Assembly: GCA_019683805.1 (NCBI GenBank)
Contig: JADGHQ010000023.1
Location: forward strand, 1 to 35,915
Direction: 5' to 3'
Length of the DNA stretch: 35,915 bases
Source: Thermoleophilaceae bacterium
Lineage (GTDB): Bacteria; Actinomycetota; Thermoleophilia; Solirubrobacterales; Thermoleophilaceae
This document shows positions 1 through 35,915 of the stretch, in pieces. Every line of letters starts with the position of its first letter. Position 1 is the first letter of the stretch. The translations under genes and the position numbers were made by a program. Under the pieces are notes generated by a model that was not told where the DNA came from, did not search any database, and was given only the letters and a program-made list of their open reading frames with translations.

Positions 1-1104
1 AACGGGGTGGACATCGCTGACGGCGCGGTCACCGGCGCCGACATCGCCGACGGAACGGTCGGGGCCGCCGAGATCGCGGACGGCGCCGTGACGAGCGCGA
101 AGATCGCCGACCAGACGATCGCGAGCGCGGACCTTGCGAGCGACGCCGTGCAGAGCGCGAACATCCTCGACGGCACGATCGCGACCGCCGACATCGCGAC
201 CGGCGGCGTGACCAGCGCCAACATCCTCGACGGCACCGTCGCGGGCGCCGACCTCGCAAGCGACGCCGTCACCTCCGCGAAGATCCTCGACGGCACGATC
301 GCAAGCGCCGACATCCTCGACGGCACGATCGCGACCGCCGACATCGCGACCGGCGGCGTCACGAGCGCGAACATCCTCGACGGGACGGTCGCGGGCGCCG
401 ACCTCGCAAGCGACGCCGTCACCTCGGCGAAGATCCTCGACGGCACGATCGCCGCGGGCGATCTCGCGCCGAACGCGATCACGAGCAGCTCGCTCGGCAC
501 GGGCTCCGTAACCTCGGCCGCGATCCTCGACGGCACGATCACGGGCGCCGACATCGCGGTCGGCACGATCCCCGAGTCGCGGCTCGTGCCCGACTCGATC
601 GACGCGGTCGCGCTCGCGAGCGGCGCGGTCGGGGCGAGCGAGCTGGCACCCGACGCGGTGACGAACTCGAAGCTCGCGGACGGCGCCGTGGACACGGCGG
701 AGATCGCCGACAGCGCTGTGACCGCGGCGAAGATCTCAGCCGGAGCGGTGGACAACGCGAAGCTCGCGACCGACGCCGTGACCGGCGCGAAGGTCAGGAA
801 CGGGTCGCTCACGGCGGCCGACATCGCGGCGCCCGACGGCGGCGGCGGCGCGCTCGTCGGCTCGGTCTCGATCAACCCGGGCACGATCAACCCGAACGCC
901 TGCGTCACGCCGCAGGTCAGCGTGCCGGGGGTGCTGCCGGGCGACCACGTGATCCTCAACGTCGACCCCTCGCTCGAGGACGGCCTGGTCGCGCAGGCGG
1001 TCTCGCCGACCGCGGCCGACTACCTGCGCGTGCGGATCTGCAACACCACCGAGTCCGCGATCACGGCGTCCGCCCGCAGCTACGGCTACGTGGTGATCCG
1101 CTGA
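1..1104 (+). CDS. Decapeptide-repeat surface-type protein, 5' end outside window
   Basis: The reading frame is already open at base 1; the first possible start inside the window is GTG at 7, in the middle of the repeat pattern, so the true start is probably upstream. About 26 tandem 10-residue repeats follow (roughly residues 8-267 counted from GTG 7), of the kind V-T-S-A-x-I-x-D-G-T, with small and hydrophobic positions spaced as in a stacked beta-solenoid. A short Gly linker leads to a C-terminal domain of about 85 residues containing two cysteines (NACV and RICN) that could form a disulfide. No enzymatic motif is visible. Repeats of this kind are common in predicted extracellular or fibre-like proteins of Thermoleophilia; that placement is family knowledge, and an extracellular role is inference. 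Its TGA overlaps the ATG of the next gene by one base, so the two are probably co-translated. Confidence 0.75.
   Translation, partial: NGVDIADGAVTGADIADGTVGAAEIADGAVTSAKIADQTIASADLASDAVQSANILDGTIATADIATGGVTSANILDGTVAGADLASDAVTSAKILDGTIASADILDGTIATADIATGGVTSANILDGTVAGADLASDAVTSAKILDGTIAAGDLAPNAITSSSLGTGSVTSAAILDGTITGADIAVGTIPESRLVPDSIDAVALASGAVGASELAPDAVTNSKLADGAVDTAEIADSAVTAAKISAGAVDNAKLATDAVTGAKVRNGSLTAADIAAPDGGGGALVGSVSINPGTINPNACVTPQVSVPGVLPGDHVILNVDPSLEDGLVAQAVSPTAADYLRVRICNTTESAITASARSYGYVVIR
178..453 (+). repeat. Internal 150-bp-period tandem duplication in the repeat gene
   Basis: Bases 178-303 and 328-453 are nearly identical at the DNA level, offset by 150 bp, which is five decapeptide units. 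The intervening unit at 298-327 is itself a variant of the same repeat. The near-identity at synonymous positions, including the rare-for-this-genome codon GCA in the LAS motif, indicates recent duplication by slippage or unequal recombination rather than selection on the protein alone. Confidence 0.85.
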
Positions 1105-1688
1105 TGGCAGACGCCCTCGCGATCCCGCGCCCGAAGCGCTCGCCGCGCCGGCTGCTCGTGCTCGCCGCGATCGCGGCGGTGCCGGCCGCCGCGCTGGCGG
1201 TCGCGCTCGTGCTCGCGCTCGACGGCGGGAGCGACCGGCCCGCCGTCAAGACCTTCGTAGGCGCCGGCCGGCGCTTCGCGATCAGCTACCCCGCGCGCGG
1301 CTGGGAGGCGCTGCCCGCCGGCCGACTCGCGAAGCTGGCGGGCCGCCCCGACGCGGTGCTGCGCTCGCGCGACGGCGCCGCCACCGTCGTCGTGCGCGCC
1401 CAGCCCCCGATCCACGCGAGCCTGGAGAGGCTCGGCCGCGCGCTCACGCCCCAGCTGCGGCGCCGCTTCGAGGGCTTCCGCCCGCTCGGCGCCCGCGTCA
1501 CGCGGCTCGTGACCGGCCCCGCGCTCGTGTACACGTTCGTGCGGGGCGGGACGCAGGCCGTGCAGAGCGTCGTGCTGGTGCCCGCGGCGAGGCGCAGCTA
1601 CGAGCTCGACGTCGTCACGCGCGCGGGCGCGCCGGCCGCGGCCGCCCAGGCGGGCGCAATCGTGCGTTCATTCGTCGCCTCGCGCTAA
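1104..1688 (+). CDS. Membrane-anchored extracytoplasmic protein of unknown function
   Basis: 194 residues. The ATG at 1104 shares one base with the TGA of the repeat protein, indicating translational coupling. The N-terminus has basic residues (around 9-16) followed by a single hydrophobic segment at about 17-39, so the rest should lie outside the membrane as a signal-anchored domain. Residues 48-194 form a compact alpha/beta pattern beginning with a FAISYP-like strand, ending with the strand SYELDVVTRAG and a helix rich in Ala. This layout resembles PsbP/Mog1-type or lipoprotein-like stress domains of actinobacteria, but I do not recognise a specific family. No catalytic motif is visible. 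The coupling suggests it works with, or anchors, the upstream repeat protein. Confidence 0.7.
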   Translation: MADALAIPRPKRSPRRLLVLAAIAAVPAAALAVALVLALDGGSDRPAVKTFVGAGRRFAISYPARGWEALPAGRLAKLAGRPDAVLRSRDGAATVVVRAQPPIHASLERLGRALTPQLRRRFEGFRPLGARVTRLVTGPALVYTFVRGGTQAVQSVVLVPAARRSYELDVVTRAGAPAAAAQAGAIVRSFVASR

Positions 1689-1746
1689 AGGTCGGCGCGC
1701 TCCTGCCGACCACCGGGGCCGAGCGTTCCCGTCCCTCCCGCTCGCC

Positions 1747-2370
1747 TTGATCGACAGGATCGAAACCGAGGGTCCCGCGACCCCCAAGACCAGCCCCAAG
1801 GCCGCCCACGCAAGCCCCACCGGCGGCGCGGACTTCGCGGAGCTGCACTCGAAGGCGGTCGCGGCCGACACCACGCCCAACGGCGCGGGGAAGGTCCTGC
1901 CCGGCGTCGAGACATCGCTCAGGCCGCCCAAGGGCGAGACCTGGGGACCGGTCGAGGGCCACCGCGACTACGCGGACATCCTCGACGGCCCGCGCAACGG
2001 CTTCTACGTGAACCTCGCCCCGGGCAAGCGGCAGGGACAGGTCTTCGTGATCGTCCACAAGGGCGGCAAGACCTACCACGTCTACGGCGAGGGCAAGAAC
2101 CGCAAGGCGATCGAGGTGCACGAGCCGCGCAAGCCGCCGCCGGGCGAGAGGTGGCACAAGGTCGGCCGGCACCGCGACTACCGCCTCGTCGAGGGCGGCC
2201 CCCACGACGGCACCTACATCAACCTCTCGCACAACGAGCGCGACGGCCGCCACTTCAGGATCGTCGAGCGCAACGGCGAGCGCTACCACGTCTACGGCGA
2301 GGGCAAGAACCGGATCGAGATCCGGGTGGGCTGGCACGAGCGCCGCGACCGGCACGGCGCGCGCGACTAG
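1747..2370 (+). CDS. Protein with two tandem copies of an HRDY...YHVYGEGKNR domain
   Basis: 207 residues from a TTG at 1747; no good ribosome binding site is seen, so the start is uncertain. After a Pro/Ala-rich N-terminus (about 1-55) the protein is an internal duplication: residues about 60-127 and 128-197 share the pattern (P-K/P-G-E-x-W, GHRDY or RHRDY, a G-P...G-x-Y-x-N strand, a basic DG-x-x-F strand and the nearly identical motif YHVYGEGKNR). No signal peptide, membrane segment or catalytic residues are evident. The family is not recognised with certainty; the N-terminal DFAELH...AAD stretch is faintly like secreted or flagellar-substrate N-termini, which is only an impression. Confidence 0.6.
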   Translation: MIDRIETEGPATPKTSPKAAHASPTGGADFAELHSKAVAADTTPNGAGKVLPGVETSLRPPKGETWGPVEGHRDYADILDGPRNGFYVNLAPGKRQGQVFVIVHKGGKTYHVYGEGKNRKAIEVHEPRKPPPGERWHKVGRHRDYRLVEGGPHDGTYINLSHNERDGRHFRIVERNGERYHVYGEGKNRIEIRVGWHERRDRHGARD

Positions 2371-2993
2371 CCCCGCCGCTCCACGAGCTCGCGCAGTGCC
2401 TCGCGTCCGTTGCCGATGAGCGGCAGCCCGTGCGCCAGCAGCAGGTGCTCGAAGTCGAGCTCGAGCAGTCGCGCGTAGCTTGCGAGCAGGCCGGCTTTCG
2501 TCCGCTCCGGGTCGTCCATGAGCTGGTCTGGGACGAAGCCGAGCCCGTCGTCCGCGGCGAGCCCGCGCACGACGCCGTCGGCGACCGCCAGCGCGCGCAC
2601 GCCCGCGATGTGGATCGCGGTCTCGTCGGGGCAGATCGCGCCGACCTCGTGGGCGACGACCCCGGGCAGCAGCTCGTCCCCGTAGTCGAACGGCACGACC
2701 TGCTGCTCGGGGGCGAACTCGTGCATCCCCGGCCGGCTCGCCCTGACCGTCACGCCGTAGCGGTCGCGCAGCTTCGCGCACGAGCGCCAGTGGTGGCGGT
2801 TGGTGAGCAGCACCGTCTCGGGCGCTCCCCCGCCCTCGGCCTCGAACCAGTCGATCCCCTCGGCGGGCGCGACCGGGTCGATCAGGACCCGCAGCTCGGG
2901 GAGCCAGTAAGAGCTGACGTCGATCCCGATCCTGGGATGGCGCGCGGTCCAGTGCCAGATGCCCGGCGCGAGCTCTCCGATCGGCTCCCCCAC
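2367..2993 (-). CDS. Metallo-beta-lactamase-fold protein with degenerate metal site
   Basis: 208 residues from GTG 2993; GTG 3017 or ATG 3050 are alternative starts in the same frame. The last overlaps the divergent regulator. The order of strands, the opening ELAPGIWHW, the LLTNRHHWR block at about residues 62-70 and the C-terminal LLLAHGLPL...GREAL segment match MBL-fold hydrolases of actinobacteria. The classical HxHxDH metal motif is replaced by NRHHWRSC, so at least the Asp and one His are missing; enzymatic activity is doubtful. It is divergent from the TetR-type gene with fewer than 60 bp between them, the usual layout of a regulator and its target. The terminal bases overlap the stop of the preceding plus-strand gene tail to tail. 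Confidence 0.8.
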   Translation of the reverse strand: MGEPIGELAPGIWHWTARHPRIGIDVSSYWLPELRVLIDPVAPAEGIDWFEAEGGGAPETVLLTNRHHWRSCAKLRDRYGVTVRASRPGMHEFAPEQQVVPFDYGDELLPGVVAHEVGAICPDETAIHIAGVRALAVADGVVRGLAADDGLGFVPDQLMDDPERTKAGLLASYARLLELDFEHLLLAHGLPLIGNGREALRELVERRG

Positions 2994-3048
2994 AGGGCGC
3001 GAGGCTACCGCGTCCACGGCCTCGTCGCATAGCCTCCCTGTGAGAGCC

Positions 3049-3675
3049 ATGCCCGTCCTCCACACCGCCGCCGACCCGACAGCGGGCGGCCTGCTCCCCG
3101 AGAGCGCCGACCCGCCGGAGACGATTCCGCCCGAGATCTTCGAGGCCGCGCTCGCGACCTTTCTCGACCGGCGGCGGATCGACATGCGCTCGCTGGCGGC
3201 GGAGCTCGGCATCGGGCGCGCGACGCTCTACCGCAAGGCGGGCCCCCGCGACCGGCTGCTCGGCGAGGTGCTCTGGTTCCTCACGCGCCGCCAGATCGTG
3301 CGCGCCGCGCCCGCGGGCGACGGCCTGCGGGGGACCGAGCGCGTCGTCGCGATCGTGCGTGCCTTCATGGAGCGCATCCGCAGCCAGCCCGCCTTCCAGC
3401 GGCTGCTCGACGCCGAGCCGGAGATCGCGCTGCGAGTGCTCACCTCGAAGCACGGGCCGGTGCAGCGCGGCGTGGTCGCGGCGATCGAGCGCCTGCTCGA
3501 CCAGGAGCGGAGGGACGGCGGGCTCGAGCTCACGATCGACGCCGGCGTGCTCGCCTACGCGATCGTCAGGATCGGCGAGAGCTTCCTGTACGCGGACGTG
3601 ATCGCAGACCACGAGGCCGACGTCGAGGCGGCCGTCGAGGTCATCGCGCGGCTGCTCGAGGGCAGCGCGCGCTAG
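3049..3675 (+). CDS. TetR-family transcriptional regulator, QsdR-like
   Basis: 208 residues from ATG 3049 (GTG 3040 is three codons upstream). The N-terminal helix-turn-helix lies at about 43-66, with the typical TetR motif [15 protein letters not shown] followed by DRLL. The remaining roughly 140 residues are an all-helical ligand-binding domain with the LTSKHGPVQ signature that I associate with QsdR-type C-terminal domains. It probably represses its own gene and the divergent MBL-fold gene, since both promoters must fall within a few dozen bases. The ligand is not predictable from sequence. Confidence 0.85.
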
Positions 3676-3682
3676 GCGGGCC

Positions 3683-3702
3683 GCCGCGCGGCAGCGCGCG
3701 GC
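3683..3702 (+). terminator. GC-rich hairpin after the TetR gene
   Basis: A perfect 8-bp stem (GCCGCGCG at 3683-3690 with CGCGCGGC at 3695-3702) around a 4-base loop begins 7 bases after the stop codon. It is followed by CCTTGT rather than a T tract, so it would be a weak intrinsic terminator. The remaining 160 bases up to the next gene hold only a weak -10-like TAGATT near 3775. Confidence 0.4.
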
Positions 3703-3865
3703 CCTTGTACGGGTGTCGAAACGGCCCGGCCGAATCTTCGCCATCCGGCCACTGCCCAGGGGCCTGCCCGCGCATAGATTTTCCCCGTGCCGCGCACGGC
3801 GGAAGGCGCGTCTGCGCCCAGGGCCGCCCCCGCGCGAACTTCACGCAAAAGCAGAGGAGCGACAC

Positions 3866-6016
3866 TTGCCGAGGACTCGAGAGAAGAACGTCACCGCCGC
3901 GCAGTGGAGCGCGGACGGAAGGGCGCTCGGCGCCGCAGATCTCACCGAGCCGGGGAACTACCCGTACGCGACCAACGTCTTCACGCAGGCGGTCCAGCGC
4001 CAGATGCTCCCCAAGCACGTCTACCGGCAGCTCCAGCTCACGGTGGAGCACGGCGAGCCGCTCGACTCGACGCTCGCAGACCAGGTGGCGCTCGCGATGA
4101 AGGAGTGGGCGATGAGCCGCGGCGCGACTCACTTCACGCACTGGTTCCAGCCGCTCACCGGCTCGACCGCCGAGAAGCACGACTCCTTCTACGGGCCGTC
4201 GACCGATGGGAGCACCGCCATCGCCGAGTTCTCGGGCAAGGAGCTGATCCAGGGCGAGCCGGACGCCTCGAGCTTCCCCACCGGGGGCATCCGCGCGACG
4301 TTCGAGGCGCGCGGCTACACGGCGTGGGACCCCACCTCGCCGGCCTTCCTGCTCGAGAACCCGAACGGCACGCTGCTGTGCATCCCGACGGCGTTCGTCT
4401 CCTGGACCGGCGAGGCGCTCGACCACAAGACGCCGCTGCTGCGCTCGATGGACGCCCTCTCGAAGGCGGCGGTGCGGGCGCTGCGCCTGCTCGGCGACCG
4501 CACCACGCGGCGTGTCTTCACGACGATGGGTCCCGAGCAGGAGTACTTCCTGATCGACCAGCAGTACTACTACGAGCGGCCCGACCTCGTGCACTGCGGG
4601 CGCACGCTGTTCGGCGCCAAGCCGCCGAAGGGCCACGAGCTCGACGACCACTACTTCGGCTCGATCCCCGAGCGCATCCTCGCCTACATGCTCGAGGTCG
4701 AGCAGGAGCTCGCCAAGCTCGGCGTGCCGGTGAAGACGCGGCACAACGAGGTCGCGCCGAGCCAGTACGAGATCGCTCCGGTGTTCGAGGGCACGAACGT
4801 CGGCTGCGACCACCAGATGATCACCATGCAGGTGCTCCAGAACGTGGCGCGCCGCTACGGGCTCGTGTGCCTGCTCCACGAGAAGCCGTTCGCGGGCGTG
4901 AACGGCTCGGGCAAGCACAACAACTGGTCGATGAGCACCGACGGGGGCGTGAACCTGCTCGACCCGGGCGACACGCCGGAGGACAACCTCCACTTCCTGT
5001 TCTTCTGCGCGGCCGTGATCCGGGCGGTCGACAAGCACCAGGGCCTGCTGCGCGCCTCGATCGCGAGCCCGGGGCAGGACCACCGGCTCGGGGCCAACGA
5101 GGCGCCGCCGGCGATCATGTCGATCTTCCTCGGCAGCGAGCTCGAGCGCGTGTTCGACGCGATCGTCGAGGAGCGGACCGAGCCCTCGGAGCCGGGCTCG
5201 TTCCTCGGCCTCGGAACCCCGGTCCTGCCGGCGCTGCCGCGCCACTCGGGCGACCGCAACCGCACCAGCCCGTTCGCGTTCACCGGCAACAAGTTCGAGT
5301 TCCGCGCGCTTGGCTCGAGCATGTCGCCGAGCCTCCCGAACACGGTGCTGAACACGATCGCGGCGGACGCGATCGACGAGCTGGCGGACCGGCTCGACGC
5401 GGAGCTCGACGCCGGCAAGGACCTCGAGCAGGCGGTGGTCGGCGTGATCCGCGACGCCTACAGCGAGAGCAGGCGGATCGTCTTCAACGGCGACGGCTAC
5501 TCGCAGGAGTGGCACGCGGAGGCGGAGGCGCGCGGCCTGCTGAACCTGCGCACGACGCCGGACGCGCTGCCGGAGCTCGTCAGCGAGCAGACCAAGGCGG
5601 TCTTCTCCAGGTACGAGGTGCTCAGCGAGCGCGAGCTCGAGTCGCGCTACGACGTCTTCACCGAGCAGTACACGGTGAAGATCAACATCGAGGCGGAGAT
5701 CGCGGCCTCGATCGCCCGCACGATGATCCTCCCCGCGGCCGCGCGTCACCTCGCGCAGCTGCGCGCGGCGGGCATCGAGACGCTCGTGACCGAGACCGAG
5801 GGGCTGATCGACGAGCTCGTGGCCGCGCTCGGCGAGCTGGAGCGGGTCAACGCCAAGCACCCCGACGTCGAGGGGCTCGAGCACGCGAAGTACATGCGCG
5901 ACACCGTCATCCCGGCGATGGAGCGCACCCGCGCCGCGGCAGACAAGCTCGAGCGCATCGTGGCAGACGACCTCTGGCCGCTTCCGAAGTACCAGGAGAT
6001 GCTGTTCATCAAGTAG
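3866..6016 (+). CDS. glnN: Type III glutamine synthetase
   Basis: Makes glutamine from glutamate, ammonia and ATP in the cytoplasm. The start is the TTG at 3866, preceded at 6 bases by GAGGAG (3854-3859); this gives 716 residues, the usual size of the GSIII class. Upstream in-frame ATG codons lack a ribosome binding site. Diagnostic GSIII blocks are visible: THWFQPLTG at about 91-99, the metal-binding EQEYFLID, the [10 protein letters not shown]...NVGCDHQM block, [10 protein letters not shown], and [14 protein letters not shown]. Catalytic acidic residues and the ATP-site loop look intact. The C-terminal 150 residues are helical, as in the family. It is a single-gene unit flanked by hairpins, with an unrelated regulator upstream. 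It is far larger than the three GS-like ligases at 17-24 kb and only distantly related to them, so this is probably a true ammonia-assimilating enzyme. Confidence 0.97.
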
Positions 6017-6052
6017 CGCCCGCGGCTTCCCCGCCGGCTCTGAGGCGAGTGT

Positions 6053-6077
6053 CGCGGGCGCCCTCGAGGCGCCCGCG
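6053..6077. terminator. Bidirectional hairpin terminator between glnN and VOC gene
   Basis: A 10-bp perfect stem (6053-6062 with 6068-6077) around the loop CTCGA, followed on the plus strand by CCTCTTTCCC. It sits between two convergent genes and would serve both. The T content after the stem is modest. Confidence 0.7.
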
Positions 6078-6138
6078 CCTCTTTCCCGCTCAGCCAAACT
6101 CGGGCGGCCCCACCGGGCCCGAGCCCGTGGGCCGCGGC

Positions 6139-6525
6139 TCAGCCGACGACCATCAGCGTGTTGCCCTCGGGGTCGCGCAGCCAGAACAGCGGCGGCACCG
6201 GGTCGCCCATGCGGCTGACCTCGGGGTCGACGTCGACGCCGGCGGCCTTCAGCTCGGCGTGGTAGGCGTCGATGTCGTCGGCGTGCAGGCTGATGCCGGT
6301 CTCGCGGCCGCCGCTCGAGCCGCCGGGACCCGGCGGGGCCAGCGCGATCGTCGTCTCGGCGTCACCGGGCCCCACCTCGACCCAGCGGTGGCCGTCACCG
6401 AAGGGCACCTCCATGCGCTTGTTGAACCCGAGCTTCTCGACGTAGAACTCGATCTGGCGCTCCTGATCGGCCACCGGAATGATGACCGTCGCGATCTTGT
6501 CGACGCGGGTCTGGGTGTTGGTCAC
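6139..6525 (-). CDS. VOC-family (glyoxalase/bleomycin-resistance fold) protein
   Basis: 128 residues from GTG 6525, with AGGAGG five bases upstream. It has the paired beta-alpha-beta-beta-beta modules of the vicinal oxygen chelate superfamily: IPVADQERQIEFYVEKLGF opens the first module, SLHADDIDAYHAELKAAGV the second, and the last strand ends DPEGNTLMVV with the conserved Glu ligand. The first metal-ligand position, normally His or Gln in the opening strand, appears to be a hydrophobic residue, so it may be non-catalytic or use another geometry. It looks monocistronic. Substrate is unknown. Confidence 0.85.
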   Translation of the reverse strand: MTNTQTRVDKIATVIIPVADQERQIEFYVEKLGFNKRMEVPFGDGHRWVEVGPGDAETTIALAPPGPGGSSGGRETGISLHADDIDAYHAELKAAGVDVDPEVSRMGDPVPPLFWLRDPEGNTLMVVG

Positions 6526-6670
6526 GAGACCCTCCTAGCGGTTGGGGACACACACCGCTAAGACGGACGAGCCGTCGACGACTCATCGGTGTGCCGACGG
6601 GATCGTGTCACGCGCGGCGGGGCCGCGGGGTCGCTCTTGGGGCCCGCTTCGGCGCGCGCCACCCCGCACC

Positions 6671-6695
6671 GCCCCGCACGATCGCCGTGCGGGGC
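6671..6695. terminator. Perfect hairpin downstream of the tRNA pair
   Basis: A 10-bp stem (6671-6680 with 6686-6695, core CCCCGCACG/CGTGCGGGG) closes a 5-base loop. It lies 32 bases beyond the 3' end of tRNA-Pro on the transcribed strand and is the only strong hairpin there. No T tract follows, so a termination role is inferred from position. Confidence 0.5.
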
Positions 6696-6726
6696 TATGC
6701 GGAGCGCTGCGGTCCTTCTCATCGAG

Positions 6727-6800
6727 TCGGGGCGACTGGATTCGAACCAGCGACCGCTCGGCCCCCAGCCGAGTGCGCTACCAGACTGCGCCACGCCCCG
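6727..6800 (-). tRNA. tRNA-Pro (anticodon GGG)
   Basis: 74-nt cloverleaf on the minus strand. Acceptor stem CGGGGCG (6800-6794) pairs with CGCCCCG (6734-6728), with discriminator A at 6727. The anticodon stem CTCGG/CCGAG closes the loop CTGGGGG, giving anticodon GGG at 6766-6764, which reads CCC/CCU proline codons. The T arm contains GGTTCGAATCC. The CCA end is not encoded. It follows tRNA-Gly with a single base between them. Confidence 0.95.
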
Positions 6801-6801
6801 A

Positions 6802-6872
6802 AGCGGGCGACGGGAATCGAACCCGCCCTAGGAGCTTGGAAGGCTCCCGTGCAGCCACAACACTTCGCCCGC
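6802..6872 (-). tRNA. tRNA-Gly (anticodon TCC)
   Basis: 71-nt cloverleaf on the minus strand. Acceptor stem GCGGGCG (6872-6866) pairs with CGCCCGC (6809-6803), discriminator T at 6802. The anticodon stem GGAGC/GCTCC closes the loop CTTCCAA, giving anticodon TCC, which reads GGA/GGG. The T arm holds GGGTTCGATTCCC. CCA is not encoded. It lies 17 bases after the stop of the zinc-ribbon gene and 1 base before tRNA-Pro, so all three may share a transcript. Confidence 0.95.
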
Positions 6873-6889
6873 CTGTCACGGCCCCCATT

Positions 6890-7183
6890 TTAGTTGCGCT
6901 CGCGCTGGCGCGACAGCGCCTCGGGCCGCCGCCGGCGGTCCGGCGCCGCGACCGCCTCGGGCGCGACGCAGCGCCTGTGGAAGACGAACCCGTGCACCCG
7001 CGCGAAGTCGTCGTCGAAGCCCACGGACGAGCCGCAGGCCGGGCACTGCCCGAGCCGTCGGCTGCGCCTCAGCGACAGCTCGTCGCGCACGCGCTCCTCG
7101 AGGCTGCGACCGGCCGGGTCGGGGGCGCGCTCGTCCCAGCCGGTCGGCCTGCCGAACTGCTCGAGTACCGGGCCTCTCGTCAT
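6890..7183 (-). CDS. Small zinc-ribbon-like protein
   Basis: 97 residues from ATG 7183, with TGAGGA six bases upstream. The centre carries CPAC (Cys47, Cys50) and, about 19 residues later, HRRC (His69, Cys72), a CxxC...HxxC arrangement that should bind one zinc. The flanks are strongly basic or charged (RRSRR before the ribbon, DRRRRPEALSRQRER at the end), consistent with nucleic-acid contact. No family is recognised. Its stop codon is only 17 bases from tRNA-Gly. Confidence 0.75.
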   Translation of the reverse strand: MTRGPVLEQFGRPTGWDERAPDPAGRSLEERVRDELSLRRSRRLGQCPACGSSVGFDDDFARVHGFVFHRRCVAPEAVAAPDRRRRPEALSRQRERN

Positions 7184-7283
7184 CGAATCCTCAGGAATCC
7201 CACTAGGCCCCCGAGGCGGCGCGTCAACCCTCGACCGCGCCGGATCGGCCCGAAGCCGAGCGGATGCGGCCGGAGTGCGCGGC

Positions 7284-8984
7284 CTAGCCCAGTACGGCGA
7301 GCGCCCGGTCGAGCCGCGTCAGGTTGCCCGACTCGTCCGCCACCACGACGCGCAGATCGAGCTGGACGCGGCGCCGGTGGGCGAGCGCGCGGCCCAACGC
7401 CGGGACCACGCTGCGAGCGAGCCGCAGCCTCAGCGTCGCCGTCCCGGCGCGCGCCAGGCGCGCCTGGGCGCTGCCCAGCACCGACGAGCGGATCGCCGTG
7501 CGCCTGCGCTCCTCGCGACCCATAAGGAGCTGCGCCTTGCAGCTCCCGCCCTCGCCGCTGCGGCAACGCGCGCGGATGCCGCGGAGCAGCTGGCGCAGGT
7601 GGGCGGACGACGGGGCGCGCAGGGACGCCTCAGGCGCGCGGCTGTCGCGGCTCGCGGGTGCGGAGGGTCCGCGCTGAGCAGGCCCCTGCTGCGGGTCGCC
7701 GTAGGTGACCGCGTTGTAGGCGTCGAGGCGGCCGCGGCTCGCTACGGGCGCGCCCAGCGGCACGCGATCCGCTCCGCCCAGGATCGCTGCGCGCACCTGC
7801 TGCGCGCTCCAGTCGGGATGCCGCTCGAGCACGAGCGCGGCCACGCCAGACACCTCGGGCGCGGCCATCGAGGTGCCGTCCATGTAGTCGTAGCCGCCGT
7901 CGTTCCAGGTGCTCGCGATCCCGACGCCGGGCGCGGCGATGTCGACCGCGCCGGCGCCGTAGTTCGAGAACGGCGCGAGCCGGTCGTTCGGGTCGCTCGC
8001 CGCGACGCAGATGATGTTCGGCTCGGGGTAGGCGCAGGGATACTGGGGATCGCGGTCGGTGCTCTCCCCGTTGTTGCCGGCCGCCACGACGAACAGGGTG
8101 TCCGGCGCATCCGCGATCGCCTGCTCGAGCAGCGGGTCGTCGCGCGGGCCGCCGAGGCTCGCGTTCACCACCCGCGCCCCGTGCGTGGCGGCGTAGACGA
8201 ACGCCTGGGCGATGTCGGACGTCCAGCCCGAGCCGTTCGAGTCGAGCACGCGCAGCGGCATCACGGTGCCGTCGAATGCCACGCCCACCACGCCGACGCC
8301 GTTGTTGCCGCGCGCGGCGATCGTGCCCGCCACGTGCGTGCCGTGCCCCTCCTCGTCGGCCGGATCGGCGTCGCCATAGACCCAGTCCCAGCCGTGCACG
8401 TCGTCGACGAAGCCGTCGTGGTCGTCGTCCTTGCCGTTCGCCGCACGCCCCGCGCCGGCCTCGCCCGGGTTGGTCCAGGCGGCGCCGGCGAGGTCCGGGT
8501 GCGACAGGTCGACGCCCGTGTCGACCACCGCGACAGGCGGGGCGCCGCGCCCGGTCGCGAGGTCCCATGCGCGAGTGGCGCCGATGTCCGCGCCGGCCCG
8601 ACCGCCCAGCCCGAGCACGTCCTGCCCGTCGTTCTCGAGCCCCCAGAGCACGCGGAAGTAGGGGTCGTCGGGAACGAACGACGCCGTGTAGCGGAAGTTC
8701 GGCTGAGCCTGCTCCACGCCGTTGTGGCGCGAGAGCTCATCGATGGCGTCATCCACGGTGCCCGCCGGCACGCGCAGGAGCTGCCAGCCGGGGATGTCGA
8801 GCACCTGCTCGAGCTCCGCCCTCGCGACCCGGCGCAGGGCGAGGCGCTCGTGCGCGCTCGCGCCGGGCGCGAACTTCACGAGCACCTGATCGTCCGCGGC
8901 GAGCGGCGTCTCGCCCGCGCACGTGGACGGCGCCCCCAGCGCCACCAGGCACGCTGCGAGCACGGCTGTCCGGGTGACGTTCAC
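7284..8984 (-). CDS. Secreted subtilisin-like serine protease (S8)
   Basis: 566 residues from GTG 8984. Residues 1-23 form a signal peptide ending near STCAGE. Residues about 30-100 match a subtilase propeptide (VLVKFAPGAS...GVEQAQPNFRY). The catalytic triad is complete: Asp155 in VVDTGVD, His214 in HGTHVAGT and Ser372 in GTSMAAPE; the oxyanion Asn is in AAGNNG at about 304. An acidic KDDDHDGFVDD stretch near 185-195 looks like a calcium-binding insertion. After about residue 425 the C-terminal 140 residues are Arg/Ala-rich with a repeated RLARAGTATLRLRLAR style, as in cell-wall or surface-associated tails of this lineage. It should be exported and self-processed. Confidence 0.95.
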   Translation of the reverse strand: MNVTRTAVLAACLVALGAPSTCAGETPLAADDQVLVKFAPGASAHERLALRRVARAELEQVLDIPGWQLLRVPAGTVDDAIDELSRHNGVEQAQPNFRYTASFVPDDPYFRVLWGLENDGQDVLGLGGRAGADIGATRAWDLATGRGAPPVAVVDTGVDLSHPDLAGAAWTNPGEAGAGRAANGKDDDHDGFVDDVHGWDWVYGDADPADEEGHGTHVAGTIAARGNNGVGVVGVAFDGTVMPLRVLDSNGSGWTSDIAQAFVYAATHGARVVNASLGGPRDDPLLEQAIADAPDTLFVVAAGNNGESTDRDPQYPCAYPEPNIICVAASDPNDRLAPFSNYGAGAVDIAAPGVGIASTWNDGGYDYMDGTSMAAPEVSGVAALVLERHPDWSAQQVRAAILGGADRVPLGAPVASRGRLDAYNAVTYGDPQQGPAQRGPSAPASRDSRAPEASLRAPSSAHLRQLLRGIRARCRSGEGGSCKAQLLMGREERRRTAIRSSVLGSAQARLARAGTATLRLRLARSVVPALGRALAHRRRVQLDLRVVVADESGNLTRLDRALAVLG

Positions 8985-9135
8985 ACCCGCGGTAGTCGGC
9001 CGGGCGGGCAGGGCGCAGGCCCAGGCTCGACGGACCTACTACCCCAGCCGGGAGTGGCTGGCGTGCGCGCGCCAAGCGCGGGAGTTGGCGCGCGCACGAT
9101 CGAAAGCGGCGCTCGGCGAGCCGATCCGATCACCG

Positions 9136-9441
9136 ATGCTCGTCGAGTCGATCGTCCTCGCCACGCTCCTGCTCGCCACCGCGGCCGCCGTGCCGCTCGC
9201 CCGGCGGCGGGTGCGGCTCTGCGTGGACCACGTGCTCCTGCTCATCCCCGCGCCGCCGCTCCTGCTCATCGCGGTCGCGCTCGCAGCCTGCGAGCACCTC
9301 CCGGCGGCGATCGCGGTCGCTTACGCCGGGCTGCAGGCGGCCGTGATCGCGTGCTGGTTCCCTACCGGCAACGCGCGCTGGTCGCGCTTCGAGCGCGACT
9401 TCTGGGCGTACGTGCGCGAGGCCGAGAGGGTCGGCGACTAG
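9136..9441 (+). CDS. Small integral membrane protein
   Basis: 101 residues from ATG 9136; an upstream extension of the frame lacks a membrane-protein pattern and overlaps the subtilase promoter. Hydrophobic segments are visible at about 5-20, 33-51 and 56-74, separated by a short basic loop (ARRRVRL), followed by a charged C-terminal tail (RWSRFERDFWAYVREAE). The ribosome binding site is weak. I do not recognise the family. The stop codon overlaps the first base of a terminator-like hairpin. Confidence 0.65.
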   Translation: MLVESIVLATLLLATAAAVPLARRRVRLCVDHVLLLIPAPPLLLIAVALAACEHLPAAIAVAYAGLQAAVIACWFPTGNARWSRFERDFWAYVREAERVGD

Positions 9442-9467
9442 CTCGGGGCGCTCGCTGCGCCCCGAGC
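9441..9467. terminator. Bidirectional hairpin between small membrane gene and lon
   Basis: A 10-bp perfect stem, GCTCGGGGCG (9441-9450) with CGCCCCGAGC (9458-9467), around a 7-base loop. It separates the convergent small membrane protein gene and lon, ending 5 bases before the lon stop codon. No long T tract follows on either strand. Confidence 0.65.
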
Positions 9468-9471
9468 CGGT

Positions 9472-11754
<2,283 letters not shown>

Positions 11755-11773
11755 GGGTTCACTTCCCGCGGCT

Positions 11774-11788
11774 CTTACGTTGCGTAAG
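11774..11788. promoter_or_regulatory. Palindrome at the lon promoter, candidate operator
   Basis: CTTACG and CGTAAG, separated by TTG, form a perfect 6-bp-arm palindrome. On the lon strand it starts 2 bases after the -10 box, so it should cover the transcription start. It matches neither the HspR (HAIR) consensus nor a clean ClgR site as I recall them. A repressor acting by blocking initiation is inferred. Confidence 0.45.
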
Positions 11789-11790
11789 CG

Positions 11791-11796
11791 AGTATA
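11791..11796 (-). promoter_or_regulatory. lon -10 box
   Basis: TATACT on the minus strand, a five-of-six match to TATAAT, in one of the few AT-rich patches of the window, about 36 bases upstream of the lon TTG. No convincing -35 hexamer is seen at 16-18 bases, which suggests an activated or alternative-sigma promoter. Confidence 0.5.
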
Positions 11797-11869
11797 TAAC
11801 CAGTCGGGAGAGAAGACCTAAGCGGAAGCGACTGAGATCGGCGGGCGGGTCAGGCTGCGCCGAGCGCGG

Positions 11870-12856
11870 TCAGGCGACCGTCGCGCGCGATCGCTTGACC
11901 GCGTACATCCGCTTGTCGGCGGCGCGGTGGAGCTCGTCGGCCGTGCGGCCGTCGCGCGGGAAGAGCGCGATGCCGATGCTCGCCTGGCTCGGCGCGATCG
12001 AGCGCCCGACGCGCTGCGCGAGCGCCCTCCCGACCCGCTCGTCGGCCCTGAGTGCCACGACGGCGAACTCGTCGCCGCCCATGCGACCGAGCACGTCCCC
12101 CTCCCGCAGCGTCGCGCGCATGCGGCGCACCGCCTCCACGAGCAGCGCGTCGCCGGCGGCGTGGCCGTGCGTGTCGTTCACCGACTTGAAGTCGTCGAAG
12201 TCAAGGTGGATCAGCGCCAGGGTCTCGCGCCGGTCCGCAGCCTGCTCGAGCGCGAGCGCGAGCCGCTCCTCCAGCCCGCGTCGGTTCAGGCAGCCGGTCA
12301 GCGGGTCGGTGCGGGAGGCGAGCGCGAGCTCCCGGCGCTGGCGCCGGCCCCTGCTCGCCTGCCAGACGCACGTCCCGGCCACGATCGTGAGCGTGCAGAG
12401 GAAGAGCGTCATGTACGGCCAGGGCACCCCTCCGAGGAGCAATGCGACGAGCAGGAACGAGGCCAGGTCCGAGACGGCGATCGCGGCGACGAGCAGCGTG
12501 ATCGAGTACGAGACGCTCGCGAACACGACGGGCACGAAGCCGAGGTACGAGAGCGGGCTTCGCACGCCCCCATCGAGCGCGGCGCCGACCGCGATCAGCA
12601 CGACGACGCCGGTGTTCCACGCGGCCGCGAACGCGATCTCGCGGCGGCGGCTTCCGGCGATCATCCTGCGGAACGGCAGCAGGGCCGCGAACGCCCCGAA
12701 CGCCGCGCCGCCGCAGGTGAGCGCCACGAGCGCGGCGCGGTGCGGCTGGTGCCAGGTCGTCGCTACGTAGACGAGCGTCACGGCGCAGGACAGCAGCGTG
12801 CACCAGATACCGCCCCAGACGCTCGAGACGACACGCTCTCGTCCGAGTCCCTCCAT
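11870..12856 (-). CDS. Membrane-bound diguanylate cyclase (GGDEF)
   Basis: Synthesises cyclic di-GMP from two GTP. 328 residues from ATG 12856, preceded by a GGGGGG run six bases upstream. About six hydrophobic segments fill residues 15-165 and form an unrecognised membrane sensor. A short basic linker (SRGRRQRREL) leads to the GGDEF domain, about 178-325, beginning TDPLTGCLNRR. The active site is an intact GGDEF at 260-264, and the RxxD inhibitory site is present five residues before it (Arg251-Asp254), so product feedback is expected. There is no EAL domain. Nothing in the neighbourhood suggests the signal sensed. Confidence 0.93.
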   Translation of the reverse strand: MEGLGRERVVSSVWGGIWCTLLSCAVTLVYVATTWHQPHRAALVALTCGGAAFGAFAALLPFRRMIAGSRRREIAFAAAWNTGVVVLIAVGAALDGGVRSPLSYLGFVPVVFASVSYSITLLVAAIAVSDLASFLLVALLLGGVPWPYMTLFLCTLTIVAGTCVWQASRGRRQRRELALASRTDPLTGCLNRRGLEERLALALEQAADRRETLALIHLDFDDFKSVNDTHGHAAGDALLVEAVRRMRATLREGDVLGRMGGDEFAVVALRADERVGRALAQRVGRSIAPSQASIGIALFPRDGRTADELHRAADKRMYAVKRSRATVA

Positions 12857-13094
12857 CTCTTACCCCCCGGGTTGATCGCTCGCGGTGCGGGCGCGCTTGA
12901 GTCGTGCAAGCGCTGCCGGTAAGCCCTCGGACCCCGCGCGGACAGGTGTCCGGTCAAGGGCGGCTCGGGCTTCAGTCGCGCCGTTTGCGCGGCCCGGTCG
13001 AGGGGCTGCTCGAGTCCCCCCCTGCCCGTCTCGCGCGCAACCGCGTAACCTGGGCACGCGGCGGCGCGCGCCGTCGCGAGCCGGGCGGCGAAAG

Positions 13095-13133
13095 ATGCGA
13101 ATCCCGACCCGGTATTCTGAGTTTCCGCGATGA
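13095..13133 (+). CDS. Possible 12-codon upstream ORF overlapping cysD
   Basis: ATG 13095 opens a short frame coding for MRIPTRYSEFPR and ends in a TGA that overlaps the cysD start as ATGA. A GGCGGCGAAAG stretch precedes it. It contains no cysteine, so it is not an obvious Cys-responsive leader peptide. It may couple translation of cysD, which lacks its own clear ribosome binding site. Alternatively it is chance and cysD is translated from a leaderless mRNA driven by the TATTCT at 13113-13118. Confidence 0.25.
   Translation: MRIPTRYSEFPR
13113..13118 (+). promoter_or_regulatory. Candidate -10 box for leaderless cysD mRNA
   Basis: TATTCT lies 11 bases before the cysD ATG. Transcription from it would start about 4 bases before, or at, the start codon. 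The AT-rich patch stands out in this GC-rich context, but no good -35 is visible. Confidence 0.35.
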
Positions 13134-14035
13134 GCTACGAGCTCTCACATCTGCGCGCCCTCGAGGCCGAGGCAGTCCACGTGATGCGCGAGGTGGCGGC
13201 CGAGTTCGAGCGGCCCGTGCTGCTCTTCTCGGGCGGCAAGGACTCCGCGGTGCTCGTGCGCCTGGCCGAGAAGGCGTTCCGCCCGGGCCGCTTCCCGTTC
13301 CCGCTCATGCACGTGGACACGGGCCACAACTTCCCCGAGGTGATCGAGTACCGCGACCGCCTCGTCGAGCGGATCGGCGAGCGCCTGATCGTCGCCTCAG
13401 TCGAGGAGTCGATTCGCCAGGGCCGCGTCGTCGAGGAGACCGGGCCGCGCGCGTCGCGCAACCGCCTCCAGACCGTGACGCTGCTCGACGCCATCGCCGA
13501 GCACCGCTTCGACGCCGCCTTCGGCGGCGCCCGCCGCGACGAGGAGCGGGCCCGCGCGAAGGAGCGCGTGCTCTCGTTCCGCAACGAGGCCGGCCAGTGG
13601 GACCCGAAGTCGCAGCGGCCCGAGCCCTGGGCGCTCTACAACACGCGCATCCGGCGGGGCGAGCACGTGCGCGTGTTCCCGCTCTCGAACTGGACCGAGC
13701 TCGACGTCTGGCAGTACATCGCCGAGGAGGGGATCGAGCTGCCGTCGATCTACTTCGCGCACAGGCGGCAGGTGTTCCGGCGCGACGGGATGCTCTACGC
13801 GGTCTCCCCCTTCGTCGAGCTGATGGACGGGGAGGAGCCGTTCGAGGCGAGCGTCCGCTACCGCACCGTGGGCGACATGACCTGCACCGGGGGCGTCGAG
13901 TCGAAGGCCGCGACGCTCGAGGAGGTCGTGGCGGAGATCGCGGCCACGCGCGTGACCGAGCGCGGCGAGACGCGCGCCGACGACCGCGTCAGCGAGGCCG
14001 CGATGGAGGACCGCAAGCGGGTGGGCTACTTCTGA
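13130..14035 (+). CDS. cysD: Sulfate adenylyltransferase subunit 2
   Basis: Catalytic subunit of ATP sulfurylase, making adenosine 5'-phosphosulfate from sulfate and ATP in assimilation. 301 residues, the normal size. The PP-loop SGGKDSAVL is at about 34-42, followed by the family blocks MHVDTGHNFPEV, FGGARRDEE, WDPKSQRPEPW, FPLSNWTELDVWQYI and the C-terminal DMTCTGGVESKA. Its TGA shares one base with the ATG of cysNC, so the pair is translationally coupled and the two proteins form a complex. Start at ATG 13130; no strong ribosome binding site is visible. Confidence 0.97.
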   Translation: MSYELSHLRALEAEAVHVMREVAAEFERPVLLFSGGKDSAVLVRLAEKAFRPGRFPFPLMHVDTGHNFPEVIEYRDRLVERIGERLIVASVEESIRQGRVVEETGPRASRNRLQTVTLLDAIAEHRFDAAFGGARRDEERARAKERVLSFRNEAGQWDPKSQRPEPWALYNTRIRRGEHVRVFPLSNWTELDVWQYIAEEGIELPSIYFAHRRQVFRRDGMLYAVSPFVELMDGEEPFEASVRYRTVGDMTCTGGVESKAATLEEVVAEIAATRVTERGETRADDRVSEAAMEDRKRVGYF

Positions 14036-15975
14036 TGGACCGCTCCGTCGAGCCAGAGCCCGGCGCGGGCCCGGGCGGGCACGCCACCGCCCCCACGCGG
14101 GCGAGTACCCTGCGGATCGCCACCGCGGGCTCGGTCGACGATGGCAAGAGCACGCTGATCGGGCGCCTGCTGCTCGACTCGAAGCAGGTGTTCGCGGACC
14201 AGCTCCGGCACGTCGAGGAGGCGAGCCGCCGGCGCGGCGACGGCTACGTGGACCTGGCGCTGCTCACCGACGGCCTGCGCGCGGAGCGCGAGCAGGGCAT
14301 AACGATCGACGTCGCCTACCGCTACTTCGCCACCCCGCGCCGCCGCTTCATCGTCGCCGACACGCCGGGCCACGCCCGCTACACGCGCAACATGGTGACC
14401 GGCGCCTCCACCGCCGACGTCTCGCTGATCCTGCTCGACGCGCGCAAGGGCGTGGTGGAGCAGACCAAGCGCCACGCCTTCGTGAGCGCGCTCGTGGGCG
14501 TCCGCCACCTCGTCATCTGCGTCAACAAGCTGGACCTCGTCGACTGGAGCGAGCGCGTCTTCGACGAGATCGTGTCCGACTTCGGGGACTTCGCCGCGAA
14601 GCTCGAGCTCGGCGAGGTGACCTTCATCCCGATCTCGGCGCTCCACGGCGACAACGTCGTCGAGCGCTCGGGCAACACCCCCTGGTACGACGGGCCGCCG
14701 CTGCTCTACCACCTCGAGCACCTGCACGTGGCGTCCGACCGCAACCTCGTCGACTGCCGGTTCCCGGTGCAGTGGGTGATCCGCCCGCTCGACGACGAGC
14801 ACAGCGGCTACCGCGGCTACGCCGGGCAGGTCGCGAGCGGCGTGTTCCGGGCGGGCGACGAGGTGGTGGTGCTGCCCTCGGGCGAGCGCACGCGGATCGC
14901 CGGCATCGACGGGCCGGAGGGGGAGCTCGAGGAGGCGTTCCCGCCGATGTCGGTGGCGCTGCGGCTCGCCGACGACGTGGACGTCTCGCGCGGGGACGTG
15001 ATCTGCAGGCCCGACAACCGCCCCACGCGCGCCCGCGACATCGAGGCGATGGTGTGCTGGATGTCGGAGCGCCCGCTGCGGCCCGGCCAGCGGCTGCACC
15101 TCAAGCACACGACCCGCTGGACGCAGGTGACGGTCGAGGACGTGCGCTACCGGGTGGACGTCGAGACGCTCCACCGCGACCGCGGCGCCGACCGGCTCGA
15201 GCTCAACGACATCGGCCGCGTGCACCTGCGGACGAGCTCGCTGCTGCTCGTCGACGACTACCGCCGCAACCGCCAGATGGGCAGCTTCATCCTCGTCGAC
15301 GAGGCCACGAACGACACGGTCGCGGCCGGCATGATCTCGGCGATCGTCACCGGCGACGGCGCGCGCGAGGCGGGGCGCAGCCCCAACGTGGTGTGGCAGC
15401 CCTCCGCGATCGAGCGGCCGGAGCGCTGGCGGGCGCTCGGCGCCTGCGGCGCGACGGTGTGGCTCACCGGGCTCCCCGCATCGGGCAAGTCGACGATCGG
15501 CGCGGCGCTCGAGCGCGCGCTCGTGGAGCGCGGGGCGCACGCCTACATGCTCGACGGCGACAACCTGCGCCACGGCCTCAACGGCAACCTCGGCTTCTCG
15601 GCCGAGGACCGCTCCGAGAACATCCGGCGCACGGCCGAGGTCGCGCGCCTGTTCGCCGACGCCGGGAGCATCGCGATCGTGACCCTCGTGAGCCCCTACC
15701 GCAGCGACCGCGAGCGCGCCCGCGAGCTGCACGCCCGCGACGGCCTCGAGTTCGTCGAGGTGCACGTGGACACCCCGCTCGAGGAGTGCGAGCGCCGCGA
15801 CCCGAAGGGCCTCTACGCGCGCGCCCGCCGCGGCGAGCTGACCGGCATGACCGGCGTCGACGACCCCTACGAGCCGCCCGAGCAGCCCGACCTCACGATC
15901 GCGGGCGGCGAGCCGGGGGAGGCCGTGGCTCGGATCCTCGAGGAGCTCGAGCGGCGCGGGATCGTCGCGCCGTAG
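14035..15975 (+). CDS. cysNC: Bifunctional sulfate adenylyltransferase subunit 1 / APS kinase
   Basis: 646 residues fusing CysN and CysC. The N-terminal GTPase module drives ATP sulfurylase; its P-loop GSVDDGKST is at about 32-40, the switch II DTPGHARYTRNM and the guanine motif NKLDLVDW follow. Two beta-barrel domains occupy about 235-435. After a linker, the APS kinase domain begins near 470, with P-loop GLPASGKST from 479 and the block DGDNLRHGLN...RSENIRR, then the SPYRSDRERAR active-site region. Together with CysD it converts sulfate to PAPS. The fused form is common in actinobacteria and proteobacteria. Start ATG overlaps the cysD stop by one base. Confidence 0.97.
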   Translation: MDRSVEPEPGAGPGGHATAPTRASTLRIATAGSVDDGKSTLIGRLLLDSKQVFADQLRHVEEASRRRGDGYVDLALLTDGLRAEREQGITIDVAYRYFATPRRRFIVADTPGHARYTRNMVTGASTADVSLILLDARKGVVEQTKRHAFVSALVGVRHLVICVNKLDLVDWSERVFDEIVSDFGDFAAKLELGEVTFIPISALHGDNVVERSGNTPWYDGPPLLYHLEHLHVASDRNLVDCRFPVQWVIRPLDDEHSGYRGYAGQVASGVFRAGDEVVVLPSGERTRIAGIDGPEGELEEAFPPMSVALRLADDVDVSRGDVICRPDNRPTRARDIEAMVCWMSERPLRPGQRLHLKHTTRWTQVTVEDVRYRVDVETLHRDRGADRLELNDIGRVHLRTSSLLLVDDYRRNRQMGSFILVDEATNDTVAAGMISAIVTGDGAREAGRSPNVVWQPSAIERPERWRALGACGATVWLTGLPASGKSTIGAALERALVERGAHAYMLDGDNLRHGLNGNLGFSAEDRSENIRRTAEVARLFADAGSIAIVTLVSPYRSDRERARELHARDGLEFVEVHVDTPLEECERRDPKGLYARARRGELTGMTGVDDPYEPPEQPDLTIAGGEPGEAVARILEELERRGIVAP

Positions 15976-15997
15976 GCGCGGCGCCCTCGCGTACTTC

Positions 15998-16010
15998 CCC
16001 CGGACCGGGG
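15998..16010. promoter_or_regulatory. GC palindrome after cysNC
   Basis: CCCCGG-A-CCGGGG, a 13-base perfect palindrome 22 bases after the cysNC stop. The arms are adjacent to a single central base, so it cannot form a good RNA hairpin and is more likely a protein-binding site or chance in GC-rich DNA. Confidence 0.25.
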
Positions 16011-16041
16011 TATCTCCCAGCCATCCCCCGCGCACCGACGA

Positions 16042-16074
16042 GTCTCGAGCGCGTCTCAGGCGTGGGCTCGAGAC
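16042..16074. repeat. Perfect 9-bp inverted repeat upstream of VOC gene
   Basis: GTCTCGAGC at 16042-16050 and its exact reverse complement GCTCGAGAC at 16066-16074, with a 15-base spacer, ending 31 bases before the VOC start codon. The arms are less GC-biased than the surroundings. The spacing of about two helical turns between centres suits a dimeric regulator; a 5' UTR hairpin is also possible. Confidence 0.5.
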
Positions 16075-16105
16075 CGGCGGCGCGCCGGCACCGAGAGGAG
16101 GCAGC

Positions 16106-16465
16106 ATGGGACAGCAGGTGGTCCATTTCGAGGTCGTCGGGAAGGACGGCGAGAGGCTGCGGAGCTACTACTCCGAGCTGTTCGGCTGGGAGTTCGACAC
16201 GAACAACCCGATGAACTACGGGATCGTCCGGCGTGACGAGAGCGCTGGCAGCTCGAACATCGGCGGAGGCGTAGGCGAGGGCCCCGACGGCTACGCGGGG
16301 CACGTCACGTTCTACGTCGGGGTGCCCGACGTGGAGGCCGCGCTCGCGAAGGCCGAGAGCCTCGGCGGGACGCGCGTCATGGGCCCGGAGCGGGTGACCG
16401 AGGACGTCGAGCTCGGCCACTTCACGGACCCCGAGGGGCACCTGATCGGGCTCGTGAGGGCCTAG
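16106..16465 (+). CDS. VOC-family protein
   Basis: 119 residues from ATG 16106 with an excellent GAGGAGG four bases upstream. The opening VVHFEVVGKDGERLRSYYSELFGW, the second half GHVTFYVGVPDVEAALAKAESLGG and the closing FTDPEGHLIGLV are typical of small VOC proteins annotated as glyoxalase-like. Likely metal ligands are His7, the His of GHVTF and the Glu of DPEG. The substrate is unknown. It has its own upstream region with an inverted repeat and ends at a strong convergent terminator, so it is monocistronic. Confidence 0.88.
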   Translation: MGQQVVHFEVVGKDGERLRSYYSELFGWEFDTNNPMNYGIVRRDESAGSSNIGGGVGEGPDGYAGHVTFYVGVPDVEAALAKAESLGGTRVMGPERVTEDVELGHFTDPEGHLIGLVRA

Positions 16466-16483
16466 CAAGCGGCCGCAAACGCT

Positions 16484-16519
16484 CCCGCCCCCGCGCGGCG
16501 CCGCTCGCGCGGGGGCGGG
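16484..16519. terminator. Strong bidirectional terminator hairpin
   Basis: A perfect 14-bp stem (16484-16497 with 16506-16519) of almost only G and C around an 8-base loop, between the convergent VOC gene and the last gene of the amine-catabolic operon. No T tract is present, as is common in GC-rich actinobacteria. Confidence 0.75.
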
Positions 16520-16532
16520 GCGCCGGGCGCGA

Positions 16533-17276
16533 TCACTCGGGAGTGAGGTATGCCGCGGTGATGCCGCCGTCGACCAGGAAGTTCGCGGCGTTCACGTAGG
16601 ACGACTCGTCGCTCGCCAGGAAGAGCGCCGCGTTCGCGATCTCCTCTGCCTCGGCGAAGCGGCCCATGGGCAGGTGGACGCGCCGGCGCTCCGCCTGCTC
16701 GGGGTCCTTCGCGAACAGCTCCTGCAGCAGCGGCGTGTTCACCGGCCCCGGGCAGAGCGCGTTCACGCGCACGCCGCGGCGCGCGAACTCCACCCCCAGC
16801 TCGCGCGAGAGGGCGAGCACGCCGCCCTTCGAGGCGGTGTAGGAGATCTGCGAGGTGGCGGCGCCCATGCTCGCCACGAACGAGGCGGTGTTGATGACCG
16901 AGCCGCCGCCGCGCTCGAGCAGGTGCGGGATGCCGTGCTTGCAGCAGAGGAACACGCTCTTGAGGTTCACGTCCTGCACGCGCTGCCACGCCTCGAGGGG
17001 GGTCTCGAGCGCGGAGCGGTCGTCGGGCGGCGCGATGCCCGCGTTGTTGAAGAGCACGTCGATTCCGCCGAGCTCCGCGGCGACGCGCTCGTAGAGCGCG
17101 CGCACCTGCCCCTCGTCGGTGACGTCCGCCCGCAGCGACAGCTCCCCCGGAGCGCCCTCCTGCAGATCGACGCCGACCACGATCGCGCCCTCGCGGGCGA
17201 AGAGGTCGGCGCTTGCGCGGCCGATGCCACCGCAGGCGCCCGTGATCACGCACACCTTTCCGTCGAGCCTGCCCAT
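16533..17276 (-). CDS. Short-chain dehydrogenase/reductase (SDR)
   Basis: Classical SDR, 247 residues from ATG 17276 with AGGAGG four bases upstream. The NAD(P)-binding TGACGGIG is at 12-19, Asp37 after the second strand suggests NAD preference, NNAG is at 77-80, and the catalytic Ser132, Tyr146 and Lys150 (YTASK) are present; PGPVNTPL and the C-terminal VDGGITAAY are canonical. It is the last gene of the operon, 26 bases after the GS-like ligase 1 stop. In this context it may oxidise a hydroxyl or hydroxy-acid product of an amino alcohol or amine; that is inference. Confidence 0.93.
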   Translation of the reverse strand: MGRLDGKVCVITGACGGIGRASADLFAREGAIVVGVDLQEGAPGELSLRADVTDEGQVRALYERVAAELGGIDVLFNNAGIAPPDDRSALETPLEAWQRVQDVNLKSVFLCCKHGIPHLLERGGGSVINTASFVASMGAATSQISYTASKGGVLALSRELGVEFARRGVRVNALCPGPVNTPLLQELFAKDPEQAERRRVHLPMGRFAEAEEIANAALFLASDESSYVNAANFLVDGGITAAYLTPE

Positions 17277-17302
17277 CCCACCTCCTCTGGTCGTGCGCAG
17301 CG

Positions 17303-18631
17303 CTACAGCCGCTCGAACCCGCGGTAGCGTTCCCAATCGGTCACCGCCGCGTCGAACGCCTCGAGCTCGACGCGCGCGGCGTTGAGGTAGTGGTCCACCA
17401 CCTCGTCGCCGAACGCCTCGCGCGCGACGCGGCTCTGGCCGAAGAGCTCCCGCGCATCCCGCAGCGTGCTCGGCACGTGCGGCTTGTCCGACTCGTAGGC
17501 GTTGCCCTCGAACGCCGGCTCGAGCTCGAGACCGCGGTCTATGCCGTGCATCCCCGCGGCGATCATCGCCGCGATCGCGAGATACGGGTTGACGTCCGCG
17601 CCCGGCAGCCGGTTTTCCACGCGCCGCGACGCGCCGTGACCGACCACGCGCAGCGCGCAGGTGCGGTTGTCGTGCCCCCACGCGACCGCGGTCGGGGCGA
17701 ACGAGCCCTTCGCGAAGCGCTTGTACGAGTTGACGTTCGGCGCGTAGAGGAGCGTCAGCTCGCGCAGGCAGGCGAGCTGCCCCGCGAGGAAGCCCTCGAA
17801 CACGCGCTCATCCTCGGCGAGCAGCGGCCTGCCGTCAGCCCCCACGAGCGAGCAGTGGACGTGGCACGAGTTGCCCTCGCGCTCGTTGAACTTCGCCATG
17901 AAGGTGAGCGCCATGCCCTCCTGGGCGGCGATCTCCTTCGCGCCGTTCTTGTAGATGACGTGCTGGTCCGCGGTGGTGAGCGCGTCGGCGCAGCGGAAGT
18001 TGATCTCGTGCTGGCCGAGGTTGCACTCCCCCTTCGAGCTCTCGACGCGCATGCCGGCGCCCGCCATCGAGTTGCGGATGCGGCGGATCAGCGGCTCGAC
18101 GCGCGAGGTGCCGAGGATCGAGTAGTCGACGTTGTAGAGGTTCGCCGGGTCGAGGTCGCGGTAGCCGCTGCGCCACGCCTCCTCGTAGCTCTGGCGGAAG
18201 AGGAGGAACTCGAGCTCCGTGGCGACGAGCGCCGACCAGCCCCGCTCCGCGAGCCGCTCGAGCTGGCGGCGGAGGATCTGCCGCGGCGAGACCGCGACCG
18301 GCTCGCCGTCCTCCCACTCGACGTCCGCCATGCACAGGACCGTGCCCTCGAGCCACGGCAGCGGCCGCAGCGTGTCGAGGTCCGGCTTCATCACGAAGTC
18401 GCCGTAGCCCTTCTCCCAGCCGGTCATCGCGTAGCCGTCGACCGGCGTGTTCTCCACGTCGTTCGCGAGCAGGTAGTCGCAGCCCTCGGCGGCGTGCGGC
18501 ACCACCTCGTCGAGGAAGTGCTCCGCCGTGAGGCGCTTGCCCATCAGGCGCCCGGGCATGTCCGCGATCGCGAGCAGCACGGTGTCGACCGCGCCGAGCG
18601 CCACCTGCTCCCTCAGCTCGCCGAGGGTCAT
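17303..18631 (-). CDS. Glutamine synthetase-like gamma-glutamyl-amine ligase 1
   Basis: Predicted to join glutamate to an amine using ATP (PuuA/GlnA3 type). 442 residues from ATG 18631, which has GGAAG six bases upstream; GTG 18643 is four codons earlier but has no ribosome binding site. Metal-site blocks ATELEFLLFR, GECNLGQHEINFR and the NSCHVHCSL version of the ATP/Glu motif are present. The flap sequence reads KGSFAP where canonical GlnA has PGYEAP, so the glutamate that handles ammonia is Phe. RVENRLPGADVNPYLA follows. There is no clear GlnA-type adenylylation Tyr region. It starts 19 bases after ligase 2. A polyamine or other amine is the likely acceptor. Confidence 0.9.
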   Translation of the reverse strand: MTLGELREQVALGAVDTVLLAIADMPGRLMGKRLTAEHFLDEVVPHAAEGCDYLLANDVENTPVDGYAMTGWEKGYGDFVMKPDLDTLRPLPWLEGTVLCMADVEWEDGEPVAVSPRQILRRQLERLAERGWSALVATELEFLLFRQSYEEAWRSGYRDLDPANLYNVDYSILGTSRVEPLIRRIRNSMAGAGMRVESSKGECNLGQHEINFRCADALTTADQHVIYKNGAKEIAAQEGMALTFMAKFNEREGNSCHVHCSLVGADGRPLLAEDERVFEGFLAGQLACLRELTLLYAPNVNSYKRFAKGSFAPTAVAWGHDNRTCALRVVGHGASRRVENRLPGADVNPYLAIAAMIAAGMHGIDRGLELEPAFEGNAYESDKPHVPSTLRDARELFGQSRVAREAFGDEVVDHYLNAARVELEAFDAAVTDWERYRGFERL

Positions 18632-18650
18632 GTTGGCTTCCACGGGCGGA

Positions 18651-19994
18651 TCAGTAGAGCTCGAGGTATTCCTCGGTCTCCCAGTCGGTCACGTGATCGG
18701 CGAAGCGCTGCAGCTCGTAGCGGCGCATCACGCAGTACGCCTTCACGAACTCCTCGCCGAGCAGGTCGACGATCTCCTCGTCGGCCTTGAGCAGGGCGAG
18801 CCCCTCCTCGACCGTGGACGGCAGCTTGGGCTTCGACTCGTCCTCCTCGGCAGGCGGCCGCGCAGGCGGCTCGAGCTCGAGCTCGTCGGCGATGCCGAGC
18901 AGCCCCGCGCCGAGCAGCGCGGCGCACGCGAGGTAGGGGTTCGAGAGCCCCGTGGGGGCGCGGTTCTCGACGTGCCGGCTCTCGGGCGAGCCGCCCTTGA
19001 TCCGCACGAAGGCGCTGCGGTCCTCCGGCCCCCAGGACACGTTCGTCGGGCTGAAGGTGTGAGGGCGCCGGCGCTTGAGGCAGTTGACCGTGGGCGCGAG
19101 CAGGGTGTAGATCGAGCGCGCGTGGCGGAGCTGGCCGGCGATGAAGGCGCGCCCCACCGTCGACAGCCCGTACTCGCCGTGCTCGTCGGACATCGCGTTC
19201 GCCCCGCTCTCGAGGTCGAGCAGGCCGATGTGGTTGTGGGCGCCGCAGCCCGCGGAGTCGGCGAACGGCTTCGACATGAAGGTGGCGATGTAGCCCTCGA
19301 GGTGGGCGATCTCCTTCACGCCGTTCTTGAACGTGAACGCCACGTCGGGCCCCGCCATCCCGCTCGAGGGCGCGTAGTTGATCTCCCACTGCGACCCCGC
19401 GTACTCGCAGTTGGTCGTGATGATGTCGATCCCGAGCGCCCGCATCTCGTTCACGATCCGCTCGATCGCCGGCACGTAGGTGTTCCGGACCGTGTTGAAG
19501 ATGTGGTAGCCGTGGAACAGCGGCCTCCTGGTCTCGGCGTCGAGCAGGTAGAACTCGGGCTCGATGCCGATCAGCGGCTCGAAGCCCATCTCGTGGCAGC
19601 GGTCGAGCACGCGCCGGAAGACGTGCCGCGGCGCGGCGGCGAGCGGGCGGCCGTCGTCCCAGGAGGTGTCGCAGATCATCCGGCCGGTGGCCTCGGCCCA
19701 CGGGATCACCGCCGCGGTCGACGGATCGGGGCGCAGCCGCTGGTCGGCGTACGCCACCTCCTCGTTGTAGAGCGTCCCCGGCACCACGTCGGAGCGGCTG
19801 TCGAGCACCACCGTGCCGCCGTACATGTTCAGCCCGCTCTCGGCGTACGAGGCTGCGTGCTCGATCGGGACGAGCTTCGAGCGGCTCGTGCCGTGCATGT
19901 CCGGCAGCTCGAAGCGCACGTGCCGGATCCCCTGGTCGCGCCAGCGCGCGAGTACCTGCTCGACCGACGTCGCCTGCTCCTCCGCGGTCGCCAC
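18651..19994 (-). CDS. Glutamine synthetase-like gamma-glutamyl-amine ligase 2
   Basis: 447 residues from GTG 19994, with AGGAGG seven bases upstream. GS-fold blocks: ELPDMHGTSRSKL (beta-grasp domain), GIEPEFYLL, CEYAGSQWEINYAP (metal site), the divergent GCGAHNHIGLL, KRRRPHTFSPTNVSWG and RHVENRAPTGLSNPYLA. The flap Glu of GlnA is again replaced by Phe. It differs from ligases 1 and 3 more than those differ from canonical enzymes around the flap (RPHTFSP instead of PGxFAP), so it probably takes a different amine. It lies 4 bases after the preceding gene. Substrate cannot be fixed from sequence. Confidence 0.9.
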   Translation of the reverse strand: MATAEEQATSVEQVLARWRDQGIRHVRFELPDMHGTSRSKLVPIEHAASYAESGLNMYGGTVVLDSRSDVVPGTLYNEEVAYADQRLRPDPSTAAVIPWAEATGRMICDTSWDDGRPLAAAPRHVFRRVLDRCHEMGFEPLIGIEPEFYLLDAETRRPLFHGYHIFNTVRNTYVPAIERIVNEMRALGIDIITTNCEYAGSQWEINYAPSSGMAGPDVAFTFKNGVKEIAHLEGYIATFMSKPFADSAGCGAHNHIGLLDLESGANAMSDEHGEYGLSTVGRAFIAGQLRHARSIYTLLAPTVNCLKRRRPHTFSPTNVSWGPEDRSAFVRIKGGSPESRHVENRAPTGLSNPYLACAALLGAGLLGIADELELEPPARPPAEEDESKPKLPSTVEEGLALLKADEEIVDLLGEEFVKAYCVMRRYELQRFADHVTDWETEEYLELY

Positions 19995-19998
19995 TTTC

Positions 19999-20805
19999 CT
20001 ACCTCCTAGTCCCGTTGTCCCAGATCCCGATCTCGAGCCCGAGCCGCCGCGCGAGGCCCTCGGCCTCGCCCGCGGCCCCGGCTCCGATCACGACGAGCAC
20101 GCCGCCCTCGCGCCCGTCGCCGCGCTCGAGCGCGGCTGCCACCGCCTCCGGCGGCTGCAGATGGTGCGCCGCCCAGCCGAGCGACGGATACGAGTCGCGC
20201 AACAGCACGAGCGCGCGGCGCGCGCCGCGCACGAGCGAGCGGAGCTCGACGAAGTGGCCGACGTCCCAGTCGGCCGCGGGCGGCTCCACGTCCTCGCCGT
20301 CGAGGTGCGCGAGCAGCGCCTCGAGCGGCGGCCGGCTGCCCCACAGCCGCCCGGTGCGCAGGTTCGCGATCAGGCGGGCGCCGCCGGGCAGCTCGCGCGC
20401 CGACTCGACCAGGCGCTCGACCGCGGCGCCGCTCCAGGCCCCGCGCACGGGCACGCAGCGCAGCGCGCCGCCGGCGGCCTCCTCGATCGCCTCGGCGAGC
20501 GCGCCGGCGGCCGTGCCGGCCTGCTCCGGCGGAGCGAGCGGGAGCTCGTGCTCGTAGTCGCGCTTGCTCTGCGCGCCGGGCGGCACGCTGCCCGCCGGGT
20601 CGTCCGGGAGCAGCGTGCCGGCGCGGAGCGCGAGCAGGTCCTGCGTGACCGGCGCGCCGTCCCACTCGACGACGCCCGCGTCGCGAAGGACGCGGGCCGC
20701 CTGGAACGGCCCGCACAGGCTGTCCTTCTGCTGAGGGGCCGTGCGCCCCTCGCCCGGGTGGGCGAGGGGGCTCGGCCCGCCTGCAGCGTGGGGAGAGACG
20801 GCCAC
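19999..20805 (-). CDS. Unknown operon protein with Cys-protease-like CGPF motif
   Basis: 268 residues from GTG 20805, five bases after the permease stop. The N-terminal part has QQKDSLCGPFQAARVL at about 25-40: a Gln followed six residues later by Cys-Gly-Pro, as in papain-like C39 and related cysteine peptidases. Later stretches are Ala/Leu-rich; DWDVGHFVELRSLV near 205 carries a His that could complete a dyad, and the C-terminus (VVIGAGAAGEAEGLARRLGL) looks like a terminal alpha/beta unit. No signal peptide or membrane segment. It resembles a family I recall as DUF6885, but I am not certain. Its position between a permease and three ligases suggests a hydrolase or accessory protein for gamma-glutamyl amides; this is inference. 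Confidence 0.7.
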   Translation of the reverse strand: MAVSPHAAGGPSPLAHPGEGRTAPQQKDSLCGPFQAARVLRDAGVVEWDGAPVTQDLLALRAGTLLPDDPAGSVPPGAQSKRDYEHELPLAPPEQAGTAAGALAEAIEEAAGGALRCVPVRGAWSGAAVERLVESARELPGGARLIANLRTGRLWGSRPPLEALLAHLDGEDVEPPAADWDVGHFVELRSLVRGARRALVLLRDSYPSLGWAAHHLQPPEAVAAALERGDGREGGVLVVIGAGAAGEAEGLARRLGLEIGIWDNGTRR

Positions 20806-20810
20806 CAGGC

Positions 20811-22367
20811 TCAGTCGATCCCTTCGTTGATCATGCGGCCGACCACCTGGTAGCGCCGCGGGTCGCGGGCCTTCAGGTAGAGGGCGAGGATCAGGCCGAC
20901 CACGAACCAGGCGAGGACGATCCAGGGGACCGCCTTGATGAAGCTCGCCGAGCCCCCGATGTCCTGGAGGTGCGAGATCAGCAGGAACAGCACGGCACCC
21001 ATGCCGAGCCCGCCGAGCAACGGCGCGAGCCGCGTCCGCCACCAGTGCGCCTCATCCCTGTGGAAGCGCTCGAAGTAGGCGATCGACGCGATGGCCGTCA
21101 GCGTCTGCACGAGCAGGATCCCGAACGTCCCGAGCACGGCCATCCAGCCGTACAGCGACGCGTACGGGTCCTCGTCGAGGACGATGAAGATCGCGACGAT
21201 GATCGCCGCCATCAGCGACTGGAAGATCGACCCGGCGTACGGGCTGCGCCACTTCGGATGCGTGCGGCCGAGGACGGCGGGGAACACCCGCTCGCGCCCG
21301 AGGTTGTAGAAGTAGCGCGACGCCGCGTTGTGGAACGCCATGCCGCAGGCGAACGAGCCGGTGACGATCAGCCACTGCATCAGGTCCTTCGCGAACGTCC
21401 CGATCCTGTCCTGGGTGACCATGTAGAAGAAGTTGACCGGGTCGTTCTGCGCGACCTTCACCGACTCGTCGAAGCCGTGCCCTGAGATCGCCATCCACGA
21501 CGTGAACGTGTAGAAGATCCCGAGCGCGACGACCGCGATGTAGGTCGCCCGGGGCACGATCTTCTTCGGGTTGCGTGACTCCTCGCCGTAGTTCACGGTC
21601 GCCTCGAACCCGACCCAGGACCAGAAGGCGAAGAAGATGCCGACCACGGCGGCGCCGCCGGCGACCGAGCTGAAGGCCTCCGAGGGGCTCAGGGGCTTGG
21701 GGCTGAGGCCGTCGGGGCCACCGCCGGAGAACAGCACCCCGAAGTCCATCAGCAGGAGGATGATGACCTCGGTGACGAGCGCGACGCCGAGGATCTTCGC
21801 GGAGACGCGCACGTCGAAGTAGGTGAGCACGGAGATCAGGACGATCCCGAAGAACGCGTACCAGCCCCAGCCGATGTCGACGTGCAGGTACTGGTTGATC
21901 GTGTCCTTCGCGAAGAAGGCGAAGATCCCCATCAGCGACGCCTCGAACACCATGTACGCGGCCATCGCGGTCCAGCCGGAGGCGAGGCCGAGCGGACGGC
22001 CGAGGCCGTGCGAGATGAAGCTGTAGAAGCCGCCCGACGCGGTCAGCTTGCGGGCCATCGCCACGTAGCCGACCGAGAAGACCGTGAGCACCACGGTCGC
22101 GATCAAGAAGCCCGCCGGCGCGCCGATGCCGTTGCCGGCGCCGATGGCGTAGGGCACGTTCCCGAGCATCGCCGTGAGCGGGGCTGCGCCCGTCACGGCG
22201 AGGAACAGCACGCCCACGAGGCCGACCGCGCCGGCATGGAGCTTGTGGACGTCGTCGCGGCTCGAGACGTCCACGGACTCGATGACGAGGTCGCCCTCGT
22301 GGCGGAAATGGACCGCCTGCTCAGCAGCCGCTGCCCCGCCGCCAAGCGGGTTGGACTCCGTTGCCAT
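20811..22367 (-). CDS. APC-superfamily amino acid/polyamine permease
   Basis: 518 residues from ATG 22367 with GGGAGGA three bases upstream. After a 40-residue hydrophilic N-terminus there are about 12 hydrophobic helices, with the APC signatures TGAAPLTAMLGN in helix 1, TASGGFYSFISHGLGRPLGL and FAFWSWVGFEATVNYGEESRNPKKIVPRA in the middle. It probably imports the amine, polyamine or amino acid consumed by this operon, corresponding to PuuP in function. Direction of transport and substrate are inferred from context. Confidence 0.93.
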   Translation of the reverse strand: MATESNPLGGGAAAAEQAVHFRHEGDLVIESVDVSSRDDVHKLHAGAVGLVGVLFLAVTGAAPLTAMLGNVPYAIGAGNGIGAPAGFLIATVVLTVFSVGYVAMARKLTASGGFYSFISHGLGRPLGLASGWTAMAAYMVFEASLMGIFAFFAKDTINQYLHVDIGWGWYAFFGIVLISVLTYFDVRVSAKILGVALVTEVIILLLMDFGVLFSGGGPDGLSPKPLSPSEAFSSVAGGAAVVGIFFAFWSWVGFEATVNYGEESRNPKKIVPRATYIAVVALGIFYTFTSWMAISGHGFDESVKVAQNDPVNFFYMVTQDRIGTFAKDLMQWLIVTGSFACGMAFHNAASRYFYNLGRERVFPAVLGRTHPKWRSPYAGSIFQSLMAAIIVAIFIVLDEDPYASLYGWMAVLGTFGILLVQTLTAIASIAYFERFHRDEAHWWRTRLAPLLGGLGMGAVLFLLISHLQDIGGSASFIKAVPWIVLAWFVVGLILALYLKARDPRRYQVVGRMINEGID

Positions 22368-22413
22368 TCATCCTCCCTCGTTGGATGTAGAGCCTGGTTG
22401 GAGCTGCGGGGGT

Positions 22414-23202
22414 TCATATCGCAGGTTCGGCGCGTGGTGTCAAGTCTGGTCCTTTGGTCCTCAGACCCGCCTGCGCCCGCGCAGCGTCGGCGAAGGCGGC
22501 GAACACGCGCGAGCGCTCGTCGGCCTCGGGATGCCACTGGACCCCGAGCACCCAGCTGCCGCCGCTCGTCTCGATCGCCTCGGGGAGGCCGTCCGCCGCG
22601 CGCCCGCTGACGACGAGCCCCTCGCCGACGACGTCGATGGCCTGGTGGTGGTGGCAGCGCGCCACGTGCACCTCCTCCCCGCTCGCGCGCGCCGCGAGCG
22701 AGCCGGGCTCGAGCCGCACCTCGTGCTCGGTGCCCTCGAAAGAGCCGAGCGCGCGCCGGTGGAGGTTCGAGCCGTCCGGGCCCGTGAGGTCCTGGAGCAG
22801 CGTGCCGCCCAGCGCTACGTTGAGCAGCTGCATGCCGCGGCAGATCGCGAGCACGGGGAGCCCACGCTCGAGCGCGCCGCCCAGCAACGCGAGCTCGAAG
22901 CGGTCCCGGTCGGGGTAGGTCGCCTCCGTGGCCGGATCGCGCTCGGCGCCGTACATCGCGGGGTCTATGTCCGCGCCCCCGATCAGGAGCAGCCCGTCGA
23001 TGCGGTCGAGCAGCGCCTCTGGGGCGCGCGAGTCGACGGGCAGGAGCAGCGCGATCGCGCCCGTCCGCTGGACCGACGAGACGTACGAGTCGGCGACCAG
23101 GTGCGCCTGCTGGTCCCAGAAGCTCCAGCGCGCGCGCTCGTACACCGCGCAGATCCCGATGACCGGCTCCTCCACCTGCTGGGTCTGCGGGCGCTCGGTC
23201 AT
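22414..23202 (-). CDS. puuD: Gamma-glutamyl-gamma-aminobutyrate hydrolase family protein
   Basis: Class I glutamine-amidotransferase fold of the peptidase C26 type, which splits gamma-glutamyl amides such as gamma-glutamyl-GABA to glutamate plus the free amino acid. 262 residues from ATG 23202, preceded by GGGAG. The triad is visible: nucleophile Cys121 in AICRGMQLLN, and His224 with Glu226 in QWHPEA. LLIGGADIDP and HHHQAID are family blocks. It lies 10 bases after ligase 3. Function in the Puu-like pathway is well supported by family and context, the exact substrate is not. Confidence 0.92.
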   Translation of the reverse strand: MTERPQTQQVEEPVIGICAVYERARWSFWDQQAHLVADSYVSSVQRTGAIALLLPVDSRAPEALLDRIDGLLLIGGADIDPAMYGAERDPATEATYPDRDRFELALLGGALERGLPVLAICRGMQLLNVALGGTLLQDLTGPDGSNLHRRALGSFEGTEHEVRLEPGSLAARASGEEVHVARCHHHQAIDVVGEGLVVSGRAADGLPEAIETSGGSWVLGVQWHPEADERSRVFAAFADAARAQAGLRTKGPDLTPRAEPAI

Positions 23203-23212
23203 CGGCGTCTCC

Positions 23213-24544
23213 CTAGACCGCGCGCCCGTAGCGCTCGCGCTCCCAGTCGCTCACGGACTCCCGCCACGCCTTGAGCTCCCATTCTCGGGAGACGAGGAAG
23301 TAGTCGCTGAACTCCTCGCCGAGCGCGGCGCGCAGCGCGCCGTCCGCCCTGAAGGCCGCGACCGCGCTCTCGAGCGATCCCGGCAGGGGCGGCACGTCGG
23401 GGCGGTCCGACACGTCCCCCTCGAGCGGCTCGGGCGGCCGGGCGCCGCGCCGGATCCCGTCGGCGGCCGAGGCGACGAGCGCGGCGAGCGCGAGGTAGGG
23501 GTTGGCGTCGGCCCCCGGCCGGCGGCACTCGATGCGGCAGCGCTCGGGGTGCTCGCTGACGATCGCGCGCACGGCCGCGGAGCGGTTCTCCGTCCCCCAG
23601 CTCACGTTCACGGGCGCGAACCAGCCCGGCACGAGCCGCTTGTAGGAGTTGATCGTGGGGTTGAGCAGCAGCGACGCGGCGGGCAGGTGCTCGAGCACGC
23701 CGGCGATCGCGCCCGCGAGCGCGGGCGCGAGCTCGCCGCCCGGCTCCGAGGCGAACGCGTTCTCGCCGTCGCTCCAGCAGGAGAGGTGGACGTGCCCGCT
23801 CGAGCCCTCCTCGCCGGGCCTCGTCTTGGCCAGGAAGCTCGCCTCGAGCCTCATCGAGGCGGCCACCTCCTTCACCGCGAGCTTGAGGTAGGCGGCGTCG
23901 TCTGCCGCGCGGAGCCCCGGCCGCGCCGCGACGTTCAGCTCGAGCAGCCCCGGCCCGGCCTCGGTGTGCACAGCGGAGAGCTCGACTCCGAGCGCCTCGA
24001 GCGCGGGCCGCAGCCGCGCCACGAACGCGTCGTAGGCGCCGATCTCCGAGAGGCTGTAGCTGATGCCGCTCGAGAGCGGCCTGCCCTCGCCGTCGCGCAG
24101 GCGCAGCTCGTACTCGATCGCAGCGCTCACCTCGTAGCCGAGCTCCGCCATGTCCTCGAGCGCGCGCCTCAGCACCTCGCGCGAGGAGAGCTCGCACGGG
24201 CGCCCGTCGCGCCAAAGCGGCGTGGCGAGGCAGACGTGCCAGCCCGGGCGCCAGGCGAGCGCGCGCAGCGTGTCGGTGTCGGGGTGCACGATCAGGTCGC
24301 CGGCGCCCGAGCGGATGCCGAAGCGCTCGTAGTCGGTGATCGGCTCGTCGGTCGGGTCGAGCGCCAGCAGCAGGTCGGTCATCACCGTGCCGGAGCGGAC
24401 CGCGCTCTGGAAGGCGTCGGGGCGCAGCGCCTTGCCGCGGATCTGCCCGTGCACGTCGGGGATGCCGAGCAGCACGAACTCGGCGCCGTCGGGTAGCACG
24501 GCGGCCGCGCCGCCGCTGCGCGTGACCTGCTCCACGTCCGTCAC
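23213..24544 (-). CDS. Glutamine synthetase-like gamma-glutamyl-amine ligase 3
   Basis: 443 residues from GTG 24544, with GGGAGGT six bases upstream; GTG and the preceding TGA overlap as GTGA. GS blocks: GIPDVHGQIRGKALR, AAIEYELRLRD, GPGLLELNVAARP, the SSGHVHLSCWSD version of the ATP/Glu motif, YKRLVPGWFAPVNVSWG, and RIECRRPGADANPYLA. Here too the flap Glu of GlnA is Phe (PGWFAP). The metal-site Glu pair appears shortened relative to ligase 1. It sits between aminotransferase B and the PuuD-type hydrolase, that is between steps of the predicted pathway. A gamma-glutamylation role is inferred. Confidence 0.9.
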   Translation of the reverse strand: MTDVEQVTRSGGAAAVLPDGAEFVLLGIPDVHGQIRGKALRPDAFQSAVRSGTVMTDLLLALDPTDEPITDYERFGIRSGAGDLIVHPDTDTLRALAWRPGWHVCLATPLWRDGRPCELSSREVLRRALEDMAELGYEVSAAIEYELRLRDGEGRPLSSGISYSLSEIGAYDAFVARLRPALEALGVELSAVHTEAGPGLLELNVAARPGLRAADDAAYLKLAVKEVAASMRLEASFLAKTRPGEEGSSGHVHLSCWSDGENAFASEPGGELAPALAGAIAGVLEHLPAASLLLNPTINSYKRLVPGWFAPVNVSWGTENRSAAVRAIVSEHPERCRIECRRPGADANPYLALAALVASAADGIRRGARPPEPLEGDVSDRPDVPPLPGSLESAVAAFRADGALRAALGEEFSDYFLVSREWELKAWRESVSDWERERYGRAV

Positions 24545-25941
24545 GCCGCACCTCCCGCCGGCGCCGCGGCGCCGGCCAGCTTCTGCTTCACCGTCCGCTC
24601 GACCTCCGCGAGCGCGGCCGCGAAGCGGTCGAGCATGGCGGCCAGCTCGTCGTCGCTTGCGTTGTAAGCGGGCGAGAGTAGCGTCTGGTCGCCCGTGAAG
24701 CCGTCCGGGCTGGAGTGCGACGAGGTGACGAGCACGCCGTGGTCGAACGCCACGTCGTCGACGAGAGCCGCCGCGTCGATCGCGGCGGGCAGCGGCGACT
24801 CGCCGTCGCGCGGGTCCACCAGCTCGACCCCGAGCAGGAAGCCGCGCCCGCGCACCTCGCGCACCACCTCGAGGCCCGAGAGCGCCTGCTCGAGCTCCTC
24901 GCGCAGGCTCGGCCCGCGCTCGGCTACGCGCTCGACGAGCCCCTCCTCGACGAGCACGTCCAGCACGGCGAGGCCCACCGCGCACGGCAGCGGCGCCCCG
25001 TCCCAGGTGTGGCCGTGGTCGAAGAGGCGCGAGCCGGAGGCGATCGCGTCGTAGACGTGCTGCCGGCACATCGCGCCGGCGAGCGGCGCGTAGCCCGCGC
25101 CGAGGCCCTTGCCGCAGGTCACGATGTCGGGCTCGAAGGGGAGCTGCTGGTAGGCGAACCAGCTCCCGGTGCGGCCCATGCCGGTCACGATCTCGTCGAA
25201 GCAGATGAGGAAGCCGTGGCGGTCGCGCCGCTCGACGAGCCCCTCCCAGAAGCCGCTGGGCGGCGAGTACGCCGGCAGCGCGGCGCCGCTGACCGGCTCG
25301 CAGAAGAAGGCGGCGACCGTCTCGGGCCCTGCCTCCTCCAGCACGCGGTCGAGCGCCGCGAGCGCCGCCTCGCCGGTCGGGTCGTCGCGCGAGGTGCTCG
25401 GCGGGATGTGGAGGTGAGCGGGCAGGTACTCCGCGTAGTGCCCGTGGACGCTGCGGCGGCCGCTCAGCGCGAGCGAGCCCATCGTCGCGCCGTGGTAGGA
25501 CTGGGCGGGCGAGACGATCCGGAAACGAGCGCTGTCCCCGCGCTCGACGTGGTAGGCCCGCGCGAGCCTCAGCGCCGTCTCGTTGGCCTCCGAGCCGCCC
25601 GAGGTGAAGCGCACGCGCGCCATCTCGGGCGCGGCCGTGTCGAGCAGGCGCCGCGCGAGCTCCTCCTGGCGGGCGTTGGTGAAGTGGTGGTTGTAGACAT
25701 AGGCGATCTCGCGCGCCTGGGCCGCGGCGGCCTCCACGATCCGCTTCATGCCGTGGCCCAGGCTCGCCACCATCGCGCCGCCCGAGCAGGCGTCGAGCAC
25801 CTCGCGGCCGTCGCGCGTGTAGAGGCGCACCCCCTCGCCGCGCACGACCTCGGGGTAGGCCAGCTCCGCAAAGCGGGGAAACACGCTCGTCTCCGCCGCC
25901 CGGATCCCTCGTGCCACGCCTCTCTCCTCCTCGTCGCTCAT
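24541..25941 (-). CDS. Class III aminotransferase B
   Basis: PLP enzyme that moves an omega-amino group, probably from a diamine, gamma-glutamyl-diamine or GABA, to a keto acid. 466 residues from ATG 25941, which overlaps the GntR stop as ATGA. PLP motifs: SGGSEANETALRLAR (phosphate site), SYHGAT, FCEPVSG, FDEIVTGMGRTG with Asp249, and the Schiff-base Lys278 in TCGKGLGAGYAP. The C-terminus is an Ala/Pro-rich tail. It is a close paralogue of aminotransferase A at 27432-28832, sharing length, motif order and even the tail style. In a pathway lacking a PuuB-like oxidase this enzyme probably generates the aldehyde. Confidence 0.93.
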   Translation of the reverse strand: MSDEEERGVARGIRAAETSVFPRFAELAYPEVVRGEGVRLYTRDGREVLDACSGGAMVASLGHGMKRIVEAAAAQAREIAYVYNHHFTNARQEELARRLLDTAAPEMARVRFTSGGSEANETALRLARAYHVERGDSARFRIVSPAQSYHGATMGSLALSGRRSVHGHYAEYLPAHLHIPPSTSRDDPTGEAALAALDRVLEEAGPETVAAFFCEPVSGAALPAYSPPSGFWEGLVERRDRHGFLICFDEIVTGMGRTGSWFAYQQLPFEPDIVTCGKGLGAGYAPLAGAMCRQHVYDAIASGSRLFDHGHTWDGAPLPCAVGLAVLDVLVEEGLVERVAERGPSLREELEQALSGLEVVREVRGRGFLLGVELVDPRDGESPLPAAIDAAALVDDVAFDHGVLVTSSHSSPDGFTGDQTLLSPAYNASDDELAAMLDRFAAALAEVERTVKQKLAGAAAPAGGAA

Positions 25942-26726
25942 CTCGACGTCAACTTCCGCGCCTGCCTGCCGATCGCCGCGAGCACGGCGCGCACGCCCTG
26001 CTCGCTGTTCGCCACGTGAACGTCCATCGCCTCGTAGGCCGCCTGCTCGTCGCGCGCCTCGATCGCGTCCGCGACGGCCTCGTGCTCGCCCGAGAGCCGC
26101 CGGTGCCAGAGATCGGACTCGGGCAGCAGGCTCATCGCGTCGTTCAGCTCCATGCGGATCTGCTCGATCGCCTTGACCGCGAAGCGGTTGCGGGTGCCGC
26201 GCGCCACGGCCAGGTGGAACTCGGTGTCGTGGCGCATGTACTCCGGCTCCTCCTCGGCCTCCGCCATCGCCTCGATCGCCCGGCGCATCGCGGTCACGTC
26301 GGCCTTGCGGCGGGTGGCGGCCGCGAGCCGCGCGACCGCCGGCTCGACGATGCGCCTGTACACGAGCCGCTCCTCGATCTCCTCGCGGCGGCGCCTCAGC
26401 CGCGTGATCAGCTCGTCCATCGCCAGCGAGTCCTCGGTCGGCTCGGACACGAACGTGCCGCCCCCGCGTCCGCGCCGCGCCTCGACGAGGTGGTCGGCCT
26501 CGAGCAGCCGCAGCGCGTGCTGGATCGTCGGCCTGCCCACGCCGAACATCTGCGCGAGCTCGCGCTCGGAGGGGAGCGACTCGCCGGGCTGGATCAGCCT
26601 CAGGGCAATGTGCCGGCGTATCTGCTCGGCCACGTACTCGTGCGCGCGCAGCTGCTGGATCGGGTCGAACTTCACCTTCGGCCGCCTGGGGCGCTCCCGC
26701 GCGCCCGTCTCCGCCTCAACGGCCAC
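25938..26726 (-). CDS. GntR/FadR-type (FCD) transcriptional regulator
   Basis: 262 residues from GTG 26726, with GAGGAGG six bases upstream; the start overlaps the amidotransferase stop. The winged helix-turn-helix lies at about 28-95 (LPSERELAQMFGVGRPTIQHALRLLE). The FCD effector domain, about 110-255, has the metal-binding pattern: Asp and His of RHDTEFHLA, His of GEHEAVADAIEARD and His of MDVHVAN. The effector is probably an organic acid or an amine-derived acid. Lying third in the operon, it can autoregulate; the palindrome at 28861-28873 is the obvious candidate operator. Confidence 0.93.
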   Translation of the reverse strand: MAVEAETGARERPRRPKVKFDPIQQLRAHEYVAEQIRRHIALRLIQPGESLPSERELAQMFGVGRPTIQHALRLLEADHLVEARRGRGGGTFVSEPTEDSLAMDELITRLRRRREEIEERLVYRRIVEPAVARLAAATRRKADVTAMRRAIEAMAEAEEEPEYMRHDTEFHLAVARGTRNRFAVKAIEQIRMELNDAMSLLPESDLWHRRLSGEHEAVADAIEARDEQAAYEAMDVHVANSEQGVRAVLAAIGRQARKLTSR

Positions 26727-27435
26727 CTGCAACCTCCTCCTCGTCCTGCCTGCGGGCGACCCTGTCGAGGAAGGCGCCGAGCAGCCTCCACGCATGGGCG
26801 CGCGACGCCTCCGCCCGCTCGTACGTCTCCTCTAGCAGCCTGTCGGGATCCACGCCCTCGGCGTCGAGCTCGTGCCGGTACACGCGGACCCACTCCTCCA
26901 TGATCTCGGGCGTGACCTCGGGGTGGAACTGGATCCCGAGGCTGCGGCCGATCGTGTAGGCCTGCGGGCCGACCGGGCTGTCGGCGAGCAGGGTTGAGCC
27001 CGGCGGCGGCTCGAACACGTCGAAGTGCCACTGGAACCACGGCCCGTGGGGCACGACGTCGGGCTTGCGGCTGCGCACAGGCAGCCAGCCGATCTCCGAC
27101 TGCTGCGAGCGGTAGACGTCGCCGCCCAGCACGCGCGCGAGCAGCTGACCGCCGAAGCAGACGCCGAGGATCGGCACCTCCGCCGCGTAGGCGTCGCGCA
27201 TCATCTGCATCTCGCGCCCGAGCCAGGGCAGCGTGTCGTCGTAGGCCGGGAACTCCGACCCGAGCGACACCAGGAGCCCGTATTCGCGGGGGTCCGGGTC
27301 GCTCTGCTCGACGTCGATCTGGTGCACGTCGACGTCCGCGCCGAGCTCGTCGAGCCACTGGAAGAGGAGCCCGCCCGGGGTGGCGCGCTCGTGCTCGATG
27401 ACCAGCGCCCGGAGCGGACGGTCGAGCGCGCTCAA
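26716..27435 (-). CDS. Class I glutamine amidotransferase-like protein
   Basis: 239 residues from TTG 27435, with GGGGGAGG four bases upstream; the start overlaps the stop of aminotransferase A as TTGA. The GuaA-like hydrolase fold is clear: nucleophile Cys93 in GVCFGGQLLARVLGG, His171 and Glu173 in FHPEV, and SEIGWLPV in between. There is no synthetase domain fused or next to it, so it may hydrolyse gamma-glutamyl amides like PuuD, giving the operon two hydrolases of different subfamilies. Alternatively it feeds ammonia to a partner. The first reading is inference from context. Confidence 0.9.
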   Translation of the reverse strand: MSALDRPLRALVIEHERATPGGLLFQWLDELGADVDVHQIDVEQSDPDPREYGLLVSLGSEFPAYDDTLPWLGREMQMMRDAYAAEVPILGVCFGGQLLARVLGGDVYRSQQSEIGWLPVRSRKPDVVPHGPWFQWHFDVFEPPPGSTLLADSPVGPQAYTIGRSLGIQFHPEVTPEIMEEWVRVYRHELDAEGVDPDRLLEETYERAEASRAHAWRLLGAFLDRVARRQDEEEVAGGR

Positions 27436-28832
27436 CGGCCCTCCCCCGCCGGGGCGGCGGCGCCCGCCGCCCCGTCCTTGCGGCCCTCGAGCTCGCGCTC
27501 CACCTCGGCGGCCACGTCGCGGATGACGCCGGCGAAGCGCTCGACCATCTCTGCGAGCTCGGCGTCGGAGGCGATGAACGGCGGCGCGAACAGGCTCTGG
27601 TCGCCCGCGTAGCCGTCGCCCGTGGGCTGCGTCGAGAGGATCACCAGCCCGCGCTCGAGCGCGAGGTCGTCGATCCGCCCGGCGACGCCGAGGTCCGCGG
27701 GCAGGAGCTCGTCGCGGTTGCGCGGGTCGACGTAGGAGACGCCCAGCAGGTAGCCGTGGCCGCGCACCTCGCGCACCATGGCGACGTCCGCGAGCGCGTC
27801 CTCGAGCTCCTGGCGCAGCCGCGGCCCGCGCTCGGCGACCCGCTCGACCAGCCGCTCCTCGCGCAGTACGTCGATCACGGCCGAGCCCACGGCGCAGAGC
27901 AGCGGCGCGCCGCCCCAGGTGTGGCCGAGCGGGAAGCGGCCGGACCCCTGGGCGATCGCGTCGTACACGTGCTCGCGGCAGAGCGTGGCGCCGATCGCCG
28001 CGTAGCCCGCGCCGAGGCCCTTGGCGGTGGCGATGATGTCCGGCACGAGCGGCAGGTGGTCCGCCGCGAACCAGGCGCCGGTGCGGCCCATGCCGGTGAC
28101 GACCTCGTCGAAGCAGATCAGGAACCCGTACCGCTCGCGCCGCTCCGCGAGGCCCTCCCAGAAGCGCTTGGGCGGCGTGTACGCGGGCAGCGCCGCGGCG
28201 CTGATCGCCTCGCAGAAGAAGGCGGCGACGTTCTCGGGCCCGGCCTGCTCGAGCGCGCGGTCGAGCGCCTCGAGCGCCGCCTCGCCGCTCGGGTCGAAGC
28301 GCCAGGTGCTCGGGGGGATGTGGAGGTGGCTTGCGATGTACGGCTCGAGCGACCCCCACAGGCCGGGGCGCCCGGTGAGCGAGAGCGTGGCGGTGGTGGG
28401 CCCGTGGTAGGCCTGCGCGGGGGAGACGATCTGCCACCGGCTCGGCTCGCCGCGCTCCACGTGGTAGCTGCGCGCGAGCCGGATCGCGGCCTCGTTCGCC
28501 TCGGCTCCGCCGGTCACGAAGTGCACCCTCGTGAAGCCATCCGGCGCGACGCTCACGAGCTCGCGCGCGAGCCGCTCCTGCGCCGGGTTGGTGAGGCGCT
28601 CGGTGTGCACGTAGGCGAGCTCCTCCGCCTGCCTGCGCGCTACCTCCACGAGGTCGTGCCTGCTGTGGCCGAGGGTCGACGCCATCGACCCGCCGCTCAT
28701 CGCGTCGAGGTAGCGGCGGCCGGCGGAGTCCTCGAGCCACACTCCGTCGCCGCGCACGATCACCGGGTAGCGCCTGTCGAGCTCGGGCGGCAGGACGCGG
28801 GTCGCTGAACTCTCGACGAGCGTGCCGGTCAC
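27432..28832 (-). CDS. Class III aminotransferase A
   Basis: First gene of the operon. 466 residues from GTG 28832, with GGGAGG eight bases upstream. PLP motifs: TGGAEANEAAIRLAR, AYHGPT, FDEVVTGMGRTG with Asp242 and the Schiff-base Lys271 in ATAKGLGAGYA. The usual EPV/EPI block reads CEAIS, so the Pro is lost, a difference from aminotransferase B (CEPVS) that may reflect substrate change. Same length and Ala/Pro tail as B, indicating duplication. Probable role: transamination of a diamine, its gamma-glutamyl derivative or the resulting amino acid (GABA or beta-alanine type). Confidence 0.93.
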   Translation of the reverse strand: MTGTLVESSATRVLPPELDRRYPVIVRGDGVWLEDSAGRRYLDAMSGGSMASTLGHSRHDLVEVARRQAEELAYVHTERLTNPAQERLARELVSVAPDGFTRVHFVTGGAEANEAAIRLARSYHVERGEPSRWQIVSPAQAYHGPTTATLSLTGRPGLWGSLEPYIASHLHIPPSTWRFDPSGEAALEALDRALEQAGPENVAAFFCEAISAAALPAYTPPKRFWEGLAERRERYGFLICFDEVVTGMGRTGAWFAADHLPLVPDIIATAKGLGAGYAAIGATLCREHVYDAIAQGSGRFPLGHTWGGAPLLCAVGSAVIDVLREERLVERVAERGPRLRQELEDALADVAMVREVRGHGYLLGVSYVDPRNRDELLPADLGVAGRIDDLALERGLVILSTQPTGDGYAGDQSLFAPPFIASDAELAEMVERFAGVIRDVAAEVERELEGRKDGAAGAAAPAGEGR

Positions 28833-28860
28833 GTGCAGATCCTCCCTCTCTCAGAACCGC

Positions 28861-28873
28861 AATTGGTCCAGTT
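28861..28873. promoter_or_regulatory. Candidate GntR operator in divergent promoter region
   Basis: AATTGG-T-CCAGTT: 6-bp arms around one base, matching in five of six pairs. The ATTGGT half resembles FadR/PdhR-family half-sites. It lies just downstream of the start site expected from the operon's TATAAG box, so binding should block early transcription. A second half-site of the same type, ACCAAA at 28964-28969, lies before the divergent aldehyde dehydrogenase gene. Confidence 0.5.
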
Positions 28874-28880
28874 AGGGGTC

Positions 28881-28909
28881 CTTATAGCACCATACGCGGC
28901 GGCAGTCGA
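28881..28909 (-). promoter_or_regulatory. Promoter of the amine-catabolic operon
   Basis: On the minus strand TCGACT (28909-28904) and TATAAG (28886-28881) are separated by exactly 17 bases, matching the housekeeping consensus in four and five of six positions. Transcription would start near 28874, about 40 bases upstream of the aminotransferase A GTG. Confidence 0.6.
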
Positions 28910-28922
28910 GGGCGGGCGCGGG

Positions 28923-28951
28923 TTGACTTGCGATCTGGCCGCTGCTAAAGG
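28923..28951 (+). promoter_or_regulatory. Candidate promoter of the aldehyde dehydrogenase gene
   Basis: TTGACT at 28923-28928 is a five-of-six -35 match; 17 bases further TAAAGG at 28946-28951 is a poor -10. Transcription would start about 50 bases before the GTG at 29009. The weak -10 suggests that activation is needed. Confidence 0.4.
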
Positions 28952-29008
28952 ACTTACCTTCAGACCAAATCGTTCGAGGCGGGTCGTTGAGCGGCCCAGG
29001 AGGTCGGC

Positions 29009-30385
29009 GTGGCCACGAGCACCGAGTCGATGTTGAAGGTCGTCGAGCCTGCCACCGAGCAGGTCCTCGCGGAGATCCCCCAGGCCGGCGTCGAGGAGGC
29101 CGACGCCGCGATCGCGCGGGCGAAGGAAGCCTTCCCGGCCTGGAAGCGAATCGCGCCGGGCGAGCGCGCGGCGATCATGCGCGCGATCGCCTCGGCGATC
29201 TCCGCCAAGGCGGAGGATCTCGCGCGGCTCGAGGCGCGCAACGTCGGCAAGCCGATCGGCGACGCGCGCGCCGAGGTCGGGCTCGTGGTGGACGTCTTCA
29301 ACTACTACGCGGGCGCGCCCGAGCGGCTGCTCGGCGAGACGATCCCGGTCGCCGGCGGGGTCGACATGACCTTCCGCGAGCCGCTCGGCGTCGTCGGCCT
29401 GATCACGCCCTGGAACTTCCCGCTCCCGATCGCCTCGTGGAAGGTCGCCCCCGCGCTCGCCGCGGGCAACACGGTGGTGCTGAAGCCCGCTGAGCTGACG
29501 CCGCTGACGGCGCTCGAGCTCGAGCGGATCGCGCGCGAGGCGGGGCTCCCCGAGGGCGTGCTGAACGTCGTCGTGGGCCCCGGGCGCGTGGTCGGCGAGC
29601 GGCTCGTCGAGCACCCCGACGTGGCGAAGGTCGCGTTCACCGGCTCGACGGCGGTCGGGCGCCGCGTGAGCCAGCTCGCCTCGGAGCGGATCAAGCGCGT
29701 CACGCTCGAGCTGGGGGGCAAGTCCGCGAACATCGTGTTCGCCGACGCCGACCTCGAGAAGGCCGCCGCCTCCGCGCCGCTCGCCGTGTTCGGCAACGCC
29801 GGCCAGGACTGCTGCGCGCGCTCGCGCATCCTGGTGCAGCGCTCGGCGCTCGACGCGTTCATGGGCGCGCTCGAGGACGCCGTCGAGGCGCTGCGCGTGG
29901 GCGACCCGCTCGACGAGTCCACGCAGATGGGGCCGCTGATCTCGGCCGACCAGCGCGAGAAGGTGGGCTCGTACGTGGGCGACGGCGCCCCGGTCGCGAT
30001 CCGCGGCAGCGCGCCCGAGGGACCGGGCTACTGGTTCCCGCCCACGGTGCTCGCGCCCGTCTCGAACGACGACCGCGCCGCGCGCGAGGAGATCTTCGGG
30101 CCCGTGGCCTGCGTGATCCCGTTCGACACCGAGGAGGAGGCTGTCGCGATCGCGAACGACACCGAGTACGGCCTCTCCGGCTCGATCTGGACGACGAACG
30201 GGGCGCGCGCGCTGCGCGTGGCGCGCGGGCTCGAGACCGGCACGATCTCGGTCAACTCGAACACGTCCGTGCGCGTCACGACGCCGTTCGGCGGCTTCAA
30301 GCAGTCGGGCCTCGGCCGCGAGCTCGGGCCGCACGCGCTCGACTACTACACGGAGCTCAAGAACGTCTTCATGAGCACCGAGTGA
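29009..30385 (+). CDS. NAD-dependent aldehyde dehydrogenase, PuuC-like
   Basis: Oxidises an aldehyde to the acid; in this context probably (gamma-glutamyl-)aminobutyraldehyde or a related aminoaldehyde. 458 residues from GTG 29009 with AGGAGG five bases upstream. LITPWNFPLP at about 131-140, the cofactor stretch FTGSTAVGRRV, the general base Glu234 in LELGGKSAN and the nucleophile Cys268 in GQDCCARSR are all present, as are EEIFGPV and the C-terminal PFGGFKQSGLGRE. It is somewhat shorter than typical members because of a trimmed loop near 305-320. It is divergent from the amine operon and shares its control region. Confidence 0.94.
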   Translation: MATSTESMLKVVEPATEQVLAEIPQAGVEEADAAIARAKEAFPAWKRIAPGERAAIMRAIASAISAKAEDLARLEARNVGKPIGDARAEVGLVVDVFNYYAGAPERLLGETIPVAGGVDMTFREPLGVVGLITPWNFPLPIASWKVAPALAAGNTVVLKPAELTPLTALELERIAREAGLPEGVLNVVVGPGRVVGERLVEHPDVAKVAFTGSTAVGRRVSQLASERIKRVTLELGGKSANIVFADADLEKAAASAPLAVFGNAGQDCCARSRILVQRSALDAFMGALEDAVEALRVGDPLDESTQMGPLISADQREKVGSYVGDGAPVAIRGSAPEGPGYWFPPTVLAPVSNDDRAAREEIFGPVACVIPFDTEEEAVAIANDTEYGLSGSIWTTNGARALRVARGLETGTISVNSNTSVRVTTPFGGFKQSGLGRELGPHALDYYTELKNVFMSTE

Positions 30386-30405
30386 GCGGCGGGGAGCCTG
30401 AGCTC

Positions 30406-31353
30406 ATGCGGGCGGTGCAGGCCGTCCGCTTCGGCGGGCCGGAGGCGCTCGAGCTCGTGGAAGTGGAGCGCCCCTCCCCCATCTCGACGGAGGTGCGGGT
30501 CGCGGTGGCGGCCGCGGGCGTGAACCCGGTGGACTGCAAGACGCGCCGCGGCGAGGGCGTGGCGCGCTGGGTCGGGGCGCCGCCTTTCATCCCGGGCTGG
30601 GACGTGGCCGGCACGGTCGACGCGACGGGGTACGGCGTGACGCGCCTCGCGGTGGGCGATCGCGTGCTCGGCATGCCGTGGTTCCCGCGCCGGGCGGGCG
30701 CCTACGCAGAGCATGTGACGGCGCCGTCGCGCCAGCTCGCCCGCGTGCCCGACGGGATGGACTTGCGCGAGGCCGCGGCCCTGCCGCTAGCGGGGCTCAC
30801 GGCGTGGCAGTCGCTCGTCGACGCGGCCGACCTGCGAGCCGGCCAGACCGTGCTCGTGCTGGGAGCCGCCGGCGGCGTGGGGCACCTGGCCGTGCAGGTG
30901 GCGAAGGCGCGCGGAGCGTCGGTCGTGGCGAGCGCGCGGCCGGAGCGGCACGCCTTCCTCCGCGAGCTGGGCGCGGACGAGCTGGTGGACCGGACGAGCG
31001 TGCCCACGGCGCAGGCGGCGCGCGAGGTCGACGTGGCGCTCGACCTGCTTGGAGGCGAGCACACGCGCGCCGCGCTCGAGACGGTCCGGCCCGGCGGCGT
31101 GCTCCTGGCGGTGGCGGACGGCGCCGACGAGCGCGTGCTCGCCGAGGCCGAGCGCCGTGGCGTGCGCGTGAGCGAGCCGCTCGTGGAGCCCGACGGGCAC
31201 GGGCTCGAGCTGCTCCTCGCGCTGATGGGCGAGGGCAGGCTGCGCGTGACGGTGGAGGAGGCGCTGCCCCTCGCCGACGCGCGGCGCGCGCACGAGCGGG
31301 TCGAGGCCGGGGGCGTGCGGGGCAAGCTCGTGCTGGAGGTCGGGGCGGGCTGA
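30406..31353 (+). CDS. NADPH:quinone oxidoreductase-like MDR protein
   Basis: 315 residues from ATG 30406, with GGGGAG nine bases upstream and the family's usual opening MRAVQAVRFGGPEALEL; GTG 30382, overlapping the aldehyde dehydrogenase stop as GTGA, is an alternative. GroES-like domain with PGWDVAGTV and VGDRV, then a Rossmann motif LGAAGGVGHLAVQ at about 152-164. The zinc ligands of alcohol dehydrogenases are absent, which fits zeta-crystallin-type quinone or enone reductases. It is co-transcribed with the aldehyde dehydrogenase, so it may reduce a by-product of the pathway. Confidence 0.88.
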   Translation: MRAVQAVRFGGPEALELVEVERPSPISTEVRVAVAAAGVNPVDCKTRRGEGVARWVGAPPFIPGWDVAGTVDATGYGVTRLAVGDRVLGMPWFPRRAGAYAEHVTAPSRQLARVPDGMDLREAAALPLAGLTAWQSLVDAADLRAGQTVLVLGAAGGVGHLAVQVAKARGASVVASARPERHAFLRELGADELVDRTSVPTAQAAREVDVALDLLGGEHTRAALETVRPGGVLLAVADGADERVLAEAERRGVRVSEPLVEPDGHGLELLLALMGEGRLRVTVEEALPLADARRAHERVEAGGVRGKLVLEVGAG

Positions 31354-31380
31354 CGTCGGGCGCCCCCGCGCTGCCGACCG

Positions 31381-31836
31381 TCAGCGCGTGACCCAGGAGT
31401 CAGGCCGGCTCGCGAGCCGGGCGACCCGGGCGGGGAGCTTGCCCGCGGAGATGTCGGCGATCGTTGTGCCCTCGAGCACCTCGCGCACGTTCGTCCGCAG
31501 CGCGATCCACACGTCCTGCAGTGCCGCGGCGTTGCCGCCGTAGTGGACGTCCTCGGGCGGGGCGCCGCGCACGTCGGCGAGCGGCCCCTCCACCGCGCGG
31601 ATCACGTCCGCGACGGTGATCTGGCCCGCGGGCCTCGCGAGGCGGTGCCCGCCCTCGCGGCCGCGCTGGCTCGCCACGATCCGCGCCCGCCGCAGCTCGT
31701 GCAGGATCTTCTGGAGGAACTGCAACGGGATTCCCTGCGCCTCGGCGACGGCCTCCGCCGTGACCGCCCGCTCGCCGGCCGCCGCCAGCTCCGCGACCGC
31801 GCGCACCGCGTAATCAGCCTTCGCCGAGACTCGCAT
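31381..31836 (-). CDS. Rrf2-family regulator lacking cysteines
   Basis: 151 residues from ATG 31836; a GGGAG lies 11 bases upstream. The N-terminal winged helix is typical of Rrf2: MRVSAKADYAVRAVAELA, then IPLQFLQKILHELRRARIVASQRGREGGHRLARPA. The effector half contains no cysteine at all, so the Fe-S cluster ligands of IscR, NsrR and RirA are missing. It could act like CymR, through a protein partner, or bind a small molecule. It is convergent with the quinone oxidoreductase gene, 27 bases apart. No target is obvious; sulfate assimilation genes are 16 kb away. Confidence 0.88.
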   Translation of the reverse strand: MRVSAKADYAVRAVAELAAAGERAVTAEAVAEAQGIPLQFLQKILHELRRARIVASQRGREGGHRLARPAGQITVADVIRAVEGPLADVRGAPPEDVHYGGNAAALQDVWIALRTNVREVLEGTTIADISAGKLPARVARLASRPDSWVTR

Positions 31837-31904
31837 GCGGGGGCATTCTCCCGGAAGGGCCGGGCAGCTGCCGATTCCCGTGTACGGCCAGCGCGCCGGG
31901 GCGA

Positions 31905-32507
31905 CTAGGCCCGATCCCCGAAGACCGCCGCGAGGCGGTCACGCAGCCTTTCGACCTCCTCGTCGTTCAGCACCCGCGAGCGGCGCTCGAGGTGACGGAC
32001 GAGCATTCGCGCGGGGAGGACGGTGACCCCACGAGCCCAGCCGACCGCCGGCTCGAGGTAGGCGCGGCTGAAGACGAGCAGCGGGGTGACCGGCTTGCCG
32101 GTCACCCGCTCGAGCGCCTTCTTCTGTGCGTACGCCTGACGGAGCATGCGCGGGTCAAGCGAGTCGAGCGCACGTCGGCCCGGGTGGCTCTTGGTCTCGA
32201 TCGTGAAGAGGCCGCCAGGGCCGACCACGATGTGATCCACGTTGCCCCGCCCAAGCGAGATGTCGTGGAACGCGAACCAGCCGCGCGCCGCGAGGTCGTC
32301 GAGGATGCGCCCGACCGCCTCCTCCCCCGCCGCCCCGCGCCGCCAGCGCTCGACGGTCGGCACGACCCAGCGATCGAGCGCGGAGACCACGACGATGTCC
32401 ACGGCGAGCGTGACGAGGAACGCCCGGCTCTGGAACCCCGCGACAAGGCCGACGACCGCGGAGACGCCGGCGAGCGCGCCGATCGACGCGATCGCCCTGC
32501 GAGCCAT
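31905..32507 (-). CDS. Membrane protein with nuclease-related domain (NERD)
   Basis: 200 residues from ATG 32507; a longer frame to 32555 is possible. Two hydrophobic segments, about 6-24 and 29-46, anchor a cytoplasmic NERD domain that begins GAAGEEAVGRILDDL and continues NVDHIVVGPGGLFTIETKSH. The nuclease-type residues Glu62, Asp91, Glu104 and Lys106 are visible. The C-terminal part (RVLNDEEVERLRDRL) is helical. NERD proteins are predicted DNA- or RNA-processing enzymes of unclear role. No partner gene is adjacent. Confidence 0.88.
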   Translation of the reverse strand: MARRAIASIGALAGVSAVVGLVAGFQSRAFLVTLAVDIVVVSALDRWVVPTVERWRRGAAGEEAVGRILDDLAARGWFAFHDISLGRGNVDHIVVGPGGLFTIETKSHPGRRALDSLDPRMLRQAYAQKKALERVTGKPVTPLLVFSRAYLEPAVGWARGVTVLPARMLVRHLERRSRVLNDEEVERLRDRLAAVFGDRA

Positions 32508-32612
32508 CCGCCGGGTTCTTGCGCGGGCGTGCTGTCCTGGAGCACGGCGTGGCACGTCGCCAACATCGGCACGCCCACGTGCAGACGTGAGGCTCGCAAG
32601 CCGCCTCCTCCG

Positions 32613-32741
32613 CTAGCTCGAGCCGCGCCCAGCGCCTCTTCCAGGCGGGCGCCGTCCCGCGCGGGGGTCGTAAGGCTCGAAGTGGTCGTCCTCCCAGTAC
32701 GACTGGAAGCTTCCTAGGCCATGCGAAGAGTCGCACCGCAC
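32613..32741 (-). CDS. Possible small protein, 42 residues
   Basis: From GTG 32741 a short frame codes for an aromatic and acidic middle (SFQSYWEDDHFEPYDP) followed by a basic, Gly/Arg-rich tail. This composition is unlike the Ala/Arg noise of antisense frames here. The ribosome binding site is poor (GGGGCC). It lies in the otherwise empty 280-base gap between the NERD gene and the small conserved gene. It may be a real short gene or a decayed end of one. Confidence 0.25.
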   Translation of the reverse strand: MRCDSSHGLGSFQSYWEDDHFEPYDPRAGRRPPGRGAGRGSS

Positions 32742-32787
32742 CAGCGGCCCCAGACACGCAGCCTCCCCGGTCGGTCGGGCCAGGCGG

Positions 32788-33033
32788 TCACGCCGGGCCG
32801 TCGCCCTCGGATCCCTCCGCGCCGGGGGTGTAGGGCACGCCCGGGTACTGGCCCGAGGTCGAGACGGGCGGCAGGGTGACGGGCGTGGCGCCCGGCGGCG
32901 TCGCGACCGCGACCTGCCCCACCTCCACGTCGTCGCGCTCGCGCGCACGCGCGAGCACGTCGTCGACGATCTCACCGGCCTCGGCGAGCGAGCCCGCCTG
33001 GAGCCTGAAGACGACCATGGCCTCAACCTTCAT
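32788..33033 (-). CDS. Small conserved-looking protein of unknown function
   Basis: 81 residues from ATG 33033 with GGGAGGT six bases upstream. Residues 1-50 form a small alpha/beta unit (MKVEAMVVFRLQAGS, then an amphipathic helix AEAGEIVDDVLARARERD and a strand VGQVAVAT); the remaining 30 residues are Pro/Gly-rich and probably disordered. No cysteine, no signal peptide. I do not recognise it. It is divergent from the sigma-like locus with 143 bases between. Confidence 0.65.
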   Translation of the reverse strand: MKVEAMVVFRLQAGSLAEAGEIVDDVLARARERDDVEVGQVAVATPPGATPVTLPPVSTSGQYPGVPYTPGAEGSEGDGPA

Positions 33034-33176
33034 CTGCGCACCTCCCGGGAAGATCGACGCGTCACAGCGGTGACACCCTGACCGGAGGTTCCCCGCCGCG
33101 CGCCGATCTCAGGCCACGCCCCAAGCCCCGGGCGCTCCCTTGTCGGGTTACCGGGCCGTCCGTCGACTCCCCCCTC

Positions 33177-33527
33177 GTGGCCCACCGCGCCTTCCGCGAC
33201 CTCGACGACGGCGAGCTGCTCGAGCTCTTCCTCGAGCACCGCGAAGCTGGCGATCCCGACGCCCGGCAGCGGGCGCAGCTCGCCTGGTCGGTGCTGACGG
33301 CCCGCCACATCGACCGGGTCCGCAGCTACGTCGTCGTCTCCCTCCACCGCAACGGCGGCGCCGGCTCGAACGTCGCCGTGCGCGACGAGGCGGTCAGGCT
33401 CGCCGTCGCGCGGCTGCTCGCGCTCGCGCCGAGCTTCGCGGGCGGGTCGCTGGGGGACTTCCGCCGGGCCGTGCGCCGGGCGGCGAAGCTGGCGTGCGCG
33501 GATGCGCTAGCGGGCAAGAAACGATGA
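33177..33527 (+). CDS. Sigma-region-2-only protein, paralogue of the next gene
   Basis: 116 residues from GTG 33177. Position by position it parallels the first 120 residues of the sigma-like factor at 33612: D-x-E-L-x-x-LF, then W-x-x-L-x-AR-x-x-x-R-x-R, a hydrophobic helix ending in L, FxGG, and a basic FRxA helix ending with ACADAL where the other has TCMDRC. It stops where region 2 ends, so it has no region 4 and cannot recognise a -35 element. No ribosome binding site is evident, suggesting a leaderless mRNA. It might compete for RNA polymerase or act as a decoy for an anti-sigma factor. Confidence 0.65.
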   Translation: MAHRAFRDLDDGELLELFLEHREAGDPDARQRAQLAWSVLTARHIDRVRSYVVVSLHRNGGAGSNVAVRDEAVRLAVARLLALAPSFAGGSLGDFRRAVRRAAKLACADALAGKKR

Positions 33528-33611
33528 GCGGCATCGCAACCGACCGACGGCGGTGCGATAGTTGGCGCTTCGGCCCAACTCGCTGCGCCCCCATGGCGCG
33601 CCTTCGCACCC

Positions 33612-34301
33612 GTGACGCACGCGAAAGACGTACCCCTGGAGCAGCGCTCGGACGACGAGCTCATCGCGCTCTTCGCGCGCTACCGCGACGCCGCCTCGAT
33701 CGCCGAGCGGAAGCTCGCCGTCCGCTCCTGGCACATCCTCATCGCACGCGCGCACGAGCGGATCCGCGGCTGGGTTGCGGCGTTCCGCTTCCCCGGGCAC
33801 CCCGATGTGCGGGTCCCGGCCTCGGACATCGACGACGTCGTCCAGCAGGCGCTCGAGCGCTGCCTCGAGAGGCTCGTGGAGAGCTTCCGGGGCGGGACGG
33901 CGGCGGAGTTCCGGGCGGCGCTCAAGACCTGCGTGTATTTCACGTGCATGGACCGTTGCCGCGAGGCGATGCGGCGCGAGATGGCGATCGTCGGCAGCCT
34001 CGACGAGACGGTCCCGGCCGGCGACGACGGCGACGCGCAGGGGCGCTTCGACCAGGCGCTCGCGCGGGACGCGGCGCGCGCGGAGGACGACCGCTCCGCC
34101 GCGGCGCTCGCGCTGCACGCGATCATCCAGGCGATCGACGATGTGCCCAACAGCGACATGCGCGCCGTGATCCGCCTCACCATGCAGGGCTACAGCTCCC
34201 GCGAGATCGCCGAGGAGCTGGAGAAGACCGTCGCTAACGTGGACCAGCTGCGCTCGCGCGGAATACGCAAGCTCAGGGAGATCCTCGACCGCGATGACTG
34301 A
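33612..34301 (+). CDS. RNA polymerase sigma-70-like (ECF-type) factor
   Basis: 229 residues from GTG 33612. Region 2 covers about 40-122 (ASDIDDVVQQALERCLERLVESF, then FRAALKTCVYFTCMDRCREAM, corresponding to the -10 recognition helix). A charged linker at 130-165 is followed by region 4, about 165-226, with the helix-turn-helix GYSSREIAEELEKTVANVDQLRSRGIRKLREIL. It is divergent from the well-known ECF groups. There is no ribosome binding site, so leaderless translation is likely. It overlaps the next gene by 8 bases, which places the putative anti-sigma partner in the same transcript. Confidence 0.85.
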   Translation: MTHAKDVPLEQRSDDELIALFARYRDAASIAERKLAVRSWHILIARAHERIRGWVAAFRFPGHPDVRVPASDIDDVVQQALERCLERLVESFRGGTAAEFRAALKTCVYFTCMDRCREAMRREMAIVGSLDETVPAGDDGDAQGRFDQALARDAARAEDDRSAAALALHAIIQAIDDVPNSDMRAVIRLTMQGYSSREIAEELEKTVANVDQLRSRGIRKLREILDRDD

Positions 34302-34932
34302 CATCGACCGCCTGCTGAGCGAGTTCGTCGACGCCTGGAACGCGGGCGAGCGCCCGCGCGTCGAGGAGTACCTCGCGCGCGCGCCCGAGGATCGGCGGGA
34401 CGAGCTGGCGGACCTGATCGAGGCGTTCCTCGACGTGGCGCCGACGCCCGACTACTCGCCCGAGACCCTCGAGGAGCTGATGCGGCACCCGGCCGTGCTG
34501 GCGAGCGTCGAGGCGCTCGAGGGGCGCTCGGGCCTCTGGCCCTCCCTCCTTCCCCGCCTGCGCCGACGCGCGCGGCTGCGGCGGGACCAGGTCGTGTCGG
34601 CGCTCGTCGAGCGGCTCGGGATCGAGGGCAGCGAGGAGAAGACCGCCCGCTACCTCCACGAGCTCGAGACGGGCACGCTCGCCGCGGCGGGCGTGTCGCG
34701 CCGGGTGATCGAGGCGCTCGCGGGCGTGCTCGGCGCAAGCGCGGCTGAGCTCGAGCGCGGGGCGGACTTTCGCGGCCTCGGCACAGGCGGAGCCGAGCCC
34801 GTCTACCTGCGCGCGGAGCCGGGCGCGGAGCCGCGCGAGGTGCGGCTCGACCGCCCGGGGCCGCCGCCCGAGAGCGAATGGGACGAGGTCGACAGGCTCT
34901 TCCTGGGCGGGCGCGAGGAGGCGGGGCGCTGA
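34294..34932 (+). CDS. XRE-like protein with N-terminal acidic helical domain, possible anti-sigma
   Basis: 212 residues from ATG 34294, overlapping the sigma gene by 8 bases. Residues 1-50 (LLSEFVDAWNAGERPRVEEYLARAPEDRRDELADLIE) are like the N-terminal helical module of some serine/threonine kinases and sigma partners. Residues about 86-150 resemble an XRE/Cro-type helix-turn-helix: LRRRARLRRDQVVSALVERLG, KTARYLHELETG, VSRRVIEALAGVLG. The last 60 residues are Pro/acidic and probably flexible, a plausible cleavage target. Next to an ImmA-type protease it recalls ImmR and DdrO, the cleaved partners of ImmA and IrrE. Whether it binds DNA or the sigma factor is unknown. Confidence 0.75.
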   Translation: MTDIDRLLSEFVDAWNAGERPRVEEYLARAPEDRRDELADLIEAFLDVAPTPDYSPETLEELMRHPAVLASVEALEGRSGLWPSLLPRLRRRARLRRDQVVSALVERLGIEGSEEKTARYLHELETGTLAAAGVSRRVIEALAGVLGASAAELERGADFRGLGTGGAEPVYLRAEPGAEPREVRLDRPGPPPESEWDEVDRLFLGGREEAGR

Positions 34933-35528
34933 ACGAGACGATCGCCCGTGCCTTCCGCGCGGAGGCCGTCGCGGAGCGCGAGCTCGAGCGCGTGCCGGAC
35001 TGGCTGTGGGACGGCCAGGAGCTGCCCGTTCCGGTGGAGGCGATCGCCGACAGCCACTACGGCCTGCTCGTGCGCGAGGGCGAGGACCTCGCGCAGCTCG
35101 CCGGGATCGAGAGCGGGGGCACCGTGAGCGGCCTGCTCCTGCCGGGGGCGCGGGAGATCTGGGTCGACGCGGAGGAGGCCGAGCGGGTGCCGGCGCGCCG
35201 CCGCTTCACGATCGGACACGAGCTCGGCCACTGGGTGCTCGACTGCCGGCAGGGGGTCGGCCGCTCCGCCGGCCTCGTCCACTGCCGGAGCGCGCAGGTG
35301 CGCGAGGGGATGGACGCCGGGGCCGACGCCCACGCCGCCGCGCTCGAGGAGTACCCGCCCGCCGAGCTCGACGCCAACCAGTTCGCGGCGGCGCTGCTCA
35401 TGCCGCGCGAGCTCGTGCTGCGCGAGCACGAGCGCCTGCGGGGCGACGAGCGGGCGCTCTGCGCGACGTTCCGGGTCTCGCGGCTCGCGCTGCAGCGCCG
35501 GCTCTGGTTCCTGAGCATCCCGCGCTGA
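34929..35528 (+). CDS. ImmA/IrrE-family metallopeptidase
   Basis: 199 residues if translation begins at CTG 34929, which is seven bases after a perfect GAGGAGG (34915-34921) and overlaps the previous stop as CTGA; ATG 34878 in the same frame would give 216 residues but has a poor ribosome binding site. The zinc motif HELGH (His97, Glu98, His101) is intact, and ELDANQFAAALLMP, about 146-159, is the conserved second block with the probable third ligand Glu146. The N-terminal 60 residues and the C-terminal FRVSRLALQRRLWFL, which resembles a helix-turn-helix, match the family. Such proteases cleave an XRE-type repressor upon stress or induction; here the adjacent XRE-like protein is the likely substrate. 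Confidence 0.92.
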   Translation: MNETIARAFRAEAVAERELERVPDWLWDGQELPVPVEAIADSHYGLLVREGEDLAQLAGIESGGTVSGLLLPGAREIWVDAEEAERVPARRRFTIGHELGHWVLDCRQGVGRSAGLVHCRSAQVREGMDAGADAHAAALEEYPPAELDANQFAAALLMPRELVLREHERLRGDERALCATFRVSRLALQRRLWFLSIPR

Positions 35529-35535
35529 GGGCGCA

Positions 35536-35573
35536 GCGCCGCCCCGCCGCTTCGGTTCCGGGCGGGGCGGCGC
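35536..35573. terminator. Terminator hairpin after the ImmA gene
   Basis: A perfect 13-bp stem (35536-35548 with 35561-35573) around a 12-base loop, eight bases after the ImmA stop. It lies between convergent frames and could serve both. No T tract. Confidence 0.7.
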
Positions 35574-35586
35574 CGAGCCACGGCGG

Positions 35587-35907
35587 CTACCGCCCCACCG
35601 CCGCCGTCATCCGCCGCTCGATCCGCGCGAGCAGCAAGGCGGCGCTGCGGACGGCACGCGCCCGACGCGTGACCCGCACCACCACCCTGCCCGATGTGCG
35701 CCGTCCGGCGGCCGGCGAGGTGGACACGACGCGCCCCGGCCGACGCCCCTGCCGGACGCTGACGATCCGGTAGCGGCAACCCGCGCGCCGCAGCTTGCGG
35801 ACCGCCGCCGAGCGCGTCAGCCCGCCCACCCGCGGGACGCGGCAGCGCCGCGGCGCGCCGCGCTCCGGGGAGGCCGACTGCTGCTGCTCGGACTGTGCAG
35901 GCGGCTG
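35587..35907 (-). pseudogene. PASTA-domain fragment, probably frameshifted or truncated
   Basis: The minus-strand frame has a PASTA-type pattern: CRVPRVGGLTRSAAVRKLRR, then VRQGRRPGRVVSTSP and AAGRRTSGRVVVRV. PASTA domains bind peptidoglycan or muropeptides and are usually C-terminal in secreted or membrane proteins. The only possible start is GTG 35829, inside the domain after its first strand. Upstream, a Gln/Ser/Pro linker continues to about 35907 and then meets TGA and TAG in frame. So the domain has lost its N-terminal protein by frameshift or nonsense change, or its start is misjudged. A read error near the window edge is also possible. Confidence 0.4.
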
Positions 35908-35915
35908 TCACTAAA

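Follow-up and report, generated by a model that had tools for sequence, protein, structure and literature searches.

Why should a sigma factor be kept next to a soluble protease and a helix-turn-helix protein? The anti-sigma factors from which ECF sigma factors are released are usually of the membrane or zinc type. The question is raised by four genes, all on the plus strand, at the right end of one whole contig of 35,915 bases (the window) from a draft genome of 2.56 Mb: a sigma-2-only gene, an ECF-type sigma gene, a gene for an XRE-like protein, and a gene for an M78 (ImmA/IrrE) metalloprotease. The last three are referred to here as the triad. A reading of the sequence alone had placed them at 33612, 34294 and 34929 and suggested that the protease might remove the XRE-like protein from the sigma factor; all three genes were found at these coordinates. 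The features of the locus are as follows (G212 is the genome of the closest relative).

33141..33167, plus strand: ECF-type promoter, TGTCGG (-35)-N17-CGAC (-10), with a GTG 9 nt past the -10
33177..33527, plus strand: sigma region-2-only paralogue, probable first gene of the operon (likeness to the first half of the sigma factor)
33554..33568, plus strand: TGCGATAGTTGGCGC, 15-mer in the gap preceding the sigma gene (conserved between the window and G212)
33612..34301, plus strand: ECF-type sigma factor, regions 2 and 4 (TIGR02937, Sigma70_r4_2 and ECF structure matches)
34294..34932, plus strand: XRE-like protein, 212 aa, proposed anti-sigma factor and protease substrate (alignment, model)
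34294..34521, plus strand: N-terminal domain (residues 1-76), helical and acidic, putative sigma-binding part (model, charge, protein of locus L096)
34528..34773, plus strand: XRE-fold helix-turn-helix, residues 79-160 (fold comparison)
34801..34812, plus strand: VYLR stretch in the linker, speculative candidate cleavage region (nearly invariant R173)
34882..34911, plus strand: conserved C-terminal motif DEVDRLFLGG, predicted helix (alignment, model)
34916..34921, plus strand: AGGAGG, ribosome-binding site of the protease gene (sequence reading)
34929..35528, plus strand: M78 (ImmA/IrrE) metalloprotease with a CTG start (PF06114; HELGH at 35217-35231)

Gene order in the window and across the class

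The four genes probably form one operon, to judge from the sequence. The start of the XRE-like gene overlaps the sigma stop by 8 nt, and in CTGA the CTG start of the M78 gene overlaps the stop of the XRE-like gene; a perfect AGGAGG lies 7 nt upstream of this start. The CTGA junction is also present in G212. Since the promoter in the window stands 9 nt before its GTG, the sigma-2-only gene is the probable first gene of the four. Its product resembles the first half of the sigma factor (phmmer 5e-10). It had been suggested as a possible fourth part of the system. Although it probably heads the operon here, it is a lineage-specific addition and not a standing part; among the loci it was found only in the window and G212.

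The 15-mer TGCGATAGTTGGCGC is shared without change by the window and G212, although the gap around it, ahead of the sigma gene, otherwise differs. An inverted repeat (AGTTGG...CCAACT) overlaps it in the window, and the 15-mer is possibly a second promoter or a processing site. The surroundings of the operon, all on the minus strand, comprise a NERD (nuclease-related) domain protein (31908-32555; PF08378, 2.4e-16), a divergent 81-aa gene without assigned family (32788-33033), and, at the contig end, a reading frame that by appearance resembles a PASTA-type repeat (35587-35829).

The XRE-like protein is present in 83 of 299 genomes of the class by homologue search. By profile search it was found in 104 of 399 genomes of the class; the count for the order is 82 of 232 genomes and takes in a few weak matches to the helix-turn-helix only. 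One genome of the phylum beyond the class matches strongly and carries the full triad (G373, locus L139). Matching named records are mostly Thermoleophilia or Actinomycetota, and two bins are probably mislabelled. A single-protein homologue search of genome contigs gave no match, and no XRE-like homologues were found in the plasmid and phage collections.

Gene order was counted in 119 loci, of which 115 are informative for the sigma gene. In 113 of these 115 the XRE-like gene directly follows a sigma gene of the same strand, and the two reading frames overlap in 86 of 114 loci. An M78 gene lies within 800 nt in 102 of 110 loci (69 co-directional and 33 convergent), and five of the remaining eight have one farther away within the fetched stretch. 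Only two XRE-like copies were seen to be without a sigma gene, and at least one of them is truncated (L103, visibly). Conservation of the gene order in Thermoleophilia relatives, on which the sequence-only reading had staked its proposal, thus holds strongly (113/115 and 102/110). The arrangement is not due to chance, because the order is conserved across the class, and by sequence comparison the sigma, XRE-like and M78 genes are a stable three-gene module. Mean column identity is 32% in each of the XRE-like and M78 alignments and only 23% in the sigma alignment; gene linkage has therefore outlived most of the sequence.

Variants of the arrangement were also seen. The convergent M78 proteins are often of a more divergent subtype with LAHELGH (L032, L033, L035, L041, L083 and others), so that the protease has apparently been swapped with the association kept. 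In six loci (L036, L034, L145, L146, L147 and L060) a small HDPIAFLRFVLRSGD-like gene of 61-79 aa, with its own TGTCAG-type promoter, stands between the XRE-like and M78 genes.

The three proteins of the triad

The sigma protein (229 aa) matches TIGR02937 at 2e-14 and Sigma70_r4_2 at 2.9e-07, the latter exceeding the Pfam cut-off, and the profile of its family matches solved ECF sigma factors at 9e-23. It belongs to the ECF sigma factors in having regions 2 and 4 only. A fused C-terminal regulatory domain is absent: the region 4 match spans residues 170-221, and the protein ends right after it.

The M78 protein matches PF06114 at 1.8e-13 (50.8 bits, against a cut-off of 22). Its HELGH motif, which had been called intact, is so: H97, E98, H101 and E146, that is, HExxH and the third glutamate ligand, are invariant in 58 co-aligned M78 members, and all metal ligands are present. 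The protein is closest to CapP (profile 1.7e-19, fold Z 16.0), and its fold also resembles that of IrrE/PprI (Z 12-13). Its 199 residues align through the last with residues 7-184 of CapP, and it ends where the C-terminal GAF-like domain of CapP and PprI would begin. CapP and IrrE/PprI proteases cleave XRE-type partners, and the GAF-like domain is required for activation of PprI by ssDNA (PMC10904395). The lack of this sensing domain counts against the switch model considered below.

For the XRE-like protein no Pfam model passes its cut-off. HTH_31 comes to 0.039 (14.7 bits against 27) and is matched by 23 of 72 family members at E ≤ 0.05. The helix-turn-helix that had been suspected from the sequence, sub-threshold in Pfam, is borne out as a fold by an AlphaFold2 model built from 72 relatives (pLDDT 88). 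In the model, helices extend to residue 75 and the XRE domain occupies residues 79-160; the linker is weakly ordered, and the tail motif lies in a short helix predicted with confidence. The modelled XRE domain resembles those of SinR (Z 8.7), CapH (8.0), DdrO (7.6) and ImmR (7.3), with an aligned span about 13 residues longer than in these proteins. Nearly invariant residues in the family alignment are R90, E125, G127, L129, R173, D200, L202 and F203, and the tail motif, DEVDRLFLGG in the window, is a nearly invariant DEVDxLFxGG across the family. By reading, the window protein has no cysteine (and so no HxxxCxxC) and no long hydrophobic segment or transmembrane helix.

The N-terminal domain has a mean net charge of -7, and the whole protein a mean pI of about 5. 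Fold searching gave no match confined to residues 1-76, from which novelty of the fold does not follow, and a search for the domain in other proteins gave no convincing match beyond the XRE-like family. The domain may resemble the N-termini of planctomycete kinases adjoining ECF sigma factors; a literature search found nothing on this likeness. Sequence matches in the PDB to the XRE-like profile were rejected as relatives, since they are designed helical proteins and weak matches. No natural fusion of sigma and XRE-like proteins was seen. Locus L096 contains a second sigma gene whose reading frame overlaps one that encodes just the N-terminal domain (about 78 aa; L096:6101-7217), and this second pair faces the same single M78 gene as the intact pair of the locus. 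The shortened gene could instead reflect decay.

The promoter and its likely targets

Ahead of the sigma genes, TGTCAG or CGTAAG is strongly over-represented. Both hexamers form the left part of a two-part element: [CT]GTCAG-N17-CGAC in the order to which the window belongs and CGTAAG-N18-[CT]GAC in other families. The element is 36 times denser upstream of the sigma gene than in the rest of the loci and was found there in 69 of 119 loci; about 40% have no strict match, a point against the switch model considered below. The spacer is sharply preferred: YGTCAG-N17-CGAC gives 129 unique sites, 49 with a nearby ATG, whereas other spacers average about 12 sites, of which about 1 at most is close to an ATG. 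The distance from the -10 to the start codon has a sharp mode at 9 nt, and leaderless transcripts are therefore suggested. The conserved element has a -35/-10 spacing of 16-18 and is not palindromic. Around about 100 aligned promoters no further conserved element, such as an operator, was found; inverted TGTCAG copies occur in some loci, none of them conserved around the aligned promoters. Its layout agrees with that of ECF promoters. Because the start codon and the spacing are fixed and nothing else is conserved, the element is best read as a sigma promoter rather than an operator.

The promoter in the window is one mismatch from the class-wide TGTCAG-N17-CGAC and has the modal distance of 9 nt. 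Its counterpart in G212 is TGTCAA-N17-CGAC, 9 nt before an ATG. The full pattern with an RTG 9 nt on occurs twice in the entire genome of the window, once at this locus; G212 has five occurrences with a start codon, and three of these lie in a 1.2-kb stretch at the triad locus. A control with a 14-nt spacer gave no occurrence in either genome. By sequence pattern, the sigma gene appears to stand under an autoregulatory bipartite promoter, and the sigma factor of the triad would read promoters of the TGTCAG-N17-CGAC type. A promoter of the RecA-NDp/PafBC kind was considered and rejected: its motif, which we take to be TANNNT about 10 nt after TGTCRG, was found at 0 of 122 sites.

In complete genomes the sites with a 17-nt spacer cluster at the triads (e.g., 6 of 9 in G752 and 3 of 6 in G210). 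A large genome-wide regulon was rejected, as N17 sites away from the triads are near the level of the N14 control. The genes behind the promoters encode ARPP-1, a VWA protein, a RecB-like nuclease with an RNase H domain, RmuC, NurA-like and SbcD-like nucleases, a DruE/MrfA-like helicase, an ADP-ribosylglycohydrolase, an AAA+ protein and an HD protein, and in one genome (G009) the M78 gene itself lies behind such a promoter. Repair and conflict functions were assigned on 20 target proteins picked by hand, and because of this choice the repair or conflict flavour of the targets is a lead and not a statistic.

In one genome (G093, loci L181-L182), five further TGTCAG-N17-CGAC promoters form a separate cluster at a distance of 29-37 kb from the triad. 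They precede VWA proteins and proteins without assigned function; genes for an ADP-ribosylglycohydrolase and a DUF6946 protein in the same cluster lie behind CGTCAG variants.

A proposed proteolytic sigma switch, its alternatives and known systems

The shared ECF-type promoter upstream of the sigma gene suggests self-activation, which would need an inhibitor. The XRE-like gene occupies the usual position of an anti-sigma gene, directly downstream on the same strand (113/115) and mostly overlapping (86/114). The XRE-like protein is favoured as the partner of the sigma factor because its gene is linked more tightly to sigma than to M78, and because a second sigma gene in L096 overlaps a gene for the N-terminal domain alone. 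Covariation between the two proteins in 110 pairs (effective number 86) gave top scores within or marginally above a neighbour-swap null, a negative outcome that counts against the proposed binding or is silent on it.

We consider that the triad has a slightly better than even chance of being an autoregulated, cytosolic ECF sigma switch, in which the XRE-like protein holds the sigma factor and cleavage by the M78 protease releases it. From TGTCAG-N17-CGAC promoters, the sigma factor would switch on the operon it belongs to and a few operons nearby. The XRE-like protein, made by translational coupling from the gene next to sigma, would bind the sigma factor and keep it off, probably through the acidic N-terminal helical domain. 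On cue, perhaps DNA damage or invasion, the M78 protease would cleave the XRE-like protein, the cut perhaps falling in the linker between the XRE domain and the DEVDxLFxGG tail. The freed sigma factor would then transcribe more of the operon together with adjacent repair or conflict genes. Against this model, DNA binding by the XRE fold is still conceivable. The fuller statement, that a soluble M78 protease destroys an anti-sigma factor of XRE fold and so frees a sigma factor running a small, locus-bound, LexA-independent repair or defence regulon across the class, is advanced more tentatively, as somewhat short of an even chance.

Among other explanations, the modelled XRE fold, which matches DdrO, CapH and ImmR, and an M78 protease of the same family as CapP and IrrE would suit a DNA-binding repressor of the DdrO, CapH or ImmR kind, removed by M78, with the sigma factor as the first output gene. 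This is unlikely, though by no means negligible, for the sole conserved DNA element is promoter-like and non-palindromic with a start codon 9 nt on, the recognition helix is net negative on average across the family in a protein with a pI of about 5, and the XRE-like gene is bound more tightly to the sigma gene than to M78. More doubtful still is a role of the XRE-like protein as co-activator or promoter-specificity partner of the sigma factor, with M78 cleavage serving as the off or reset step. The near-obligate pairing with sigma and the intact HTH fold would suit a factor bridging sigma and DNA, but a downstream overlapping gene together with positive autoregulation is the usual layout of sigma and anti-sigma genes (PMC3426412). 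Nor is there an extra conserved DNA contact site near the promoters. That the M78 and XRE-like proteins are a toxin-antitoxin or mobile-element pair merely standing beside an ECF sigma gene is very improbable, for, although XRE/M78 pairs occur in mobile elements and antitoxin-type regulators and a weak NF052239 match was seen, no neighbour is more constant than the sigma gene, whose overlap with the XRE-like gene is seen in most loci, the homologues are absent from the plasmid and phage collections searched, and the M78 gene switches orientation among the loci while the sigma/XRE-like arrangement does not.

No published description of a sigma factor paired with an ImmA/IrrE or M78 protease was found in the literature searched, which includes few subscription journals. 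If the switch model is true, the joining of M78/XRE removal with an ECF sigma factor adds a membrane-free proteolytic route to sigma release. The promoter pattern would serve as a direct readout, so that the switch idea is testable in a laboratory strain with three genes and one reporter, and it offers a search handle for co-switched cassettes (nucleases, helicases, ARPP-1, VWA) in poorly studied bacteria.

Several known systems share parts with the triad. CapP/CapH, the CBASS regulator pair, includes the closest relative of the M78 protein, an XRE domain that matches, and defence- or repair-like genes nearby. The triad differs in the added sigma factor, in a protease without the C-terminal domain, in an XRE-like partner with an extra N-terminal domain and a conserved tail, and in control that apparently runs through a sigma promoter instead of an operator. 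IrrE (PprI)/DdrO of Deinococcus is alike in the M78 fold with HExxH and a helical, HTH-like middle part, in an XRE-fold partner, and in DNA-repair genes among the likely targets. In contrast, the triad has no GAF-like ssDNA-sensing domain, and its output apparently runs through an ECF-type promoter and not through relief of repression. As it lacks the sensing domain and includes a sigma factor, the triad is not a full member of either system. ImmA/ImmR of ICEBs1 likewise has a protease and an XRE-type partner in adjacent genes (DNA-binding domain of ImmR, Z 7.3), whereas the triad is class-wide, tied to sigma and absent from the searched plasmids and phages.

On the sigma side, ECF41 has a very close promoter layout, TGTCACA-n16-CGTC, and neighbouring genes as its main or only targets (PMC3426412), but in the triad separate XRE-like and protease genes would take the place of a regulatory domain fused to the C-terminus of sigma. 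RseA with site-2 protease, and the zinc anti-sigma systems, also have the inhibitor gene beside sigma and proteolytic release, the latter being proposed for the triad; the XRE-like protein, however, has neither a transmembrane segment nor a cysteine, and the M78 protease is soluble. Taken together, the comparison suggests that the triad most likely operates as a pair of the CapP/CapH or IrrE/DdrO kind coupled to a local regulon resembling that of ECF41.
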